Origin: Candidatus Hydrogenedentota bacterium
Lineage (GTDB): Bacteria > Hydrogenedentota > Hydrogenedentia > Hydrogenedentales > CAITNO01
Reading direction: 5' to 3'
Length of the DNA: 61,658 nucleotides
Assembly: GCA_012730105.1 (NCBI GenBank)
Contig: JAAYBJ010000019.1
Coordinates: forward strand, 1 to 61,658
The stretch's first letter is position 1. Each line of letters begins with the position of its first letter. The notes beneath the pieces were generated by a model. That model saw nothing but the letters and a program-made list of their open reading frames with translations, was not told the origin of the DNA and made no database searches. The position numbers and the translations under genes were made by a program. Shown here in pieces: positions 1-61,658 of this stretch.

Positions 1-2
1 TG

Positions 3-281
3 GCGGAAGTGGCGGCACGGCTTGCCCCGAAACTCATGGTCCTGTCCCTCAATGGTGATGAAGGAAAGAAGATCGCCATTGGCCCGCTTGAGGACGAAGA
101 CATCAATGAATATTGCGAGGTGCTGGCGGCCTTCCGCGATATGGGCTATCGCGGCCCTGTAGGCCTCCAGTGTTACGCGATAGAAGAAGATCCCCGCGTC
201 CATCTCAGACAGTCCATGGGCGTGTGGAAAAAGATTAAAGGCCGGTTCATAAACCCGGAGACGGCCGGAAAACAGGACTGA
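3..281 (+). CDS. Sugar phosphate isomerase/epimerase-like protein, C-terminal part (partial)
   Basis: The reading frame is open from the window edge to the stop at 281, so only about 92 C-terminal residues are visible. The segment with GPLEDEDINEYCEVLAAFRD, then GYRGPVGLQCYAIEEDP, then HLRQSMGVWKK resembles the last beta/alpha units of xylose-isomerase-like TIM barrels (AP endonuclease family 2), where a late strand carrying G-x-V-G-x-Q leads into the final helices. A GTG at position 9 is in frame but is not a credible start for such a short product. Substrate cannot be inferred. The gene ends 22 bp before the convergent DUF2147 gene. Confidence 0.55.
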   Translation, partial: AEVAARLAPKLMVLSLNGDEGKKIAIGPLEDEDINEYCEVLAAFRDMGYRGPVGLQCYAIEEDPRVHLRQSMGVWKKIKGRFINPETAGKQD

Positions 282-302
282 TGAGCGTCACGACGGAGCG
301 TA

Positions 303-761
303 CTATTTCACCCGTGTCCATACCGAGGTTCTGCCGATGACGGACACGCCGATGAAACCGCGCACTTTCAAGGAGCCGTCCTTGGCAAGGGTAATGTTAC
401 ACTTGTAAGTCTTACCGTTTTCGGGATCGTAGATGGTGCCTTTTTTCCAGGCGTTGTCCCCCATATACGTGAAGTCGCGCAATACCACCAGCCCGATAAT
501 CGGCTGGTCCCGTTTGGAAGGATCCGGGTTGTTCAGGTCATGACGCGGTTTCCCGGCCTCGGGGTCACCCTCGGGATAGTTGGGCTCCTTCAACCACACG
601 ATTTTTCCTGTAAATTTGCCGCCTTCCTTGGCGATCTCCACATGGCCTTTGCCTTCTTCAGTCAGCCATTTGCCGAGCAGGGCATCGCCGTTGTCTTCCG
701 CCGCGAATGCCGCGCTTCCCGACAACAGAAGCGCCAGAAGAACTACTGAACAGGGTTTCAT
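303..761 (-). CDS. DUF2147 family secreted protein
   Basis: This 152-residue protein starts at the ATG at 761, preceded by AAGGA at suitable spacing; an upstream in-frame ATG at 800 has no such site. Residues 1-20 form a signal peptide (hydrophobic VVLLALLLSG, cleavage after AFA). The mature part has the DUF2147 pattern: LLGKWLTEEGKGHVEI near the N-terminus, then FTGKIVWL, a D-P pair with a G-L-x-x-L-x-D-F strand, and the final K-V-R-G-F-I-G-x-S-x-x-G-R-T-x-x-W. Members are small periplasmic beta-sandwich proteins of unknown function. It stands alone, convergent with the gene at the left edge. Confidence 0.82.
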   Translation of the reverse strand: MKPCSVVLLALLLSGSAAFAAEDNGDALLGKWLTEEGKGHVEIAKEGGKFTGKIVWLKEPNYPEGDPEAGKPRHDLNNPDPSKRDQPIIGLVVLRDFTYMGDNAWKKGTIYDPENGKTYKCNITLAKDGSLKVRGFIGVSVIGRTSVWTRVK

Positions 762-1076
762 ATTCTTTTCCTTTACTTTGGTCACACGGGTTATTCGCAC
801 TGATTATAGAGGTAAAACAAAAGCGCCTGCTCCAAAAACCGCATGCATGGATTTGATGCTCAATCCACATTTTACATATAGTATATACGATTTTGTCGTT
901 GTTGGCTGAAACTGCCGGGCGAGGCGGAACGTTTCCGGCGATTTCGTTCAACGCGACGCCTTCTTGTGCAACCGGGAAGGCATGATCCAATCCCCCTCTG
1001 TATCCGCTGGTGTTTCCGCCGCCGGGCGTCAAACCTGCCTGCTCAGAATCGTGAAGTTCAGGATGGGAGAAAACAT

Positions 1077-1703
1077 ATGAAGTTGTCGGAAAACGTGACC
1101 TCCATCTTCGCAGCGGGGGAAGATGGCGCCGTGGTCAGCGTGCAGACCATTCTTGACCGGGTAAGCGTCAAGGGCTTCGGTATTCTGCTGGTGATTTTCG
1201 CCATTCCTTCGGCCATGCCGTTGCCTGCGCCCGGATATTCCACCCCTTTCGGGTTCATTCTGGTCCTGTTGGGCGTACAGCTCTTCAAGGGCCGGGAGTA
1301 TCCCTGGCTGCCTCAAAAGGTCCTGGACAGGAAAGTAGGCATAGGCGAAAAACCGCGGCTCATCAAGACCATGATCTTCTTCCTTCGCATCCTGGAGTTC
1401 TTCATCCGGCCCCGGCTCGGGTTCATGTTCAACAACACCCTCGCCTTCCGGTTCCTGGCAACGATCGTCATTTTGTGCGCAGGTTCCATGATCATACCCA
1501 TCCCCCTGACGAATACGACGCCGGCGTTCGGGATTTTTCTCATCGGGCTGGGAATGCTGGAAGAAGACGGCCTTATGTCCATCGGCGGTGTATTGGCGTC
1601 CCTGGTTGGACTTGCGCTGAGCGCCACGGTATTGATAGCGCTGGTTTTCTTCGGATGGGAAGGTATCGAACTCGTCCGGGACGCCATAAAAAGTATCCTG
1701 TGA
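1077..1703 (+). CDS. ExoD family membrane protein
   Basis: This is a 208-residue polytopic membrane protein. The ATG at 1077 follows GGGAGA and gives a normal ExoD N-terminus; longer in-frame extensions are unsupported. The cytoplasmic start (ILDRVSVKGFGILLVIFAIP) is followed by P-x-P-x-P-G-Y-S-T-P-F-G, which matches the conserved proline-rich turn of ExoD (exopolysaccharide synthesis) proteins. At least four hydrophobic segments follow: residues around 35-65, 125-145, 150-170 and 175-200. Rhizobial ExoD affects exopolysaccharide production and alkaline tolerance, but the biochemical role is not settled, and no polysaccharide genes lie nearby. Confidence 0.8.
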   Translation: MKLSENVTSIFAAGEDGAVVSVQTILDRVSVKGFGILLVIFAIPSAMPLPAPGYSTPFGFILVLLGVQLFKGREYPWLPQKVLDRKVGIGEKPRLIKTMIFFLRILEFFIRPRLGFMFNNTLAFRFLATIVILCAGSMIIPIPLTNTTPAFGIFLIGLGMLEEDGLMSIGGVLASLVGLALSATVLIALVFFGWEGIELVRDAIKSIL

Positions 1704-1765
1704 TCCCGGACCTTTGGCACGTCACGAAATGCGCGTCGTCTTCTTCGGCCTTCTTGTGATGCGGC

Positions 1766-2242
1766 TCAGCGTTTGGAGCCGGTCCGGCTTTTCTCTTCCT
1801 TGATGGCGTTTGCTTTGTAAAACTGGGCAGGTTCTATTATGGGCTCGTGAAGGCCTTCAGTTTCTATGTCGCCGTAGGAGACACGTCCACGGTAGGTGCG
1901 GTTGGAAAGAATGATGGCAATGGCCTGGCGCGACCATTTGTTGCCTTTACGTGTAAAAATATTCCTGCTGTGCAGGTAATCCACCACTTTGCCTGTGCTC
2001 CGGGTGCGCAGGTATTCACGGAAAATAATGCGAACCACCTCCGCTTCCCTGTCCTCGATGACCAAGGCGCCGGAACTGTCGTTTAGCCGTTTATACCCGT
2101 AAGGCGCGGGGCCGGTTCCGTAACGTCCCTGCTGTACCGCCACGCGCTGACCCCGTTTGACCCGCTGCCCATGGTCATAGGAGTTCCGCACGGAGGAACG
2201 CTCCTGCCACATCCCTTGCGTGTCTTCAACCCGATGTCCCAT
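1766..2242 (-). CDS. Serine recombinase 'recombinase domain' protein lacking the catalytic domain
   Basis: The 158-residue product matches only the middle (Recombinase, PF07508-like) domain of large serine recombinases: PAPYGYKRL, EVVRIIFREYL, DYLHSRNIFTRKGNKWS and ILSNRTYRGRVSYG appear in the usual order. The N-terminal resolvase domain with the catalytic serine and the zinc-ribbon/coiled-coil C-terminus are absent, so it cannot recombine DNA alone. I see no resolvase domain in another frame in the about 600 bp upstream. It could be a remnant of a decayed element or a DNA-binding protein. The start is uncertain because no strong ribosome site precedes the ATG at 2242. Confidence 0.7.
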   Translation of the reverse strand: MGHRVEDTQGMWQERSSVRNSYDHGQRVKRGQRVAVQQGRYGTGPAPYGYKRLNDSSGALVIEDREAEVVRIIFREYLRTRSTGKVVDYLHSRNIFTRKGNKWSRQAIAIILSNRTYRGRVSYGDIETEGLHEPIIEPAQFYKANAIKEEKSRTGSKR

Positions 2243-2834
2243 ATCGGTTATCCCACCCGGGTGTTATCTCCCGGAATAAGCACCTCCTGAAAAGTGCTTC
2301 AGCCCTGAAACTTTTGACAAATCGGCATTCACCGTCGTTAATGCCTTTATTCTTGCTGTCGTGCTCAAACACAGCATACGTATTCTACGCCTTATTAATT
2401 GAAATGTCAAGAAAGAATTCCCCGGTACCCGTTTATTTCAACTTCCCTCACGGGTGTTTATACTGCTAACACGTAGGGACTGTTTTGCGGCATGCCCGTT
2501 ACAATAACACTCTTGGCGCCCCAAAGATAAATAAATTGAAATTTCTCAATAGATTCGATATTATGTCATGGTGCAAACTGTACTTTTATAAAAAACTGCG
2601 ACTTATATCGCGTGGCTCTTTTGGTTCATCTGGGAATATTTCACGATTCGCGATAACAAGTGTTTTTCAGAAAAGGTACTCCTGGCACGGGCGCACAGGG
2701 GTAGTTTCTTTGATACTGTGTATCTTGGACAGGCATGGGCTGTCCACCGTTTGTGTGCGGGTCAGCCCATCACCTTGAGATAACGGGTTTTCCGGGAAAA
2801 GATGCCGAAAACAAGGTAACGGGAGACAGGTCTT
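2243..2834. other. Gene-free spacer, 592 bp
   Basis: This is a relatively AT-rich stretch between the recombinase fragment and the acyl-CoA ligase, transcribed away from each other. It must hold the promoters of both, but I cannot assign them. A weak 6-bp inverted repeat (2278-2283 with 2294-2299) lies just upstream of the recombinase fragment. The short open frame in 2485-2778 has no family resemblance. Confidence 0.5.
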
Positions 2835-4382
2835 ATGCTGAACTTGGCCCACTTTCTTGACGTTATCGCCGAGCGCTATCCGAATAATACGGGGGTCATT
2901 CTGGATGACGTTCGGATATCCTGGCGCGAAGTAGCGGACTTTGCGCGCCGCGTCGCCAATGTGTTGCGTTCGAAAGGCATCGGGCGCGGCGACACCGTAG
3001 CCATGATGGTACCCAACACCCCCCATTTTCCGATCATCTATTATGGAATTCTACACACGGGCGCGGCAGTTGTCCCTGTCAATGTGCTTTATCAGCACAA
3101 CGAGATCGAGCATTACCTGACGGATTCCGGCGCCAAGGCTTTCTTTGCCTTTAAACTGTTTGAGGAAGAAGCGCGCAAGGCATTCCTGGCCGCGGAATGC
3201 TGCAAGGATTTCTTCGTGGTGTCGGCGCCGCATGAACTGGACGAGCCCGCCGTGGGGGAAAATTTCAACAAGGTGGTCATGCAGGCCGACAGCGCCTTCG
3301 ACACCACTCAGACCATGCCCGATGACACGGCGGTTATCCTGTACACCTCGGGTACGACGGGGGTGCCTAAGGGCGCCGAGCTGACCCATTTCAACATGTT
3401 CTTCAATGCCTATTACGCCTGCCACAGCATCATGAAGATGAGCCCGGCCGACACGGCGCTGGTAACGCTGCCCCTGTTCCATTCCTTCGGCCAGACGTGT
3501 CTCATGAACGCGTCCGTGCTGGGCGGCGCGGCGATGAGCATGCTGCCGCGTTTTGAAACCGAGAAGGCCATGCAGGTGATCGCCCGGGACAAGGTGACGA
3601 TTGTCACCCTGGTGCCCACCATGTATTTCTTTATGCTGGACACGAACAAACACCAGGACTATGATTTCAGCAGCGTGCGACTGGCCGTGTCCGGGGGGTC
3701 GGCCTTGCCCGAAGACACGCATCGCCGTTTCAAGGAACGCTATGGCATCGTCATCCTGGAAGGGTACGGCCTGTCCGAAACCAGCCCTGTCGCTTCCTTT
3801 ACCCAGGAAGGCGATGAGGTGCGGGTCGGGTCCATTGGCAAACCCATCTGGGGTGTTGAAATGCGCATCATGCTCGATGACGGCACGTTCGGGAAGACCG
3901 ACGAGGTGGGTGAAATCGTCATACGCGGCCATAACGTGATGAAACAATACCTGAACCGGCCGCAGGCGACCCGGGACGCCATCGTCAACGGCTGGTTTCA
4001 CACGGGCGACGTGGGAAGGCGCGATGAAGACGGGTATTTTTATATTGTGGACCGGAAAAAGGACATCATCATTCGCGGCGGCATGAACATCTACCCGAGG
4101 GAAATCGAGGAAGTGCTGTACGCCCACCCGAAGGTGCTCGAGGCCTCCGTGGTCGGCGTGCCCGATCCCGCCCGCGGCGAGGAAGTGAAAGCCTTTGTAT
4201 CCCCCATCGACGGGGAAACCGTTACCCCCGAGGAAATCGCCGAGTATTTGCAGCAGCGCATGGCGAAATACAAATGGCCCCGGGATATTGAAATTCTCAA
4301 GGAACTGCCCAAGGGCCCCACGGGCAAAATTCTCAAACGCGAGCTGAAACTCCGCGCGGCGAAGGGAAAGTCCGGCCGCTAG
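2835..4382 (+). CDS. Long-chain fatty acid--CoA ligase (AMP-binding enzyme)
   Basis: The 515-residue enzyme of the ANL superfamily activates a carboxylate with ATP to an acyl adenylate and then to acyl-CoA in the cytoplasm. The P-loop-like A3 motif YTSGTTGVPKGAELTH lies near residue 170, A5 GYGLSETSP near 310, A7 GWFHTGDVG and A8 VDRKKDIIIRGGMNIYP near 395-425, and the catalytic A10 lysine in GPTGKILKREL near 500. Length and motifs fit the FadD/medium-long chain branch, although substrate is not provable from sequence. The ATG at 2835 follows GGGAGA with 8 bp spacing. A 14-bp hairpin terminator lies directly downstream. Confidence 0.87.
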   Translation: MLNLAHFLDVIAERYPNNTGVILDDVRISWREVADFARRVANVLRSKGIGRGDTVAMMVPNTPHFPIIYYGILHTGAAVVPVNVLYQHNEIEHYLTDSGAKAFFAFKLFEEEARKAFLAAECCKDFFVVSAPHELDEPAVGENFNKVVMQADSAFDTTQTMPDDTAVILYTSGTTGVPKGAELTHFNMFFNAYYACHSIMKMSPADTALVTLPLFHSFGQTCLMNASVLGGAAMSMLPRFETEKAMQVIARDKVTIVTLVPTMYFFMLDTNKHQDYDFSSVRLAVSGGSALPEDTHRRFKERYGIVILEGYGLSETSPVASFTQEGDEVRVGSIGKPIWGVEMRIMLDDGTFGKTDEVGEIVIRGHNVMKQYLNRPQATRDAIVNGWFHTGDVGRRDEDGYFYIVDRKKDIIIRGGMNIYPREIEEVLYAHPKVLEASVVGVPDPARGEEVKAFVSPIDGETVTPEEIAEYLQQRMAKYKWPRDIEILKELPKGPTGKILKRELKLRAAKGKSGR

Positions 4383-4417
4383 GCGGCAACACGCCTCCAC
4401 ACCCGCGTGAAAACGAA

Positions 4418-4455
4418 ATGCCGGTGAATACCCGCCAAAGCGTATTCACCGGCAT
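4418..4455. terminator. Bidirectional intrinsic terminator
   Basis: A perfect 14-bp inverted repeat (4418-4431 with 4442-4455, 10-nt loop) sits between two convergent genes. It is followed by a T-rich tract on the plus strand and by TTCGTTTT on the minus strand, so it can serve both genes. Confidence 0.75.
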
Positions 4456-4486
4456 GCGGTTTATTTTCGACGAATCAACGTAAAGG

Positions 4487-5944
4487 TTACATTACCTGGT
4501 TCACCACATCGGCTATGCCGCTGAAGCCGGCCGGAGTACTCAGCACAAGTTCGCGCCACGCGCCGTCAACGCCCATGGTAAGTGCAATCTTGACATCGGC
4601 CAGATTCAGGTTCGCCGGCACCACGTTGGGCGGCAGATTTTTCGCCTTGGCGCCGTCAATCATCAGGAACCCGTAAACGCCTTTGGCGACAACTTCGGCA
4701 TTCACGCCGGCGGCGCCCGTCGCACCGTCTAAGCGGCCGACGGCGGTTTTAAGGGCGTCTTCGCCCGGCGCTACCACGATGGCCTGGCCGGTCATGCCGA
4801 TGTGCAGGTCTGTGCCCTCGCTGATATTGGGATACACGTAAACGTCATTTTCGCCGATTTTATAGCTGGGCGCTTCGATTTTGGCCAGCATTTTCAGGAG
4901 GTTGGGAATGCCTTCGGCGTTCTTGACCTTGGCCGCGATCACGGCTTCGGGAACTTCTTCGCTCTGCATGCCCGCGAAACTTACCGCGAGTTCATCACCC
5001 AGCAGGCCGGAAGCGATGCGGATATAGCCGCCCACCTGGCGGGTGGACTCGTTCTTCATCAACGTCATACTCAGGGCGTTGATCAGCTCCGGCGTGAGGC
5101 GCAGGTTCATCACAACCGGCGCCTCCGGATCCATGAATCCATGCAAGCCAAGGGGGGCCGGGGCGGCGACGGGCGCGTTGCTGATGTCATGGGCCGCCAG
5201 GCGAATATAGGCCTTGCCTGCCGCCTCGCCGACCGCGAGAATTACTTCGTCCGTAAAGGGTTTTACTGTGTCCAGGATGGGCTGAAACATGCCCAGGGCG
5301 GGTATGTTCGTTATCAGGCCGCTCTGCTCGATAATGTCGATGCGGCTGAAAATGACGACTTCATCCTTGGGCCCTTCCTTGCCGTAGTTCACTACGGCCG
5401 GATCCGCAATGCGGGTTGCCAGCTGCTGCAGCAGGCCTTCAGTAGAGCCGACGAAAATCTTGTCGCCCTGCAGAAAAAATCCAACGCCCATTTCAGAAAC
5501 GAAGCGCCCCTTGATGTCGCCGGGCAGGGTGATCTCAGCGCCGCTGCCGCCCAAAAGCGAGGTGAGCGTCTCGTTCACCTTCGCGGCGTCCTGAACCATC
5601 AGCACGCCGCAGCCGTCAAGTTTGTTGGCCGCGCCCACCTGCAGAAAGCCCGCCGCGGGACCATTGACATCGATGCCCGCATTCGCCAGGCCTTCCGATA
5701 TCGTGTCGCCGCCGAGCATCACGGCCACGCTGAAAACATCCCCGAAAAAGGGAAGGGCCAGCAGGGGTTCCGCCGCCTTTTCCACGCCGACGATATCCGG
5801 CAACCCGACCGCCGCCTGTGCCCCGGAAGGCAGGAAGGTCAACAAATCGCCCACCGTCGCGGCCTGTGCCGAAAACCCGCCCATAAGCGCGACGGCGCCC
5901 AGCATCCATACCAATGTTTTTCCATTACGCAGAGTCTTTTTCAT
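4487..5944 (-). CDS. Secreted protein of unknown function
   Basis: This 485-residue protein begins MKKTLRNGKTLVWMLGAVAL and has a clear signal peptide ending near residue 28 (FSAQA). The mature part repeatedly alternates strands and helices, with phrases such as FLPSGAQAAVGLPDIVG near the start, GVGFFLQGDKIFVGSTEGLLQQL, GMTGQAIVVAPGEDALKTAV and GVYGFLMIDGAK. The repeated 'G-x-x-F-x-x-x-G-D-x-x-F-x-G-S/A-x-x-x-L' units recall DUF3352-like periplasmic proteins, but I cannot assign it firmly. No catalytic motif, cysteine pair or anchor is visible. Its neighbours are two acyl-CoA ligases, one on each side. Confidence 0.6.
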   Translation of the reverse strand: MKKTLRNGKTLVWMLGAVALMGGFSAQAATVGDLLTFLPSGAQAAVGLPDIVGVEKAAEPLLALPFFGDVFSVAVMLGGDTISEGLANAGIDVNGPAAGFLQVGAANKLDGCGVLMVQDAAKVNETLTSLLGGSGAEITLPGDIKGRFVSEMGVGFFLQGDKIFVGSTEGLLQQLATRIADPAVVNYGKEGPKDEVVIFSRIDIIEQSGLITNIPALGMFQPILDTVKPFTDEVILAVGEAAGKAYIRLAAHDISNAPVAAPAPLGLHGFMDPEAPVVMNLRLTPELINALSMTLMKNESTRQVGGYIRIASGLLGDELAVSFAGMQSEEVPEAVIAAKVKNAEGIPNLLKMLAKIEAPSYKIGENDVYVYPNISEGTDLHIGMTGQAIVVAPGEDALKTAVGRLDGATGAAGVNAEVVAKGVYGFLMIDGAKAKNLPPNVVPANLNLADVKIALTMGVDGAWRELVLSTPAGFSGIADVVNQVM

Positions 5945-6142
5945 GCATGTTTCTCCATTTTGTTGTTTCTATCGTGTTGTTTGTCAATAAGATGCGAATC
6001 CAGCCCGCAACCGCATACTATAGCACGCACGGCAGGCCGAAAAACAGCCGCCAACCGGCTGCACGCAGTATAAGACGCAAGAAAACGGGGGATGGTGTCA
6101 CTAAAGATTTCTTAGGCGGTAAAGGGGCAAGACTGCTGACAG

Positions 6143-6217
6143 AAAGGACCAAAAGGACTTAAGGGACTTAAAGGATACGCCAATCAGGCGCGCGCTTTAC
6201 AGTCCTTTTGGTCCTTT
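6143..6217. repeat. Inverted arrays of a 9-nt AAGGAC-type periodic repeat
   Basis: A perfect 17-bp inverted repeat (6143-6159 with 6201-6217) is built from 9-nt units of the type AAAGGACCA. Further degenerate units continue on the inner left side (to about 6175) and the outer right side (to about 6236). The block lies in the 319-bp spacer between the secreted protein and the second acyl-CoA ligase, about 50 bp after the ligase's stop on the minus strand. It would form a long RNA hairpin. Confidence 0.75.
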
Positions 6218-6263
6218 GTGTCCTTTACGTCCCTTGATTTCCAAAGACGCTGCCCGCGTGTCT

Positions 6264-7805
6264 TTATGAATGCCGTGACCGCCGTTTCAGGGCGATGTCT
6301 CCGTATTTCGCGATTAACTCGTGCTTGCGCACTTTGCCGATGGCCGTTTTGGGCAAGGCGTCTACAAAACGCACAAAACGCGGACATTTGAAGGCCGCCA
6401 GGTGCTGCTTGCAATAAGCGACCACCTCCTGCTCCTCCAGGGTCTGATCGGGATTAAGCTGCACCACGGCAAGCACTTCCTGTCCCCAGGTGGGCTCTTC
6501 CACGCCGATGACGGCGACATCGGCCACCTGGGGCATGGCCGCGATCACCTGTTCCACCTGGGCGGTGTAAATGTTCATGCCGCCCCGGATGATCATGTCT
6601 TTTACCCGGTCAACGATATATAAGTACCCTTCCTGGTCGAAGTGGCCCAGGTCTCCGGTCTTCAACCAGCCGTCCCTTAATACCTCCGCAGTCGCTTCGG
6701 GGTTCTTGTAATAGCCTTTCATGACGGTCGGTCCCGAAATCAGGATTTCACCCACCTCGCCCACGGGCAGGTCCTTGCCGCTTTTGTCGACAATGCGGAT
6801 ATTGGTGTAGCGCAGCGCGGGCCCGGAAGAATTCCAGCGTATGGGGTCCTCATGGTCCGCCACGGCGCTGGCGCAGGTGGCCTCGCTCAGGCCATAGCCC
6901 ATGGTCAGGGGTTTATTGAACACCCGCCGCACCGCCTCGTAGATGGCTTCCGACATCGGCGCGGCGCCGGACACAAAGAAACGGATGGAACTGACGTCCG
7001 CCGTGGCCGCCTTGGGCAGCCGCGAGAGCAGGCCATAGATGGTGGGCACCGCGCTCATCGTGGTGATGCGGTACTGTTCGATCAGGTGCAGGATGCCGAA
7101 GGGATTGAAGGCGCCGCCCACCAGCACGATCGAGGCGAACACCATCATGGGCGTGATCACCGACACTACCTGCGCGTTGACGTGAAACAGGGGCAGCACG
7201 CAGAGAAACCGGTCCTCGCCGGACAGCCGGTTGGACTTGGAAATGGCGCGGGCGTCCCAGATGTAATTGCCGTGGGTCAGGATCACCCCTTTGGGCTTGC
7301 CGGTCGTGCCGGAGGTATAGATCAGGGCGGCGTCGCTCTGTTCGTCCACCACGATCGGCGGCAGGTCCACGGGCTTCATCAGGACCTCAAAGGGCGTGGT
7401 GTCCCCGCCCGGCCAGGCCCCCGCCACAAAGACATGCTCCAACTGGGGCAGGGCGCTTTTCACGTCGCCCATTTGTGCCAGCATTTCCGCGCGCACCACG
7501 AGCGCCCGGGCCTCGGAGTTCCTGATGACATAGGCGTATTCTTCCGGGGTCAAGGCGGGATTGATCGGCACCATGACCGCCCCGATGCGCCCGAACCCGA
7601 GGAAACAATAGAGATATTCCAGGCAATTGTCCATCATGATGGCGATCTTGTCACCCGGCTGAATGCCCATGGCCTTCAGATTGCCCGCCACACGGCCCGC
7701 CCGGTCATGCATGGCCTGATAGCTGATCTTTTCGTCGCCATAAACAATCATGACCCGGTCAGGTGCCTGCCGGGCCTGCTCCTCCAGTAAACTTGGTATT
7801 GTCAT
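6264..7805 (-). CDS. AMP-dependent acyl-CoA synthetase/ligase
   Basis: This second ANL-superfamily ligase has 513 residues from the ATG at 7805, which is preceded by GGGAAGG; a 30-residue upstream extension is not supported. Motifs are complete: IYTSGTTGKPKGVILTHGNY near residue 160, GYGLSEAT near 300, GWLKTGDLG and VDRVKDMIIRGGMNIYTAQ near 380-415, and the A10 lysine in KTAIGKVRKHELI near 488. It differs enough from the ligase at 2835 to be a separate subfamily, closest in style to class I acyl-CoA ligases used on fatty or aromatic acids. Substrate cannot be read from sequence. Confidence 0.86.
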   Translation of the reverse strand: MTIPSLLEEQARQAPDRVMIVYGDEKISYQAMHDRAGRVAGNLKAMGIQPGDKIAIMMDNCLEYLYCFLGFGRIGAVMVPINPALTPEEYAYVIRNSEARALVVRAEMLAQMGDVKSALPQLEHVFVAGAWPGGDTTPFEVLMKPVDLPPIVVDEQSDAALIYTSGTTGKPKGVILTHGNYIWDARAISKSNRLSGEDRFLCVLPLFHVNAQVVSVITPMMVFASIVLVGGAFNPFGILHLIEQYRITTMSAVPTIYGLLSRLPKAATADVSSIRFFVSGAAPMSEAIYEAVRRVFNKPLTMGYGLSEATCASAVADHEDPIRWNSSGPALRYTNIRIVDKSGKDLPVGEVGEILISGPTVMKGYYKNPEATAEVLRDGWLKTGDLGHFDQEGYLYIVDRVKDMIIRGGMNIYTAQVEQVIAAMPQVADVAVIGVEEPTWGQEVLAVVQLNPDQTLEEQEVVAYCKQHLAAFKCPRFVRFVDALPKTAIGKVRKHELIAKYGDIALKRRSRHS

Positions 7806-8413
7806 AATGCCTTCCCTGCCCGGCGCGACATGCGCTCCTGCCGGGCCTTTCCGTATGATATTCTGAGTATAAAATACTGTGAATAGGACGTTCAAGAAAT
7901 TTCAAGACAGCAAAAAGGACTATGCCACTATAATCCAAAAAAAATCGCTATCAGCATCGGCAGCAATACTGTCATTTAAAGCAAAACTATTCAAACGCGC
8001 CTGCACGGGAAAGAACCACGAATGGACACCAATAGACACCAATAAATGATAATCAACGCATTTTTTGTGTTTTCTGTGCCTGTTGTGGCTATTCTTTTTC
8101 TCGTTCCCAAATTCCATTTGGGAACGCAAGGGTGTGCGAAGTTGTACTTCGCAATCCGTGGCCAGGGCCTGGGGTACAAGTATTACGCAACGGATAAGAA
8201 AGAAATGGAATTTCACGAGAGAAGGGGTTCCCAAATGGGAATTTGGGAACCAGACGAATCAACGCATTTTTTGTGTTTTCTGTGCCTTTTGTGGCTATTC
8301 TTTTGTAATCAATACTTGCCGCAAACGTCACAAAGAAATTTCATTTGCGGCGATGGCGCATTGCTTTCATTCGTGTCTATTCGTGTCCATTCGTGGTTCT
8401 TCCTCTTTGCCAT
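7806..8413. other. Repeat-filled spacer, 608 bp
   Basis: No protein gene is credible here. The open frames on both strands are translations of the repeat module described separately (8012-8400). The right end abuts the nitrilase/hydratase stop codon; the left end holds the leader of the acyl-CoA ligase. Confidence 0.6.
8012..8400. repeat. Nested repeat module with inverted ends, two hairpins and a direct repeat
   Basis: Outer 32-bp inverted repeats (8012-8043 and 8369-8400, two mismatches) consist of 10-nt units of the form ACGAATGGAC / ACGAATAGAC. Inside lies a 48-bp direct repeat (8051-8098 and 8257-8304, one clear internal mismatch and one at the end). Next to each direct repeat is a palindrome of the GTTCCCAAA...TTTGGGAAC type: 8102-8126 (10-bp stem, 5-nt loop) and 8226-8251 (10-bp stem, 6-nt loop). 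No transposase is present, so the module is non-autonomous or a relic. Confidence 0.85.
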
Positions 8414-10210
8414 CTACCGCGCCTCGAACTCGATCGTGCCGAGGATGCCGAAATCCGCGTGATAGTTGCCGGCCCGTGCCCGGTTGATCTTGCCCAGAGC
8501 GCCGTTTGAAATCACCTGGCCGGGTGCGATCACATAGCCCTGCGCAACCAGGTGGTTGACCGTTTTGAGCAACGTCGGCCATTGCCCCGAGGCGGCCAGG
8601 TCGCCCCGGGCCGTATTGATCACCGTCCCCTCCAGGGCGAGGGTGATGTCCACCGTGTCCGGGTCTAACGCCGAAGGATCCTGCCCGGGGCCGACGATCA
8701 TGAACTTGCCGTTGATGTTCCAGGCGACGAGGTCCGCCCCCGTGACCGGCCGGAACGCCTCCACCGCGCCGCCCGGAAGCTCGATCACCGCCGATACCGC
8801 GTCCACACAGGCGCGCAGTGCTTCCACTGTGTCCACGGGCGCGGTAACGGCCCGGTGAAAACGATAGCCGATTTCCGTTTCCACGTGGCGGGGCGCGCCG
8901 TCTTCCAGGTCGATAATAATTGTCCCCGGACCCGCATAGTCGGTAGACGCCGGAATGACCGCCACCAGCGGATGGTCCGCTTCCAGGCTGCCCACGCCGG
9001 CCGCTTTGTAACCGGCAACCGGGTCCGCGCCGAACGCTTCGGCGACAAAACAGCGCTGGACCGCGTAGGCCTCCACCAGGGCGGCGTCGGGATGCGCCGC
9101 GCTGAGCTGGGGCATGGGACGGCCCCTCCGCCAGGCCGCCGCGAGACGTCCCGCGAAGGCCTTCACCCGGGGAGGCGTCTCGTCAGCGTCATCCGCCGCG
9201 CCGGATGCCGCATCCAGGGGAACGCCCCGGCGGTCGGCGCCGATGCGCAACCCCGCCGCGCGCCGCGCGTTGATCTGTTCCCGGCTCCGAAGCCGGTATT
9301 CCCAGAGATTCTCGATGTCCTCGGCCCGGCAGAGATCGCGCACGCGCACGCCCGGTTTCACCGCGCGCAGCATATACCACCCTTCGGGATCCCAGTCGCG
9401 CTCCAGGGTGATTTCATCCCGGTGCGCCGCCAGCAGCGCGGTCACCTTGTCCCGGTTGTAATCCTTGTGCACCAGCGTCCTGTCCAGGTCCAGCGGGGCG
9501 ATGTGCAGCCGGTCCAGCGGGGTGGACGCGGGCGGGATACCCTCGCCTGTCATGTCAATGAAATCGCCGTTCCCGACGGACACAATGTAGTAGGCGTGAA
9601 TGCCCGCATAGCCTTTCAAGGGAAAGCCGCCGCCGTACGCGCTGGGCCAGAACACGATTTCCGCACCCTGGTCCGACGCCTCCCGCCAGAGTTCGGGATA
9701 ATTCAGATCAAAACAGGTCAGGATCGCGATGCGCCCGAAGTCCGTGTCGAAACAGGGCACGCCCGCCTCCCCGGCATGCCGGTTTTCACCCCAGAACACG
9801 AATATCTTCCGGTACCGTCCCGCGATGTCCCCCGCCCGGTCGATCAGTACCGCCGTGTTGTATTCCCGGTCCCCGGCTTGCTCCACCAGGGGGCAGACCA
9901 CATACATCCCGTATTTCTTCGCCAGGGCCGAAACCGCCTCCGTCGTGGGCCCTGGTACCGGCTCCGCCGCGCCGCCGCTGAACTCTTCCGGGAGGCAGAC
10001 GATGTCCGCGCCCGCCGCGCCGGCCGCATGCAGACAGTTTACTGCCAGGTCCATTTTCTCCGCGTATTTACCCCCGCAGCCGATGGCCGCCGCCGCGACC
10101 ACCACCGGCCGCCCGGGAACCGGCGTTTCCCCAGACTCAACGGCCGCGCCGCTTGCCGTGGCGAGAACTAGCGCCAGAAGTGTCCACAGGAAATGTCTGT
10201 GTCGTTCCAT
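8414..10210 (-). CDS. Secreted fusion: carbon-nitrogen hydrolase + 2-keto-4-pentenoate hydratase-like domain
   Basis: The 598-residue protein starts at the ATG at 10210 (AGGAG 7 bp upstream) with a signal peptide (HFLWTLLALVLATASGAA). Residues about 30-310 are a nitrilase-superfamily domain: catalytic Glu in CLPEEF (near 72), Lys in GRYRKIF (near 134) and Cys in LTCFDLNYPE (near 165). Residues about 360-598 resemble MhpD/FAH-type hydratases: GYKAAGVGS, HVETEIGYRF, VSAVIELPGG, then a late GQVISNGAL. The hydratase's metal ligands are not all obvious, so activity of that half is uncertain. Fusion of these two folds behind one signal peptide is unusual. An operon partner is not evident. Confidence 0.72.
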   Translation of the reverse strand: MERHRHFLWTLLALVLATASGAAVESGETPVPGRPVVVAAAAIGCGGKYAEKMDLAVNCLHAAGAAGADIVCLPEEFSGGAAEPVPGPTTEAVSALAKKYGMYVVCPLVEQAGDREYNTAVLIDRAGDIAGRYRKIFVFWGENRHAGEAGVPCFDTDFGRIAILTCFDLNYPELWREASDQGAEIVFWPSAYGGGFPLKGYAGIHAYYIVSVGNGDFIDMTGEGIPPASTPLDRLHIAPLDLDRTLVHKDYNRDKVTALLAAHRDEITLERDWDPEGWYMLRAVKPGVRVRDLCRAEDIENLWEYRLRSREQINARRAAGLRIGADRRGVPLDAASGAADDADETPPRVKAFAGRLAAAWRRGRPMPQLSAAHPDAALVEAYAVQRCFVAEAFGADPVAGYKAAGVGSLEADHPLVAVIPASTDYAGPGTIIIDLEDGAPRHVETEIGYRFHRAVTAPVDTVEALRACVDAVSAVIELPGGAVEAFRPVTGADLVAWNINGKFMIVGPGQDPSALDPDTVDITLALEGTVINTARGDLAASGQWPTLLKTVNHLVAQGYVIAPGQVISNGALGKINRARAGNYHADFGILGTIEFEAR

Positions 10211-10448
10211 GGTGATGCTCCTGTAATATACTAAGATCTGCAATACAGCACGATGTGGAAATGAACCAGTCGATTTATTAAAGACATTCTGCAGGCATAT
10301 CTTGCATATTCAAGGCTAGAATCAATGGCAAAGATTGATATACGCCCTTAATAGGCCACCGTCCAATATTACGTCTTAGGATTAACAATATTATTTCCAT
10401 TAAAGTAAATCTGCCACTGCCTTGCATAAAACATCTGCGAAAACATAA

Positions 10449-11861
10449 CTAGAAACTAGGCTCATGGAGAATTTCGCGAAAAACATTAAGATATTGCGTC
10501 TCATGATCAGGGCTTTTGTAGCCGAAGGGAACAGTTGCCAGTATCAGCCGAACGCAACGCCGACCTGAGGTCACTGTGGCTACCGTCTTCAGGGGCCGAT
10601 CCATGTTTCTAATTTGCGGATATAAAAGCAGTGTATCAACGGTTTTGACATCAGCAAGGGAAGCATAGGCAAGGGCTTGATGCAAGTCGGCTCGGTGTTC
10701 CCCACGAATTTCTTCCGATAGTCCTGACCAGCCATGCTGGGCAAGAAGCTCCATGTGCGGTTTATATTTGGCGTCAATCCATACAATTCGTTCAGGCCCT
10801 TTTAACTCCACATCAGGAGCCAAAGAACCCATAGAGCGAACAGACCCCTGCCAAAACAAGGAACGTCTTGTGGATGCAAATGGACTGGAAGTCATCCCAA
10901 GTTGACCCGCAAGAGACGAGGCAAAGGAGGCGACCCAAGCCTCCCAGACGCTATCTATCGAAATGTCCCATGCAAGTCCGTCTAGATTTCTTGCACCACC
11001 CAAGCCACGTTCTTCGGCCACCCACATCATTGCTTCAAGAGCATTTGAAACCCATTCCGATGTGGCGGTTTCAGTAAAAAAGGTTGATACTGGGTGCTTT
11101 ATCTTTCCAGATCCGATAACTGAGAGTAATTCCTCGGTTCGAGAGAGTAAAAAACGCCCAGGCAGCGAAAAAGCGACTACATTCAATTCTTCCTTAAGGC
11201 GCAAAAGTGTCCATCGAACTGTAGCTATTAAATCCGGGTCATCATCAGGTTCTGAAAAGGTACAAGGAAATTGTGACCACTGCCCTGATGGTACTTGTTT
11301 TTTTGCCCAATCAGTCCATTGAATCTGGCCACGAGGACTTTGACGGATTTCGGCTCTCTCGACAAAACCTCGTCTACGATGCTGCAACAGTTTGGCTAAC
11401 CGTTGAATAACCGGTCCAGCAATGACCCACGGAGGAACTTCACGAGCTGAACCTGGAACTAAGGGAGCGCCACCCAATGTTGGCTCAACAGAGTACCCAA
11501 TCGCGTTAAAAATGGATCCCAGATTTGACCATTCAAAGCGAGGTTCCACCAGCAAACCGGCCACAACTTTTCGCGTTGCCGGATTAAGTAACGGGATAGC
11601 ACCGATATGAGGACCCGGGGTAAACAACACATGGAGGTCAGAATCAGTCCGAACCTCAACTCGCAGGTTTAGACGTCTTATGCATGCATCATTTGCAGAA
11701 AGAAATGGCTCAACCCAGTGATTACTTGCCGCACCAATTTCCTTTGCACCGATTGAGACAGGATTCCCGTAGTCCTTGGTTTTGAACAAAGGTTTGGACG
11801 CCGATTCTGCCTTCATCCAGGTGGCAAGATTTCGCCTATATTTTTTATTTCTTGAAGCCAA
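10449..11861 (-). CDS. mcrC: McrC-like endonuclease subunit of a modification-dependent restriction system
   Basis: This 470-residue protein overlaps the end of the mcrB-like gene by 17 bp, the coupling typical of McrBC. The C-terminal PD-(D/E)xK nuclease core is visible as LAPDVELKGPERIVWIDAKYK (about residues 345-370), with Asp, Asp and Lys in place; AFASSLAGQLG upstream and EIRGEHRADLHQALAYAS downstream complete the fold. The N-terminal half carries the GPVIQRLAKLLQHRRRGFVERAEI segment common in McrC-like proteins. In the E. coli system McrC supplies nuclease activity to an McrB GTPase ring and cleaves DNA with modified cytosines; specificity here is unknown. Base composition is lower in GC than the flanks, suggesting acquisition. 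Confidence 0.82.
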   Translation of the reverse strand: MASRNKKYRRNLATWMKAESASKPLFKTKDYGNPVSIGAKEIGAASNHWVEPFLSANDACIRRLNLRVEVRTDSDLHVLFTPGPHIGAIPLLNPATRKVVAGLLVEPRFEWSNLGSIFNAIGYSVEPTLGGAPLVPGSAREVPPWVIAGPVIQRLAKLLQHRRRGFVERAEIRQSPRGQIQWTDWAKKQVPSGQWSQFPCTFSEPDDDPDLIATVRWTLLRLKEELNVVAFSLPGRFLLSRTEELLSVIGSGKIKHPVSTFFTETATSEWVSNALEAMMWVAEERGLGGARNLDGLAWDISIDSVWEAWVASFASSLAGQLGMTSSPFASTRRSLFWQGSVRSMGSLAPDVELKGPERIVWIDAKYKPHMELLAQHGWSGLSEEIRGEHRADLHQALAYASLADVKTVDTLLLYPQIRNMDRPLKTVATVTSGRRCVRLILATVPFGYKSPDHETQYLNVFREILHEPSF

Positions 11862-13314
11862 GTATTTCAGCCTCTATTCTGTCCGCAAGACCCGCAATAG
11901 CTTCGCTCGCTATTCCGCAGATTTTCTCATCAAGATAATGGTGCAGTAAGGGCAAGAGTTCATATTCAATCCTATGGGCTACGCGCATTGGTCGGTCCGT
12001 TTTCTCTAAATCAGGTCGTGGGTCAAGAAAGTATGCATGCCCTGGAACCAACCGCAGGGTATCTTCATCGGTCATCTCTGCAAAGGTGTGAATTACATCT
12101 GAGAATATACGTTTGGCTAAATCAACGCCCTCCTTTTCAACCACATCGAGCACAGGCCACATCTCAATAAAGGCAAATCTCCTGCGAATGGCAATATCCA
12201 TCCTGGCAATACTATTGTCAGCGGTGTTTCTGGTTCCTAGTACAAAGAGATTTGGAGAAAGGGTAAACTCCCCATTGTATCCATCAAGTGCGTGGGGCAA
12301 GCAAACCGAACGTGCGGATTCACCTGACTCAAACAACACAATCGCTTCGCCAAGAACACGTGCCAAATCAGCACGATTTATCTCATCTATGACAAGAACG
12401 TGTTCCTTATCTTTAGCGATGTTATTTGCCCTAAGCAGGTCGCCTTGTCGAACTTCAAAAGCCAACCCTTCTGAAGTGGGTTTTGGAAACAGACCAATTA
12501 CAAAATCTTCATACGTCCTTGCTGCATGAAATTGAACATGGGTTGCGGATCCGATCTTTTCCCCTATTCTGTAAGCAAGACGAGTCTTTCCTGTCCCGGG
12601 TGGTCCATCAAGAATTACAAACCTTCGCTCACGCAATATGCTCAGTACACTTTCTTCCGAAACACTGGGAAATACGGATCCTGCAATATCATCAAGACGC
12701 GCTTCCCAACGTGTTTTTGCATCTCCTTTCAACGGCGTATTGTGCTCGTGAAAGAAAAGGTCTAGGAGATCAGCGACGGCAAGCGCATCTTCTTGGGAAC
12801 GAACAGTCGTAGCAGCGTATATAACCCGACTATACGATTTTAGTGCAGCTGCAATGTCCGGCCAATTTTGAGATACGATAGCGGGGACTTCATTCGTGAT
12901 GTCAAGTAAATCAGGCTTAACCCATATTCTCCCACTGCTAAGTCTTGATAAAGCTCTGAGTCGTCTTCCATGGCCTGGGCGCCCAAGAATGGATGTATCT
13001 GCACCAAAACCGCCGGTACCAATAACAAGAACTGCTACACTCCCCCCCTCTCCAGGAAACCATACAAACGATGTTCCTTGATAAGGTCCAGAGTCCTCGT
13101 TGTTTTCTGCCGTAATCCAGCCTGCGTAGGATGCTGCATCCTCTTTTTTCTGCAGATTAACGCGAATCAGGAACCGTTCCTTGTTATAGGAAGCACTGTG
13201 GTAACGTTCATCGTATACACTATTTAAAAGTGTATCTACCTCTTTCTTGTTTCCCATGTAGGTCCATTTCTGTCCTTGGACCATACCTTCAATAAGTTGA
13301 TCAAACTTGGACAT
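11845..13314 (-). CDS. mcrB: McrB-like AAA+ NTPase (GTPase) of a restriction system
   Basis: From the ATG at 13314 (AGGGG upstream) the product has 489 residues; an ATG at 13356 is also in frame. The AAA+ core has Walker A GPPGTGKT near 237-244, Walker B VLVIDEINRAD near 305, and the McrB signature in the form TRNTADNSIARMD near 360 (MNTADRS in the E. coli protein), followed by AIRRRFAF with the probable arginine finger. The first about 200 residues form a separate domain containing GTGGFGADTSILGRPGHGRR, which probably recognises DNA and differs from the E. coli N-domain. It lies directly upstream of mcrC and should form a ring that drives translocation. Confidence 0.85.
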   Translation of the reverse strand: MSKFDQLIEGMVQGQKWTYMGNKKEVDTLLNSVYDERYHSASYNKERFLIRVNLQKKEDAASYAGWITAENNEDSGPYQGTSFVWFPGEGGSVAVLVIGTGGFGADTSILGRPGHGRRLRALSRLSSGRIWVKPDLLDITNEVPAIVSQNWPDIAAALKSYSRVIYAATTVRSQEDALAVADLLDLFFHEHNTPLKGDAKTRWEARLDDIAGSVFPSVSEESVLSILRERRFVILDGPPGTGKTRLAYRIGEKIGSATHVQFHAARTYEDFVIGLFPKPTSEGLAFEVRQGDLLRANNIAKDKEHVLVIDEINRADLARVLGEAIVLFESGESARSVCLPHALDGYNGEFTLSPNLFVLGTRNTADNSIARMDIAIRRRFAFIEMWPVLDVVEKEGVDLAKRIFSDVIHTFAEMTDEDTLRLVPGHAYFLDPRPDLEKTDRPMRVAHRIEYELLPLLHHYLDEKICGIASEAIAGLADRIEAEILGFKK

Positions 13315-13936
13315 GCATTTCCCCTTTACCGTGTTAGACATTTCAATTTCGTTCAATCTTGAATAATAGATGCAACAAACTCAAAGATAGATACCTTCTG
13401 GACTTTTAATCGATGATACAAGTTCGTTTTTATATACAGCAATTCTAACGTGGCCGTGATATCGGGCACAACTTCTATTTTTTTTTCTTACCCCCGTCTT
13501 GCAGTTGAACAATATAAAAATTTTCTACGATGTTCCCAAGTTGCTTACCTAACAAGACTCCGCTTGAGAACGAACCGAATGCGGCACCTCGATAGAGGTG
13601 CGGGAGATTAGCAGGCGGCTGAGCGAAGCGACACCACCGTTAGTGCATTTCCTTTTTGACCATCCTGAAGGGATAACGGAAGACATGATTTTGGAACCGG
13701 CCTGCTGCAACATTGTTTCCTCCATCCCTGCCGGGATGGGGGGCAGGGTGTGGTAGTCCGGTGGTATCGCTTCGCTCAACCACCGGCTAATGGCTGTGAT
13801 CCCTCCGGGATGATGAATATCCGAGACCGTTCCCGGGATGAATATGAATGTTGCTGTTCTTCCCCATACAAATGGCAGGCGTGATCGACAGGGGCGTGTG
13901 TATACCAACGCGGGCTATGCCCGCACCTCAACGCTG

Positions 13937-14107
13937 CATCGTATTCGTGCTCGTGGCTCGTGGGCGTACTCGTAATCGAAAAGGTAAAACATGAATTCGA
14001 GTACGGGAACTCGAATACGGGAACTCGGGTACGAAATACGGGTACGAAATACGAGTACGAAATACGATTACGATGAACGATTACGATGAACGAGTACGAA
14101 ATACGAG
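13937..14107. repeat. Tandem 13-14 nt array with an inverted arm
   Basis: Two 14-nt units (TACGGGAACTCGAA type, 14002-14029) are followed by six 13-nt units (TACGAAATACGAG type, 14030-14107), giving eight contiguous units. A shorter degenerate arm of related units in the opposite orientation lies at about 13937-13980. The units carry no spacers. Confidence 0.8.
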
Positions 14108-14228
14108 TCATAAGCCTGGATATCATAAAAGCGTGAACAACATACCGAACTTCTTGTTTGTTCTAGACCTTATGGTCAGAAAAGGAACCAACGCGGGCGT
14201 TGTCCACAACCCAGTAAATGTTCCACAA

Positions 14229-14301
14229 GTATGTTGTTCACACTTTAGTGTGCAGGCTGTGTGTAGCCCTTTGGGAGCACGCTAAAGCGTGAACAACATA
14301 C
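14229..14301. repeat. Inverted 25-bp repeat with covarying mini-hairpin
   Basis: The 25-nt sequences at 14229-14253 and 14277-14301 are reverse complements except at two positions. Each contains its own 5-bp hairpin with a 4-nt loop, CACAC-TTTA-GTGTG on the left and CACGC-TAAA-GCGTG on the right. The two differences fall in one base pair of that stem, A-T against G-C. A truncated third copy (AAAAGCGTGAACAACATAC) lies at 14127-14145. Confidence 0.82.
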
Positions 14302-14625
14302 AACTTTTGTTTTTGTTGGTGGTATCTGACGTGCGCCGGGCCTGAAGGGCAGAGACTTGGGGGCTCGTACGGGAAAGTCAGTATGCCGATCACCTGCGGG
14401 AGAACGCGTCATGCGCCCTATGGCCCGCCCGTAAACGATGGGAACATAGACGCGGCGTCCTCGCCGCGTTATAAAAGCGGATGGGAAGCCGCTTCTACAT
14501 TCATTGATTGCAGCATGTATATTTTCAGGACAGGCCCGCCTCATCCGCCGGGGCGGATTCGCCTGGGTCAGTCCCTGCTTACCGAATTTATTTTCAGCGC
14601 GGATGCTGCGGCGCTTTGCGACTGC

Positions 14626-15303
14626 TCAGGAGGATTCCTTTTCCCCTTCCAGACCCATTAATTCTTCCAAGGTGAATGGGCGGGAAGCAGCATTCGGCTC
14701 GGAACCGTCGTTGGTATATCTGACAATTTGCGACTTGTCGACATATAGCCGTATAGGATTGGATTTTTTAAAAGGATTACCGGTATTGACCGGGTTGGCA
14801 ATGCAGAAGAAATCCGGTTCCTGGTTCTTAAGTCTGGGGAGGATTCTCAAATCGAACGTATAGCCGGGCGGTGAAGTGGTCTGTTTGATAGTGTCTTCAA
14901 CAGTGGGGTCCGCCCCGGGATAATTTATGAACTCACACAACGCGGCCATGGAACCATAGTTGCCGTTATCTGCATTTGCAGCCTGGTAGGCGATTTGCCA
15001 TTTAGCGAGTATTTTTAATGAGGTTGCTGCCTCAGAGACATTGCTGATTGTCTTGGACCTGGAAAGATCTAAAATGCCAATTAGCAGGACCAGTACAATA
15101 GCTATCAGTACCACAGCGACGGCAACCTTGGCCCCCGTTCTGCGGCGCACCGGGGCGGCGGGTATCACGGGCGGCAGAACGGGTATCCCTTGTTGCGGGC
15201 ATTGAAAGGTGTTTCCGCACCCGCCGCATATCGCCGGTTTTCCCGCATAGTCGTCAGAAATGTTCAGGTTGGCGCCGCAGTTGGGACAATTGTATTGGAT
15301 CAT
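14626..15303 (-). CDS. Zinc-ribbon, single-TM protein with pilin-like extracytoplasmic domain
   Basis: The product has 225 residues from the ATG at 15303; an ATG at 15333 is possible, and neither has a strong ribosome site. Residues 1-37 form a CxxC...CxxC zinc ribbon (CPNCGANLNI and CGGCGNTFQCP). A proline-rich linker (PVLPPVIPAAP) leads to one transmembrane helix (VAVAVVLIAIVLVLLIGIL, about 58-76). The outer part, with AATSLKILAKWQIAYQAANA and GNYGSMAALCEFI, resembles the helix-and-loop body of type II pseudopilins seen in planctomycete-like genomes. This suggests a cytoplasmic zinc ribbon tethered to an external pilin-like domain. Function unknown. Confidence 0.65.
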   Translation of the reverse strand: MIQYNCPNCGANLNISDDYAGKPAICGGCGNTFQCPQQGIPVLPPVIPAAPVRRRTGAKVAVAVVLIAIVLVLLIGILDLSRSKTISNVSEAATSLKILAKWQIAYQAANADNGNYGSMAALCEFINYPGADPTVEDTIKQTTSPPGYTFDLRILPRLKNQEPDFFCIANPVNTGNPFKKSNPIRLYVDKSQIVRYTNDGSEPNAASRPFTLEELMGLEGEKESS

Positions 15304-15327
15304 GAGGCCAGACGTTCCTTCCCGTTG

Positions 15328-15426
15328 AAGCAAGCCTGTTTACCAGGCCGCCCGAATGGCGGGCATTGTATCTTTTCAGGAACGCGGCGCGCAATCATCG
15401 AAATATGGTGTGCAAACAGGCTTGCT
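15328..15426. repeat. Inverted repeat upstream of the zinc-ribbon gene
   Basis: A 13-14 bp inverted repeat (15328-15341 with 15414-15426, AAGCAAGCCTGTTT type) encloses about 70 bp, itself containing a CCGCCCGAATGGCGGG hairpin. It lies just upstream of the zinc-ribbon gene start and could be a small REP-like unit. Confidence 0.55.
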
Positions 15427-15484
15427 CAGGAACAGTAAATTCCTCAGGTGCTGACGCGCCATGCCGCGCACACCACGTGTAAAC

Positions 15485-15507
15485 GCCGCCGGCGTTGCGC
15501 CGGCGGC
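15485..15507 (-). terminator. Hairpin downstream of amt
   Basis: A perfect 9-bp GC-rich stem (15485-15493 with 15499-15507, loop GTTGC) lies 30 bp past the amt stop. On the amt strand it is followed only by GTTTACAC, so intrinsic termination would be weak. Confidence 0.55.
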
Positions 15508-15536
15508 ATTTTGCGTGTCCGGATGATGTTACGCGG

Positions 15537-16961
15537 TCAGGATTCTGAGGCCAGTTTGTATTCGGAGGTGGTGACATCGGCGGGGTAGGCTTCGAGCCCC
15601 ATCTCGCTCTTGTCGAGGCCCAGGTATTCTTCCTCGGCCGTGACGCGCAACCCGACCACCGCTTTCGTTATGCCCCAGAAGAGAAAAGAAGCGCACAGCG
15701 TGAATGCGGCCACGGCGGCCACGCCGATACCCTGCACCAGGAGTTGTTTGATGCCGCCGCCGTAAAAGAGGCCCAGTTCCGTGTTGAACAGCCCCACGGC
15801 CAGGGTGCCCCAAACGCCGTTGACGAGATGCACAGATAACGCGCCCACAGGGTCGTCCAGGTGCATTTTGTCGAAAGTGATGACTGCTTCCACAACCAGG
15901 AAACCGGCGATCAGGCCGATGACTACGCTGCCGGTTATGCTGACCGCGTTGCATGGGGCTGTAATGGCGACCAAGCCCGCCAGGCACCCGTTGATGATCA
16001 TGCTCAGGTCGGGGCTGCCCAGCCGGAACCAGGCATAGAACATTGCCGCCACAACACCCGCCGCTGCGGCCATGGTGGTGGTCACGGCGACATGGGCGAT
16101 GGCGGAACCGTCGGCGGCCATGGTGCTGCCCGGATTGAAACCGTACCAGCCGAGCCAGAGAATGAGTCCGCCCAGTGTGGCCAGCGCGATATTATGACCG
16201 GGGATGGCGTTCACACTGCCGTCGGGCCGATACTTGCCCATCCGCGGCCCAAGCATCAGCACGCCTGCGAGCGCGGCCCATCCGCCCACGCTGTGCACCA
16301 CGGTGGATCCCGCGAAATCCAGGAAGGAAGCGCCCATCACGGAGGCCAGCCAGCCGCCGCCCCAGACCCAGTGCCCGGTGACGGGGTACATGAACGCCAC
16401 CAGCAGGGCGGCGAAAAGGATGTAGGCCTGAAACTTGATCCGTTCAGCCACGGCGCCGGAAACAATCGTTGCCGCCGTGCCCGCAAAGACCAGCTGGAAG
16501 AAAAACTTGGCTTCCAGCGGCACACCGGTCCAATTGAGGGAGGAATAAACGCCGGCATAGGCGTCGCCCGTCATCGGGCTGTTGTCCGCACCGCCCAGGA
16601 AGAATCCGGCCAGTCCCACCAGAAAGTGTCCGTCGCCGAACATCAGGGCAAAGCCGGTAGCCCAGAACGTCAGACTGGCGAGGGCGAACACAATGAAGTT
16701 TTTGGCCAGGATATTTACCGCATTCTTGCCGCGACAGAAGCCTGTTTCCACCAGGGCGAAACCTGCATTCATGAAAAAAACCAGGAATCCGGCGATCATC
16801 ACCCAGAGGGTGTCAAGCATCACCTGGTATCGGTCCGGGGCCGCAGCCTCTTCCTGGGCGTACGCCGGGGCTATTGCCAGAAACAACAACAACAGTGCGC
16901 CGCCCGGAATGGCAAACTTTTTCACTGTGCCGATACATCCGTTAACAGATCGTGTCTTCAT
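15537..16961 (-). CDS. amt: Ammonium transporter, Amt family
   Basis: The 474-residue protein starts at the ATG at 16961. It has a cleavable signal ([16 protein letters not shown]), as in other Amt proteins, followed by eleven likely membrane helices. Family signatures are present: [18 protein letters not shown], the central [38 protein letters not shown] with the first pore histidine region, GFNPGS, and VDDPVGA-like [23 protein letters not shown] with the second. It conducts NH4+/NH3 across the inner membrane. glnB lies 77 bp upstream on the same strand; GlnB-type proteins bind and close Amt channels when nitrogen is sufficient. Confidence 0.93.
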
Positions 16962-17038
16962 CGTATGGGTACCTTCCTGTTGAGAGTAATGGTTTTGATA
17001 TTTCAATGTTCTACCCGCGTGTCACGGACATCGGCAGG

Positions 17039-18247
<1,209 letters not shown>

Positions 18248-18745
18248 ATGGCCACTGCGATGCAAACGGCCGAGGGCCGGGACTTGCAGGAAATATTAGA
18301 GCGGTATCCCAATGCGGGCCGTGATGCGCTGATACCCATTTTGCAGGATTTGCAGGATGTATTCGGGTATTTATCGCGGGATATGATCGCCCGTGTGGGT
18401 GCGCATCTGCATCTGCCCGTCAGTAAGATTTATGGTGTGGCGACCTTTTATAACCAGTTCCGTTTCGCGGCGCTGGGCAAATATCATATTCAGGTGTGTC
18501 GGGGTACGGCCTGCCATGTGAAAGGTTCCGCGGGCGTGCTGGATGATATCCGGCGTTTGTTAACGCTGGAGCCCGGGGAAACTTCCCGTGACGGCTTGTT
18601 CTCGCTGGAGGTGGTTGCATGCATCGGCGCCTGCGGCCTTGCCCCCGTGATCCGGGTTAATGATGAGTTTTACGCGGAAATGACAACATCCAAAATAGAA
18701 CGGGTTTTCAAGACCCTGAAGAAAGAGGCGGAATCCCATGACTAG
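18248..18745 (+). CDS. hydC: [FeFe] hydrogenase NuoE-like subunit (HydC/HndA type)
   Basis: This 165-residue protein begins at the ATG at 18248, with AAGGAG 7 bp upstream. The N-terminal four-helix part (LIPILQDLQDVFGYLSRDMI, then VSKIYGVATFYNQF) and the thioredoxin-like [2Fe-2S] fold match the 24-kDa subunit of complex I. The cluster ligands are Cys84, Cys89, Cys125 and Cys129 in CRGTAC and CIGAC. In trimeric bifurcating hydrogenases this subunit relays electrons between NADH, the flavin subunit and the catalytic subunit. Its 3' end overlaps the next gene by 8 bp, indicating translational coupling. Confidence 0.9.
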   Translation: MATAMQTAEGRDLQEILERYPNAGRDALIPILQDLQDVFGYLSRDMIARVGAHLHLPVSKIYGVATFYNQFRFAALGKYHIQVCRGTACHVKGSAGVLDDIRRLLTLEPGETSRDGLFSLEVVACIGACGLAPVIRVNDEFYAEMTTSKIERVFKTLKKEAESHD

Positions 18746-20753
18746 TAAAACAGCGGGTGCCTGCGGGTGCGGATGTGCGAATGGTTCCAGTGTCTTCACC
18801 CCGGAAGAATTGACGGCGTGGTTTGCGGCATCGGAATCGGGAAAATTGGAACAGGGCTTGTGCGAGAAACTGTCCCTGCTGCGCCGTGAAGACGTCTTGA
18901 AGCCGACTATTTATCTTGGCATGGGCACCTGCGGTCTTGGCGCGGGCGCCGGCAAGACGCTCAAAGCGGTACGTGCGTGGCTGGATGCCGGGAAGCTGGA
19001 TGCGGACATCATTGAGGTGGGCTGCATCGGCCTGTGCAGCGCGGAACCGATTATGGACATACAACTGCCGGGTCGCCCCCGCGTTTCCTTTACGAAAGTG
19101 ACGGAGCAGGAAGCGCCGAATCTGCTGGAGGCTGTGTTCGAGGGGAAGGTCCCGGAGGCGGCGGTACTCGGTCAGTTTAACGGTGCCGGGTTGACCCCAT
19201 GGTCGGACACTCCGCTGCTTAAGGAGCATCCCTTTTTCGCGCCCCAGACGCGTTTTGTCCTGGCCCAGTGCGGTGAAATCGATCCGTCCAGCATGGATGA
19301 ATACATCGCTCATGGCGGATATCGCACGCTGGCGCGCGCGCTGGCTGAAATGAGCCCGGAGGCAATCTGCGCCGCAGTTGAACAAAGCGGTTTGCGTGGT
19401 CGTGGCGGCGGCGGCTTTCCCGCGGGACGCAAATGGAAATTTGCGCGGGCGGCCGAAGGTGACCAGAAATACCTGATCTGCAACGCTGATGAGGGTGATC
19501 CGGGCGCGTTTATGGACCGTGCCGTGATTGAAGGCGCGCCGCACCGCCTGGTGGAAGGCATGATCATCGCCGGGTATGCCATAGGTGCGACCAAGGGCTA
19601 TGTGTATATTCGCGCCGAGTACCCCCTGGCCATCGAGAGGTTGAAAAAGGCCTTTGCCCAGGCGCGCGCGGCGGGACTGCTCGGCGACAATATTCTGGGC
19701 AGCGGATTCCATTTTGACATTGTGTTGAAGATGGGCGCCGGTGCCTTTGTGTGCGGTGAGGAAACCGCGCTGATTCACAGCGTGGAAGGCAAGCGCGGCA
19801 TGCCCCGTCCTCGTCCGCCGTTTCCGGCGGTGCGCGGCGCCTTCGGCAAGCCGACGGTCATCAACAACGTGGAAACACTGGCGAATGTGCCGCCGATCCT
19901 GGCCATGGGCCCGGAGAAATTCGCGGCCATGGGCACATCGAACAGCAAGGGCACCAAGGTATTCGCCCTTTCCGGCAAGGTGGCGCGTACCGGCCTGGTG
20001 GAGGTGGCCATGGGCACTTCCATCCGCAGTATTATCTTTGACATTGGCGGCGGCATTCCCAACGGTCGCCGCTTCAAGGCGGTCCAGATGGGCGGCCCCT
20101 CGGGCGGCTGCATTCCCGAACAACACCTGGATATCGAGGTGGACTACGATTCGCTCAAGACTGTCGGGGCGATCATGGGTTCGGGCGGCATGGTTGTCAT
20201 GGATGAGGACACCTGCATGGTGGACGTCGCCAAATTCTTCATGGATTTCGTCCAGCGCGAAAGCTGCGGCAAATGCATTCCCTGCCGTGAAGGGACCCGC
20301 CGGATATTGGAGATACTGCAGCGCATCACGCGCGGCTACCGCAACGAGACCCAGGAGGCAACGCTGGAACGCTTTCAGGGCATCATGTACATGGAGCGCC
20401 TTGCCAAGGTAATCAAGGACACCAGCCTCTGCGGACTGGGCCAGACGGCGCCCAACCCGGTGCTGAGCACATTACGCTGGTTCCGCGATGAATATGAAGC
20501 GCACATTTACGAACGGCGCTGTCCCGCCGGCGTATGCCAGGAACTCCGGTATTTCACCATAGACCAGGAAAAGTGCATCGGCTGCACGCTGTGCGCCAAG
20601 CGCTGCCCGACGGGCGCGATCGTCGGCGAAGCGAAGCAGGCCCATTACATTCTCGTGGACAAGTGCATCGGCTGCGGTTCCTGTGTTACAGCGTGCCGTG
20701 TGGACGCGGTGCAACTGCGCCAATTCGAGGACGAACTCACCACGGTTCAGTGA
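18738..20753 (+). CDS. hydB: [FeFe] hydrogenase NuoF-like flavin subunit (HydB/HndC type)
   Basis: The 671-residue cytoplasmic subunit has an N-terminal thioredoxin-like [2Fe-2S] region (GMGTCGLGAG and VGCIGLCSAEP), then the NADH/FMN domain with GRGGGGFPAGRKW (about 221-233) and CNADEGDPGAFMDR, then the [4Fe-4S] site ESCGKCIPCREG (about 508-519). A C-terminal two-cluster ferredoxin follows: CIGCTLCAKRCP (about 614-625) and CIGCGSCVTAC (about 645-655). This full set is typical of bifurcating HydB, which couples NAD+ reduction and ferredoxin reduction to H2 oxidation, or the reverse. It overlaps hydC and is 41 bp from hydA. Confidence 0.92.
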   Translation: MTSKTAGACGCGCANGSSVFTPEELTAWFAASESGKLEQGLCEKLSLLRREDVLKPTIYLGMGTCGLGAGAGKTLKAVRAWLDAGKLDADIIEVGCIGLCSAEPIMDIQLPGRPRVSFTKVTEQEAPNLLEAVFEGKVPEAAVLGQFNGAGLTPWSDTPLLKEHPFFAPQTRFVLAQCGEIDPSSMDEYIAHGGYRTLARALAEMSPEAICAAVEQSGLRGRGGGGFPAGRKWKFARAAEGDQKYLICNADEGDPGAFMDRAVIEGAPHRLVEGMIIAGYAIGATKGYVYIRAEYPLAIERLKKAFAQARAAGLLGDNILGSGFHFDIVLKMGAGAFVCGEETALIHSVEGKRGMPRPRPPFPAVRGAFGKPTVINNVETLANVPPILAMGPEKFAAMGTSNSKGTKVFALSGKVARTGLVEVAMGTSIRSIIFDIGGGIPNGRRFKAVQMGGPSGGCIPEQHLDIEVDYDSLKTVGAIMGSGGMVVMDEDTCMVDVAKFFMDFVQRESCGKCIPCREGTRRILEILQRITRGYRNETQEATLERFQGIMYMERLAKVIKDTSLCGLGQTAPNPVLSTLRWFRDEYEAHIYERRCPAGVCQELRYFTIDQEKCIGCTLCAKRCPTGAIVGEAKQAHYILVDKCIGCGSCVTACRVDAVQLRQFEDELTTVQ

Positions 20754-20794
20754 CCCGGGGCGCCGGGGGTTAATTCTACAAGGAGCAACAACCC

Positions 20795-22516
20795 ATGGTA
20801 AATATAGTAATTGACAACAAGCCTTGCGAGGTTCCCGCGGGAAGCACCATCTACGAGGCGGCCAGGAGCGTCGGTATTACTATCCCGACGCTCTGCCATA
20901 TGGAGGGGCTGACACCCACCGGCGCCTGCCGCATCTGCGTGGTGGAGGTGGAAGGCGCGCCCGGCCTGGTGCCTTCTTGTTCCTTCCCGGTCTCGGAGGG
21001 CATGAAAATAACGACTCATTCACCGCGCGTCCTGCTTGCCCGCAAGACGATCGTGGAGCTGTTGTTGGCCAACCACCCGGACGACTGCCTGTACTGCATC
21101 CGTAACAATGACTGCCGGTTGCAGGATCTGGCGGCAGACCTGGGTGTGCGCCGGCGCCGCTATACGGGCGCGCGCAACCGCTTTAAGGTGGACGTGTCCA
21201 GCCCGTCGGTCATACGCGATCCGGAAAAGTGCATCCTTTGCGGCAAATGCGTGCGGGTGTGCGAAGAGGTGCAGCAGGTGTCCGCCATCGACTTTATCGG
21301 CCGTGGAAGCAGTACGCACATCGGCACCGCCTTTGACGAGGGGCTGAACCTTTCCAGCTGTATCAATTGCGGCCAGTGTATTCTCGTGTGTCCCACCGGC
21401 GCGCTTCACGAACACGACCACCTCAAGGAGGTGGTGAACGCGCTGAACGACCCGGAACGGATGGTGGTCGTGCAGCATGCCCCGAGCGTTTCCGTGACCA
21501 TCGGTGAAGAATTCGGCCTCGCGCCCGGTACCGACTGCGACGGCATCATGGTGGCCGCCCTGAGGCGCCTGGGGTTCGACCGGGTATTCGACACGTCCTT
21601 CTCCGCCGACCTGACCATCATGGAGGAAGGTTCAGAACTGGTGCACCGCATCCAGAACGGGGGCAAGCTGCCCATGCTCACCAGCTGTTCCCCCGGCTGG
21701 ATCAAGTTTGCCGAACAATACTACCCCGATTTTCTGGATAATATTTCCTCCTGCAAAAGCCCTCAGCAGATGATGGGCGCCATTATTAAGAGCTACTTCG
21801 CCGAAAAGACCGGCATTGATCCTGACAAGATCTATAGCGTTTCCATCATGCCCTGCACGGCGAAGAAGTTCGAGGCGGGCCGCAAGGAGATGCTGCACGA
21901 AAGTTACGCGGATGTGGATGCGGTGCTGACGACGCGCGAACTGGCCCGTCTGATCCGTATGCGCGGACTCGACATGAAGGCCTTGGAGCCGGAAGGGGCC
22001 GACACGCCCTTCGGCGAGCGTACCACGGCCGGCAAAATTTTCGGCGCCTCGGGCGGCGTGATGGAGGCTGCCCTGCGCAGTGCCTATTTCCTGATTACGG
22101 GCAAGAACCTTGACAATCTCGAGGTAAAGGCGGTGCGCGGGCTGGAAGGGTGCAAGGAAGCCCATGTGAAGATCGGTGAACTGGAACTCGGCGTAGCCGT
22201 GGCCAGCGGCCTGAAAAACGCTGCCGCGCTGCTGGACCAAGTACGCAACGGGCGCAGCGACCTGCACTTTATCGAGATTATGACCTGTCCGGGCGGCTGT
22301 ATTGCCGGGGGTGGACAACCCCTGTCCACCGACCTGAACGCGATTACGCAACGCATGCAGTCCTTGTATGCCATTGATGCCGGGGAAACCGTGCGCGCAT
22401 CCCATGAAAATGAATCCATAAAGCGGTTGTACGAGGAATATCTCGGCAGCCCTCTCAGCAAAAAGAGCCATCATCTCCTGCATACCCACTACAGCAGCCG
22501 GGAAGTCATGCTATAA
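20795..22516 (+). CDS. hydA: [FeFe] hydrogenase catalytic subunit (HydA/HndD type, group A)
   Basis: The 573-residue catalytic subunit has an N-terminal [2Fe-2S] ferredoxin domain (Cys34, Cys45, Cys48, Cys62), the His-Cys3 region CLYCIRNNDC, and two [4Fe-4S] clusters (CILCGKCVRVC and CINCGQCILVC). The H-cluster motifs are complete: L1 TSCSPGW with Cys298, L2 MPCTAKKFE with Cys354, and L3 IMTCPGGCIAGGGQP with Cys498 and Cys502. The C-terminal small-subunit segment (RASHENESIKRLYEEYLG) is fused. TSCSPGW, with Ser replacing the second Cys of TSCCP, is typical of multimeric bifurcating enzymes. The active site needs the HydEFG maturases, which are not in this window. AAGGAG precedes the ATG. Confidence 0.94.
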   Translation: MVNIVIDNKPCEVPAGSTIYEAARSVGITIPTLCHMEGLTPTGACRICVVEVEGAPGLVPSCSFPVSEGMKITTHSPRVLLARKTIVELLLANHPDDCLYCIRNNDCRLQDLAADLGVRRRRYTGARNRFKVDVSSPSVIRDPEKCILCGKCVRVCEEVQQVSAIDFIGRGSSTHIGTAFDEGLNLSSCINCGQCILVCPTGALHEHDHLKEVVNALNDPERMVVVQHAPSVSVTIGEEFGLAPGTDCDGIMVAALRRLGFDRVFDTSFSADLTIMEEGSELVHRIQNGGKLPMLTSCSPGWIKFAEQYYPDFLDNISSCKSPQQMMGAIIKSYFAEKTGIDPDKIYSVSIMPCTAKKFEAGRKEMLHESYADVDAVLTTRELARLIRMRGLDMKALEPEGADTPFGERTTAGKIFGASGGVMEAALRSAYFLITGKNLDNLEVKAVRGLEGCKEAHVKIGELELGVAVASGLKNAAALLDQVRNGRSDLHFIEIMTCPGGCIAGGGQPLSTDLNAITQRMQSLYAIDAGETVRASHENESIKRLYEEYLGSPLSKKSHHLLHTHYSSREVML

Positions 22517-22527
22517 CGAAGAGGCCT

Positions 22528-24534
22528 ATGGACCCTGTCACCGACATAGCCGTTGTCACTACGATCAAGGAACGGTGCCGCGTTTGTTACACCTGTGTTC
22601 GAGAATGTCCTGCCAAGGCTATCCGCATTATTGACGGGCAGGCAGAAGTCATGCCCGAACGCTGCATCGGCTGTGGCAACTGCGTGCGCGTCTGCAGCCA
22701 AAACGCGAAACAGGTGCGCGATTGTACGGCGAGTGCCATGGCACTGTTGCAGGAAGACTCGCCGGTAGCGGCCTTGGTGGCACCCAGTTTCCCCGCCGAA
22801 TTTTCCGAATACGGTTATGCGGAATTCGTCGGTATGCTTCGCGCATTGGGTTTTTCCTATGTCTATGAAGTGGCTTTCGGGGCCGACTTGGTAGCCAGGG
22901 CATACAAGCAGTTGCTGGAAAATACGCCGGGCAGCCGGTATATCGCCACTACCTGCCCCGCCATTATCGCCTATGTGGAGCGGTATTATCCCGAGTTGGT
23001 ACCGATGCTTGCCCCGATCGTGTCGCCTATGATCGCGACGGCGCGCGTGGTGCGGCGGATTCACGGGCCGGAGATTCGCTCCATCTTTATCGGTCCCTGC
23101 ATCGCCAAGAAAGGGGAGATGCTCAGTTCCCTGCTGCCTCGGGAAGTTTCGGCGACCCTTGCGTTCTCTGAACTGCGCCTGTTGTTTTCCCTGTCCGGTA
23201 TAACACCGGAAGGAACGGAGCCCTCGGATTTTGACCCGCCTCACAGCGGCCAAGGCATGCTGTTCCCGATTAGCGGGGGCATGTTGCAGGCTGCCAACCT
23301 GCCGGAAGACCTGATGTCGGGAGAGATTGTGGCTGCCGAAGGCCGGGAACCTTTCGTCGACGCGATTCGTGAGTTCCAGTCCGCCGACGTGGATGTCGCC
23401 CTGCTCGAGGTGCTGGCCTGCCAGGGCTGCATTTCCGGACCGGGCATTACAAACCCGGCGCCGCTGTTCCGCCGCCGCAGCCTGGTCAGCCGCTATGCGC
23501 GCCAGCGGGCCGCCGCGGCGGATCATAACGCGTGGTTTGCGGAGATGCAGCGGTACGGCGATCTCAATCTGACCCGGCGATTCCAGGTGAAGGACCAGCG
23601 GCTCGCGTTGCCTTCCGAAGAGGACGTCCAGAAGGCGTTGGAGACGATGAACAAGTACGGCCCTGAGGATTACCTCAACTGCGGGGCCTGTGGCTATGAC
23701 ACCTGCAGGGAGCATGCCATCGCGATCTGCAAAGGCCTGGCCGAAACGGAAATGTGCCTGCCTTATACCATCGAAGAACTGAAGCGGGCGGTAGGCGATC
23801 TTGCCCTTTCAAATACACAGTTGAAAAAGACGCAACAGGCGCTCATGCATTCCGAGAAACTGGCCAGCATGGGGCAACTTGCCGCCGGAATTGCCCACGA
23901 GCTGAACAACCCGCTTGGTGTAGTGCTCATGTATTCGCACCTGCTCAAACGTGAGATTGACGATGCGGGCAAGCTTGGCCAGGACCTGAACACCATCGTG
24001 GAACAGGCGGATCGCTGCAAGAAAATCGTGGCCGGGCTGCTGCATTTCGCACGGCAGAACAAGGTTCAACGTCAGGCGGTCAACCTGGATAGCGTGGTCC
24101 GGGCCTGCCTCAAAGGCTGTCCAGCCCGCGATGGCATCCGCATCGATGTTCTGAATAAGATGAGCGACCCGGTGGTGGAAATCGACCGCGACCAGATCAC
24201 GCAGGTCATCCTGAACCTGGTGAACAACGCCTTGGACGCCATGACCACCTCGGGCGGGGTGTTGACTCTGACCCTGTCCGATACGGACAAACAGGCGCTC
24301 ATCGAGGTGCAGGACACTGGTCCCGGCATACCCGAAGATATAGTCAAGAAGATTTTTGAGCCGTTTTTCACGACCAAAAGCATCGGCAAGGGGACAGGCC
24401 TCGGCCTTTCCATTACGTATGGTATAGTAAAAATGCACAGCGGCGACATACGTTTCACCTCGAACTGCGATCCTGCCAAGGGGCCGACAGGCGCGAAGTT
24501 TACGGTGATGTTGCCGAGGTTTGAGCACGGATGA
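22528..24534 (+). CDS. Sensory [FeFe] hydrogenase-like protein fused to a histidine kinase
   Basis: This 668-residue protein starts 11 bp after hydA. Domains in order: two [4Fe-4S] clusters (Cys17/20/23/27 and Cys46/49/52/56); an H-cluster domain retaining all four cluster cysteines, Cys143 (TTCPAI), Cys191 (GPCIAKKGE), Cys298 and Cys301 (LACQGCISGPG); a CxxC-type Fe-S domain (Cys385, 388, 393, 410); a short coiled linker; and HisKA with phospho-acceptor His457 (GIAHELNNPLG) followed by HATPase (LVNNALDAM, DTGPGIP, GTGLGLSI). L1 lacks the second Cys/Ser and L3 lacks GGGQP, as in sensory rather than catalytic enzymes. The kinase-linked layout matches group C1 hydrogenases, proposed H2 sensors. 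There is no PAS domain. Confidence 0.88.
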   Translation: MDPVTDIAVVTTIKERCRVCYTCVRECPAKAIRIIDGQAEVMPERCIGCGNCVRVCSQNAKQVRDCTASAMALLQEDSPVAALVAPSFPAEFSEYGYAEFVGMLRALGFSYVYEVAFGADLVARAYKQLLENTPGSRYIATTCPAIIAYVERYYPELVPMLAPIVSPMIATARVVRRIHGPEIRSIFIGPCIAKKGEMLSSLLPREVSATLAFSELRLLFSLSGITPEGTEPSDFDPPHSGQGMLFPISGGMLQAANLPEDLMSGEIVAAEGREPFVDAIREFQSADVDVALLEVLACQGCISGPGITNPAPLFRRRSLVSRYARQRAAAADHNAWFAEMQRYGDLNLTRRFQVKDQRLALPSEEDVQKALETMNKYGPEDYLNCGACGYDTCREHAIAICKGLAETEMCLPYTIEELKRAVGDLALSNTQLKKTQQALMHSEKLASMGQLAAGIAHELNNPLGVVLMYSHLLKREIDDAGKLGQDLNTIVEQADRCKKIVAGLLHFARQNKVQRQAVNLDSVVRACLKGCPARDGIRIDVLNKMSDPVVEIDRDQITQVILNLVNNALDAMTTSGGVLTLTLSDTDKQALIEVQDTGPGIPEDIVKKIFEPFFTTKSIGKGTGLGLSITYGIVKMHSGDIRFTSNCDPAKGPTGAKFTVMLPRFEHG

Positions 24535-24582
24535 TATAGTTTTACAGGCCGCCTTCCGGCGGCGCCAGGGAGACCATTATTT

Positions 24583-24984
24583 ATGAACCAGTCTGAAGAC
24601 AAGCGCACCATCCTGCTCGTGGATGATGATACGGATTTCCTGTTTCAACTGCAGGCCGAGTTTACCGCCGCCGGGTATGAGGTGCTTACGGCGCCGAACG
24701 GCAAGCAGGCGCTGGAAGTCCTGGCAGGCATCCGGCCCGACCTGTGCGTGGTGGACCTGATGATGGAAAAGGCGGACATGGGGTTCACGCTTTGCTACAA
24801 GATCAAGAAGAAAGACCCGTCCATCCCCGTCATCATGGTGACCTCAGTCACCCATGAAACCGGCATCGATTTCGACGCGACCACCCAGGAAGAACGTTCC
24901 TGGATCAAGGCGGATGCGCTGCTGGACAAGCCGGTGCGTTTTGAACAGCTGCAGCGAGAGGTTACGCGCCTCCTGAAAGGATGA
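24583..24984 (+). CDS. Single-domain response regulator (receiver only)
   Basis: This 133-residue protein is a stand-alone receiver. The acidic pocket is VDDD (residues 13-16), the phospho-acceptor is Asp58 (CVVDLMMEKADMGF), the switch Ser/Thr region is IMVTSVTHETGIDF, and the conserved lysine is in LLDKPV. The usual M-P after the phospho-Asp is replaced by M-E, and an extended beta4-alpha4 region (ETGIDFDATTQEERSW) is present. With no output domain it should act as a phosphotransfer intermediate or protein-interaction switch. It is 48 bp downstream of the hydrogenase-like kinase and 3 bp upstream of the receiver-kinase, so those are the likely partners. Confidence 0.9.
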   Translation: MNQSEDKRTILLVDDDTDFLFQLQAEFTAAGYEVLTAPNGKQALEVLAGIRPDLCVVDLMMEKADMGFTLCYKIKKKDPSIPVIMVTSVTHETGIDFDATTQEERSWIKADALLDKPVRFEQLQREVTRLLKG

Positions 24985-24987
24985 TTC

Positions 24988-26139
24988 ATGAACCGCCTCC
25001 GTGTACTGGTGGTAGACGATGAGATCTATATCCGTTCCGCCATCGGACGCACCCTGGAATCCCTGCAATTCCCCATGCCCGATATCGATGAAACCGTGGC
25101 CTTCACCTTTGAAGAGGCGGGATCGGCGGAGGAGGCGATCGAGCATATCGCGAAAAACGCACCGCCGGACATCCTGCTGCTGGACCTCAAACTGCCCGGA
25201 ATCAGCGGCATCGAACTGCTTGAGCAAATGGAGGACAGCCTGGCCGAAACGCTGACCGTCATGATCACCGCCTACGCCTCCATTGAAACCGCGGTGCGCG
25301 CCACCAAGAGCGGCGCTTATGACTTCCTGGCCAAGCCCTTCACCCCGGATGAACTCGAGCAGGTGCTTCAAAAGGCCTCCCGGCATCTTATCGTCGCCAA
25401 ACAGGCCCGGCTCCTGGCCCAGGAACAGAGGCAGGTTCGGTTCCAGTTTCTTTCCGTGCTCGCCCATGAATTGAAGGCGCCCCTGAACGCCATTGAAGGC
25501 TTCCTTAACACGGTTATCGACCATACCGCCGGCAACGATCCCGCCGTGTATGAGGAAATGTTGCGCCGCTGCCGCACCCGCGCCCAGTACATGCGCAAAC
25601 TGATTATTGATTTGCTCGACCTCACCCGGATCGAATCCGGAAGGAAGAAGAGAAACGTCGGCGAGGTCAATATCGCCGCCGTGGCGAAACGCGCCGCGGA
25701 CACCATGCAGGGCGATGCCGACGCCCGTTCGATCAGTATAACAATTGAATGCGACCCCGGCCTGTCCATGTGCGGTGACGCAGGCGAGATCGAAATGGTT
25801 TTTAACAATCTTATTTCCAATGCCGTCAAGTACAACAAGGAAGGCGGCCGGGTTGATGTGCGTTGCGCCGGACAGGACGACACTGTGGTCATTGAGGTGG
25901 CCGACACGGGAATCGGCATGTCGGAAGAGGAGGCCGCACAGCTCTTCGAATCGTTTGTGCGAATCAAAAATGAAAAAACCTTCGGCATACTGGGCAGCGG
26001 TCTCGGGCTGGCCATCGTCAAGAAAGTGGCGTCGTTGTATGACGGCGGTGTTTTCCTGAGCAGCGTTCCGGACCAGGGAAGTGCTTTTACCGTGCGCCTG
26101 CACAGTATGAAAATGGATTTAGCGGAGGGGAACCAGTAA
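24988..26139 (+). CDS. Receiver-histidine kinase hybrid (REC-HisKA-HATPase)
   Basis: The 383-residue soluble protein has an N-terminal receiver (VDDE near 9-12, phospho-acceptor Asp66 in LLLDLKLPG, Thr in VMITAYAS, Lys in LAKPF), then HisKA with His160 (VLAHELKAPLNAIEG) and an HATPase domain (NLISNAVKYN, DTGIGM, GSGLGLAI). The receiver comes before the kinase, so input is probably phosphorylation by another kinase rather than a ligand. AAAGGA precedes the ATG, and the gap to the preceding receiver gene is only 3 bp. In context it may take phosphate from the hydrogenase-linked kinase and pass it to one of the two single receivers. Confidence 0.9.
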   Translation: MNRLRVLVVDDEIYIRSAIGRTLESLQFPMPDIDETVAFTFEEAGSAEEAIEHIAKNAPPDILLLDLKLPGISGIELLEQMEDSLAETLTVMITAYASIETAVRATKSGAYDFLAKPFTPDELEQVLQKASRHLIVAKQARLLAQEQRQVRFQFLSVLAHELKAPLNAIEGFLNTVIDHTAGNDPAVYEEMLRRCRTRAQYMRKLIIDLLDLTRIESGRKKRNVGEVNIAAVAKRAADTMQGDADARSISITIECDPGLSMCGDAGEIEMVFNNLISNAVKYNKEGGRVDVRCAGQDDTVVIEVADTGIGMSEEEAAQLFESFVRIKNEKTFGILGSGLGLAIVKKVASLYDGGVFLSSVPDQGSAFTVRLHSMKMDLAEGNQ

Positions 26140-26182
26140 TATATACGCTGACGATCATTCCCTAAATCATGGAGAACGCATC

Positions 26183-26554
26183 ATGCCGGCTAAAACCATC
26201 CTGGTGATAGACGATGATCCCGATGTTCATTTTTTTTGCAAGAGCCTGTTGGAGGCGGAGGGATACCGCGTCAGGACCGCCATCAGCGGGGCGGCGGGAC
26301 TGAAGGCGGCCCAGGAGGAGAAGCCCGACCTCGTCATCCTGGACATTATGATGGAGCGGATTAACGCGGGCTACAAAGTGGCCGAGGCGCTGGGCAAGGA
26401 AATGCCTATTCTCATGTTTTCCTCCATGCTGAATCCATCCGATGCCGTTTTCGACCCCGACCAGGTGCCCTACCGGGACGTAATCAGCAAGCCTATCGCC
26501 GGCGAGGTATTGCTGGGCAAGGTCCGTGAGTTGCTGGGGGCTGATCCTGCATAG
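26183..26554 (+). CDS. Single-domain response regulator (receiver only)
   Basis: This 123-residue receiver has acidic residues in VIDDDPD, phospho-acceptor Asp54 (VILDIMMERINAGYKV), SSM in place of the usual switch T-S-A, and Lys in VISKPI. Like the receiver at 24583 it carries M-M-E-x4-G-[FY] after the phospho-Asp instead of M-P-x-x-x-G, suggesting both belong to the same specialised subfamily. It has no output domain. It is the last signalling gene of the cluster, 43 bp after the receiver-kinase. Confidence 0.88.
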   Translation: MPAKTILVIDDDPDVHFFCKSLLEAEGYRVRTAISGAAGLKAAQEEKPDLVILDIMMERINAGYKVAEALGKEMPILMFSSMLNPSDAVFDPDQVPYRDVISKPIAGEVLLGKVRELLGADPA

Positions 26555-26681
26555 GCTGCCTGTCTCGGACGGGGGAGGGTGCCCGCGCGTTAGATTACTC
26601 CTGAGTCGTTTTCTTTGTCCTTTTTTTGCGGTTCTGCTTTCCCGGGGTGACCGCCGTGTGAGGCAAAAAAGAGAGAACACC

Positions 26682-27509
26682 ATGCTTTCAGAATACATGC
26701 TCCCCGGGGTTTCTCCGGTTGTCTTCTGGCTCTTCGTCAGTGCCGCCATCATTATCCAGGGCATCAGCAAGTCCGGTTTCGCCGGCGGGGCGGGGGTTTT
26801 GTCGCTGCCGCTGATGATGCTGGTCATGCCGGTAGACAAGGTGGCGGCCACGCTGCTTCCCTTGCTGATATTGCTGGACATGAACGCCATTTATCATCAT
26901 CGCCACAACAAGGACTGGGCGGTGATTCGGCAGATTTACATTCCCGCCATCATCGGCATTGTCCTCGGGGCCCTGGTCTGGTGGCGCGTGGGGCAGGCCG
27001 GCATTGAGACCTACGGCGGCTACATCAAGAAATTCGTCGGGGTCATGGCGATGCTGCTGGCCTTCTATATCCTGGCCAAGGAAGCCTCGCTGGAGTGGGT
27101 GCGTGGCAAGAAAGCCGGGCCGCGCATCGGTTGGATCGCGGGGATTTTCGCGGGATTTTCTTCCACCATCGCCCACGCCGCCGGGCCCATCGTCAGCCTG
27201 TTCGTCTTTTCCCAGGACCTTGGAAAGACGTTGTTCGTCGGCACCGTGGCATGGGCCTTTACCCTGATTAACCTGACCAAGCTGCCCTTTTATGTCGCCG
27301 TAAACCTGGTGGACTTTTCCGTCCTCCGTTTCGATCTGTTCCTCGTGCCCCTGATTCCCGTGGGTTCCTATCTTGGCAAATGGATGCATTACCGGGTTTC
27401 GGAGAGGCTATTTAATCGAATCATCATGGTGCTGACCCTGCTCGCGGGCATTCAACTGTTGTTAAACGTGAATCTTGTCAGGATGGCGCTTGAGGCCCTT
27501 TTCCGTTGA
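26682..27509 (+). CDS. TauE/SafE family membrane permease
   Basis: From the ATG at 26682 (GAGAG upstream) the product has 275 residues and about eight membrane helices in two pseudo-repeats. The first repeat includes GISKSGFAGGAGVLSLPLMML, the hallmark of the sulfite exporter TauE/SafE family, and the second includes IAGIFAGFSSTIAHAAGP. Members export sulfite, sulfoacetate or other organosulfur anions, and many are uncharacterised. It follows the last receiver gene by 127 bp and precedes the terminator, so it may be cotranscribed with the signalling genes, though a promoter within the gap cannot be excluded. Confidence 0.85.
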   Translation: MLSEYMLPGVSPVVFWLFVSAAIIIQGISKSGFAGGAGVLSLPLMMLVMPVDKVAATLLPLLILLDMNAIYHHRHNKDWAVIRQIYIPAIIGIVLGALVWWRVGQAGIETYGGYIKKFVGVMAMLLAFYILAKEASLEWVRGKKAGPRIGWIAGIFAGFSSTIAHAAGPIVSLFVFSQDLGKTLFVGTVAWAFTLINLTKLPFYVAVNLVDFSVLRFDLFLVPLIPVGSYLGKWMHYRVSERLFNRIIMVLTLLAGIQLLLNVNLVRMALEALFR

Positions 27510-27554
27510 CAAGAACAGGGTCGTTGGTATAAGCCGGTTAAAGGTAAAATAATC

Positions 27555-27583
27555 GCGGCGCCGCAAAGACGGCGCCGCTTTTT
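27555..27583 (+). terminator. Strong intrinsic terminator at the end of the hydrogenase-signalling operon
   Basis: An 8-bp all-GC stem (27555-27562 with 27571-27578, 8-nt loop) is directly followed by five T. It lies 45 bp after the TauE/SafE stop and 37 bp before the convergent DUF6807 gene's stop, so it may also block read-through from the right. Confidence 0.88.
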
Positions 27584-27619
27584 GACTCGGCCCTGTAAAG
27601 GGAAATGAATTGTAGGGGG

Positions 27620-28855
27620 TTATTCCGCGAAATATGCCTTGGGAGGGGTGGCATAGTCCTGAAAGCGCCGGGCGACTTCCGCTTCCTGCACGCTGCCGCT
27701 GTGCACATAGACCCTGTAGGCAAAGGACAACTCACCACCCGAGGGGATGGTGTAATCGCCATTTTCCGGTATCAGGCCGCGGTTGTATTCTTTTTCATTA
27801 AAGTGCGAGTACCCGAAGGCGTTTGCGCCCATGAGCCCGTAATTACGCACATGCCAGCTGGACGGGTGACGCAGGTTGGCCGGATTGTCAAAAATGGTGA
27901 GGCCGCGCCAGCCCACGCCGGGAACCTCCCCGGAAAAATCACACCAGGGGGACGGTTTTCCCCAAGCCTTCTCTTCACCCACATCGCCCAGCGCGTTCGT
28001 TATGACCGCCTTGGCGCGGCAGATATCCGGACGCATGCGAACGCTGACAATGCCGCCTTCCTTGGTGTCACTGAAAAACACTTCACCCTGGCTGGCCTTG
28101 AAGGTAACAAAAACATCAAGCAGACGAGCGTTTTCCGGGGTGGCATAAAAGCGGTATTCCCGGATCTCTTCAATAATGGGAGCGCCTTCCTTGGTTTCCC
28201 ACATGTTTGCTGAACGGATCCAGCCGTAGGCGTCGCCCGATCCGAAAGTCACGTCTTTGCTGCGCTGGTTCCCGGCGTCCGCGCCTTCGGCCCACAAGTC
28301 ATAGCCATTGACTTCACCATAAGCAGTCCAAAGGGACTTGTGATGCGGGTGGTCGCGGTCCAGCCTCGGGGTGGATTCCTCTTCCATCGGATAATCGCGC
28401 GTGATACCGACACCACCTTCGCTATTAAGCGGCCATAAAAAGGGCTTGCGCCATTGAGCGCCGTAGTGGTATGCAGTAAACAGTTTCCCGTCAATGTGCA
28501 CATCCACGACGTCTTCATCGGGCCGTTTCACCAGGTTAACGCGGGGAGCCTCGCCTTCCGTTTGTTCCACGGCGATTATTTCCCCCTTAATTTTTGCGCC
28601 CGCTTCCATGGCATCCACCAAAAATACCAGCGCGCCGTTCCTCAGGGTGGCGGGATACAGGGCGCTGGTTTCCATATTCTTTACGGCAACCGTGGCAGGC
28701 ATTTCCTTGGCTTCCAGGGCGATTTCCACCGGCACATGACGGCGGGGAGCGTCTCCGTTTTCTATGCTGATCGACTTTACGACGGTGTCGGCAAGTGCGC
28801 CGAACATGGTTAACAGCGCTGCTGAAAGCGTCAGCAATATCACAAGGCTTCGCAT
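27620..28855 (-). CDS. DUF6807 (PmoA-like) secreted protein
   Basis: The 411-residue protein has a signal peptide (LVILLTLSAALLTMFGALA, cleavage near 22). The body matches DUF6807 ('PmoA family') proteins abundant in planctomycetes and Hydrogenedentota: RPFLWPL-like KPFLWPLNSEGGVGITRDYP, then DHPHHKSLWTAYGEVNGYDLW, then DPSQGEVFFSDTKEGGIVSVRM-like and NYGLMGANAFGYSHF. The HPHH cluster is the most conserved part and may bind metal or substrate. The family often sits with carbohydrate-degradation genes; its biochemical role is unknown, and the 'methane oxygenase' name is misleading. It is convergent with the TauE/SafE gene and divergent from the hybrid kinase. Confidence 0.83.
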   Translation of the reverse strand: MRSLVILLTLSAALLTMFGALADTVVKSISIENGDAPRRHVPVEIALEAKEMPATVAVKNMETSALYPATLRNGALVFLVDAMEAGAKIKGEIIAVEQTEGEAPRVNLVKRPDEDVVDVHIDGKLFTAYHYGAQWRKPFLWPLNSEGGVGITRDYPMEEESTPRLDRDHPHHKSLWTAYGEVNGYDLWAEGADAGNQRSKDVTFGSGDAYGWIRSANMWETKEGAPIIEEIREYRFYATPENARLLDVFVTFKASQGEVFFSDTKEGGIVSVRMRPDICRAKAVITNALGDVGEEKAWGKPSPWCDFSGEVPGVGWRGLTIFDNPANLRHPSSWHVRNYGLMGANAFGYSHFNEKEYNRGLIPENGDYTIPSGGELSFAYRVYVHSGSVQEAEVARRFQDYATPPKAYFAE

Positions 28856-29045
28856 TCCTGATTTCTCCTGGTTGGTTGTGGGCGTTAAGCCCTTTCAGCA
28901 CAACAGCCTTTAGTTTAACAGATATCCTCTCATTGCGCAAAGCCACGCTCCTGCGACGAGGCCCAATCAGCGGGGTGGAGAAAACATACTACATTTGACA
29001 GGGGAAAAGTGGTACGATATTCATCGTAGAAAAGGAATTCACTGT

Positions 29046-32000
29046 ATGCAGGAACGGGGTAAAGAAACAACGGGCCACATCCGCAGGTGCGGGGTAGGGG
29101 TGTTTCTTCTGGTCCTGCTGCTGTCCGTGGGTGCGGGTTATGGGCAGCTGTCCGAGGCGAATGAAGAGGATAAGCCCGTTTATGTGTTCAAGGGCGATCA
29201 CGCCTATCCGCCTTTCGAATATCTGAAAGACGGAATTCCCACCGGGTTTAATGTGGATCTGCTCAATGCCGTTGCCCGGGTCATGCAGATGGATATTCGT
29301 ATTGAACTGGGGCCCTGGGACGAGGTGCGCCGGGAATTTGAAGCGGGTGAGATCGATGGTCTTACCGGTTTCTTTCAACATGAAACCAGGTCCGATTTGG
29401 CGGACTTTTCCGTGCCTTTTCTGCAAAGTTCGGTAACCTTTTTTAAGCAAAAGAATTCTCCGGACCAAAGTCTTAAGGCCGTGTGGAACAAGTCCGTTAT
29501 TGTACAAACCGGGGATATCGCACACGATTATCTTCTTGGGGAAAAGTATCCCGGAAAAATTATCGAGGAGTCTTCGGCCGCGGCGGCCTTGCGGCGGTTG
29601 GCACGTGGCGAGGGTGACGGCGCCCTGATGGAGCATACCCAGGCCATGTACCTGTGCAAGGAACTCGGCCTGCATAATATCGTTTCCACGGAAGAAAACA
29701 TCGCGCCGGCCTTGTATTGTTTTGCCGTGGCGAGGCAGAATGTGCGGCTCCTCGATCAGCTGAATGAAGGCTACCGCCTTGTTCTCGTTACCGGGGAATT
29801 CGGTCAGATCTGGCTGAACTGGTTCAAGGAAACCCTGGAGGAGGAAGGCGGCTTTTATTTTCCGATCAGCTATTTCCTTATCGCTGTCCTGATCATTGTA
29901 TCCGTACTTTCCTGGCTGGCGCTCTGGAGCTATCTGCTGCGCCGCGAAGTGGCCAGGCGCACCCGGGACCTGCGGGAAAGCGAGGAACGTTACAGAACCC
30001 TCTTTGAGAACAGCAGCGATTCCATGTTTCTTATTCGTGACCGGGTGCTGGACTGTAACCAGCAGGCCTGTAAGATGCTTAAGATGCCGCGCGAAGAATT
30101 GATAGGCATTACACCGTCCGAATTTTCTGCGCCCGTGCAACCGGACGGGCGGAACTCGGAAGAGGCTGCGAATGCCTATATTGCCGAGGCCCTGTCGGGG
30201 CATCCCCAGATATTCACTTGGGTACACAGGCGCAGTGATGGAGAACTCCTCGACGTCGAGGTGTCCCTGTGCCGGATTACGGGACTTTCAGAACCGGCCT
30301 GCCTGGCGGCTGTCCGCGATTTATCGACGCGTATCAAGGCGGAACAGGTGATGCGCAGTCAGCAGGATCTTCTGCGCACGATCATGGAAACCAGTCCCGT
30401 GGGAATCTGCACTTTCAGTCCCGGAGGCGTCATCAATTTTGCTAATGCGCAGATGGAACGGATTTTCCACATGAAACGTTCGGAGCTTTGCGGACGGGCT
30501 CATGATGACGTCCGGTGGGATATGTTGGATATCGACGGGAATCCTTTTTTAAAAGGCGAAACGCCTTTCCTGTACATTGTCAACCAGAAAAAACCTGTTT
30601 ATGACCTGCAGTATTCGGTGGCACGCACCGGCGGCGGGCGGGTGGTCCTGTCGGTCAACGCAACCCCGCTGCTCGGTGAAGACGGTATTATGACCGGTAT
30701 TGTCGCGACAATGGAGGACATTACCGCACGGGTTGAGATCGAGCGGGAACGCGAGGCGCGATGGCAGCGGATAGAACAACAGCAGGCGGCGATCATCCGT
30801 ATCGGCCGGGATGCGGCCGCAGTGGAATGGGACTTTACGGTTTTGGCCCAGATGATTGTGTCCCTTTCCGCTGAGGTGCTCGATGTCTCCTTCAGTTCCC
30901 TCTGGCTGTTGAACGAAGACGCAAGCCTGCTCGCCTGTATCGCCTCATCGGCGATTGAACCCGCTTCCGAAACAAAAGTCCTGCGCGTAGACGAAATACC
31001 CGCTTACATGGAAGCATTGGAGTCAGGCCGGCATGTGGATGCCCCGGATGCCCGGCACGACCCGCGCACCATGCATCTGCTGGAAAATTATCTCGTGCCC
31101 AACAAGGTGGGCGCATTGCTGGACGCGCCCGTACGCGTGGGGGGCAAACTGGTCGGCGTCCTGTGCAATGAACATCACGGCGGTCCGCGGTACTGGCGGC
31201 CCGATGAACTGCAATTCGCGGCAGAGATATCCGACCAGGTATCCCAGGCGCTGGTGCTCCAGGAACGTCGCCGTACTGAGGAAGAACGGCGGATGTACGA
31301 AAAACGCATGCAACAGTCGCAGAAACTGGAAAGCCTGGGCATTCTTGCCGGCGGTCTTGCCCACGATTTCAACAATCTGCTGACGGCGATTATGGGCAAC
31401 GTGGACCTGTCGCTTATGGACATTCCCGAAGAGAATCCGGCAACCTCTTCCCTGAAAGAGATCAAGGCCCTGTCAAACCGCGCCGCCGACTTGTGCCGTT
31501 CCATGCTGGCCTATGCCGGTAAAGGCACTTTCGTTATCAAACCGCTCGGTTTGAATGAAGAAGTACGGCAGATGGGACAGATGACCGCGTCTTCGATTAC
31601 CAGGAATATTCATGTTGTTTATGCGCTTGACGATAATCTTCCCGCCGTGGATGCGGATAAAGGCCAGATTCACCAGGTCATAATGAACCTGCTTCTGAAT
31701 GCCGCCGAGGCCATAGGGGACAAAAACGGCACCATCACGGTTCGCACGGAGAAAGTGGAATGTGATCCTGACTATTTTCAGGACGGCTATTTTACAGATA
31801 TGCTCGAAGACGGAACCTATGTGGCCCTGGAAGTATCAGACACGGGCGCAGGCATGGATCGTGAGACGCTGGAGAAAATTTTTAATCCTTTTTTCAGCAC
31901 CAAGTTCGTCGGCAGGGGTATGGGGCTTTCCGGCGTACTGGGCATCGTGCGCGGGCATAAGGGCAGCATCCGGGTGTACAGTGAGCCCGGGCATGGCTCC

Positions 32001-32450
32001 ATTTTCACGGTGTTGCTTCCCGCAAGTACCGGGACGTATGAAAGCGACCATGGTTTTCTGGAAAGCGCTTCTACGCAGGGCGAATACACAACCGTGCTGC
32101 TGGTGGACGCCAACCTGTCTTCACAGCGGATAACCACGAAGATACTGGGCCGCCTGGGATATGCGGTGGTCACGGCGGCCGGGCTTGAGGAGGCGGCGGA
32201 CCTGTTGCGGAACGGCCGGCATTCAATTCCGTGCATGATTATCGAGCATGCGCCCAACTTCCCCTTCGATGAACAGAAAATTCGGGAACTTCGCCGGGAA
32301 TTTGGGCGCACCGCCCTTCTGATGACCACCGACCTGGAAGAACGGGACGCCGCGCGCCTCTATGGACGGCTTGGTTTTGTAAGTTTCCTGCAAAAGCCCT
32401 ATCGTGTGGCGGAGCTCGCCGCCAAGATCAGTACATGTATCGGTGGGTAG
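29046..32450 (+). CDS. Periplasmic-binding hybrid sensor histidine kinase with degenerate receiver
   Basis: The product has 1134 residues from the ATG at 29046 (AAGGA upstream). Domains: signal sequence; family 3 solute-binding sensor (about 40-265, FKGDHAYPPFEYL to GEFGQIWLNW); membrane helix (YFLIAVLIIVSVLSWLALW); two PAS domains; a GAF domain; HisKA with His773 (GLAHDFNNLL); HATPase (NLLLNAAEAIG, DTGAGM, GMGLSG); and a C-terminal receiver. The receiver has lost its chemistry: the acidic pair is VDA (Asp1021, Ala1022) and the phospho-acceptor position carries Glu1067 (MIIEHAP), while QKP keeps the lysine. It probably senses an amino acid or similar ligand. No separate response regulator is adjacent. 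Confidence 0.88.
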   Translation: MQERGKETTGHIRRCGVGVFLLVLLLSVGAGYGQLSEANEEDKPVYVFKGDHAYPPFEYLKDGIPTGFNVDLLNAVARVMQMDIRIELGPWDEVRREFEAGEIDGLTGFFQHETRSDLADFSVPFLQSSVTFFKQKNSPDQSLKAVWNKSVIVQTGDIAHDYLLGEKYPGKIIEESSAAAALRRLARGEGDGALMEHTQAMYLCKELGLHNIVSTEENIAPALYCFAVARQNVRLLDQLNEGYRLVLVTGEFGQIWLNWFKETLEEEGGFYFPISYFLIAVLIIVSVLSWLALWSYLLRREVARRTRDLRESEERYRTLFENSSDSMFLIRDRVLDCNQQACKMLKMPREELIGITPSEFSAPVQPDGRNSEEAANAYIAEALSGHPQIFTWVHRRSDGELLDVEVSLCRITGLSEPACLAAVRDLSTRIKAEQVMRSQQDLLRTIMETSPVGICTFSPGGVINFANAQMERIFHMKRSELCGRAHDDVRWDMLDIDGNPFLKGETPFLYIVNQKKPVYDLQYSVARTGGGRVVLSVNATPLLGEDGIMTGIVATMEDITARVEIEREREARWQRIEQQQAAIIRIGRDAAAVEWDFTVLAQMIVSLSAEVLDVSFSSLWLLNEDASLLACIASSAIEPASETKVLRVDEIPAYMEALESGRHVDAPDARHDPRTMHLLENYLVPNKVGALLDAPVRVGGKLVGVLCNEHHGGPRYWRPDELQFAAEISDQVSQALVLQERRRTEEERRMYEKRMQQSQKLESLGILAGGLAHDFNNLLTAIMGNVDLSLMDIPEENPATSSLKEIKALSNRAADLCRSMLAYAGKGTFVIKPLGLNEEVRQMGQMTASSITRNIHVVYALDDNLPAVDADKGQIHQVIMNLLLNAAEAIGDKNGTITVRTEKVECDPDYFQDGYFTDMLEDGTYVALEVSDTGAGMDRETLEKIFNPFFSTKFVGRGMGLSGVLGIVRGHKGSIRVYSEPGHGSIFTVLLPASTGTYESDHGFLESASTQGEYTTVLLVDANLSSQRITTKILGRLGYAVVTAAGLEEAADLLRNGRHSIPCMIIEHAPNFPFDEQKIRELRREFGRTALLMTTDLEERDAARLYGRLGFVSFLQKPYRVAELAAKISTCIGG

Positions 32451-32548
32451 GCGCCGCGTGTGTTGCCCTGCCCCCCCGGCTTGGGGGATAATGAATACCC
32501 GGTTTGCACCTCGCACCGGAAAGAACCATAAAGAGAGAGGAGATACCT

Positions 32549-33481
32549 ATGCGCAGACTAAGTGTTGTCGCCCCCGAATGGTGGGATTATACCACGTTGG
32601 ATGACGCCCTGCTGTCGGATGTGGCGCGTCTGTCGGAAAAAGACCTCGCCCAACTGTCGCGTGACGGGTTCCGCGTGGTGTTTCACGAGACGCTGGAAGA
32701 TTTCTATCTTGCCGAGGCGCTCGAGTATATCGAGGCGTGGCGCGCCTCCACGCCAGACAACCCGGCGGGCATCTGCGGCCCCATCGGCCCCACGGAGCAA
32801 CTGCCGCTGGTGGCGCGGCTGGTCAACGCCTTCGATTTGAACCTGAACGCGCTGAACGCCCAATTCTGGGGCATGGACGAGTGGGTGCAGGATGGCAAGG
32901 CCGTGGAGGAGTCCCATCCGCTTTCTTTCAAAAAGGCGGACATGGATCTTTGTTTCAACCTGATCCGGCCCGAGCTGCGGCCCCGCCCGGAAAACCTGCA
33001 TTTTCCCGCCGGCGACGTGGTCGGGTACAGCGCTTCCTTTGATTCCATGCGCTGCCTGATCATGCAGGGCGGTCAGGGCGACGTCAAACATTGGGCCTTC
33101 AACGACCCACCCAAACGGCAGGGCGCCTGGAAAGACGCGCCCCCTTCCCCCGAAGAGTACTGTAAACTCGGCACGCGCATGGTGGATCTGCATCCCATGA
33201 CCGTTATGCAGAACGCGCGTACCTCGGGCGGCGGCCGCCTGTCGGAAGTGCCCAGCCAGGCCATGACCGTGGGACCTGTGGAAACCTGGAAGTCCGGACG
33301 GGTCTCCATCTGGCAGGCAGGCAACCATGACAATCCCTTCGGCATGCGCCTGACGGCGTTCATGATCGGAAAGGGCCTGCCCGACAGCGCCGTGCCCATG
33401 AGCCTGCTGGCAAATCACCCCGACGTGGTGTTTCATTATTACCGTCCCGCCATCGGCGACTGCAGTATCGAGATGCACTGA
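32549..33481 (+). CDS. NagB/glucosamine-6-phosphate isomerase-like protein
   Basis: The 310-residue protein starts at the ATG at 32549 (AGAGGAG 7 bp upstream). It has the NagB/RpiA/SOL fold pattern: [31 protein letters not shown] corresponding to the MDEY motif, and [15 protein letters not shown] corresponding to the D-G-H-I-A-F catalytic loop with Asp and His kept. It is longer than NagB (about 266 residues), and its [16 protein letters not shown] and [18 protein letters not shown] segments define a subfamily seen in PVC-type genomes. The reaction is probably aldose-ketose isomerisation of a sugar phosphate, with deamination unproven. TatD follows after 11 bp. Confidence 0.78.
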
Positions 33482-33492
33482 TCGGAAACGTT

Positions 33493-34257
33493 ATGCAGCT
33501 GGTGGATGTCCACTGCCATCTCGAAAGTGAAGCCTTTCAAGAGGGCCTTGATGAGACGCTGGAAATGGCCCGCCGGGCGGGTGTGCGCAAGCTGATAACC
33601 GCTTCGGTGCATCCCGCCCAGTGGGCCCTTTCGGCGGCCTTGGCAGCGCGCTTCAAGGCGGTGGAATTCGCCGTGGGTGTTCATCCCTGGTATTGCCCCG
33701 AAGAGGTTATGCCGCACTTGTCGAGCCTGCCTGAGGCTGCAGCCGATGCCGTGGCTATCGGTGAAATCGGCCTGGATTCCAAAACAGAGCGCTTCCCCCT
33801 GGCATGGCAGATCAAGGTGTTGATTCCCCAGCTGCGTGCCGCCTGTGACCTCGGGCTTCCCGTGATCCTGCATTGCCGGGGCGCGTTCAACGAACTGCTG
33901 GCCCTTTTCAAGAAATACGGCCCGCCACCGGGAGGGGTTCTGCATAATTTTTCCGGCAGCCCGGAACTGGCGGAACAGTTTATGGAGTACGGGCTCGCGT
34001 TCAGCATGGGGGGCGTTTTAACCTGGCGTAACAGCGCCAAGCGCGCCCGTGTGCTGCGGCGCATTTACCCGGATCATTTTCTGCTGGAAACCGACGCCCC
34101 CGATATCCCGCCGGTGGAGGCGCGGGGTGCCATCAACACGCCCGCCAACATCCTGTATAATCTTCGCGCGGCTGCGGAACTGCTGGACCTGCCCGCGGAA
34201 GAGGTGGCTGAGGCTACCACACGGAACGCAACACGCATTTTCAAACTGCGCCTGTAG
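33493..34257 (+). CDS. TatD family metal-dependent hydrolase
   Basis: The 254-residue protein shows the TatD fingerprint: metal-binding DVHCHLES at the N-terminus, GVHPWY, AIGEIGLDSK, PVILHCRGAFNELL, and the late LLETDAPDIPPVE with the final metal ligand Asp. TatD proteins are cytoplasmic metal-dependent deoxyribonucleases or related phosphoesterases involved in DNA repair and turnover. Length is normal for the family (about 260). It lies in a tight unit after the NagB-like gene and 32 bp before tcdA. Confidence 0.9.
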   Translation: MQLVDVHCHLESEAFQEGLDETLEMARRAGVRKLITASVHPAQWALSAALAARFKAVEFAVGVHPWYCPEEVMPHLSSLPEAAADAVAIGEIGLDSKTERFPLAWQIKVLIPQLRAACDLGLPVILHCRGAFNELLALFKKYGPPPGGVLHNFSGSPELAEQFMEYGLAFSMGGVLTWRNSAKRARVLRRIYPDHFLLETDAPDIPPVEARGAINTPANILYNLRAAAELLDLPAEEVAEATTRNATRIFKLRL

Positions 34258-34289
34258 GGACAGGTTGCGGATCGGCTGGGAAAAGAACG

Positions 34290-35054
34290 ATGGTCCCTGA
34301 GTCTATAAATAAGGATTGGCAGCATCGTACCCGCCTGCTGGTGGGTGATGAGGGTATGGAGCGCCTCCGTCGTGCATCCGTGGCCGTCATCGGTCTGGGC
34401 GGGGTCGGCGGTTATGCTGTGGAAGCCCTGGCCCGGGCAGGGGTGGGACGGCTGTTACTGGTGGATTGCGACACTGTGGATCCGACCAATATTAACCGCC
34501 AGATCATCGCCCTGGACGCCACGGTGGGGATGCGGAAAACCGACGCGACCCGCAACCGCGTGGCGGCGATACATCCCGGGGCGACGGTTGAGACTCGGGA
34601 TCTGTTTGTGGAAGAAGCTGCGCTGGAGCAACTAACTTTGGATCAAACGTGGCACGTCATTGATGCCATTGACATGCTTGACGCGAAGGTCGCGCTGTTG
34701 CGTTACCTTCATGGGCGGGCCATTCCTTGTGTGTCAAGCATGGGAGCGGGCCTGCGTCTGGACCCGTCGCGTGTGCAGGTGGCCGACATCAGCAAGACGC
34801 GCGGCTGCCCCCTGGCGCGGCAGGTGCGGCAGCGGCTGCGCGGCACCGGCATTCACAAGGGCATTTTATGTGTTTTTTCCGACGAGCCGCCTTTGCGCGC
34901 AATTGAGGTTGAAGCGGATTGCCTGCGCCAAAAATCCCGCTCCTCCGCCGCTTGCAAGGCGCCGGTGGGAAGCATTTCCTATCTGCCCGCCCTCTTCGGC
35001 TTGACGGCCGCCGGGACGATAATCAATGCCATCTTGAAAGGAACCCTGCCATGA
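34290..35054 (+). CDS. tcdA: tRNA threonylcarbamoyladenosine dehydratase
   Basis: This 254-residue E1-like enzyme converts t6A37 in tRNA to cyclic t6A using ATP. The nucleotide-binding motif VAVIGLGGVGGYAVEALARAG, followed by LVDCDTVDPTNINRQI and DAIDMLDAKVALLRYL, matches TcdA/CsdL, as do GAGLRLDPSRVQVADISKTRGCPLARQVR and VFSDEPP. TcdA-like proteins lack the catalytic cysteine role of true E1 enzymes. Its stop overlaps the next gene's start as ATGA, so the downstream GDPD gene is translationally coupled. Confidence 0.93.
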   Translation: MVPESINKDWQHRTRLLVGDEGMERLRRASVAVIGLGGVGGYAVEALARAGVGRLLLVDCDTVDPTNINRQIIALDATVGMRKTDATRNRVAAIHPGATVETRDLFVEEAALEQLTLDQTWHVIDAIDMLDAKVALLRYLHGRAIPCVSSMGAGLRLDPSRVQVADISKTRGCPLARQVRQRLRGTGIHKGILCVFSDEPPLRAIEVEADCLRQKSRSSAACKAPVGSISYLPALFGLTAAGTIINAILKGTLP

Positions 35055-35863
35055 TACATGTCCTGTTGATCGCGATGCTCCTGCTCGGACCCGCCGCGTC
35101 CACGGACGTGGTCCCGATGCGCGCGCCGAACAATGGTGGTGTCTACGTGGTGGCCCATCGTGGCGTTCATGAAGGCATTCCGGAAAACACGCTTGCCGCC
35201 TACCGTAAGGCCATTGAACTGGGAGCGGACTTCGTCGAAATCGACCTTCGCGAAACCCGTGACGGCCGTTTTGTCAGCATACACAATCACACGGTGGATG
35301 ACTATACGAAAGACGCGACGGGAGCGGTTAAGGATTTCACACTGGAGGAACTGCGCGCGCTGGATATCGGCAGCCGGGTCGGGCCGGAATGGGCGGAGGA
35401 GCGGATTCCGGTTTTTGAGGACATCCTTGAATTATGCCGCGGCAAAATCGGTATTTATCTGGACATGAAACAAGGGGACGTGAAGAAGGCGGCCGCATTG
35501 GTGCGCGAATACGACATGGCCAGCGACGTGCTTTGGTATGTGGGCGGTCCCCAGCTTCGCGAACTGCGCGCCTGTTGTTCGGAATGCCTGGTCATGCCCG
35601 ACCCCGGACCGAAACGCAATCTCGGCCGTATTTTGGAGGATGGTTCTCCCGGTCTGGTCGCATCCGTATGGAAGCATATCAGCGAATCCTTCGTGCGTAC
35701 ATGCCACGAAGCGGGCGCCAAGGTAATTGTGGATGAAGGCGGACCCGAAAGTTGGGAAACCTTGCTTGGTTGGGGGGTGGACGGTATCCAGACAGACCAT
35801 GTAGCCGGCTTGGTTGAAAAACTTCGAACCCGGGAGCCGTCCGGAGATGGGGGACAGCCATGA
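35051..35863 (+). CDS. Glycerophosphodiester phosphodiesterase, secreted
   Basis: The 270-residue GDPD starts at the ATG at 35051, inside the ATGA overlap with tcdA. A signal peptide (IHVLLIAMLLLGPAAS) precedes the TIM barrel: VVAHRGVHEGIPENTLAAYRKAIELGADFVEIDLRETRDG with the catalytic His-Arg and Glu-Asp metal ligands, then SIHNHTVDDYT with the second His, and a late DGIQTDHV. It hydrolyses glycerophosphodiesters from phospholipids to glycerol-3-phosphate and an alcohol. The export signal places it in the periplasm. It overlaps the glycosyltransferase by 4 bp. Confidence 0.9.
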   Translation: MIHVLLIAMLLLGPAASTDVVPMRAPNNGGVYVVAHRGVHEGIPENTLAAYRKAIELGADFVEIDLRETRDGRFVSIHNHTVDDYTKDATGAVKDFTLEELRALDIGSRVGPEWAEERIPVFEDILELCRGKIGIYLDMKQGDVKKAAALVREYDMASDVLWYVGGPQLRELRACCSECLVMPDPGPKRNLGRILEDGSPGLVASVWKHISESFVRTCHEAGAKVIVDEGGPESWETLLGWGVDGIQTDHVAGLVEKLRTREPSGDGGQP

Positions 35864-36741
35864 TTCCAAGTGTCTCCGTTGTCATACCGTCCTACAATCC
35901 CAAAACATCGTTGTTGCGCGAACTCTATGATTCCCTGCTGTCCCAATCCTTAGGGGACTTTGAGGTTATTCTTGTGGACGACGCCTCTTCCGACGTGTCC
36001 GCCTATGCATGCATACAGGACAAGCGTTTTCGCATCTTATATCAAGGCCGTAACCACGGGCCCGCCGCCTGCCGTAACCGGGGCGCCCGCGCCGCGGAGA
36101 GCGAGTTTTTGTTCTTTACAGATACGGACTGTGTGCTCGATCCGGATGCTTTGAAGCAGGTGGTGGATAACCTGTACGGCGGGGCCATCCTCATGGGGAA
36201 TACTATTACGCGGGTCAGGACACCCTTCGGCAGGGCCGTGGCCTTGCTGGGTTTCCCGGGCGGCGGCATCCTGGGCTTTGACAAGGTCTGGCGTGTGGAT
36301 GAGGAGGGGTATACCAACAGTTTCAGCAGTTGCGCCCTCGCCTTTCGCAAGGTGGTATTTGAAACACTGGGCGAGTTTGATGAGACCTTTCCCGTTGCGG
36401 GAGGCGAGGACACGGTCTTGGCGCGGCAGGCCGTGCTGGCCGGCTGCCGGATCCGCTATGTCCCGGCGATACGAGTCTTCCATGTAGAAAAAGGCGACCT
36501 GTGCGGGTTTCTTCGCTGGCAGCTGACGCGGGGGCGAGGCAACTATCACATCAAGAAGCGCGTGGACAAAGTGGGGGGTTATCTCAAATTGCGCTTTTGG
36601 ACCTTCAAGAACAGCCTGCGCGCCGCCGGGCCCCGCTATTTCCTGCCGGTGGGCGCGCTTATTGTCCTGTCTGTGGCGTTTCAACTAACCGGTATGTTGC
36701 TGGAAGCGCGCCGCATCAATCACCACCCCCATAAATCGTAA
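35860..36741 (+). CDS. Glycosyltransferase family 2
   Basis: The 293-residue GT-A enzyme begins with SVVIPSYNP and ILVDDASSD, then shows FFTDTDCVLDPDAL with the DxD metal motif and FDETFPVAGGEDTVLARQA with the ED catalytic base motif. A C-terminal hydrophobic segment (YFLPVGALIVLSVAFQLTGMLL) should anchor it in the inner membrane. It transfers a sugar from a nucleotide donor to an unknown acceptor such as lipid or polysaccharide. Start overlaps the GDPD stop as ATGA. Confidence 0.87.
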   Translation: MIPSVSVVIPSYNPKTSLLRELYDSLLSQSLGDFEVILVDDASSDVSAYACIQDKRFRILYQGRNHGPAACRNRGARAAESEFLFFTDTDCVLDPDALKQVVDNLYGGAILMGNTITRVRTPFGRAVALLGFPGGGILGFDKVWRVDEEGYTNSFSSCALAFRKVVFETLGEFDETFPVAGGEDTVLARQAVLAGCRIRYVPAIRVFHVEKGDLCGFLRWQLTRGRGNYHIKKRVDKVGGYLKLRFWTFKNSLRAAGPRYFLPVGALIVLSVAFQLTGMLLEARRINHHPHKS

Positions 36742-36772
36742 TTCATCTTGTGCCGCCCCGTCCCCGCTGTGT

Positions 36773-37837
36773 ATGCTACACACCATGTTCACAAATGCGC
36801 TTACAGAAGAAACAAGAACTTGCGCCACCACTTCCGTGCCTGTGCCCTTGCTGCGTGTAGACGGTCTCGCCGTCGTGTTTCAGACCGACCAGGGTGTGGC
36901 GCGTGCCGTGGACCATGTCTCCTTCAGCCTGGATGCAGGCACGACCTTGGCGCTAGTCGGCGAAAGCGGCTGCGGCAAAAGCGTTACGGCCCTTGCCCTG
37001 TTGCGCCTGATTCCGTCGCCGCCCGGGCGCATCGCGGACGGCCACATTCATTTTGATGGGAAGCGCCTACTGGACCTGCCCGAGTCAGCCATGCGCCGCA
37101 TCCGCGGCAACGATATCAGTATGATTTTCCAGGAGCCTATGACATCGCTTAACCCGGTGTTTCGTATTGGGGCGCAGATTGAGGCCGTGTTGAGGCTTCA
37201 TCGCGGGCTTTCTAGGCCGGATGCACGAGACGCGGCCCTGGAAATGCTGCGACGGGTGGGCATACCGGCCGCTGAGCGGCGCATGGAGGAATTCCCGCAC
37301 CAGATGTCGGGCGGCATGCTGCAGCGCATCATGATCGCCATGGCGCTGGCCTGTGATCCGAAACTGCTGATCGCCGACGAACCCACCACGGCCCTGGATG
37401 TTACCATCCAGGCGCAGATACTTGATCTGCTCCGGGATCTGCGACAGCAGTCACGTCTGGCAACCCTGCTCATCACCCACGACCTCGCCGTGGTGGCAGA
37501 AGCCGCCGATGCCGTGGCCGTCATGTACGCCGGCAAGATTGTGGAAACCGCACCGGTGGCGGAGCTTTTCGAGGCGCCAAGCCATCCCTATACCCAAGGG
37601 TTGTTTGCCTCGCTGCCCGCAGTAAACCAGCCGGGTAAACGGCTCGCGACTATTGAAGGCGTGGTGCCACCCATCACGGCCTTTCCCACAGGATGCCGGT
37701 TTCATCCCCGCTGTAGTCATGCCATGCCGATATGCCGGGCCCAGGAACCGCCATTGATGTGCGGCGCCGCCTCCCACCCGACTGCATGCTGGCTGCATCA
37801 GGAACCCGGGAATGCGACGGGGAGCGGCGTGTCATGA
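36773..37837 (+). CDS. oppD: Oligopeptide/dipeptide ABC transporter ATP-binding protein (OppD type)
   Basis: The 354-residue ATPase has Walker [10 protein letters not shown]-loop [12 protein letters not shown], signature MSGGMLQR, Walker [13 protein letters not shown] and the H-loop THD. The C-terminal oligo-HPY extension ([17 protein letters not shown]) marks the Opp/Dpp family and may bind a [4Fe-4S] cluster through its cysteines. The start is uncertain: ATGs at 36773 and 36785 are both possible and neither has a clear ribosome site. The next gene, OppF type, overlaps by 4 bp. No permease or binding-protein gene accompanies them within the window. Confidence 0.9.
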
Positions 37838-38820
37838 CGAATACACCTCTGGTTGAAGTCAAAAGCCTGGTAAAACGCTTTCCTCTGAAAGCGGGTGTGT
37901 TCTCGCGGACCGTCGGCGCCGTGCACGCCGTTGAGGACGTCAGTTTCACCATACCCAGGGGGGCCACGCTGAGCCTCGTCGGCGAGAGCGGCAGCGGAAA
38001 AACCACCGCCGGCAGGTGCCTGTTGCGGTTGCTGGAACCGGACAGCGGGGATATCCGTTTCGACGGCATCGATGTGGTCGCGGCGGACAAGAATGACTTG
38101 CGCGCATTGCGGCGGCGCATGCAGATTATTTTTCAGGACCCCTTCGGCTCACTGAACCCGCGCCGGACGGTCCAGTCCATGCTGTCCGAGGTGTTGTGCT
38201 TTCACGGCCTTGCCACACGGCGCCAGGCATCCACCCGGGTTGCCGCGCTGCTGGAGCAGGTCGGCCTGCCCGAATCGGCTGCGGACCGGTATCCCCACGA
38301 GTTCAGCGGGGGGCAGCGCCAGCGTATCGGGATCGCCCGGGCGCTCGCGGTGCAACCGGAGTTTATTGTGGCCGACGAGCCCGTTTCCGCGCTGGACGTG
38401 TCTATTCAGGCGCAGATACTGAACCTGCTCCAGGAACTGCGTGAACGCCTGGGGCTGACCTACCTGTTCATCGGTCATAACCTGGACGTGGTCCGGCACA
38501 TTTCCGATCATGTGGCCGTCATGTACCTCGGGCATATTGTGGAAATGGCGCCGGCCGAAACCCTTTTTGCCGGGCCGGTCCACCCCTACACCCACACCCT
38601 GCTTGAGGCAGCGCCCAAGACCGACCCGGGTAAGGCCGGGAAACGCGTCCTGTCCAAGGGTGAACCGCCAAGTCCCATCAATCCCCCGTCCGGTTGCCCC
38701 TTCCATCCGCGCTGTCCTGTCGCCGAACCCGCCTGCGCGCAAACATCCCAGCGCCTGATGGAAATCGCCCAGGGCCATGTCGTCGCCTGCGCCGTGCGCG
38801 TCCCGGCAAAGACAAAATAG
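37834..38820 (+). CDS. oppF: Oligopeptide/dipeptide ABC transporter ATP-binding protein (OppF type)
   Basis: The 328-residue second ATPase starts at the ATGA overlap at 37834. Walker A is GESGSGKT, Q-loop [13 protein letters not shown], signature FSGGQRQR, Walker [15 protein letters not shown], and the H-loop sits in FIGHNLDVV. The C-terminal oligo-HPY domain ([17 protein letters not shown]) is present. Opp/Dpp importers use a D/F ATPase heterodimer with B/C permeases and a binding protein; only the ATPase pair is here, so the membrane part is encoded elsewhere or lost. Confidence 0.91.
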
Positions 38821-38897
38821 TCAACGCGGACGTAATAGAACACACCTATCAGTACCGTGTTCGCGGCGGTCTCGGTATAGATATCCTTGGGGGATTT

Positions 38898-38966
38898 TAT
38901 GGACGGCATGGACATTTCGTCCTATCCATCTCATCCATTCTATCCACTTTCTCCATCTTGTCCATA
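38898..38966. repeat. Inverted arrays of a 9-10 nt TGGAC periodic repeat
   Basis: Units of the form TATGGAC and TGGAC on the plus strand (38898-38912) face about five units of ATCCA/GTCCA type in the opposite sense (38919-38966), such that TATGGAC (38898) pairs with GTCCATA (38960-38966). The block is in the 299-bp spacer between oppF and the tRNA-side terminator. Confidence 0.7.
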
Positions 38967-39058
38967 CCCTTAATACTTTTCTCTAACCTGCGCTGCCCTC
39001 AGTGCTGCGAAAAATCCTCATTATCATGCTGGCGTTCCTCCAGGTCGGTCGCCACCGG

Positions 39059-39109
39059 CAGGAAAACAAAAAACGCAGCAACCATTTTCGTTCTAAGTTG
39101 CTGCGTTTT
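39059..39109 (-). terminator. Terminator of the ancestral tRNA-Ala transcript, now displaced
   Basis: A perfect 13-bp stem (39070-39082 with 39097-39109, 14-nt loop) is followed on the minus strand by GTTTTTTGTTTTCC. It lies 11 bp beyond the left copy of the tRNA 3' half, exactly where the terminator of an uninterrupted tRNA-Ala gene would be. Since the intact tRNA is now about 6.9 kb away, this supports insertion of the mobile element between the gene and its terminator. Confidence 0.85.
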
Positions 39110-39119
39110 ATTAACTTAT

Positions 39120-39164
39120 TGGTGGAGCCGAGGAGGATCGAACTCCTGACCTCTTGACTGCCAG
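39120..39164 (-). repeat. attL: displaced 3' half of tRNA-Ala
   Basis: These 45 bp are identical to 46012-46056. They contain the 3' part of tRNA-Ala from the anticodon loop to the encoded CCA but lack the 5' half, so no functional tRNA is produced. It is the original chromosomal 3' end, pushed away by integration. Confidence 0.92.
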
Positions 39165-40105
39165 AGAATTTGAATACCAACCGGTGCGTATTAAACGATT
39201 AAATTTGAAGTAATTGTATCATGCCGTTTCACTATTTTCAACAAGAAATTATACCCAACCGTATACAGTATAGGGTTAGCGTTTCTGTAAATTAGCAGCA
39301 ATCGGAAAAGATGGCTGCTAGAATGCCCCGTAAACGGCGAACGTCTCCCAGGGCGGCATTGTATCGCCCTTCAGTGCCGTCCATGCCTCTACGCGCCCTG
39401 TACGCGCCCGTGCGTGCTGAAAATCTGTACACATATACACAGATACACAGAGAGCCCGGGCACGGCCATAATACCACAAGGCGCGGTGAATGTCCACCTG
39501 TCTGTCGATCGTGCGTCCTGGGGCATCCTGGGCGGTCTAACGGTACAATGCGCGGTGCCTGCCGATACCTGAAAAGATTTTCAGTAGGGTCACGTGAGGG
39601 TTATATTGATTAGGGGAGGGCTCCCGGCCTAACGGCGAACCGCTTGAAGATGCCACCCCCCTGTTCATTTTTTTTAAGTGCAATACGTTGCTGGTAAACA
39701 ACGGCGTTTTGCTGTGCATGAAATGGCGAAATGCAACCCGTGTTGCAGACTTGTAACGGCACTTAGCAGTATTGCCAGCGTGTTAGTGTGTAAATCAATT
39801 AAGGCAAGGATTTCAACGTCTGATAATATGCAGTATGTTTCAGACCGTGCATTTCCCGCCCGTTGTACGGTGTTCCGTACAACATGCCGCGAATAAGGCA
39901 AGTATATGGCTGCGTGCGCCATTCCCTCGTGCGACCCATGCACAAGGCTCAGCCCTGCCCAAACGCCCTTTTTGTTCCATATTCATAACAACACCACCCT
40001 AACACTCCACTACCATAATAAGGTGCACCCGAGCCCGTGTATTGTGCGAGCTCGGGCGCGTTGAGGGGATCGCCATGGCTGAGTATGGGCATGGTCATGT
40101 TGTCA
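39165..40105. other. Non-coding left end of the element, 941 bp
   Basis: No convincing gene is visible. It holds the left copy of the GTATACAGTATA palindrome (39259-39281), a run rich in TACACATATACACAG-like words near 39430, a 9-bp hairpin (39862-39870 with 39875-39883), and a 7-bp hairpin (40028-40034 with 40050-40056) about 50 bp past the stop of the last element gene. Low-complexity inverted words would suit an origin or recombination arm region, but this is inference. Confidence 0.5.
39259..39281. promoter_or_regulatory. Left copy of the element-end palindrome
   Basis: The 23-nt sequence CCGTATACAGTATAGGGTTAG-type word recurs at 45922-45944 in the same orientation with two mismatches. 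It lies 95 bp inside attL. Such paired sites near both ends are expected for integrase arm sites or excisionase/repressor operators. Confidence 0.65.
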
Positions 40106-40651
40106 TTACTCGTTTAACAGGTTACTGGGTATCGTGCCCATCGGCGGCTTGGTGGGGAGGGGTCTGTTTGTGCACGGGGAGGGGGCACCTTGTTCCGAGG
40201 CGCGTATACGGGAGACAGCCCGGCCCCACCAGTCAGAGACCAGGCGGGAGTCTTGATGAAGGATACGCAAACGCCCGGTAATGCCCTTCAATTCGGCCCG
40301 TAACGCTTGACCGCGTTCTACCAGGGCATGTACTTCAGGTTGCACTTCGCCCGCCCATTCCTGCAGGTCCACCAGGAACGCGCGATCCTCGAAAACTTTC
40401 GCCCGCTCAAGTTCAACTTGCAGGCCATCAATGACAGCCTGCAGGTTTGCCGCCTGTGCGACAGTCTTGTCTACCGGCAGATTAATCTTGCCGTCATTCA
40501 GATATTGCAGCGCGGCAGACTCTCGATTTTTTTCGACGGCATCCGCTTGCTGCTGTTTAAGCGCGGTGAGTTCTGCCTGGGCATTGACCAGGGCCTCGCT
40601 GATTTTGTTCACCTGGACCCGCGCCTGGTCACGTTTCGGAAATTCTCTCAT
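40106..40651 (-). CDS. Element protein of unknown function, coiled-coil
   Basis: The 181-residue protein starts at the ATG at 40651, with AGGAAGGGGGG upstream and only one base after the previous gene's stop. The first two thirds are heptad-like and rich in Ala, Leu, Gln and Glu (KISEALVNAQAELTALKQQQ, then LQAVIDGLQVELERAKVFED), predicting a coiled coil. The tail is rich in Pro and basic residues. I recognise no family. Its position at the end of the replication operon would suit an accessory or structural-interference role, but nothing in the sequence proves it. Confidence 0.6.
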   Translation of the reverse strand: MREFPKRDQARVQVNKISEALVNAQAELTALKQQQADAVEKNRESAALQYLNDGKINLPVDKTVAQAANLQAVIDGLQVELERAKVFEDRAFLVDLQEWAGEVQPEVHALVERGQALRAELKGITGRLRILHQDSRLVSDWWGRAVSRIRASEQGAPSPCTNRPLPTKPPMGTIPSNLLNE

Positions 40652-40652
40652 G

Positions 40653-40901
40653 TTATCGCCCCCCTTCCTGAATACGGCGGGTAAATTCCGCGTCCCCGAT
40701 TGATTCACGCAAGGCGACTTTTTCAGCCATGCTCATGCGCCGAATGTCCTGTTCGCCTTCTGGATTCATGGCAATGCTCGCAAGTTCCAGGCTCTCGATC
40801 CGTTGCCATAATTTCTCGAAGGATTCCGCGTCCCCGCCCGCGCCGATGTGCTCGATGGCGGCGGCGGCCTTGCGTTCCAACAGTCTTTCAGATAACGTCA
40901 T
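40653..40901 (-). CDS. Small element protein of unknown function
   Basis: This 82-residue protein has a good GGGAG site 5 bp before its ATG at 40901 and ends one base before the next start. It is charged and helical (LSERLLERKAAAAIEHI, FEKLWQRIESLELASIAMNP, RRMSMAEKVALRESIGDAEF). No zinc, HTH or membrane signal is obvious. Tight packing in the element operon supports it being real. Confidence 0.6.
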   Translation of the reverse strand: MTLSERLLERKAAAAIEHIGAGGDAESFEKLWQRIESLELASIAMNPEGEQDIRRMSMAEKVALRESIGDAEFTRRIQEGGR

Positions 40902-40955
40902 GTGTGCTCCCTTGCGGCATCGCCGCGGTTGTAAAAAGTTCGCTAGCCATTATTT

Positions 40956-41390
40956 TCATCCCTCCACCTTGCGCCACCATGCCCGCCACAATCCCGCATT
41001 CCCGCGGACATTCGGCGGTGTCGCCGGCAGATCACCCTCATGGTCTGGCATCCATCGCTGGATATAGGCCCGGTACAGGGCTTCCACGTTGCGCGGGTCC
41101 CGGCCAGGGTTCGCCTGTTCGTATTGTTGCCGGTTTCGGTCATAGTCGCCGGCCGCCTCCATGTTTGCCCGGTCCCGCTCGAGGTTGCCGTCATATTCCT
41201 GAATGGCTGCACGTTCAATGACGGTTTCGGCGTCCCGGGTGTCTGGAAAGTCACCTACAAAACCTACAAAACTATCCTGCAGGGTGTTTTCTTGCTCATC
41301 GGGTGAGGTTTCGTAGGTTTTGTAGGTTAGATTTTCGGGGTGCGTTTTTGTATTTACAAGTGCGACAAGTCGGTCTATCCACTTACTCAC
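40956..41390 (-). CDS. Element protein of unknown function
   Basis: The 144-residue protein overlaps the end of the DUF3987 gene by 8 bp, so it is translationally coupled. It begins MSKWIDRLVALVNTKTHPEN. The centre is acidic and Thr/Glu-rich, and the end is rich in Trp, Arg and Tyr (NVEALYRAYIQRWMPDHEGD, LWRAWWRKVEG). The Trp-rich tail looks like a small DNA- or protein-binding module; similar tails occur in uncharacterised phage replication accessory proteins. Family not recognised. Confidence 0.6.
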   Translation of the reverse strand: MSKWIDRLVALVNTKTHPENLTYKTYETSPDEQENTLQDSFVGFVGDFPDTRDAETVIERAAIQEYDGNLERDRANMEAAGDYDRNRQQYEQANPGRDPRNVEALYRAYIQRWMPDHEGDLPATPPNVRGNAGLWRAWWRKVEG

Positions 41391-43425
41391 AGTTGGTCTC
41401 CTTATACATTGGGTGAATCAGATAGCGCTCTGTTGGACGGCCACCTATCTTCGCTTTTTTGTCAATAATGCGTTTCAGGTGGCCTGCCTCTACCAGTTCA
41501 TAGATCGCCGCTTGTGCATCCTCTCGCCGGGACAGTCCGGCCCAGCCCTTCAGGACATACACGTCCCTGGTAGTAAACCCGTCCTGCAGATCGCCGGCTT
41601 GAATGTGTCGCAGCAATACGGCCGCGCCGTTAATGGCGCCGTCGTTAAATGCGCTCTCATATAGGCGGCAGGCGTGTGCTCTGGCATATTCAGCCCAGGC
41701 GGCAGATCGCAGGAATTGTTCTCCAGGGATAGGACCGCGCCCACCATCCGCAACATGAAAAATTAACGACAGCGCCGGCACCATCTTGGAAAACTTCAAT
41801 AGGTGTGCCGCTATGGCAGGGTGTTCGCTTTCGCCTCGGCAATAAGAAACCAGGTCACAATACCATTCCTCAAAATACTTTTGCGCCTGGTTGTCAAAGT
41901 GTAGGAACGGCAGGCTATCCTCGTAACATTCCGCGCCTATTTTTTCAATGTCTATCTTGTCACATCGATTAAAGGCGCTTTCGGCCATATCTGCCGCTTC
42001 ACTATCAGGTGCGCGGTCCACATAATCGAATCGACTTGTAATGTCTGGAAACGCTATCAGGCTGAAACGTTGCAGCAATCCGTCGGCACCTTCACCGGTT
42101 CCCATCGCGTCCAGGACATAATCACTCATCCCGCCGGGTGTGGCGTTTCCAAGAACACCAATACAAAGACCATCAACCATCTTGCTGCCGCGGCCGATAC
42201 GGTCCACATGGAAACGGCCGTCACCTTCCCAGGCTTCCAGAAAAAAAGCGCGTGAACCTTCCTGCCCGGGCTTGTCCAGGCCTCGCAAGAAACCGACCAA
42301 TTCATCCCGCAACAGTAACAGACCTCTCGGGTTTTCTTGCAGTAATTCCTGCAGACGCTCGACCGTGCTGTCCTGTGAATAGTATCGCAGCCGTGTAGGT
42401 TGCTCGGGCTTGTCAAACATGCCGACCAGTAAGCGCTCTCGCTTTATTTCGTTGTCTTCCTGCCGTGCCTGTTTCTTAATACAATCAACTTTGATTTCAT
42501 AGACGGATTTCTGCTTCTCGTATTCAGTCCTGGCTGTTTCATAGGCGGCGCCGGCTTCACGGTCCAGGCGGTCCACGAATCGCCGCGCCTCTTTAAGCGC
42601 GGGTGATTTCATGGCGGCAGGCTGTCCTACCAGGCACGCCCACACGTTAGGCTTCACGCTCCAACAATCCCGCGCCTTCGGCCTTACTGTTAATTGCCGG
42701 CCGATAAGACTACCCATCATGGTAATGGCGGCTACGGCTATAAAGTCGACCGGGCATTGCATACGGTGGGCGGCATCAAAACACCACGGACCTATACTTG
42801 CCGGCAACATTTCGCGGCTAACCTCTGGAACAACCTGCAAAACCTTCATAACCGGCCGCGGTTCCGGCCATTCCGTTACCTCGACAGCATCCGGCCGCGC
42901 CTGCAGTCCGTATTTTTCAATGGCGGCCATCAGGTCGGCTTTGTCATGGCCTACCAGGTAATCGGCAACATCTTCACTTTCGGCCAGCCCTGGCAGATCG
43001 CAGACAATAACTTCACGCTGTCCCGGCATCCCGCTCAGGATGTCCACGACATCCCGGGCATACCCGGCGCCTGGCTCGTCGTTGTCTGGCAAAATGTAGG
43101 CAAGCCTAAATTTTCCCAGCGGCACCCAATCGGTTTTATGTGCCGACGAGCTGCCGCCCTTGCTGGTCGTTGCCGCCAAGCCTACAGCCTCGAGGGCTTC
43201 AACACATTTTTCACCCTCTACGATATAGACGGGTGTTTCTGCCGGCAGACCGGCCAGACGTTCGGCGCGATACAACGGGTGTGGTCCTGGCAGTCCCGCG
43301 GGAAGGGTGAAACAATCCTTGGTGCCGTCCGGTTTGTCAACGCGGATAACATCACAGTAATGTGTGCCGTCTGCATTCTGGTAATGGTAGACGGTCCTGG
43401 TCGAAGGTGGCGCTATCGTTGCCAT
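41383..43425 (-). CDS. Toprim + DUF3987 replication protein (primase/helicase-like)
   Basis: The 680-residue protein starts at the ATG at 43425 (GGAGGT upstream). The N-terminus holds a Toprim-like segment: PVYIVEGEKCVEALEAVGL then AYILPDNDEPGAGYARDVVDIL, with the Glu and DxD metal residues. The rest matches DUF3987, with RYYSQDSTVERLQELLQENP, RDELVGFLRGLDK, FFLEAWEGDGRFHVDRIGR and GVLGNATPG. Proteins of this type replace DnaG/DnaB-like functions in phages, satellites and integrative elements. A canonical Walker A is not clear to me; the GQPAAMKSPALKEARR region occupies the expected place. A wHTH-like C-terminus closes the protein. The separate CHC2 protein just upstream probably completes the primase. 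Confidence 0.82.
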   Translation of the reverse strand: MATIAPPSTRTVYHYQNADGTHYCDVIRVDKPDGTKDCFTLPAGLPGPHPLYRAERLAGLPAETPVYIVEGEKCVEALEAVGLAATTSKGGSSSAHKTDWVPLGKFRLAYILPDNDEPGAGYARDVVDILSGMPGQREVIVCDLPGLAESEDVADYLVGHDKADLMAAIEKYGLQARPDAVEVTEWPEPRPVMKVLQVVPEVSREMLPASIGPWCFDAAHRMQCPVDFIAVAAITMMGSLIGRQLTVRPKARDCWSVKPNVWACLVGQPAAMKSPALKEARRFVDRLDREAGAAYETARTEYEKQKSVYEIKVDCIKKQARQEDNEIKRERLLVGMFDKPEQPTRLRYYSQDSTVERLQELLQENPRGLLLLRDELVGFLRGLDKPGQEGSRAFFLEAWEGDGRFHVDRIGRGSKMVDGLCIGVLGNATPGGMSDYVLDAMGTGEGADGLLQRFSLIAFPDITSRFDYVDRAPDSEAADMAESAFNRCDKIDIEKIGAECYEDSLPFLHFDNQAQKYFEEWYCDLVSYCRGESEHPAIAAHLLKFSKMVPALSLIFHVADGGRGPIPGEQFLRSAAWAEYARAHACRLYESAFNDGAINGAAVLLRHIQAGDLQDGFTTRDVYVLKGWAGLSRREDAQAAIYELVEAGHLKRIIDKKAKIGGRPTERYLIHPMYKETNCE

Positions 43426-43778
43426 ATGCCGCACCTCCCTTCCAGATCGGCCAGTGCCGTCATAAAATCGCAGCAATACCGCAAGCGGTAGAATGCGAGG
43501 ATGTCAGCGCCGGCAGTACCGCATGAGAAACACTTGAAGGCGCCGCTGTCGAGATTTACCGAGAAACTACCGACGTTGCGGTCGTTGTGAAACGGGCACA
43601 GTCCCGAGTTTATCCAGCCGGATTCCCGCTTGGGTTCAAACCGTTGGATCTCGTCCATGTAAAACAGGACCGGCGGCAGGCTTGCCTTGACGTTGATAAC
43701 ACGCTGTGCTATACTATTGTTAGACGTTAAACGATTTATGCGGCGGCCTGTGGCGGGTCGCCATTTTTTTTGGTTCAT
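43413..43778 (-). CDS. CHC2-type zinc-finger primase subunit
   Basis: The 121-residue protein starts at the ATG at 43778 (GGAGGT 6 bp upstream). After a basic N-terminus it has the DnaG zinc-binding domain: GLCPFHNDRNVGSFSVNL followed by GAFKCFSCGTAGADILAF, giving the Cys-His-Cys-Cys ligands. In DnaG this domain recognises the template and is fused to Toprim; here it is a separate gene whose 3' end overlaps the Toprim/DUF3987 gene by 13 bp. Together they resemble a split DnaG. It is therefore a likely priming factor for the element's own origin. Confidence 0.87.
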   Translation of the reverse strand: MNQKKWRPATGRRINRLTSNNSIAQRVINVKASLPPVLFYMDEIQRFEPKRESGWINSGLCPFHNDRNVGSFSVNLDSGAFKCFSCGTAGADILAFYRLRYCCDFMTALADLEGRCGIWQR

Positions 43779-43789
43779 TGTGGACCTCC

Positions 43790-44125
43790 CTATTCCGCAC
43801 CCATACAGCCGCATTCCCGTATACGCCGCTCAGCGTCCAGGATCGCCTTTTTGCGCTCTGCCTCAGTGCGGGCCTTCGGCTTGCGCGGTGCGGGCTTTAC
43901 AGACTTTACAGGCTCCTCAGCCCATGCCTGGGCAAGTTCAGCGGCGAACCGCTCCAGGGCTTCTTCGGAAATTGCGATCCGGCGGCCGAAACGCGCGTGC
44001 TCCAGTTTTACCCCCCGGCATCCTTTCGTGCACCAGCGCCAAATTGTGGCGGCGCCAACGGGCCTCCCGTTCGTGGTGGGGATTATCCCTATCCTTGTCG
44101 CTTCACCAATCGAATACCATTTCAT
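43790..44125 (-). CDS. DUF1580 / excisionase-like HTH protein
   Basis: From the ATG at 44125 (GGGAG upstream) the product has 111 residues. Residues 1-60 (SIGEATRIGI, GRPVGAATIWRWCTKGCRGVKLEH, FGRRIAISEEALERFAAEL) match the DUF1580 pattern known from Rhodopirellula-like planctomycetes, a winged-helix MerR/Xis-type DNA-binding fold. The C-terminus is a basic Lys-Pro-Arg-Ala tail. In this context it is a good candidate for excisionase or element repressor. It ends 11 bp before the CHC2 gene start. Confidence 0.78.
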   Translation of the reverse strand: MKWYSIGEATRIGIIPTTNGRPVGAATIWRWCTKGCRGVKLEHARFGRRIAISEEALERFAAELAQAWAEEPVKSVKPAPRKPKARTEAERKKAILDAERRIRECGCMGAE

Positions 44126-44268
44126 TGAAATGCTCCCATGCCCCGGAAACGAAAAACACCACGGGACACATCGGGGCACCAGCACGCTTTTGGCATGCCG
44201 TCCCGTGATGGATCCCGTGGTGGACTCCCTGCATCTGACAGGGAACATTTCGCGTTATCGTTGAACGA

Positions 44269-44640
44269 TTAAACTGTTTTCAGAAACCGGGTAATGGCGT
44301 TCTCCAATCCCCGGCGCGCAATAAGAAACGCCTGAAATTTTGGATCCTCAATCGCCCGGTTTGCTATCTCAAATTCTGCTTCAGAAAAACATATGCCGCC
44401 ATGCTTGGCCATATCTTTTGCTGTACACATCAAGCCGAAAACTTCAGGGCAATGTGCATCGCGCGGGATTGAATGAAATCCCTCGTGCTCCGGTATGTGG
44501 CAAGCGGCGCGTGCCTTTTCATATGCGACCCATAAGGAATCAAGTCTGTCTGACTTGCCCTGCAGGTCAAAGCGCGGGTGAATGGTAATTCCCGCGATCA
44601 TGTCAATAGCGTTCACTATTTCGCAAGACGTTGTCTTCAT
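44269..44640 (-). CDS. Element protein of unknown function
   Basis: The 123-residue protein starts at the ATG at 44640. The GATATACTATACGC sequence immediately upstream resembles half of the GTATACAGTATA palindromes near the element ends, which could be an operator or a -10 region. The protein is mixed helical (LDSLWVAYEKARAACHIPEH, FSEAEFEIANRAIED) with no recognised domain. A few Cys and His residues are scattered rather than in a zinc pattern. It lies between the integrase and the DUF1580 gene. Confidence 0.55.
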   Translation of the reverse strand: MKTTSCEIVNAIDMIAGITIHPRFDLQGKSDRLDSLWVAYEKARAACHIPEHEGFHSIPRDAHCPEVFGLMCTAKDMAKHGGICFSEAEFEIANRAIEDPKFQAFLIARRGLENAITRFLKTV

Positions 44641-44686
44641 GCGTATAGTATATCACTGAAAATTGTTTCAGGTCAATACCCTGACG

Positions 44687-44722
44687 CAAAAAAAACGCCG
44701 CCATCCACACGGACAGCGGCGT
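44687..44722 (-). terminator. Intrinsic terminator of the integrase gene
   Basis: A 7-bp GC stem (44695-44701 with 44716-44722) is followed on the minus strand by a run of eight T. It lies 12 bp past the integrase stop codon. Confidence 0.87.
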
Positions 44723-44733
44723 GGTGAATCAAC

Positions 44734-45831
44734 TTATCCCATGGCGCGGGCTATTCTAATCGCCTTCTCGTTGTCCGGCTCGGCATACACCCTTGTAGCG
44801 CGCGGATCGTGATGCCCCAGCATTATCCCCGCGGCTTCCAGGTCATATTTCTTACAACACTCTGTGCCTGCGGTATGGCGCAACCGGTTGGGATACCATT
44901 GTAAAACATCGGCGCGCAAACATGCGCGGTATATTGCGCGTCCATAACTCTGCGTTGTATAGCACGCGCCAAGTTTTCTGTCTGGATCGCCCTCGAAGGC
45001 ATCGCCGGGTGAGAAAAGATATTCGTTGGATTTGCGGCGCAAAAAATACGGTTTCAATATTTGCTGCGCTTCCGGTCCGAAATACACCACCCGCTCTAGA
45101 CCGCGCCAAGAGTTTTTATGCGTTGGTAATGTCGCCGTCCATACATCGCCGTCACAGTTGAAGTAGGCGCGTTTTAGACCGCATACCTCGCCGGGTCGCA
45201 TGCCGGTTAACAGTTGCACCTGCACCATGTCGGCCAATGTTTTATTCAAGAACGGCAACGTGGCCTCGACGTCCTTGATAGGAACAGGACGAATCCTGTT
45301 ATATTCGTGCGCCGTCGTCTTGTTGCGTTCCAGGGGCTTGATACATTTAAGGGCGTTATGTACGGAAGGATCGACGCATTGATTCTCAACTCCCAGTGCA
45401 AACACCCGGGCCAGATAGGCGATCTGTTTATTAATTGTGATACGGGCGAATTTCTTGCTTAACAGCACTTGCCGCACAGCCTTCATTTTAAGCGGCGTCA
45501 TCTCGTTGGCCAATGTGCTGCCATACAGGGCGATCATCACACTGTTGGGTGTCTTGATGGCACAACGCGCGCTGCTTGACTTTTTAAGAAATGCGGCGTT
45601 TTCCCGTATCCACATGGCGATCAATTCACTGACGGTAATATCGGGCGGCGGTGTCGGGTTTTTGCGTCCGTTGGAAAGCCATTGCGCCACGGTGGCATCA
45701 AACAACACTTTGGCTTCTTCGGTGCCGTGTGTACCCAAGTAATGCCGCTTGCCGCTCAGGGTCACATACGCCAAGTCCTTCCCGTGGGCACGTCGCTGTC
45801 GGCGCATTTTGGGCGAAGTGTAGTTAGGCAT
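44734..45831 (-). CDS. int: Tyrosine recombinase/integrase of the element
   Basis: The 365-residue protein starts at the ATG at 45831 (GGAGGG 8 bp upstream). The N-terminus (MRRQRRAHGKDLAYVTLSGKRHYLGTH) is an arm-binding-like AP2-type domain, then a SAM-like core-binding domain, then the catalytic domain: Arg in LLTGMRPGEVCGL (near 211), Lys in PTHKNSW, the HxxRH box in the form NRLRHTAGT (near 315), His in MLGHHDPRATRVY and the nucleophile Tyr in that same segment. The first His of the HxxR box is Asn. It is oriented away from the tRNA and should mediate integration and excision at tRNA-Ala. Confidence 0.92.
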   Translation of the reverse strand: MPNYTSPKMRRQRRAHGKDLAYVTLSGKRHYLGTHGTEEAKVLFDATVAQWLSNGRKNPTPPPDITVSELIAMWIRENAAFLKKSSSARCAIKTPNSVMIALYGSTLANEMTPLKMKAVRQVLLSKKFARITINKQIAYLARVFALGVENQCVDPSVHNALKCIKPLERNKTTAHEYNRIRPVPIKDVEATLPFLNKTLADMVQVQLLTGMRPGEVCGLKRAYFNCDGDVWTATLPTHKNSWRGLERVVYFGPEAQQILKPYFLRRKSNEYLFSPGDAFEGDPDRKLGACYTTQSYGRAIYRACLRADVLQWYPNRLRHTAGTECCKKYDLEAAGIMLGHHDPRATRVYAEPDNEKAIRIARAMG

Positions 45832-45921
45832 GATGTGTGCCCTCCATACATCGGCGGGCACAAGATTGGGGTGGGCGCGAAAGTCGTTTTCCGGTCATGG
45901 CACGGTCCTTTTTTTGCCTAT

Positions 45922-45944
45922 CCGTATACAGTATACGGATAGCG
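45922..45944. promoter_or_regulatory. Right copy of the element-end palindrome
   Basis: The core TATCCGTATAC-A-GTATACGGATA (45919-45941) is a perfect 11-bp inverted repeat around a single A, 88 bp upstream of the integrase start and 68 bp from attR. It matches the left copy at 39259-39281 with two mismatches in the same orientation. Confidence 0.7.
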
Positions 45945-46011
45945 GTTAGGTTTAACCGCACCGGGTAACCGGGTAAGCGTTGCTATCTACAACGCCTTCA
46001 GTGTTTTAAAA

Positions 46012-46056
46012 TGGTGGAGCCGAGGAGGATCGAACTCCTGACCTCTTGACTGCCAG
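46012..46056 (-). repeat. attR: tRNA 3' half supplied by the element
   Basis: The 45-bp copy of the direct repeat lies within the intact tRNA-Ala, from the anticodon loop to CCA. Identity with attL stops at the first base of the 5' side of the anticodon loop, locating the crossover at the loop, as for many tRNA-targeting integrases. Confidence 0.92.
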
Positions 46057-46087
46057 TCAAGCGCTCTCCCAACTGAGCTACGGCCCC
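46012..46087 (-). tRNA. tRNA-Ala (anticodon GGC)
   Basis: The 76-nt minus-strand gene folds as a standard cloverleaf: acceptor GGGGCCG/CGGCTCC, D arm with AGCTCAGTTGGGAGAGC, anticodon stem CTTGA/TCAAG with loop CTGGCAG (anticodon GGC), T arm AGGAG-TTCGATC-CTCCT, discriminator A and encoded CCA. It reads GCC/GCU alanine codons. Its 3' half comes from the integrated element. Confidence 0.96.
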
Positions 46088-46185
46088 ACAAAAAGAAGGG
46101 TTGGAACACGGATGTCTCCGCGTTCAGGGAGCAATAGTATAAACCAAAAGCACAGGATAAAGCAAAATATCGGCGTGAAATGCCG

Positions 46186-46872
46186 TCACACTCCGTCCTG
46201 GGGAGCGTACCAGAGTGAAACGCGCGGCGCACGCGCCACCGCCCGGGCGGCGGTGACGGGGCTGGACTCGTGCAGCATGGCATCGACCACGGCGGCCTTC
46301 TCGTTTCCGGCGGCAAGAATGATGACATGTTCAACGCGGCCCAACAGCGCGGGAGTCACAGTGATGCGATCGGGGCCAGTTTCACGGCGCACGGATGCGG
46401 CAAAGGTGTCAGGGCCACATGCATCGACCTGCTCTGGCGTGAAGAGGGAACAGGTGTGTCCGTCATCCCCCAGTCCGAGCAGGGCGAGGGGGACGGTGCC
46501 GCCCAGGTCAAAGAAATCCTGCCAGGCGTCATGATACCGCGAAGCGGACTCCTCAAGCGGCAGTTCCGTGCGCACCCGTAACACGCGCGAAGGCGGCAGG
46601 CCCAAAGTCCGGATCATGTCCCGGGTAAGGGCGTAGTTGCTCTGCGGATCGGTTTCCGGAACATGACGCTCATCGGTGTAGCCGAGGTAAAAATCGGGTG
46701 CTGGTGTTACGGGTTGCGCCACCAGCGACTCGAACAGGGACCGGGGTGTCCGGCCGCCGGGCACGATCAGGGCGGTGGGCCCGCGGCGCCCGGCACTGAT
46801 TACCGTTCGCATCAGGCGCAGGGTTGCCTCATTCAATGCTTCTCTGGTATCGAATACGCTTGCTGTAATCAA
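46186..46872 (-). CDS. pgl: 6-phosphogluconolactonase
   Basis: The 228-residue enzyme hydrolyses 6-phosphogluconolactone in the oxidative pentose phosphate pathway. The SOL/DevB family signatures are LIVPGGRTPRSLFESL, YTDERHVPETDPQSNYALTR and LLGLGDDGHTCSLFTP, with the catalytic His and Arg regions intact; ILAAGNEKAAVV closes the fold. It is downstream of zwf with a 113-bp gap that contains a 9-nt periodic repeat. Length is typical for the family. Confidence 0.93.
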   Translation of the reverse strand: MITASVFDTREALNEATLRLMRTVISAGRRGPTALIVPGGRTPRSLFESLVAQPVTPAPDFYLGYTDERHVPETDPQSNYALTRDMIRTLGLPPSRVLRVRTELPLEESASRYHDAWQDFFDLGGTVPLALLGLGDDGHTCSLFTPEQVDACGPDTFAASVRRETGPDRITVTPALLGRVEHVIILAAGNEKAAVVDAMLHESSPVTAARAVARAPRVSLWYAPQDGV

Positions 46873-46943
46873 GAAAGTTCCTCCAGGGAAGTAGTATAAC
46901 AGATCATGAAAACTCTTTGCCGCCCTCTGTGGAATAGCGGGTG

Positions 46944-46980
46944 TGCGTGGACATTATGGAGACTATGGACAAGCGTGGAT
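46944..46980. repeat. 9-nt TGGAC periodic repeat between zwf and pgl
   Basis: Four units of TGGAC/TGGAG/TGGAC/TGGAT follow each other at 9, 9 and 10 nt (CGTGGACATTATGGAGACTA and onward). It belongs to the same family as the block at 38898, here without an opposing arm. Confidence 0.65.
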
Positions 46981-46985
46981 CCTGC

Positions 46986-48470
46986 TCATTCCCACGTGGC
47001 ATTGTGCAGGGCGGCAAGGGCATCCGCGGACCGGGGGCCGCCGCTGCCAAAAAGGTAGGGTTGCGGTTGGACCCTGCAGGATTCGAGGTCGCGCAGCACG
47101 GGTGTAAAAATATCCCAGGCCGCCTCGAGTTCGTCGGCGCGGATGAACAGGCTCTTGTCGCCTTTGACCACGTCGAGCAGCAGCGATTCATAGGCATCGG
47201 GAATTTCCCCGGCGAAGGCTGCGGCGTAGCTGAGGTTTAGTTCCGTTTCCTGGAGAGTCACGCGTAACCCCGGCACTTTTGTCATGATATTCAGCGAGAT
47301 GCCGGCGTCGGGCTGTACGCGGATAACGAGATTGTTGGGATGGGGCGTGGCGGACGGACCGGCGAAGATGTTGCCGGGAACTTGACGAAACACGATGTGT
47401 ATTTCCGTCCTGCGGTGGTTCAGTCCTTTACCCGCACTCATTAGAAAGGGTACGCCGTCCCAGCGACGGTTGCGCACTTTCAGCACGGCTGCGGCGTAGG
47501 TGGGCGTTATGGAATCGGGCGGCACTCCTTCCTCCTGCAGGTATCCCTTTTGCGCTTGTCCTTCATAGTCCGCGGCGGTATATTGGCCCACCACGATGTC
47601 TTCGTACCGGACGGGTCGCACGGCGCGCAGGGCCTTTACCTTTTCGTTCCGCACGTTTTCGGGATCCAGATTGAGCGGCTCTTCCATGGTTACCAGGGCC
47701 AGCATCTGGAGCAGGTGGTTCTGCATGACATCGCGTATAATGCCGTAGTGGTCGAAATATCCGGCGCGTCCTTCCGCGCCGATGTCCTCGGACCAGCAGA
47801 TGCGCACGTAGTCGATATTGTTGCGGTTCCACAGAGGCTCAAAAATGAGATTGGCAAAACGCAGTACCATCAGGTTCTGAATGACTTCCTTGCCGAGGTA
47901 ATGGTCGATGCGGTAGGTTTGGGGTTCCGTAAACACTTGTGCCAGCCCGCGCGTCAATGCGTCGGAGGATTCACGGTCGCGGCCGAAGGGTTTTTCCACC
48001 ACCACCCGGCAGGTCTTTCGTCCCGGGAGTTCCTCCGCAAGCCCCGCGTCATGGAGGGACTGTGCCGCCGGCAGGAAGAGAAAGGGCGGTATGGACAAGT
48101 AGAACAGTCTGGTTAGCGGCGTGTCGGCCGGTTCATGGCGCTTCAGTAGTGTTTGTAAGGCCTCAAAATCTTCTTTCGAGTCATAGTGTCCGGAGGTATA
48201 AAAGCAATGTTTGAGGAAGTCTTCCATGTACATGCGGCATTCCGATTCGCCTGGCGTGTATCGGCAGTTCAACCGACTCATGAGCAACTCCCGGAACTGC
48301 TCGTCAGTCATCGGTGTCCGCGCATAACCGTAACAGGAAAAGGACGCCGGCAGCAGTTTTCGGCAGAACAGGGCAAACAGTGCGGGGAATATTTTTTTGA
48401 CCGCCAGGTCGCCGGACGCGCCGACAACAATAATGGACAGAGAGGAGGTTTCCGAAACGTTTTGCTGCAT
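46986..48470 (-). CDS. zwf: Glucose-6-phosphate 1-dehydrogenase
   Basis: The 494-residue enzyme oxidises glucose-6-phosphate to 6-phosphogluconolactone with NADP+ (or NAD+). The Rossmann motif is VVGASGDLAVKKIFP, the substrate motif is YRIDHYLGKEVIQNLMVLRFAN with the catalytic His/Asp and Lys, and VVVEKPFGRD is also present. Start at the ATG at 48470 gives a family-typical N-terminus with GGGA upstream; the ATG at 48518 would add 16 unsupported residues. It is the first gene of the zwf-pgl unit on the minus strand. Confidence 0.95.
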   Translation of the reverse strand: MQQNVSETSSLSIIVVGASGDLAVKKIFPALFALFCRKLLPASFSCYGYARTPMTDEQFRELLMSRLNCRYTPGESECRMYMEDFLKHCFYTSGHYDSKEDFEALQTLLKRHEPADTPLTRLFYLSIPPFLFLPAAQSLHDAGLAEELPGRKTCRVVVEKPFGRDRESSDALTRGLAQVFTEPQTYRIDHYLGKEVIQNLMVLRFANLIFEPLWNRNNIDYVRICWSEDIGAEGRAGYFDHYGIIRDVMQNHLLQMLALVTMEEPLNLDPENVRNEKVKALRAVRPVRYEDIVVGQYTAADYEGQAQKGYLQEEGVPPDSITPTYAAAVLKVRNRRWDGVPFLMSAGKGLNHRRTEIHIVFRQVPGNIFAGPSATPHPNNLVIRVQPDAGISLNIMTKVPGLRVTLQETELNLSYAAAFAGEIPDAYESLLLDVVKGDKSLFIRADELEAAWDIFTPVLRDLESCRVQPQPYLFGSGGPRSADALAALHNATWE

Positions 48471-48678
48471 GAATGTTTTCCCAGGTTGAAATGAAAGAGA
48501 TTCTGACAGGAACGGCAAGAATATGACCTATCGGGCATCCGGAATTCAAGCGGTGGTTCTTGCTTAGGCAGGAAAATAAAGCGGTGATGAACCATGAATG
48601 CCGGGCCGGGTTATAATAATTCTTGGGAAGATTTTACGGCGACATGGTGTTAAATTTGATATAAAAAGGAGGAAGAGT

Positions 48679-49361
48679 ATGCGAAACATCAGGTGCAGTC
48701 TAGTTATTCTGGTAGGGATACTATGCATGCCCGGCGCATGGGCGCACCGGTATATTGAGAATGAGGGCATTCATACTTCAGCGGAGTCGGCTATTCCTAT
48801 CGGGGACATAGACGTGTCTCAGGTGGCTTACCACGAGGCAACGTCGGACTCAGCCCAGCTCTGGCTGAGCTTTGAAGCGGAAGCGGGCGTAATCGCCAGT
48901 ATTGAGATTGGAGTTCCCCAAATCGACCGTTACGAGTCCCTGCGTCCCGCGTTTATCCTTTTGGGGCCGGGGCTGCCCGCCCTTGAGAATTCGCCCGTGG
49001 AAGTTCCCGAAGGATACACGGTGGTATCGTTTACGCCACGGACACGATAAGCGACCCTGAAGTGTTTGATGAGCCCTTCACGGGGACTTCGTCCTGGATA
49101 TTTGGGCGGCAGGAGATAACGCTTCCTGCCTCGGGATTGTACTATATTGTGACCTATGTGCCTTCGGGCACTCCCGGTAAATTCTGGGTTGCCCCGGGGG
49201 TAAAGGAAGTATTTGGATTCGGAGATATTCTCACGCTTCCCGCTGTTATCTATAAGGTCCGCACCTTTCACGAAGTGTTCTTCTGGGGAGGCATTCTGGG
49301 ATGGGGTTACCTTGGTGCGGTGATTCTGTTGCTACTCCCTTTGGTGTTTTTTTTTGTATAA
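48679..49361 (+). pseudogene. Frameshifted gene for a secreted/membrane protein
   Basis: A strong AAAGGAGGAAGAGT precedes the ATG at 48679. Frame 1 (48679-49050) has a signal peptide (SLVILVGILCMPGAWA) and ends early after EVPEGYTVV. The adjacent frame, open from upstream of 49014, reads GGIVYATDTISDPEVFDEPF, then WIFGRQEITLPASGLYYIVTY, then KFWVAPGVKEVFGFGDILTLP, ending in one membrane helix (GGILGWGYLGAVILLLLPLVFFFV). The two frames join smoothly between 49014 and 49030, so a single indel, natural or a sequencing error, has split one about 227-residue protein. Intact family function is unknown to me. Confidence 0.75.
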
Positions 49362-49417
49362 GGCACTGGTTGCGTCGCATGCGGCGGGAACAGGTGGAAT
49401 AGGTACCGGCTCCGTTT

Positions 49418-50446
49418 ATGGCGTATAATGACAGCGTGAATCTCATAGCTGTTTATACGCGAATTCTGGTGTTGGCCACCGGCCTGTTGCCGTTTGTTGT
49501 CGCGGTCGGGGCGGGCGTTGATCCGGATAAAGAAATCTTGGCTAAGGGGCTGTTTATTGTCGAATATCCCAGCGGGCAGGAAGCCGTGGCCGAGCGGACT
49601 TTGTCCATCCTGGAAAATGCCATACGCGAATACAATCCGGTACTTCCCGCAGGGGATGCGCCCATACGGGTGGTGGTGACAGACGTTCCTGCGGAGTTTG
49701 AACGGTATGCGGTACATTTTGCGGGTCTTGATGTTACGGGACTTGCCCAGCCCGGAAGCGACCTTATCATCGTGAAAGCGCCTCGGCTCCGCCCGCCCGG
49801 CGGCGATTATCCCGGCACGCTCCGGCACGAACTGGTGCACCTGTTGCTGTACAGGAACATTGATTACGCGAACTTGCCCCAATGGCTGAATGAGGGCCTC
49901 GCGATGAGCCTATCCAACGAATTCTACTGGCAGAGCCTGTTCAAGGTGGCGAGCATGTTCGTGAACAATCGGATTATTCCGTACCGTCTGCTGGACAATT
50001 CATTTTACAGCCCATCGGACCAGATGCAGTTCAATGACGCCTATGCGCAATCTTTGTCCATGACCCGCCACCTGCGTGACCTGCTGGGCGAAGAACGTTT
50101 CTGGCAGTTGATTCATGCCCTGGCTGAAAAGCCCTTTCCCAAGGCTTTGTCCGATATCGCCGGTATGACCGTGCTCGAATTCTGGGGCGGCTATGAAAGA
50201 GCCTTGTGGAAATACGCCCTCATTGCGGCCATGGCTTCAGGCTTCTTTTTTCAGCCCGCCGCCATACTGCTGATTATCGCCTATATTCGGCGTCGCCGCA
50301 TTGCGCAAAACCTGTATCGGCGCTGGGAAATGGAGGAGGCCGCGGAAGAGGCCGGCGGCGGGGTGCTGCGCGACTGGGATGAACTGGTGGAAGACCCGGA
50401 CGCTTGGAAACAGGGCGCATATGATGATGACGACGACCAATGGTAA
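49418..50446 (+). CDS. MA-like (gluzincin) membrane metallopeptidase
   Basis: The 342-residue protein has an N-terminal signal/anchor (ILVLATGLLPFVVAVGAGV), a peptidase-MA-like domain with the zinc motif HELVH (His137, Glu138, His141) and downstream glutamate ligand Glu159 in LPQWLNEGLAM, then a C-terminal membrane helix (YALIAAMASGFFFQPAAILLIIAYI) and an acidic cytoplasmic tail ending in a run of Asp. It probably cleaves proteins outside the membrane. It follows the frameshifted gene and is 24 bp upstream of the cobalamin adenosyltransferase gene. No substrate is indicated. Confidence 0.8.
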   Translation: MAYNDSVNLIAVYTRILVLATGLLPFVVAVGAGVDPDKEILAKGLFIVEYPSGQEAVAERTLSILENAIREYNPVLPAGDAPIRVVVTDVPAEFERYAVHFAGLDVTGLAQPGSDLIIVKAPRLRPPGGDYPGTLRHELVHLLLYRNIDYANLPQWLNEGLAMSLSNEFYWQSLFKVASMFVNNRIIPYRLLDNSFYSPSDQMQFNDAYAQSLSMTRHLRDLLGEERFWQLIHALAEKPFPKALSDIAGMTVLEFWGGYERALWKYALIAAMASGFFFQPAAILLIIAYIRRRRIAQNLYRRWEMEEAAEEAGGGVLRDWDELVEDPDAWKQGAYDDDDDQW

Positions 50447-50470
50447 TCTAACGCAAGGAAAGGACGCCTG

Positions 50471-51067
50471 ATGAAATCCCTGGTAACCACAAAGAAAGGG
50501 GATTCGGGAACAACGAGCACGCTGGACGGAGCGTTCTTGCGCAAGGATCACCCGCTGTTGGAAGCCCTGGGCGCCTTGGATACCCTGCGGGCGCAGACGG
50601 CCCTGCTGCGTACGCAACTTCAAGAACACAGGCCGGAAGCCGCACGGGAAATCGAGTTCCTGTGGTTCCTGCTGCACACCTGTTTCCTGTTGGGTTCCGC
50701 GTTGGCCGACCCCCATACCCGAAAACCGGAATGGCATCCCGTCCGGCTGGAGCGCAAGCACCTGGAGTCGCTCGAAGCCGAACAGGCCCGCCTGGAAGCC
50801 TGTCTGCGGTTGCCGCGGGCCTTCATCGTGTGCGCGTCCAATTCCCTGGCCGCCCAGGCGGACCTGACCGCGTCGTCGGTCCGCGCCTTTGAGCGCCGGC
50901 TTGTGGCCTTTCAGCAGATGGCTCCGGAATTTAATGATCCGGTATATACTGCATACGTGAACCGTCTGAGTGATTACTTCTTCATTCTCGCCCGTTTTCT
51001 GGAGGACGGCATACACCATGCCGTGGACTATGCCAAGGCGGAACCCCCGTCCCGGGAGAGTGCGTAA
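50471..51067 (+). CDS. PduO-type ATP:cob(I)alamin adenosyltransferase-like protein
   Basis: The 198-residue protein shows the PduO/MMAB fold pattern: N-terminal ATP loop VTTKKGDSGTTSTLDGAFLRKDHPLLEALGALD, helix LRAQTALLRTQL, PRAFIVCASNSLAAQ, a helix with VRAFERRLVAF holding the family arginine/glutamate, and YVNRLSDYFFILARFLEDG. These enzymes adenosylate cob(I)alamin to coenzyme B12. The usual TKTGDxG loop is TTKKGDSG and the RRAER helix is divergent, so activity is likely but not certain. No mutase or diol dehydratase is beside it. Confidence 0.72.
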   Translation: MKSLVTTKKGDSGTTSTLDGAFLRKDHPLLEALGALDTLRAQTALLRTQLQEHRPEAAREIEFLWFLLHTCFLLGSALADPHTRKPEWHPVRLERKHLESLEAEQARLEACLRLPRAFIVCASNSLAAQADLTASSVRAFERRLVAFQQMAPEFNDPVYTAYVNRLSDYFFILARFLEDGIHHAVDYAKAEPPSRESA

Positions 51068-51126
51068 CGCCTCGCCTTGTCAGCACGCACCGCCCCCGGA
51101 GGGGTGGAGGAGTAAACCCGCCTCCC

Positions 51127-51170
51127 AAAAAAATGTTGGGGAGGCGCGTAACCCGGTCGCGCCTCCCCAA
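51127..51170 (-). terminator. Intrinsic terminator of the OFA transporter gene
   Basis: A perfect 13-bp stem (51136-51148 with 51158-51170, 9-nt loop) is followed on the minus strand by CATTTTTTT. A competing 8-bp stem (51119-51126 with 51139-51146) shares the inner arm and would form on the plus strand behind the adenosyltransferase gene. Confidence 0.85.
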
Positions 51171-51200
51171 TTCTCTCCCCGTGCCAAAAAAGGCTTAACG

Positions 51201-52517
51201 CTATGCTTTTGGGGCTTTGGGCGCCTTAAGCGCCAACATTAATACCGCCACGGCCAGGCAGGCGACGCCGGCAATAACCATCGGCGCCAGCCATACGGTC
51301 ACATCCACGGTGCCGACGGGCGCCCGGTCTTTGAAATACCCCGCAATTTGAGGGCCCACTATGCCGGCCACCCCGTAGGACAAAAAGACATATCCGTAAT
51401 TCAGCCCCACGTTCTTGTTGCCGAAGAAGTCCGCCGTAGCCGACGCGAACAGGGCAAAATTGCCGCCAAAATTAAACCCGATAATGCAGGCGCCCACAAT
51501 AAAGCCCATCTTGGAGCCCCCTAATTTATAGAAGGCAAGCAACATAAGGCCTTGAAGGAAGCACATAAGCACAATAGACATCTTGCGCCCGAGCTTGTCG
51601 CTGGCGGTTCCCCAGATAATACGTCCCAATCCGTTAAGAATCGCGAAAAGAGCCATTGCGGTTCCCGCGACAATACCGGCCTCTTCTGCGGTTACGGCTG
51701 TGCCGCTTGCCTGGAGGGCGTCAATCCCGAAAAGTCTTATGATGCCTATTACCATCAGACCGGCCATCGCGGAAGCCATGAAGGTGATCCAGAGCATATA
51801 AAACTGAGGTGTTTTCAACATTTGGCGTTCAGTGAAATTAACCTGTCCGGTGGAACCGCCCGCGGCAGCCGCCGGCGGTGTCCAGCCCGCAGGCACATAA
51901 TTTGCCGGGGGATTCACCATGACAAGGCTTCCCAGTACTACCAGTACCAGAAAGGTAATGCCGTACACGAAAAATACGGCCTGCACGCCCGGTAATCCCA
52001 ACATGCCGTCAAGATTATTCAGTAATCCTCCAAACCAGCTGTCTCCCAACTTTACCCACAGGGTGGCGCCGAAACCGAAACCGGCCACCGCGAACCCGGT
52101 GATCATACCCTTTTTGTCGGGAAACCATTTGACACAAACCGCAATGGGAACCACATAAGCCAATCCGATGCCCGTTCCACCGATAACCCCAATACACAGC
52201 AACTGCATGATAAAAGTGGTGCCGAACAAACCGCCCAGAATATAGCCCAGCCCCAGGACAATGCCTCCGGCAAGGGCTATAGGCCGTGGGCCGATCTTGG
52301 CCTGCATGCGGCCCGCAACAACCATAACAACCGCAAAAAACGCGAGACCCGCAGAAAAGATCAATTGGGTTTGTGTCGCGGTAAACTTGTAGGTGCCAGC
52401 CGGGTCGGTCAGTAGACGCGTAAAAACACTCCAGGCATAAATGGCGCCGAGAGAGAGCTGGATGAGGATTGCGCCTACGACAACAATCCAGCGATTCATT
52501 GTTTTGTTTTCTGCCAT
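51201..52517 (-). CDS. MFS transporter, oxalate/formate antiporter (OFA) family
   Basis: The 438-residue, twelve-helix transporter starts at the ATG at 52517 (GGAGAG 8 bp upstream). The first helix, WIVVVGAILIQLSLGAIYAWSVF, is the OFA signature, and GRMQAKIGPRPIALAGGI (A-loop-like), KWFPDKKGMITGFAVAGFGFGA and SDKLGRKMSIVL follow. Members exchange oxalate and formate or import other monocarboxylates. It is transcribed with the same polarity as acsA, 123 bp upstream, which suggests a role in acetate or similar acid uptake, as inference. Confidence 0.87.
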   Translation of the reverse strand: MAENKTMNRWIVVVGAILIQLSLGAIYAWSVFTRLLTDPAGTYKFTATQTQLIFSAGLAFFAVVMVVAGRMQAKIGPRPIALAGGIVLGLGYILGGLFGTTFIMQLLCIGVIGGTGIGLAYVVPIAVCVKWFPDKKGMITGFAVAGFGFGATLWVKLGDSWFGGLLNNLDGMLGLPGVQAVFFVYGITFLVLVVLGSLVMVNPPANYVPAGWTPPAAAAGGSTGQVNFTERQMLKTPQFYMLWITFMASAMAGLMVIGIIRLFGIDALQASGTAVTAEEAGIVAGTAMALFAILNGLGRIIWGTASDKLGRKMSIVLMCFLQGLMLLAFYKLGGSKMGFIVGACIIGFNFGGNFALFASATADFFGNKNVGLNYGYVFLSYGVAGIVGPQIAGYFKDRAPVGTVDVTVWLAPMVIAGVACLAVAVLMLALKAPKAPKA

Positions 52518-52570
52518 TAGAAGTACTCTCCAATTGTTTACAAAACTCGACACTCTACTGTTACGAAACA

Positions 52571-52601
52571 GGGAGCCGGTATCACGCGGACACCGGCTCC
52601 C
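52571..52601 (-). terminator. Hairpin downstream of acsA
   Basis: A perfect 10-bp stem (52571-52580 with 52592-52601, 11-nt loop) lies about 40 bp past the acsA stop. Its minus-strand tail (TGTTTCGTAAC) is only weakly T-rich, so some read-through into the transporter gene is plausible. Confidence 0.6.
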
Positions 52602-52640
52602 GTAAATCAGGGTGCCGCGGCGTTGCCGCCACAGCGCAGG

Positions 52641-54644
52641 TTATTTCTTCAGCAGGCGGTTGTGTTCGGCCACCAGCGCTTCCACGACGTGCGGATCGGC
52701 CAGCGTGGTTGTGTCGCCGATCTGGTCCACGGCGTCTTCGGCGATCTTGCGCAGAATGCGGCGCATGATTTTGCCGGAACGCGTCTTGGGCAGCGCGGGC
52801 GCAAACTGCACTACGTCGGGCGCTGCGATCGGGCCGATTTCACTGCGCACATGCATGACCAGTTCCTTGCGCAGTGCTTCGCTTTCTTCCACACCGCCGA
52901 CCAGGGTCACGTACGCGTACAGGGCCTGGCCCTTGATTTCATGGGGCATGGGCGCCACGGCGGCCTCGGCCACCTTCGGGTGACTGACCAGGGCGCTTTC
53001 GACTTCCGCCGTACCGATACGGTGGCCGGACACATTCACGACGTCGTCAATGCGGCCCATGAGCCAGTAATCGCCGTCGGCGTCTTTGCGGCATCCGTCG
53101 CCCGAGAAATAGAGGTCGTTGTACATGGTGAAATAGGTGTCGATGAAGCGGTCATGATCGCCCCACATGGTGCGCATCATGCCGGGCCACGGACGCTGGA
53201 TGCACAGTTTGCCGCCCTCGTTGGTGTCCACTTCCGAGCGGTCATCGCGCAGGATGATCGGGTCCACGCCGAAGAAGGGCCGGTTCGCGCTGCCGGGCTT
53301 CAAGGTCATTATGGGCAGGCCCGTAATCATGAAGCCGCCCGTTTCCGTCTGCCACCACGTGTCCATGATCGGGCAGCGGCTCTTGCCGACCACCGTGTAG
53401 TACCACATCCACGCTTCCGGATTAATGGGTTCGCCCACGGAACCCAGGATGCGCAGGGAGCCCAGATCATACTTGTTCACCCACTCGTCACCCTTTTGGA
53501 TCAGTGCGCGGATGGCCGTGGGCGCGGTATAGAACTGGTTGCATTTAAATTTGTCGACGATGTGCCAGAAACGGCCGGCATCCGGATAGGTCGGCACGCC
53601 TTCAAACATGAGCGAGGTGGCGCCGTTGGCCAGCGGGCCGTACACGATGTAACTGTGGCCGGTTACCCAGCCGATGTCCGCCGTGCACCAGTAGATGTCG
53701 TCTTCGCGGAGATCGAACACGTACTTATGCGTCATGGCGACTTGCAGCAGGTAGCCGCCCGTGGTGTGCACCACACCCTTGGGCTTGCCGGTGGAACCCG
53801 AGGTGTACAGAATGAAAAGCGGGTCTTCGGCGTTCATCGGCGTCGCTTCACACTCCGTGCCGGCGTTTGCCATGAGCTCGTCGTACCATAGGTCGCGCCC
53901 TTCCTGCATGGCGCAAGGTTCCGGGTTGCGCTTCACGACGATGCATTTTTCAATGCTGGCGCAGTCGGACTTGGTCATGGCCTCGTCCGCGATGGCTTTC
54001 AGGCCGATGTGCTTGCCGGACCGAAGCGAAACGTTTGACGTGACGAGCATCTTGCAGGAGGCGTCGCCCACGCGCGTGGCGATGGCGTCCGCGCTAAAGC
54101 CGCCGAACACGATGGAATGGATGGCGCCGATGCGCGTGCAGGCCAGCATCACGATGGGCAGCTCGATAATCATCGGCAGATAAATGCAGACGCGGTCTCC
54201 TTTGCCGACGCCGAGGCTCTTGAGCACGTTCGCGAATTTGCACACTTCCGTGTACAGTTCCCGGTAGGTCATCTTGATCACGTCGTCTTCAGGCTCACCC
54301 TGGAAGATCAGGGCCACCTTGTTCTCGCGGGCCGTGCCCATGTGCCGGTCCAGGCAGTTATAGGAAACATTCAGTTCGCCGTCTTTGAACCAGGTGTGTT
54401 CGATGGTGCGGCTCGCCGTGTCCCACACATATTCCAGGGACTTGGTCGGTTCCTTGGACCACGCGAGTTCTTTTTTCGCGTGTTCAAGCCAGAACGCGTC
54501 GGGATCCTTGATGGAGGCCTCCCACATCTTCTGGTATTCGTCTATGGTTTTTATTGCGGCTTTCTCTACAATCGCCGCGGGGGCGGGAAAAGTGCGGTTC
54601 TCCGTCATTAAAGAACTCATGCCCTTCTTGCCATCTGTTGTCAT
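52641..54644 (-). CDS. acsA: Acetyl-CoA synthetase
   Basis: The 667-residue enzyme converts acetate, ATP and CoA to acetyl-CoA. The start at 54644 (GGGAGAG upstream) gives the usual ACAS N-terminal segment (KTIDEYQKMWEASIKDPDAFW). Motifs are YTSGSTGKPKGVVHT, WWQTETGGFMITGLP, SGDGCRKDADGDYWLMGRIDDVVNVSGHRIGTAEVESAL and the acetylatable lysine in PKTRSGKIMRR. Length and motifs distinguish it from the two acyl-CoA ligases near the left end. An OFA transporter follows on the same strand. Long leader with a hairpin upstream, described separately. Confidence 0.95.
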   Translation of the reverse strand: MTTDGKKGMSSLMTENRTFPAPAAIVEKAAIKTIDEYQKMWEASIKDPDAFWLEHAKKELAWSKEPTKSLEYVWDTASRTIEHTWFKDGELNVSYNCLDRHMGTARENKVALIFQGEPEDDVIKMTYRELYTEVCKFANVLKSLGVGKGDRVCIYLPMIIELPIVMLACTRIGAIHSIVFGGFSADAIATRVGDASCKMLVTSNVSLRSGKHIGLKAIADEAMTKSDCASIEKCIVVKRNPEPCAMQEGRDLWYDELMANAGTECEATPMNAEDPLFILYTSGSTGKPKGVVHTTGGYLLQVAMTHKYVFDLREDDIYWCTADIGWVTGHSYIVYGPLANGATSLMFEGVPTYPDAGRFWHIVDKFKCNQFYTAPTAIRALIQKGDEWVNKYDLGSLRILGSVGEPINPEAWMWYYTVVGKSRCPIMDTWWQTETGGFMITGLPIMTLKPGSANRPFFGVDPIILRDDRSEVDTNEGGKLCIQRPWPGMMRTMWGDHDRFIDTYFTMYNDLYFSGDGCRKDADGDYWLMGRIDDVVNVSGHRIGTAEVESALVSHPKVAEAAVAPMPHEIKGQALYAYVTLVGGVEESEALRKELVMHVRSEIGPIAAPDVVQFAPALPKTRSGKIMRRILRKIAEDAVDQIGDTTTLADPHVVEALVAEHNRLLKK

Positions 54645-54987
54645 GGTAACTCTCCCTTTCTGCATCGTTGAGGTTTTTGCTTCCCGGCGGGTGTTGTAAC
54701 CCGCCATCTGTGTTTACTTCAATCCAAGGGTAACCAGCGCAAAGCCGCAGTGTTTCCAAGCCGGGTTAGATGCGGTTTGCGCCGCGCCTTGTCTATACTG
54801 AAGGGTAGGTAGGTTCGCGATCACCAGCGCAGCGTCTTCTGGTGATTCGGAGGCTACCTACCGTTCGTTATAGAACGCATTGTATATAATTCTTATTCCC
54901 AAATGCAACTTGGCTTTGCGCGCACAAATCTGCATGTGTTTTCAATGGATCTGGAGGGTATGCGGATTACCCTGCAAGCGGCGCTAT
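54645..54987. other. Spacer between the GNAT gene and acsA, 343 bp
   Basis: No gene is visible. It contains the interrupted stem-loop at 54804-54862 and probably the acsA promoter; the core elements could not be placed with confidence. Confidence 0.5.
54804..54862. other. Interrupted stem-loop in the acsA leader/upstream region
   Basis: An outer 9-bp stem (54804-54812 with 54854-54862), a symmetric 7x7-nt internal loop, an inner 8-bp stem (54820-54827 with 54839-54846) and an 11-nt loop form one 59-nt structure. It lies 160-218 bp upstream of the acsA start and 126 bp past the stop of the GNAT gene. It could be an RNA leader element or a terminator-like processing site. Confidence 0.55.
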
Positions 54988-55464
54988 TCAGGATATCTGC
55001 GGTTTTGGGGTGATATCTCGAATCAGGGCGGTTTCGTCACAGTCGGGGAAGAGGGGGCATTGGAGGCAATCCTTAAATGCCTTGTAGGGCAGTTCGGAGC
55101 GCTCCACCTGGGTGAAACCCAGACGCAGAAAGAATTGTGGAATACGAGTAAAAGCGTATACCCGTTCAATGTCCAGGTGCATGGCCTCATCCATGGCGGC
55201 CTCGACCAATTGGCGGCCGATGCCTGAACCGCGCAAATCCTTGCGTACCACGAGGGAGCGCACCTCGGCCAGGTCGATCAGGTCGATGTGCAGGGCGGTA
55301 AGGCCGCCCACGCCCTGTGCGTCCACGTACACGTGAAAGTCGCGGGCGTTCTCGAACATTTCCGCCAGGCGTCGCGACAGAACCTTGCCTTCATCCGACG
55401 CTTCATCGAGCAGTTTCTTCATGGCGACGATTTCGGTCAGCTTGGGTTTTCGAATGATGCCCAT
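54988..55464 (-). CDS. Short N-acetylglutamate-synthase-like GNAT acetyltransferase
   Basis: The 158-residue GNAT protein matches the short ArgA-like group: HVYVDAQGVGGLTALHID, then VRSLVVRKDLRGSGIGRQLVEAAMDEA with the acetyl-CoA R/Q-x-x-G-x-G/A loop (RGSGIG), FFLRLGFTQVERSELPYKAF, and the terminal CLQCPLFPDCDETAL motif typical of stand-alone bacterial N-acetylglutamate synthases. The four terminal cysteines may bind metal. Short NAGS enzymes acetylate glutamate to start arginine synthesis and lack the kinase-like domain of classical ArgA. No other arginine gene is nearby, so another amino acid substrate cannot be excluded. Confidence 0.8.
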   Translation of the reverse strand: MGIIRKPKLTEIVAMKKLLDEASDEGKVLSRRLAEMFENARDFHVYVDAQGVGGLTALHIDLIDLAEVRSLVVRKDLRGSGIGRQLVEAAMDEAMHLDIERVYAFTRIPQFFLRLGFTQVERSELPYKAFKDCLQCPLFPDCDETALIRDITPKPQIS

Positions 55465-55610
55465 AGGTCGGTTATTACCTGTCCGTGATACGCCGGTCGT
55501 CCCCTTTTACGGGCGCCGCCGGGCGTGACGGTATAGTGCGGCGGCGCATTTTGGTGTCGGTTCCGTTATGCGGCGGGCTTGAGGTGCGCTTGCGCCGTCA
55601 TTGTGGTGTC

Positions 55611-55647
55611 AAAAACGCCGCCCTTCGTATCGGTCCAAAGGGCGGCG
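55611..55647 (-). terminator. Intrinsic terminator of the C1 peptidase gene
   Basis: A 10-bp stem (55616-55625 with 55638-55647, 12-nt loop) is followed on the minus strand by five T (complement of 55611-55615). It lies 29 bp past the peptidase stop. Confidence 0.87.
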
Positions 55648-55675
55648 ATGGAGAACTACAGTCTTATCCGCGTCC

Positions 55676-57451
55676 TTATCGGTCCTGGGTGACGGGTCGG
55701 ACCCGGCGGCGCAATGTCACAGCGCCCGCGGCGAGCAGCGCGAGGGCCGCCACCTGTAAGGCGCCTGAAACGGGCAAGGCCCCTTCCGTTAACACTTCGA
55801 GCACGAAAGGCGGACTCGTGTATATTCCCTTGCTTTCGTCCGTCGCCTCAAGCACATAGCTGCCTGCATGACTTTCTTCAAGTTCTGGGATGATGTATTC
55901 CGGCGCTATCGCACCAGGAAGGGCTGTTCCATCTTTAAACCATACATAGGTGACTGTGCCGGTCATGTTGGTGACGGTGCTGGAAAGTACCACCCGGGTG
56001 CCAATTTCTGCATGGGGGCTGCCGACGATGCGTACCGTGGGTACCGGCGGCGCGATATAACCCGCGAAGGCCTTAATGCAGACATTCCCGCCCGCATAAT
56101 AGCCTTGGATGTCCTCAAAATAGTTCCCATTACCACTTATGAAACTTTGTCCTGTCGCCGCAGTAGGTGCGGCATACCCGGCTATGGGCGCTTCTAAGGG
56201 GATGGGATGCTGCCACCCGGGTGTTGTATATTTCACGCGGACAGTAAACGTATTGCCCTCGGTAACCGGCACACCGCCTGGAAGAGGAATCATATGATAG
56301 CCTGCGTTTTGAAGGGTGCCGGAAACCGTGGCCACGGGATTTGCGAAACCGGATCCCACGAGACCACTGTTATAAATAATGATTTCATAGATTGTGTTAT
56401 CGACCCGCGCATAGGTACCCACTGCCACCAGCGTTTCGTCAGCTCTGGCCTGAAACACATTGGCGGCATAGGCCGTGTTGCTGCCACCGCCTGTAGACAC
56501 GGTCAGACCCAGGGGGTCATACTGGTACACATACTCGGTGGAATAGGGGTCGGTCAGAGAATAGAAGCCTGTGGCTTTTTTGCAGGCCTTGGTGTCGTAA
56601 TAGGAAATATAAAAGTAGCCGCTTTCACCAAATGATTCGCCCCAGCTGTTCTTACAGATCCACGCGCCCGGAAACGGCGCGCCGGGCACCACCTTGGTAT
56701 TGTCCCAGCCTACGATGGTGATTGCGTGATTTTCAAGACTTGAGCCGCTGTAATAGTAGGTCGAGGTAGCAGGGTTGAAGGCGGATTCTACCCATGTTAT
56801 CGCGCTGGATACAGGACCATACGTCATAATGGCGCCCTTGATCGGGTCATGGGCATCGCCTTCCCCATTTTCCAAATCTACGAAAACGGGCGCGGACCAC
56901 AGGCGCTTCTGCGGCGGCACATTGGGCGGCGAAGTATGTACATCCGGATTGTAGGGATCGTCCGCTTCCGAGACCGGACCGGTCCATCGCGCGAGGTAGG
57001 CTGTGGCAATGTCGTTGTTGCCTCCGGCGCAGGGACCAAATACAAACCCGTGAGTGTTCTTCATGTGGTTTTCTGAAAAGTCCCAGGTCTGTTCCTCATG
57101 AATCAAAGACCAGGCCTCCAACACGCCGCAGGCCGCGAATGCCCAGCACGCGCCGCAGTCATCTTGAAACTTGACCGGGGTTAGGCTGTCTGTATCCCGC
57201 CAGTCAAACCGCGAGGCGTAGATGGAGGCGCCTTTTCCGCCGGAAGTTCTTAAATGGGACCAGTCCACCGGGCTGGGGATATATCCGTAGTTGGTGTCCG
57301 CAGCGCCCTTCGTTTCCAGCCAGGCTTGAAACTCCGGGTTTAGTGGCCCCACCTGAAACGTGTCTGCAAACGTGGCCATACTCAACGTCATGAGTAGCGC
57401 TGTCATTGCCGACGCGATCCAGACAACTGTACACGTCTGTTTTCTGGACAT
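55676..57451 (-). CDS. Secreted papain-family (C1) cysteine peptidase with lectin-like and Ig-like domains and C-terminal sorting signal
   Basis: The 591-residue protein starts with a signal peptide (VWIASAMTALLMTLSMATFA). The C1A core has the catalytic set: Gln96 and Cys102 in QDDCGACWAFAACG, His in LENHAITIVGWD, Asn in ICKNSWGESFGESGYFYISYYD. A lectin-like domain after the peptidase (about residues 295-450, FQARADETLVAVG...) and an Ig-like domain (VGSPHAEIGTRVVLSSTV...) follow. The tail LPVSGALQ + hydrophobic segment (VAALALLAAGAVTL) + RRRVR is a PEP-CTERM-like, three-part sorting signal, implying cell-surface anchoring or processing. No propeptide inhibitor domain is obvious. Confidence 0.86.
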   Translation of the reverse strand: MSRKQTCTVVWIASAMTALLMTLSMATFADTFQVGPLNPEFQAWLETKGAADTNYGYIPSPVDWSHLRTSGGKGASIYASRFDWRDTDSLTPVKFQDDCGACWAFAACGVLEAWSLIHEEQTWDFSENHMKNTHGFVFGPCAGGNNDIATAYLARWTGPVSEADDPYNPDVHTSPPNVPPQKRLWSAPVFVDLENGEGDAHDPIKGAIMTYGPVSSAITWVESAFNPATSTYYYSGSSLENHAITIVGWDNTKVVPGAPFPGAWICKNSWGESFGESGYFYISYYDTKACKKATGFYSLTDPYSTEYVYQYDPLGLTVSTGGGSNTAYAANVFQARADETLVAVGTYARVDNTIYEIIIYNSGLVGSGFANPVATVSGTLQNAGYHMIPLPGGVPVTEGNTFTVRVKYTTPGWQHPIPLEAPIAGYAAPTAATGQSFISGNGNYFEDIQGYYAGGNVCIKAFAGYIAPPVPTVRIVGSPHAEIGTRVVLSSTVTNMTGTVTYVWFKDGTALPGAIAPEYIIPELEESHAGSYVLEATDESKGIYTSPPFVLEVLTEGALPVSGALQVAALALLAAGAVTLRRRVRPVTQDR

Positions 57452-57709
57452 AGGGTGTGCTCCTTATTTTTTCCTTCTGAAAGCGCGATAAACTTATTTT
57501 ATCACATTTTCATCCGTTTTGAGTATACGGAATGGTTCCTTAATTTTTTCGGCCGCAACCGGGTTGGTAGAAGGCCCAAGTCAAGCAAAAAAATAATTAG
57601 GAAGCGGACCGCTGAATGTCCTATGATGTGATACGCTAAGGTATATGCCGCCGCCGATTGGCCGGGGCGAAACGTGCCATAAAAGGAATGAAGATATAAA
57701 AGGGCTGTC

Positions 57710-60700
57710 ATGGGCGCTTATTTTTTCCTGAAAACCGGAGGGGACTCCTTCCGCCCGGTTTATGTTTACTCCACATTTCTTATGGTGGTCTTGCTGCTGC
57801 CGGTGTTTGCCCTTCCCTGTGCAGGCACAGTTCCGGTGGAGGCGCCGCTGCTTGCGCACTGGTCTTTTGATGAGGAGAACGCCGGGACCGTTATTGCTGA
57901 CGCTACCGGAAATGCGGGAAACACGGCTGTTTCCGGGGAGGCGGTCCCGCGCAAGCGGGGCGTACACGGCGCCGCCCTGGACCTTCAGGGCAGGCACGCG
58001 TTGCGGATAGCGTCCTTCGGTTCCCCGGAGACGGATGCGATTACACTTTCCGCCTGGTGCCGACCGACGGACTTGGGCGGGTATCGCGAAATTCTGCGCC
58101 AGGAGTCGGACCATCGGCTTCTTTTTTCCTTTCAGAACGGCGGAACCGTCCTTGCCCTGGGCCTGGACATCGGGGGCTATATCGAATGTGACGCCGCGAT
58201 TGAACCGTCCCGCGTGCTTGACGGCGGCTGGCACCATTGCGCGGGCGTTGCCGACGGCGCCTTTATGCGCGTCTATCTTGACGGTGTGGAAGTGGGCGTC
58301 CTGGAACGGGCGGGCTCGATCGCGTTGACTCCGGACGCGCCCGCCTATATTGGGTCCTCCCAGGGCGAGAACGAGCATTTTCAGGGACGTCTCGATGACC
58401 TGCGCGTGTACGCGGCCGCCTTGGACGCGGGGCAAATTGCCGCGCTTTATCAGGCCGGGCGCGCAGAATTGGAAGTCCGCGAACGGGAACTGGAGGCACG
58501 TGCCGCCGGCGCCGTTCCCACCGCGCCGACCTTTGCCGAAACTTTGTCCGCCATGCGGCGGCAGGCCCTGCAGGAATCAGGCACCAACGATGAGGAGTAC
58601 CTGGAATTCCTTGCCGCGCGGCTCCAACGTCAATTTCATGACGATGCGGTCAATTTCGCGGAGTGGTGTGGCGCATCACCCCTGGCTTATATCCAGGAGC
58701 AGGGAGACGCCTTTCATCATGAACGCATCGGGCACCTCATGGATCTGCTGGTTGAATACAGGCCGCTTACGGAGTCGCAATGGGCGAAGCAGTCTCCGGC
58801 GGACCGTATGAAATGGGAAGAAGCGGACACGCTCCGCCAAAGATACGAGGAACTGCGCGGGGCGGGAGAGACCGCACGCTTCTCGCCGGAATGGATAACC
58901 TTGGCTCTTGAAGCCGGCGCCAGGATCGACTTCCGACCGGTGAAGCAGGAGCCCGTGGCGCCTTATATCACGCCGCAAACACCGGAGACTCGGCAACGCA
59001 CCCCCGAAGAAGCACGGACGGCACTGGAGGCCGACTGGCGCCACCAAGCCGGCGGTGATTTCAGCCCGGACGCCATACGCAATGAGATCCGCTGGGCCCG
59101 CGCCCTGGCGGAGCGCGTTTCATCTGTTTTTCCAGACCGGGTGGATTTCAGCGACAGCCTTGGGCGGTTGGATGCACTCGCGTCACAGGCGATGCACCTT
59201 TCCGGGCCTGACGAATCGTTGTATTTCAACGTGCGCGAAGTGAAACGCGCCATCATGTTTTCAAATCCCGTCGTGGATTTCGAGCGGGTGCTTTTCGTGG
59301 ATATGCCGATGCCCCAAGGCTCCGAATGGCCTCATGAAACCCGTCATCGCCTGGGCTACATGGCGGTGCCGGGCGGCAAGCTGGTCATCCTGGAAGGGCT
59401 GGAACCCGGCGGGCAGGTGCGGCAGCTGATGCCGCAGGCGCCGCTGCACGGGTCCTTCTGGCGGCCCGATGTTTCCTGGGACGCGCAGAAGGTGTTGTTC
59501 TGCTTTAAACCCCACAACGAAAAGTCGTTTCACCTTTATGAGATCAATGTGGACGGCACCGGGCTGGTGCAGCTGACCGACGGCCCCTATGATGACTTTG
59601 ACCCCATTTATCTGCCTGATGAGGGTTATATTATCTTCTCGACTTCCCGGGGTAACGTGTATGTGCGTTGCATGCCGCCCACCAATTCCTTTACCTTGGC
59701 GCGGTGTGACCGGGACGGGCGCAATATCTACCTGATCTCCGCCAATAACGAGCCGGACTACCTGCCCTCGGTCATGAACGACGGCCGCGTCCTCTACACG
59801 CGCTGGGAATACACGGACAAGCCGCTCTGGCGTGCGCAGAGCCTGTGGACCGTCAACCCTGACGGTACCCAATCCAACACCTTCTGGGGCAACCAGAGCG
59901 TATGGCCGGACCTGCTCAAGGACGCCCGTGCCATCCCCGGAAGCCGGCGCGTCATGTTCACCGGCAGCGCTCACCACAACTGGTTTCACGGGTCCGTGGG
60001 CATCATCGACCCGAACAAGGGATTTAATTTTCCCGACGGGCTGACAAAGGTCACCGCCGATGTGGAATGGCCGGAATGCGGCAACGGGCCGGTGGACCCG
60101 GTGGAATCCTTAGCGTATCATCCTTACGGCAAGTACGAGGGCTTCTATTCCCCCTATCCGCTGAGCGAACAGGAGTTTGTTGTCTCGGCCGACCGTGCGG
60201 GCAAGTTCGTTCTGTATCTCATGGACGTGGACGGCAACCGGGAATTGATTTACGAGGGTGACAACCACATCCTTCATGCCATGCCCCTGCGGCCGCGTTC
60301 CGTGCCGCCGATGATCGCCGAACGTGCCCAGTTCCCCACAGTGGAGGAACGCGATGCGCCGCCTCCCGGTGTGATTTACAGCACTAACGTATACCAGAAC
60401 GTGCCGGAAGTATTGCGCGGTAAGGCCCGGTATTTGCGCATTCTCAACATAGACCACAAAACCTACACCTACTGGCATAAACGACCGTACCTTTCCACGG
60501 GTCCGGTCGTTTCAGCCGTCCAGTCCGAAGGTGTCAAGCGCATTATCGGCACGGTGCCCATTGAAGCGGACGGCTCCGTTAGTTTCGAGGCGCCGTCAGG
60601 CATCCCGCTCCATTTCCAACTGCTGGATGAGGAACAGCGCGCCCTGCAGACCATGCGGAGTTTCGTCAATGTCATGCCGGGTGAAAGCCGGGGATGCCTG

Positions 60701-61324
60701 GGCTGCCATGAACTGCACAGCCGCGCGCCGGAAACGGACTTCAAGGGAGCCGCCCTCGCGCGGAAGTCCCGTGAGATCACGCCACCGCCCTGGGCGCCCG
60801 ACACCGTCAGCTGGGCCCGGTATGTACGGCCCATCCTGGACCAGTACTGCGCCTCCTGTCACGAAGGCGACGGGGATGCCCGGGAGGTCTTTGATACGAC
60901 CGAGCGCCCCGGCGCGCACACCTTCACCGAGCCGTACCTGACCATGATCGGCTATCCTTCGTGGGGCGCGCCCTATAAGGCGCCCGAAAATCCGCCGCCC
61001 GGCTTCGGCATTGCCGGTCAAATCATGGTGGAAGGTTATGACACGCGTGATCCCGCCGCCTACACGACACCAGAACCCATGACCGCTTTGTCCTACAAGA
61101 GCCGCCTGGTGGAACTGGCTGCAAGCGGCGAACATTATGGCGTTAAAGTGGACGAAACAAGTCGGCTGCGTCTCATTGCCTGGGTAGACGCCATGACACC
61201 TTATCTGGGCGAAGAAGAAATACGGCAGATGCCCGATCCCGAATTTCAGGGGGTGGACTGGCTCGCGATACGCCCCCGCCTCGCGACCGCCCCGGAGATC
61301 GTGCGCCCCGGCCCCATAGAGTAG
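57710..61324 (+). CDS. Hydrazine-synthase-alpha-like secreted protein with LamG, PD40 propeller and two CxxCH motifs
   Basis: The 1204-residue protein has an N-terminal hydrophobic segment (STFLMVVLLLPVFALPCAG) that looks like a signal; the ATG at 57710 has AAGGG upstream, though an ATG at 57782 would also keep the signal core. Residues about 45-250 form a LamG/concanavalin-like domain (LLAHWSFDEENAGTVIADAT, RLDDLRVYAAALDAGQIAAL). A PD40-type beta-propeller follows (EINVDGTGLVQLTDGPYDDFD, IIFSTSRGN). The C-terminal third matches HzsA-related proteins (VPIEADGSVSFEAPSGIPLHF, then MPGESRGCLGCHE). The CxxCH motifs are Cys996-His1000 and Cys1047-His1051, so two c-type hemes are expected. The family occurs widely outside anammox bacteria, and hydrazine chemistry is not implied. 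Confidence 0.85.
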   Translation: MGAYFFLKTGGDSFRPVYVYSTFLMVVLLLPVFALPCAGTVPVEAPLLAHWSFDEENAGTVIADATGNAGNTAVSGEAVPRKRGVHGAALDLQGRHALRIASFGSPETDAITLSAWCRPTDLGGYREILRQESDHRLLFSFQNGGTVLALGLDIGGYIECDAAIEPSRVLDGGWHHCAGVADGAFMRVYLDGVEVGVLERAGSIALTPDAPAYIGSSQGENEHFQGRLDDLRVYAAALDAGQIAALYQAGRAELEVRERELEARAAGAVPTAPTFAETLSAMRRQALQESGTNDEEYLEFLAARLQRQFHDDAVNFAEWCGASPLAYIQEQGDAFHHERIGHLMDLLVEYRPLTESQWAKQSPADRMKWEEADTLRQRYEELRGAGETARFSPEWITLALEAGARIDFRPVKQEPVAPYITPQTPETRQRTPEEARTALEADWRHQAGGDFSPDAIRNEIRWARALAERVSSVFPDRVDFSDSLGRLDALASQAMHLSGPDESLYFNVREVKRAIMFSNPVVDFERVLFVDMPMPQGSEWPHETRHRLGYMAVPGGKLVILEGLEPGGQVRQLMPQAPLHGSFWRPDVSWDAQKVLFCFKPHNEKSFHLYEINVDGTGLVQLTDGPYDDFDPIYLPDEGYIIFSTSRGNVYVRCMPPTNSFTLARCDRDGRNIYLISANNEPDYLPSVMNDGRVLYTRWEYTDKPLWRAQSLWTVNPDGTQSNTFWGNQSVWPDLLKDARAIPGSRRVMFTGSAHHNWFHGSVGIIDPNKGFNFPDGLTKVTADVEWPECGNGPVDPVESLAYHPYGKYEGFYSPYPLSEQEFVVSADRAGKFVLYLMDVDGNRELIYEGDNHILHAMPLRPRSVPPMIAERAQFPTVEERDAPPPGVIYSTNVYQNVPEVLRGKARYLRILNIDHKTYTYWHKRPYLSTGPVVSAVQSEGVKRIIGTVPIEADGSVSFEAPSGIPLHFQLLDEEQRALQTMRSFVNVMPGESRGCLGCHELHSRAPETDFKGAALARKSREITPPPWAPDTVSWARYVRPILDQYCASCHEGDGDAREVFDTTERPGAHTFTEPYLTMIGYPSWGAPYKAPENPPPGFGIAGQIMVEGYDTRDPAAYTTPEPMTALSYKSRLVELAASGEHYGVKVDETSRLRLIAWVDAMTPYLGEEEIRQMPDPEFQGVDWLAIRPRLATAPEIVRPGPIE

Positions 61325-61330
61325 AAATCT

Positions 61331-61439
61331 GTAATTCGGGGACAGACCACTTATTTCGTATACATGCCCGCAAAGTCAATGAATCAAATGTCGGTTTCGT
61401 ATAAATTACCGGGAAATGAGTGGTCTGTCCCCGAATTAC
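61331..61439. repeat. Inverted repeat of the GGGGACAGACCAC type
   Basis: The 26-nt sequences 61331-61356 and 61414-61439 are reverse complements with one mismatch and contain GGGGACAGACCAC at the ends of a 57-bp middle segment. This word is common at REP/TnpA(Y1)-associated elements in other genomes. It starts 7 bp after the HzsA-like stop and may also act as its terminator-like hairpin. Confidence 0.8.
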
Positions 61440-61444
61440 GGATT

Positions 61445-61657
61445 TTAGGGATAGGGGTTGCCGCCTGCGTCGGGGAGCATGACCACGTTTTTCGGGTTGC
61501 GCGATTCATTGGCGCTGGTCACGCGCACGGCCGCCGCGTCCTTGTACACGCAGCTCCATTCGCAGATGCCGCAGCCCGTGCACAGCGAGGGATCCACGCA
61601 GGGTTGTTTCAGCGTGACCTTTTCGCCCGTGCGGGTGGTGACCTCCTCTTCAACGAA
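61445..61657 (-). CDS. 4Fe-4S ferredoxin-type protein, C-terminal part (partial)
   Basis: The gene enters from the right edge and ends at 61445, giving 70 visible residues. The text CVDPSLCTGCGICEWSC holds a four-cysteine [4Fe-4S] pattern (with the extra leading Cys), followed by VYKDAAAVRVTSANESRNPKNVVML and a short tail. This combination, especially the V-T-S-x-x-E-S-R-N segment after the cluster, matches the C-terminus of multi-cluster membrane-associated 4Fe-4S proteins in PVC and Hydrogenedentota genomes. A larger electron-transfer protein is likely, its N-terminus lying beyond the window. Confidence 0.7.
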   Translation of the reverse strand, partial: FVEEEVTTRTGEKVTLKQPCVDPSLCTGCGICEWSCVYKDAAAVRVTSANESRNPKNVVMLPDAGGNPYP

Positions 61658-61658
61658 A

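Follow-up and report, generated by a model that had tools for sequence, protein, structure and literature searches.

The window (the whole analysed stretch of 61,658 nucleotides) carries a run of seven + strand genes, from hydC to a second receiver gene, which overlap or are separated by gaps of 48 bp at most:

18242-18745 (+): hydC, thioredoxin-like [2Fe-2S] subunit, NuoE-like (Pfam)
18738-20753 (+): hydB, NuoF-like FMN/Fe-S subunit (Pfam)
20795-22516 (+): hydA, catalytic [FeFe]-hydrogenase subunit, passing the NCBIfam cut-off for 'NADH-dependent, group A6'; it ends 11 bp before the fusion gene
22528-24534 (+): H-cluster/PF04060/histidine kinase fusion, group C1-type sensory [FeFe]-hydrogenase, 668 aa
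24583-24984 (+): receiver-only response regulator, D58 invariant in 71 relatives
24988-26139 (+): receiver-HisKA-HATPase_c protein, H160 and ATP-binding motifs invariant
26183-26554 (+): second receiver-only response regulator; close matches at the equivalent position are restricted to the nearest relatives (L001, L002, L036, L080)

The open reading frame of the fusion gene starts with ATG, and its product consists of a 2x[4Fe-4S] ferredoxin domain, the H-cluster domain, a PF04060 [4Fe-4S] domain, HisKA, and HATPase_c, in this order. All the Pfam matches, including the four proposed for an HMM scan in the sequence-only reading (Fe_hyd_lg_C, PF04060, HisKA, and HATPase_c), exceed the curated cut-offs, and no PAS domain was found in the protein by the same scan. 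Along the chain, the features are as follows:

22567-22707 (+): N-terminal 2x[4Fe-4S] ferredoxin domain, Fer4 pair, residues 14-60; Cys17, 20, 23, 27, 46, 49, 52, and 56, invariant in 73 aligned proteins
22762-23442 (+): H-cluster domain Fe_hyd_lg_C, residues 79-305 (Pfam E 2e-41)
22948-22965 (+): L1 motif TTCPAI; C143 is the CpI C300 ligand, T142 replaces the proton-transfer cysteine C299
23086-23118 (+): L2 motif FIGPCIAKKGE; G189 (CpI M353), C191 (C355), K194 (K358), E197 (E361)
23413-23445 (+): L3 motif LACQGCISGPG; L296 (CpI M497), C298, and C301, with CX2C spacing
23674-23763 (+): C-terminal [4Fe-4S] domain PF04060, residues 383-412; CX2CX4CX16C formed by C385, C388, C393, and C410
23758-23955 (+): modelled continuous helix, residues 411-476, from the Fe-S domain into the HisKA helix (AlphaFold2; pLDDT 53-64 over residues 431-460)
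23869-24057 (+): HisKA, residues 448-510; phosphoacceptor His457 in the H-box AHELNNP, invariant
24184-24519 (+): HATPase_c, residues 553-664; intact N (N563, N567), G1 (D596xGxG), and G2 (GTGLGL) boxes

The sequence-only reading had described an H-cluster domain fused directly to a histidine kinase, with a separate Fe-S domain (Cys385, 388, 393, and 410) before the kinase and no PAS domain in between. The Pfam order and 72 homologues with the same five domains agree with this description, PF04060 is matched at residues 383-412 with all four cysteines invariant, and the residue numbers are correct. A hidden PAS domain is rejected by the Pfam scan of all aligned members (0/73) and by the helix model.

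The homologues originate from a scan of genome contigs that gave 574 related stretches, of which the 80 best loci were retained. An alignment was made of 72 full-length homologues, 47-79% identical to the fusion protein, with the window protein (73 rows). According to the records, they represent about a dozen phyla (Hydrogenedentota, Latescibacterota, Planctomycetota, Acidobacteriota, Bacteroidota, Elusimicrobiota, Fermentibacterota, Lentisphaerota, Caldisericota, Marinimicrobia, Myxococcota, Verrucomicrobiota, and WOR-3). Fe_hyd_lg_C, PF04060, HisKA, and HATPase_c are present in 73/73 members. The invariant residues comprise 16 cysteines (8 of the ferredoxin domain, 4 of the H-cluster, and 4 of PF04060), K194, E197, and the residues that mark a two-component kinase, namely H457, N563/N567, D596/G598/G600, and G620-G626. 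We regard the fusion as genuine and conserved, and it looks functional. In the tree, its H-domain groups with those of the other kinase-fused sensors and is separated from catalytic HydA with a branch support of 100/99, and the kinase-fused group adjoins the PAS-type HydS clade, far from catalytic HydA. The family profile is matched at E <= 1e-60 by 40 of the 68 Hydrogenedentota genomes, with some of these matches being of the PAS type or kinase domains alone.

A paralogue from Bacteroidales (L038 1329-3176 (-), L042 1315-3177 (-), L044, L045, L065, and L070 (-)) is nested within the kinase-fused clade. It is adjoined by a SpoIIE phosphatase gene and transcribed away from hydCBA. In its H-domain the ligand C298 is replaced by Asp or His and K194 by Ala or Thr, while the PF04060 cysteines are kept; in L039, C298 is retained and K194 is Ala. 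Judging from these residues, the paralogue is probably unable to hold a complete H-cluster, because C298 and K194 are lost.

Catalytic group A enzymes are characterized by L1 TSCCPxW, L2 MPCxxKxxE, and an L3 with GGGQP. The fusion protein has TTCPAI, GPCIAKKGE, and CQGCISGPG at these places (CpI equivalences were taken from the alignment to group A enzymes, CpI numbering from papers and general knowledge). The four ligands of [4Fe-4S]H (C143, C191, C298, and C301) and the L2 pair K194/E197, recognized already from the sequence, are invariant in 73/73. The missing second Cys/Ser before Pro in L1, also pointed out there, corresponds to C299 (Thr142) in the CpI alignment, with C143 at the place of C300. 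The L3 indeed lacks GGGQP, and it is also one residue short between the ligand cysteines (CX2C vs CX3C). The residues at CpI C299/M353/M497 are T/G/L, which are replacements of the sensory type, as proposed earlier, at the positions that are changed in the published HydS enzymes. In TmHydS, these positions are A/G/S, and in TamHydS M353 is Ser and M497 is Leu (PMC10055695, PMC8163306; residues compared as given in the papers). The loss of C299 has been described for the M2e/M2f HydS enzymes (PMC8163306, PMC10055695).

The CX2C spacing is found in 71/73 kinase-fused proteins, and L043 and L053 show CX3C in the alignment columns; the spacing shifts between the two forms within the family with no loss of ligands. 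CX3C is present in the PAS- or phosphatase-linked HydS proteins (the copy on contig C266, L026, the R. albus plasmid HydS-like protein, and L111) and in catalytic HydA. Since L3 is CX2C in 71/73 members, the full H-cluster geometry is not assured. The modelled H-domain matches the fold of solved [FeFe]-hydrogenases (E about 1e-21). In a 2024 study of Hydrogenedentota, the H-cluster motifs could hardly be found in group C1, and H2 sensing was doubted (PMC11406978); the difficulty with the standard signatures is probably due to the CX2C L3 together with TxCPA and GPCxAKKxE.

In HydDB, group C1 is described as 'histidine kinase-linked (putative)', with its function undetermined (PMC5037454). For Hydrogenedentota, 53 group C1 sequences with a HATPase_c domain have been reported, 21 of them beside group A3 genes (PMC11406978). 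The fusion protein is filed in this already named class, and its architecture is not new. The filing is based on the kinase linkage (HisKA and HATPase_c in one chain, motifs intact), on the sensory-type H-domain (set apart from groups A/B by NCBIfam scores below the cut-offs, by the tree, and by the replaced C299/M353/M497), and on the assignments in PMC11406978. With the class as published, it shares the sensory-type H-domain, the linked or fused histidine kinase ATPase, the position beside group A3 hydrogenase genes, and the phylum. There is no fundamental difference, only that the motifs, hardly located there, could be identified in the present alignment, in which L3 is CX2C.

The CX2CX4CX16C motif is a hallmark common to the published HydS enzymes, M2e/M2f (PMC8163306, PMC13104023). 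TmHydS (group C, M2f, Thermotoga maritima) resembles the fusion protein in the 2x[4Fe-4S] and H domains, the CX2CX4CX16C cysteines, the replaced C299, the M353 to Gly change, and its location in the same operon as another hydrogenase. Unlike the fusion protein, which has the M2f-type cysteines (C385, C388, C393, and C410) and no PAS, TmHydS carries a PAS domain behind the Fe-S domain, a fused kinase is not described for it, and its C299 and M497 are replaced by Ala and Ser instead of Thr and Leu. In the case of TamHydS (group D, M2e, Thermoanaerobacter mathranii), the absence of PAS, the Fe-S and H domains, and the M497 to Leu change are the same as in the fusion protein, whereas M353 is Ser instead of Gly. 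Its gene adjoins a bifurcating hydrogenase operon, and a separate kinase-like gene lies nearby, with the kinase not fused. The R. albus plasmid HydS-like protein (L110, C3-like) and the C266 copy (L106) have the same H-domain and PF04060 at about 30% identity; unlike the fusion protein, they have no fused kinase, an adjoining SpoIIE-like gene (a SpoIIE phosphatase for L110), a CX3C L3 and, in the C266 copy, PAS. The missing PAS had been presented as a contrast to HydS-type sensors, which is right with respect to TmHydS but too strong in general, since group D TamHydS also lacks it, and both the CX2CX4CX16C domain and the histidine kinase-linked C1 class were already known.

Among the related loci with enough flanking sequence, the gene directly upstream of the fusion is hydA in 62/69, a receiver gene lies downstream in 65/74, and the receiver-kinase gene is present in 64/70. 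The operon hydC-hydB-hydA-hydS-receiver-(receiver/kinase) is conserved in about a dozen phyla, a detail that is new here, as are the constant span between C410 and H457 and the presence of HydE/F/G in the genome. In a limited literature search, mostly without subscription papers, we found no description of the receiver/receiver-kinase operon or of the CX2C L3, and no biochemistry of any kinase-fused member. A DNA-binding domain is absent from all three in-operon regulators, so the operon shows no visible output.

The product of hydA itself has TSCSPGW as L1, in which Ser takes the place of the CpI C300 ligand. The TSCSP variant, reported earlier for Melainabacteria, is common to 46/49 HydA sequences matched by pattern in the fetched loci. 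A gene for a Rex-like redox repressor occurs in 32/45 long related loci, usually immediately ahead of hydC or immediately behind the receiver-kinase gene (e.g. L010 3107-3805 and L042 11567-12196); none was found in the 61,658-nt window. A scan of the whole window for sigma-54 promoters gave 21 matches vs 21.9 expected, and the region upstream of hydC, aligned with three relatives, shows no clear conserved motif. Elsewhere in the window are a large sensor kinase (28995-32450; SBP_bac_3, PAS, GAF, HisKA, and HATPase_c) and, as judged by eye, genes resembling those of an ammonium transporter and a PII regulator, which are divergent from the hydrogenase operon (15537-17404 (-)).

The source genome encodes HydE, HydF, and HydG, all above the curated cut-offs. 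HydF is above its cut-off in 43 of the 48 genomes with relatives, and four more show weaker, split, or cut HydF matches. The maturases are expected anyway, because these genomes also encode catalytic HydA. There are seven Fe_hyd_lg_C genes in the source genome. One is a second kinase-fused copy, 55% identical, on contig C180 (L105 749-2861 (-)), and a third sensor, with PAS, lies on contig C266 (L106) next to a SpoIIE-like gene, a Rex-like gene, and another HydA. The C180 copy adjoins a receiver-kinase gene and, further on, a thiamine-dependent 2-oxoacid:ferredoxin-oxidoreductase-like gene in place of hydCBA, a neighbour not found in the other fetched loci.

The AlphaFold2 model was calculated for the monomer on the 73-row alignment, with a mean pLDDT of 87 and most of the H-domain above 90. 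In this model, a single helix leads from the last PF04060 cysteine to the phosphoacceptor helix, with low confidence around residues 431-460. The span from C410 to H457 is 47 residues in 72/73 proteins and 40 residues, exactly one heptad less, in L072, and most other inter-motif distances are more variable among the 73. Such constancy would be expected of a coiled-coil signalling helix and suggests, rather than proves, one; a helix that leads directly from the Fe-S domain to HisKA, as modelled, agrees with the passing of a signal at that place. The C-terminal cluster of TamHydS remains oxidised under 1 atm H2 (PMC13104023), which argues against a simple electron relay via this cluster and leaves a conformational route open.

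We assign a probability of roughly 70% to the fusion protein being a soluble histidine kinase that senses H2 (or the H2/H+ redox poise) and signals via the C-terminal [4Fe-4S] domain and the helix to His457, and then to the downstream receivers. The sensory-kinase part of the sequence-only interpretation is well supported by the sensory substitutions, the intact ligands and kinase motifs, the NAD-linked/bifurcating-type hydrogenase operon, and the maturases, while the implied contrast with known systems goes too far. The loading of the H-cluster, the response to H2, the direction of the signal, and the output we infer as follows. The H-cluster would be built by HydE/F/G, and H2 would be bound at a slow, sensory-type site. 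A redox or conformational change would be passed to the C-terminal [4Fe-4S] domain and through the fixed-length helix into the HisKA dimerisation helix, altering the autophosphorylation of His457. The next acceptor of the phosphate would be the receiver-only regulator and/or the receiver-kinase protein, whose genes follow just downstream, and these may tune the NAD-linked HydABC encoded in the same operon, or else fermentation genes at other loci.

The shortened L3 also agrees with a general redox sensor kinase (ferredoxin or NADH-linked), in which kinase activity would be set by the Fe-S clusters, whereas the H-domain would be either a relic or a site for the [4Fe-4S]H cubane alone. The published difficulty in finding H-cluster motifs in group C1 and the doubt on H2 sensing (both PMC11406978), the Bacteroidales paralogues that keep the PF04060 cysteines without C298 and K194, and the Rex gene near many loci point in the same direction. 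We consider such a sensor unlikely, though a real competitor: C143, C191, C298, C301, K194, and E197 are invariant in 73/73, unlike in the paralogues that lost them, and both CX2C and CX3C occur in the family with the ligands intact. In addition, K194 (CpI K358) is among the residues known for contacts with the [2Fe] site and has no role in a plain cubane. That the protein is a catalytic hydrogenase subunit which also carries a kinase, with H2 turnover as its main job, is very improbable. The ferredoxin domain for electron input, the intact ligands, and the place in a hydrogenase operon would suit it, but C299, M353, and M497 are all replaced, GGGQP is absent, the H-domain stands apart from HydA in the tree, and the adjoining HydABC already does the catalysis. 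The NCBIfam scores of 179 bits for B1 (cut-off 450) and 102 bits for group A (cut-off 406) reject, together with the motifs, a catalytic group A/B enzyme. A chimeric gene call or assembly artefact, suggested by nothing else than the unusual domain order, is refuted by 71 contigs from other genomes that carry the same fusion, as does contig C180 of the source genome, and its chance is negligible.

Returning to the H2-sensing kinase, a more specific version is speculative and improbable as a whole: the fused sensor and its receiver-only partners could form a self-contained phosphorelay that responds to H2 by controlling the co-encoded bifurcating/NAD-linked hydrogenase directly, at the level of the protein, through an H-cluster with the shortened CX2C L3 and with no transcription factor in the operon.

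[FeFe]-hydrogenases are still no more than putative H2 sensors, one reason being that the HydS proteins studied so far lack a fused output that could be assayed. The single-chain H-cluster/kinase protein offers a direct read-out, namely autophosphorylation compared between H2 and argon. The fixed span of 47 residues between the Fe-S cysteine and the phospho-His provides a concrete hypothesis of coupling. The alignment also bears on the published doubt on the group C1 ligands: the kinase-fused family keeps them, mostly with a CX2C L3 that the canonical signatures would miss.
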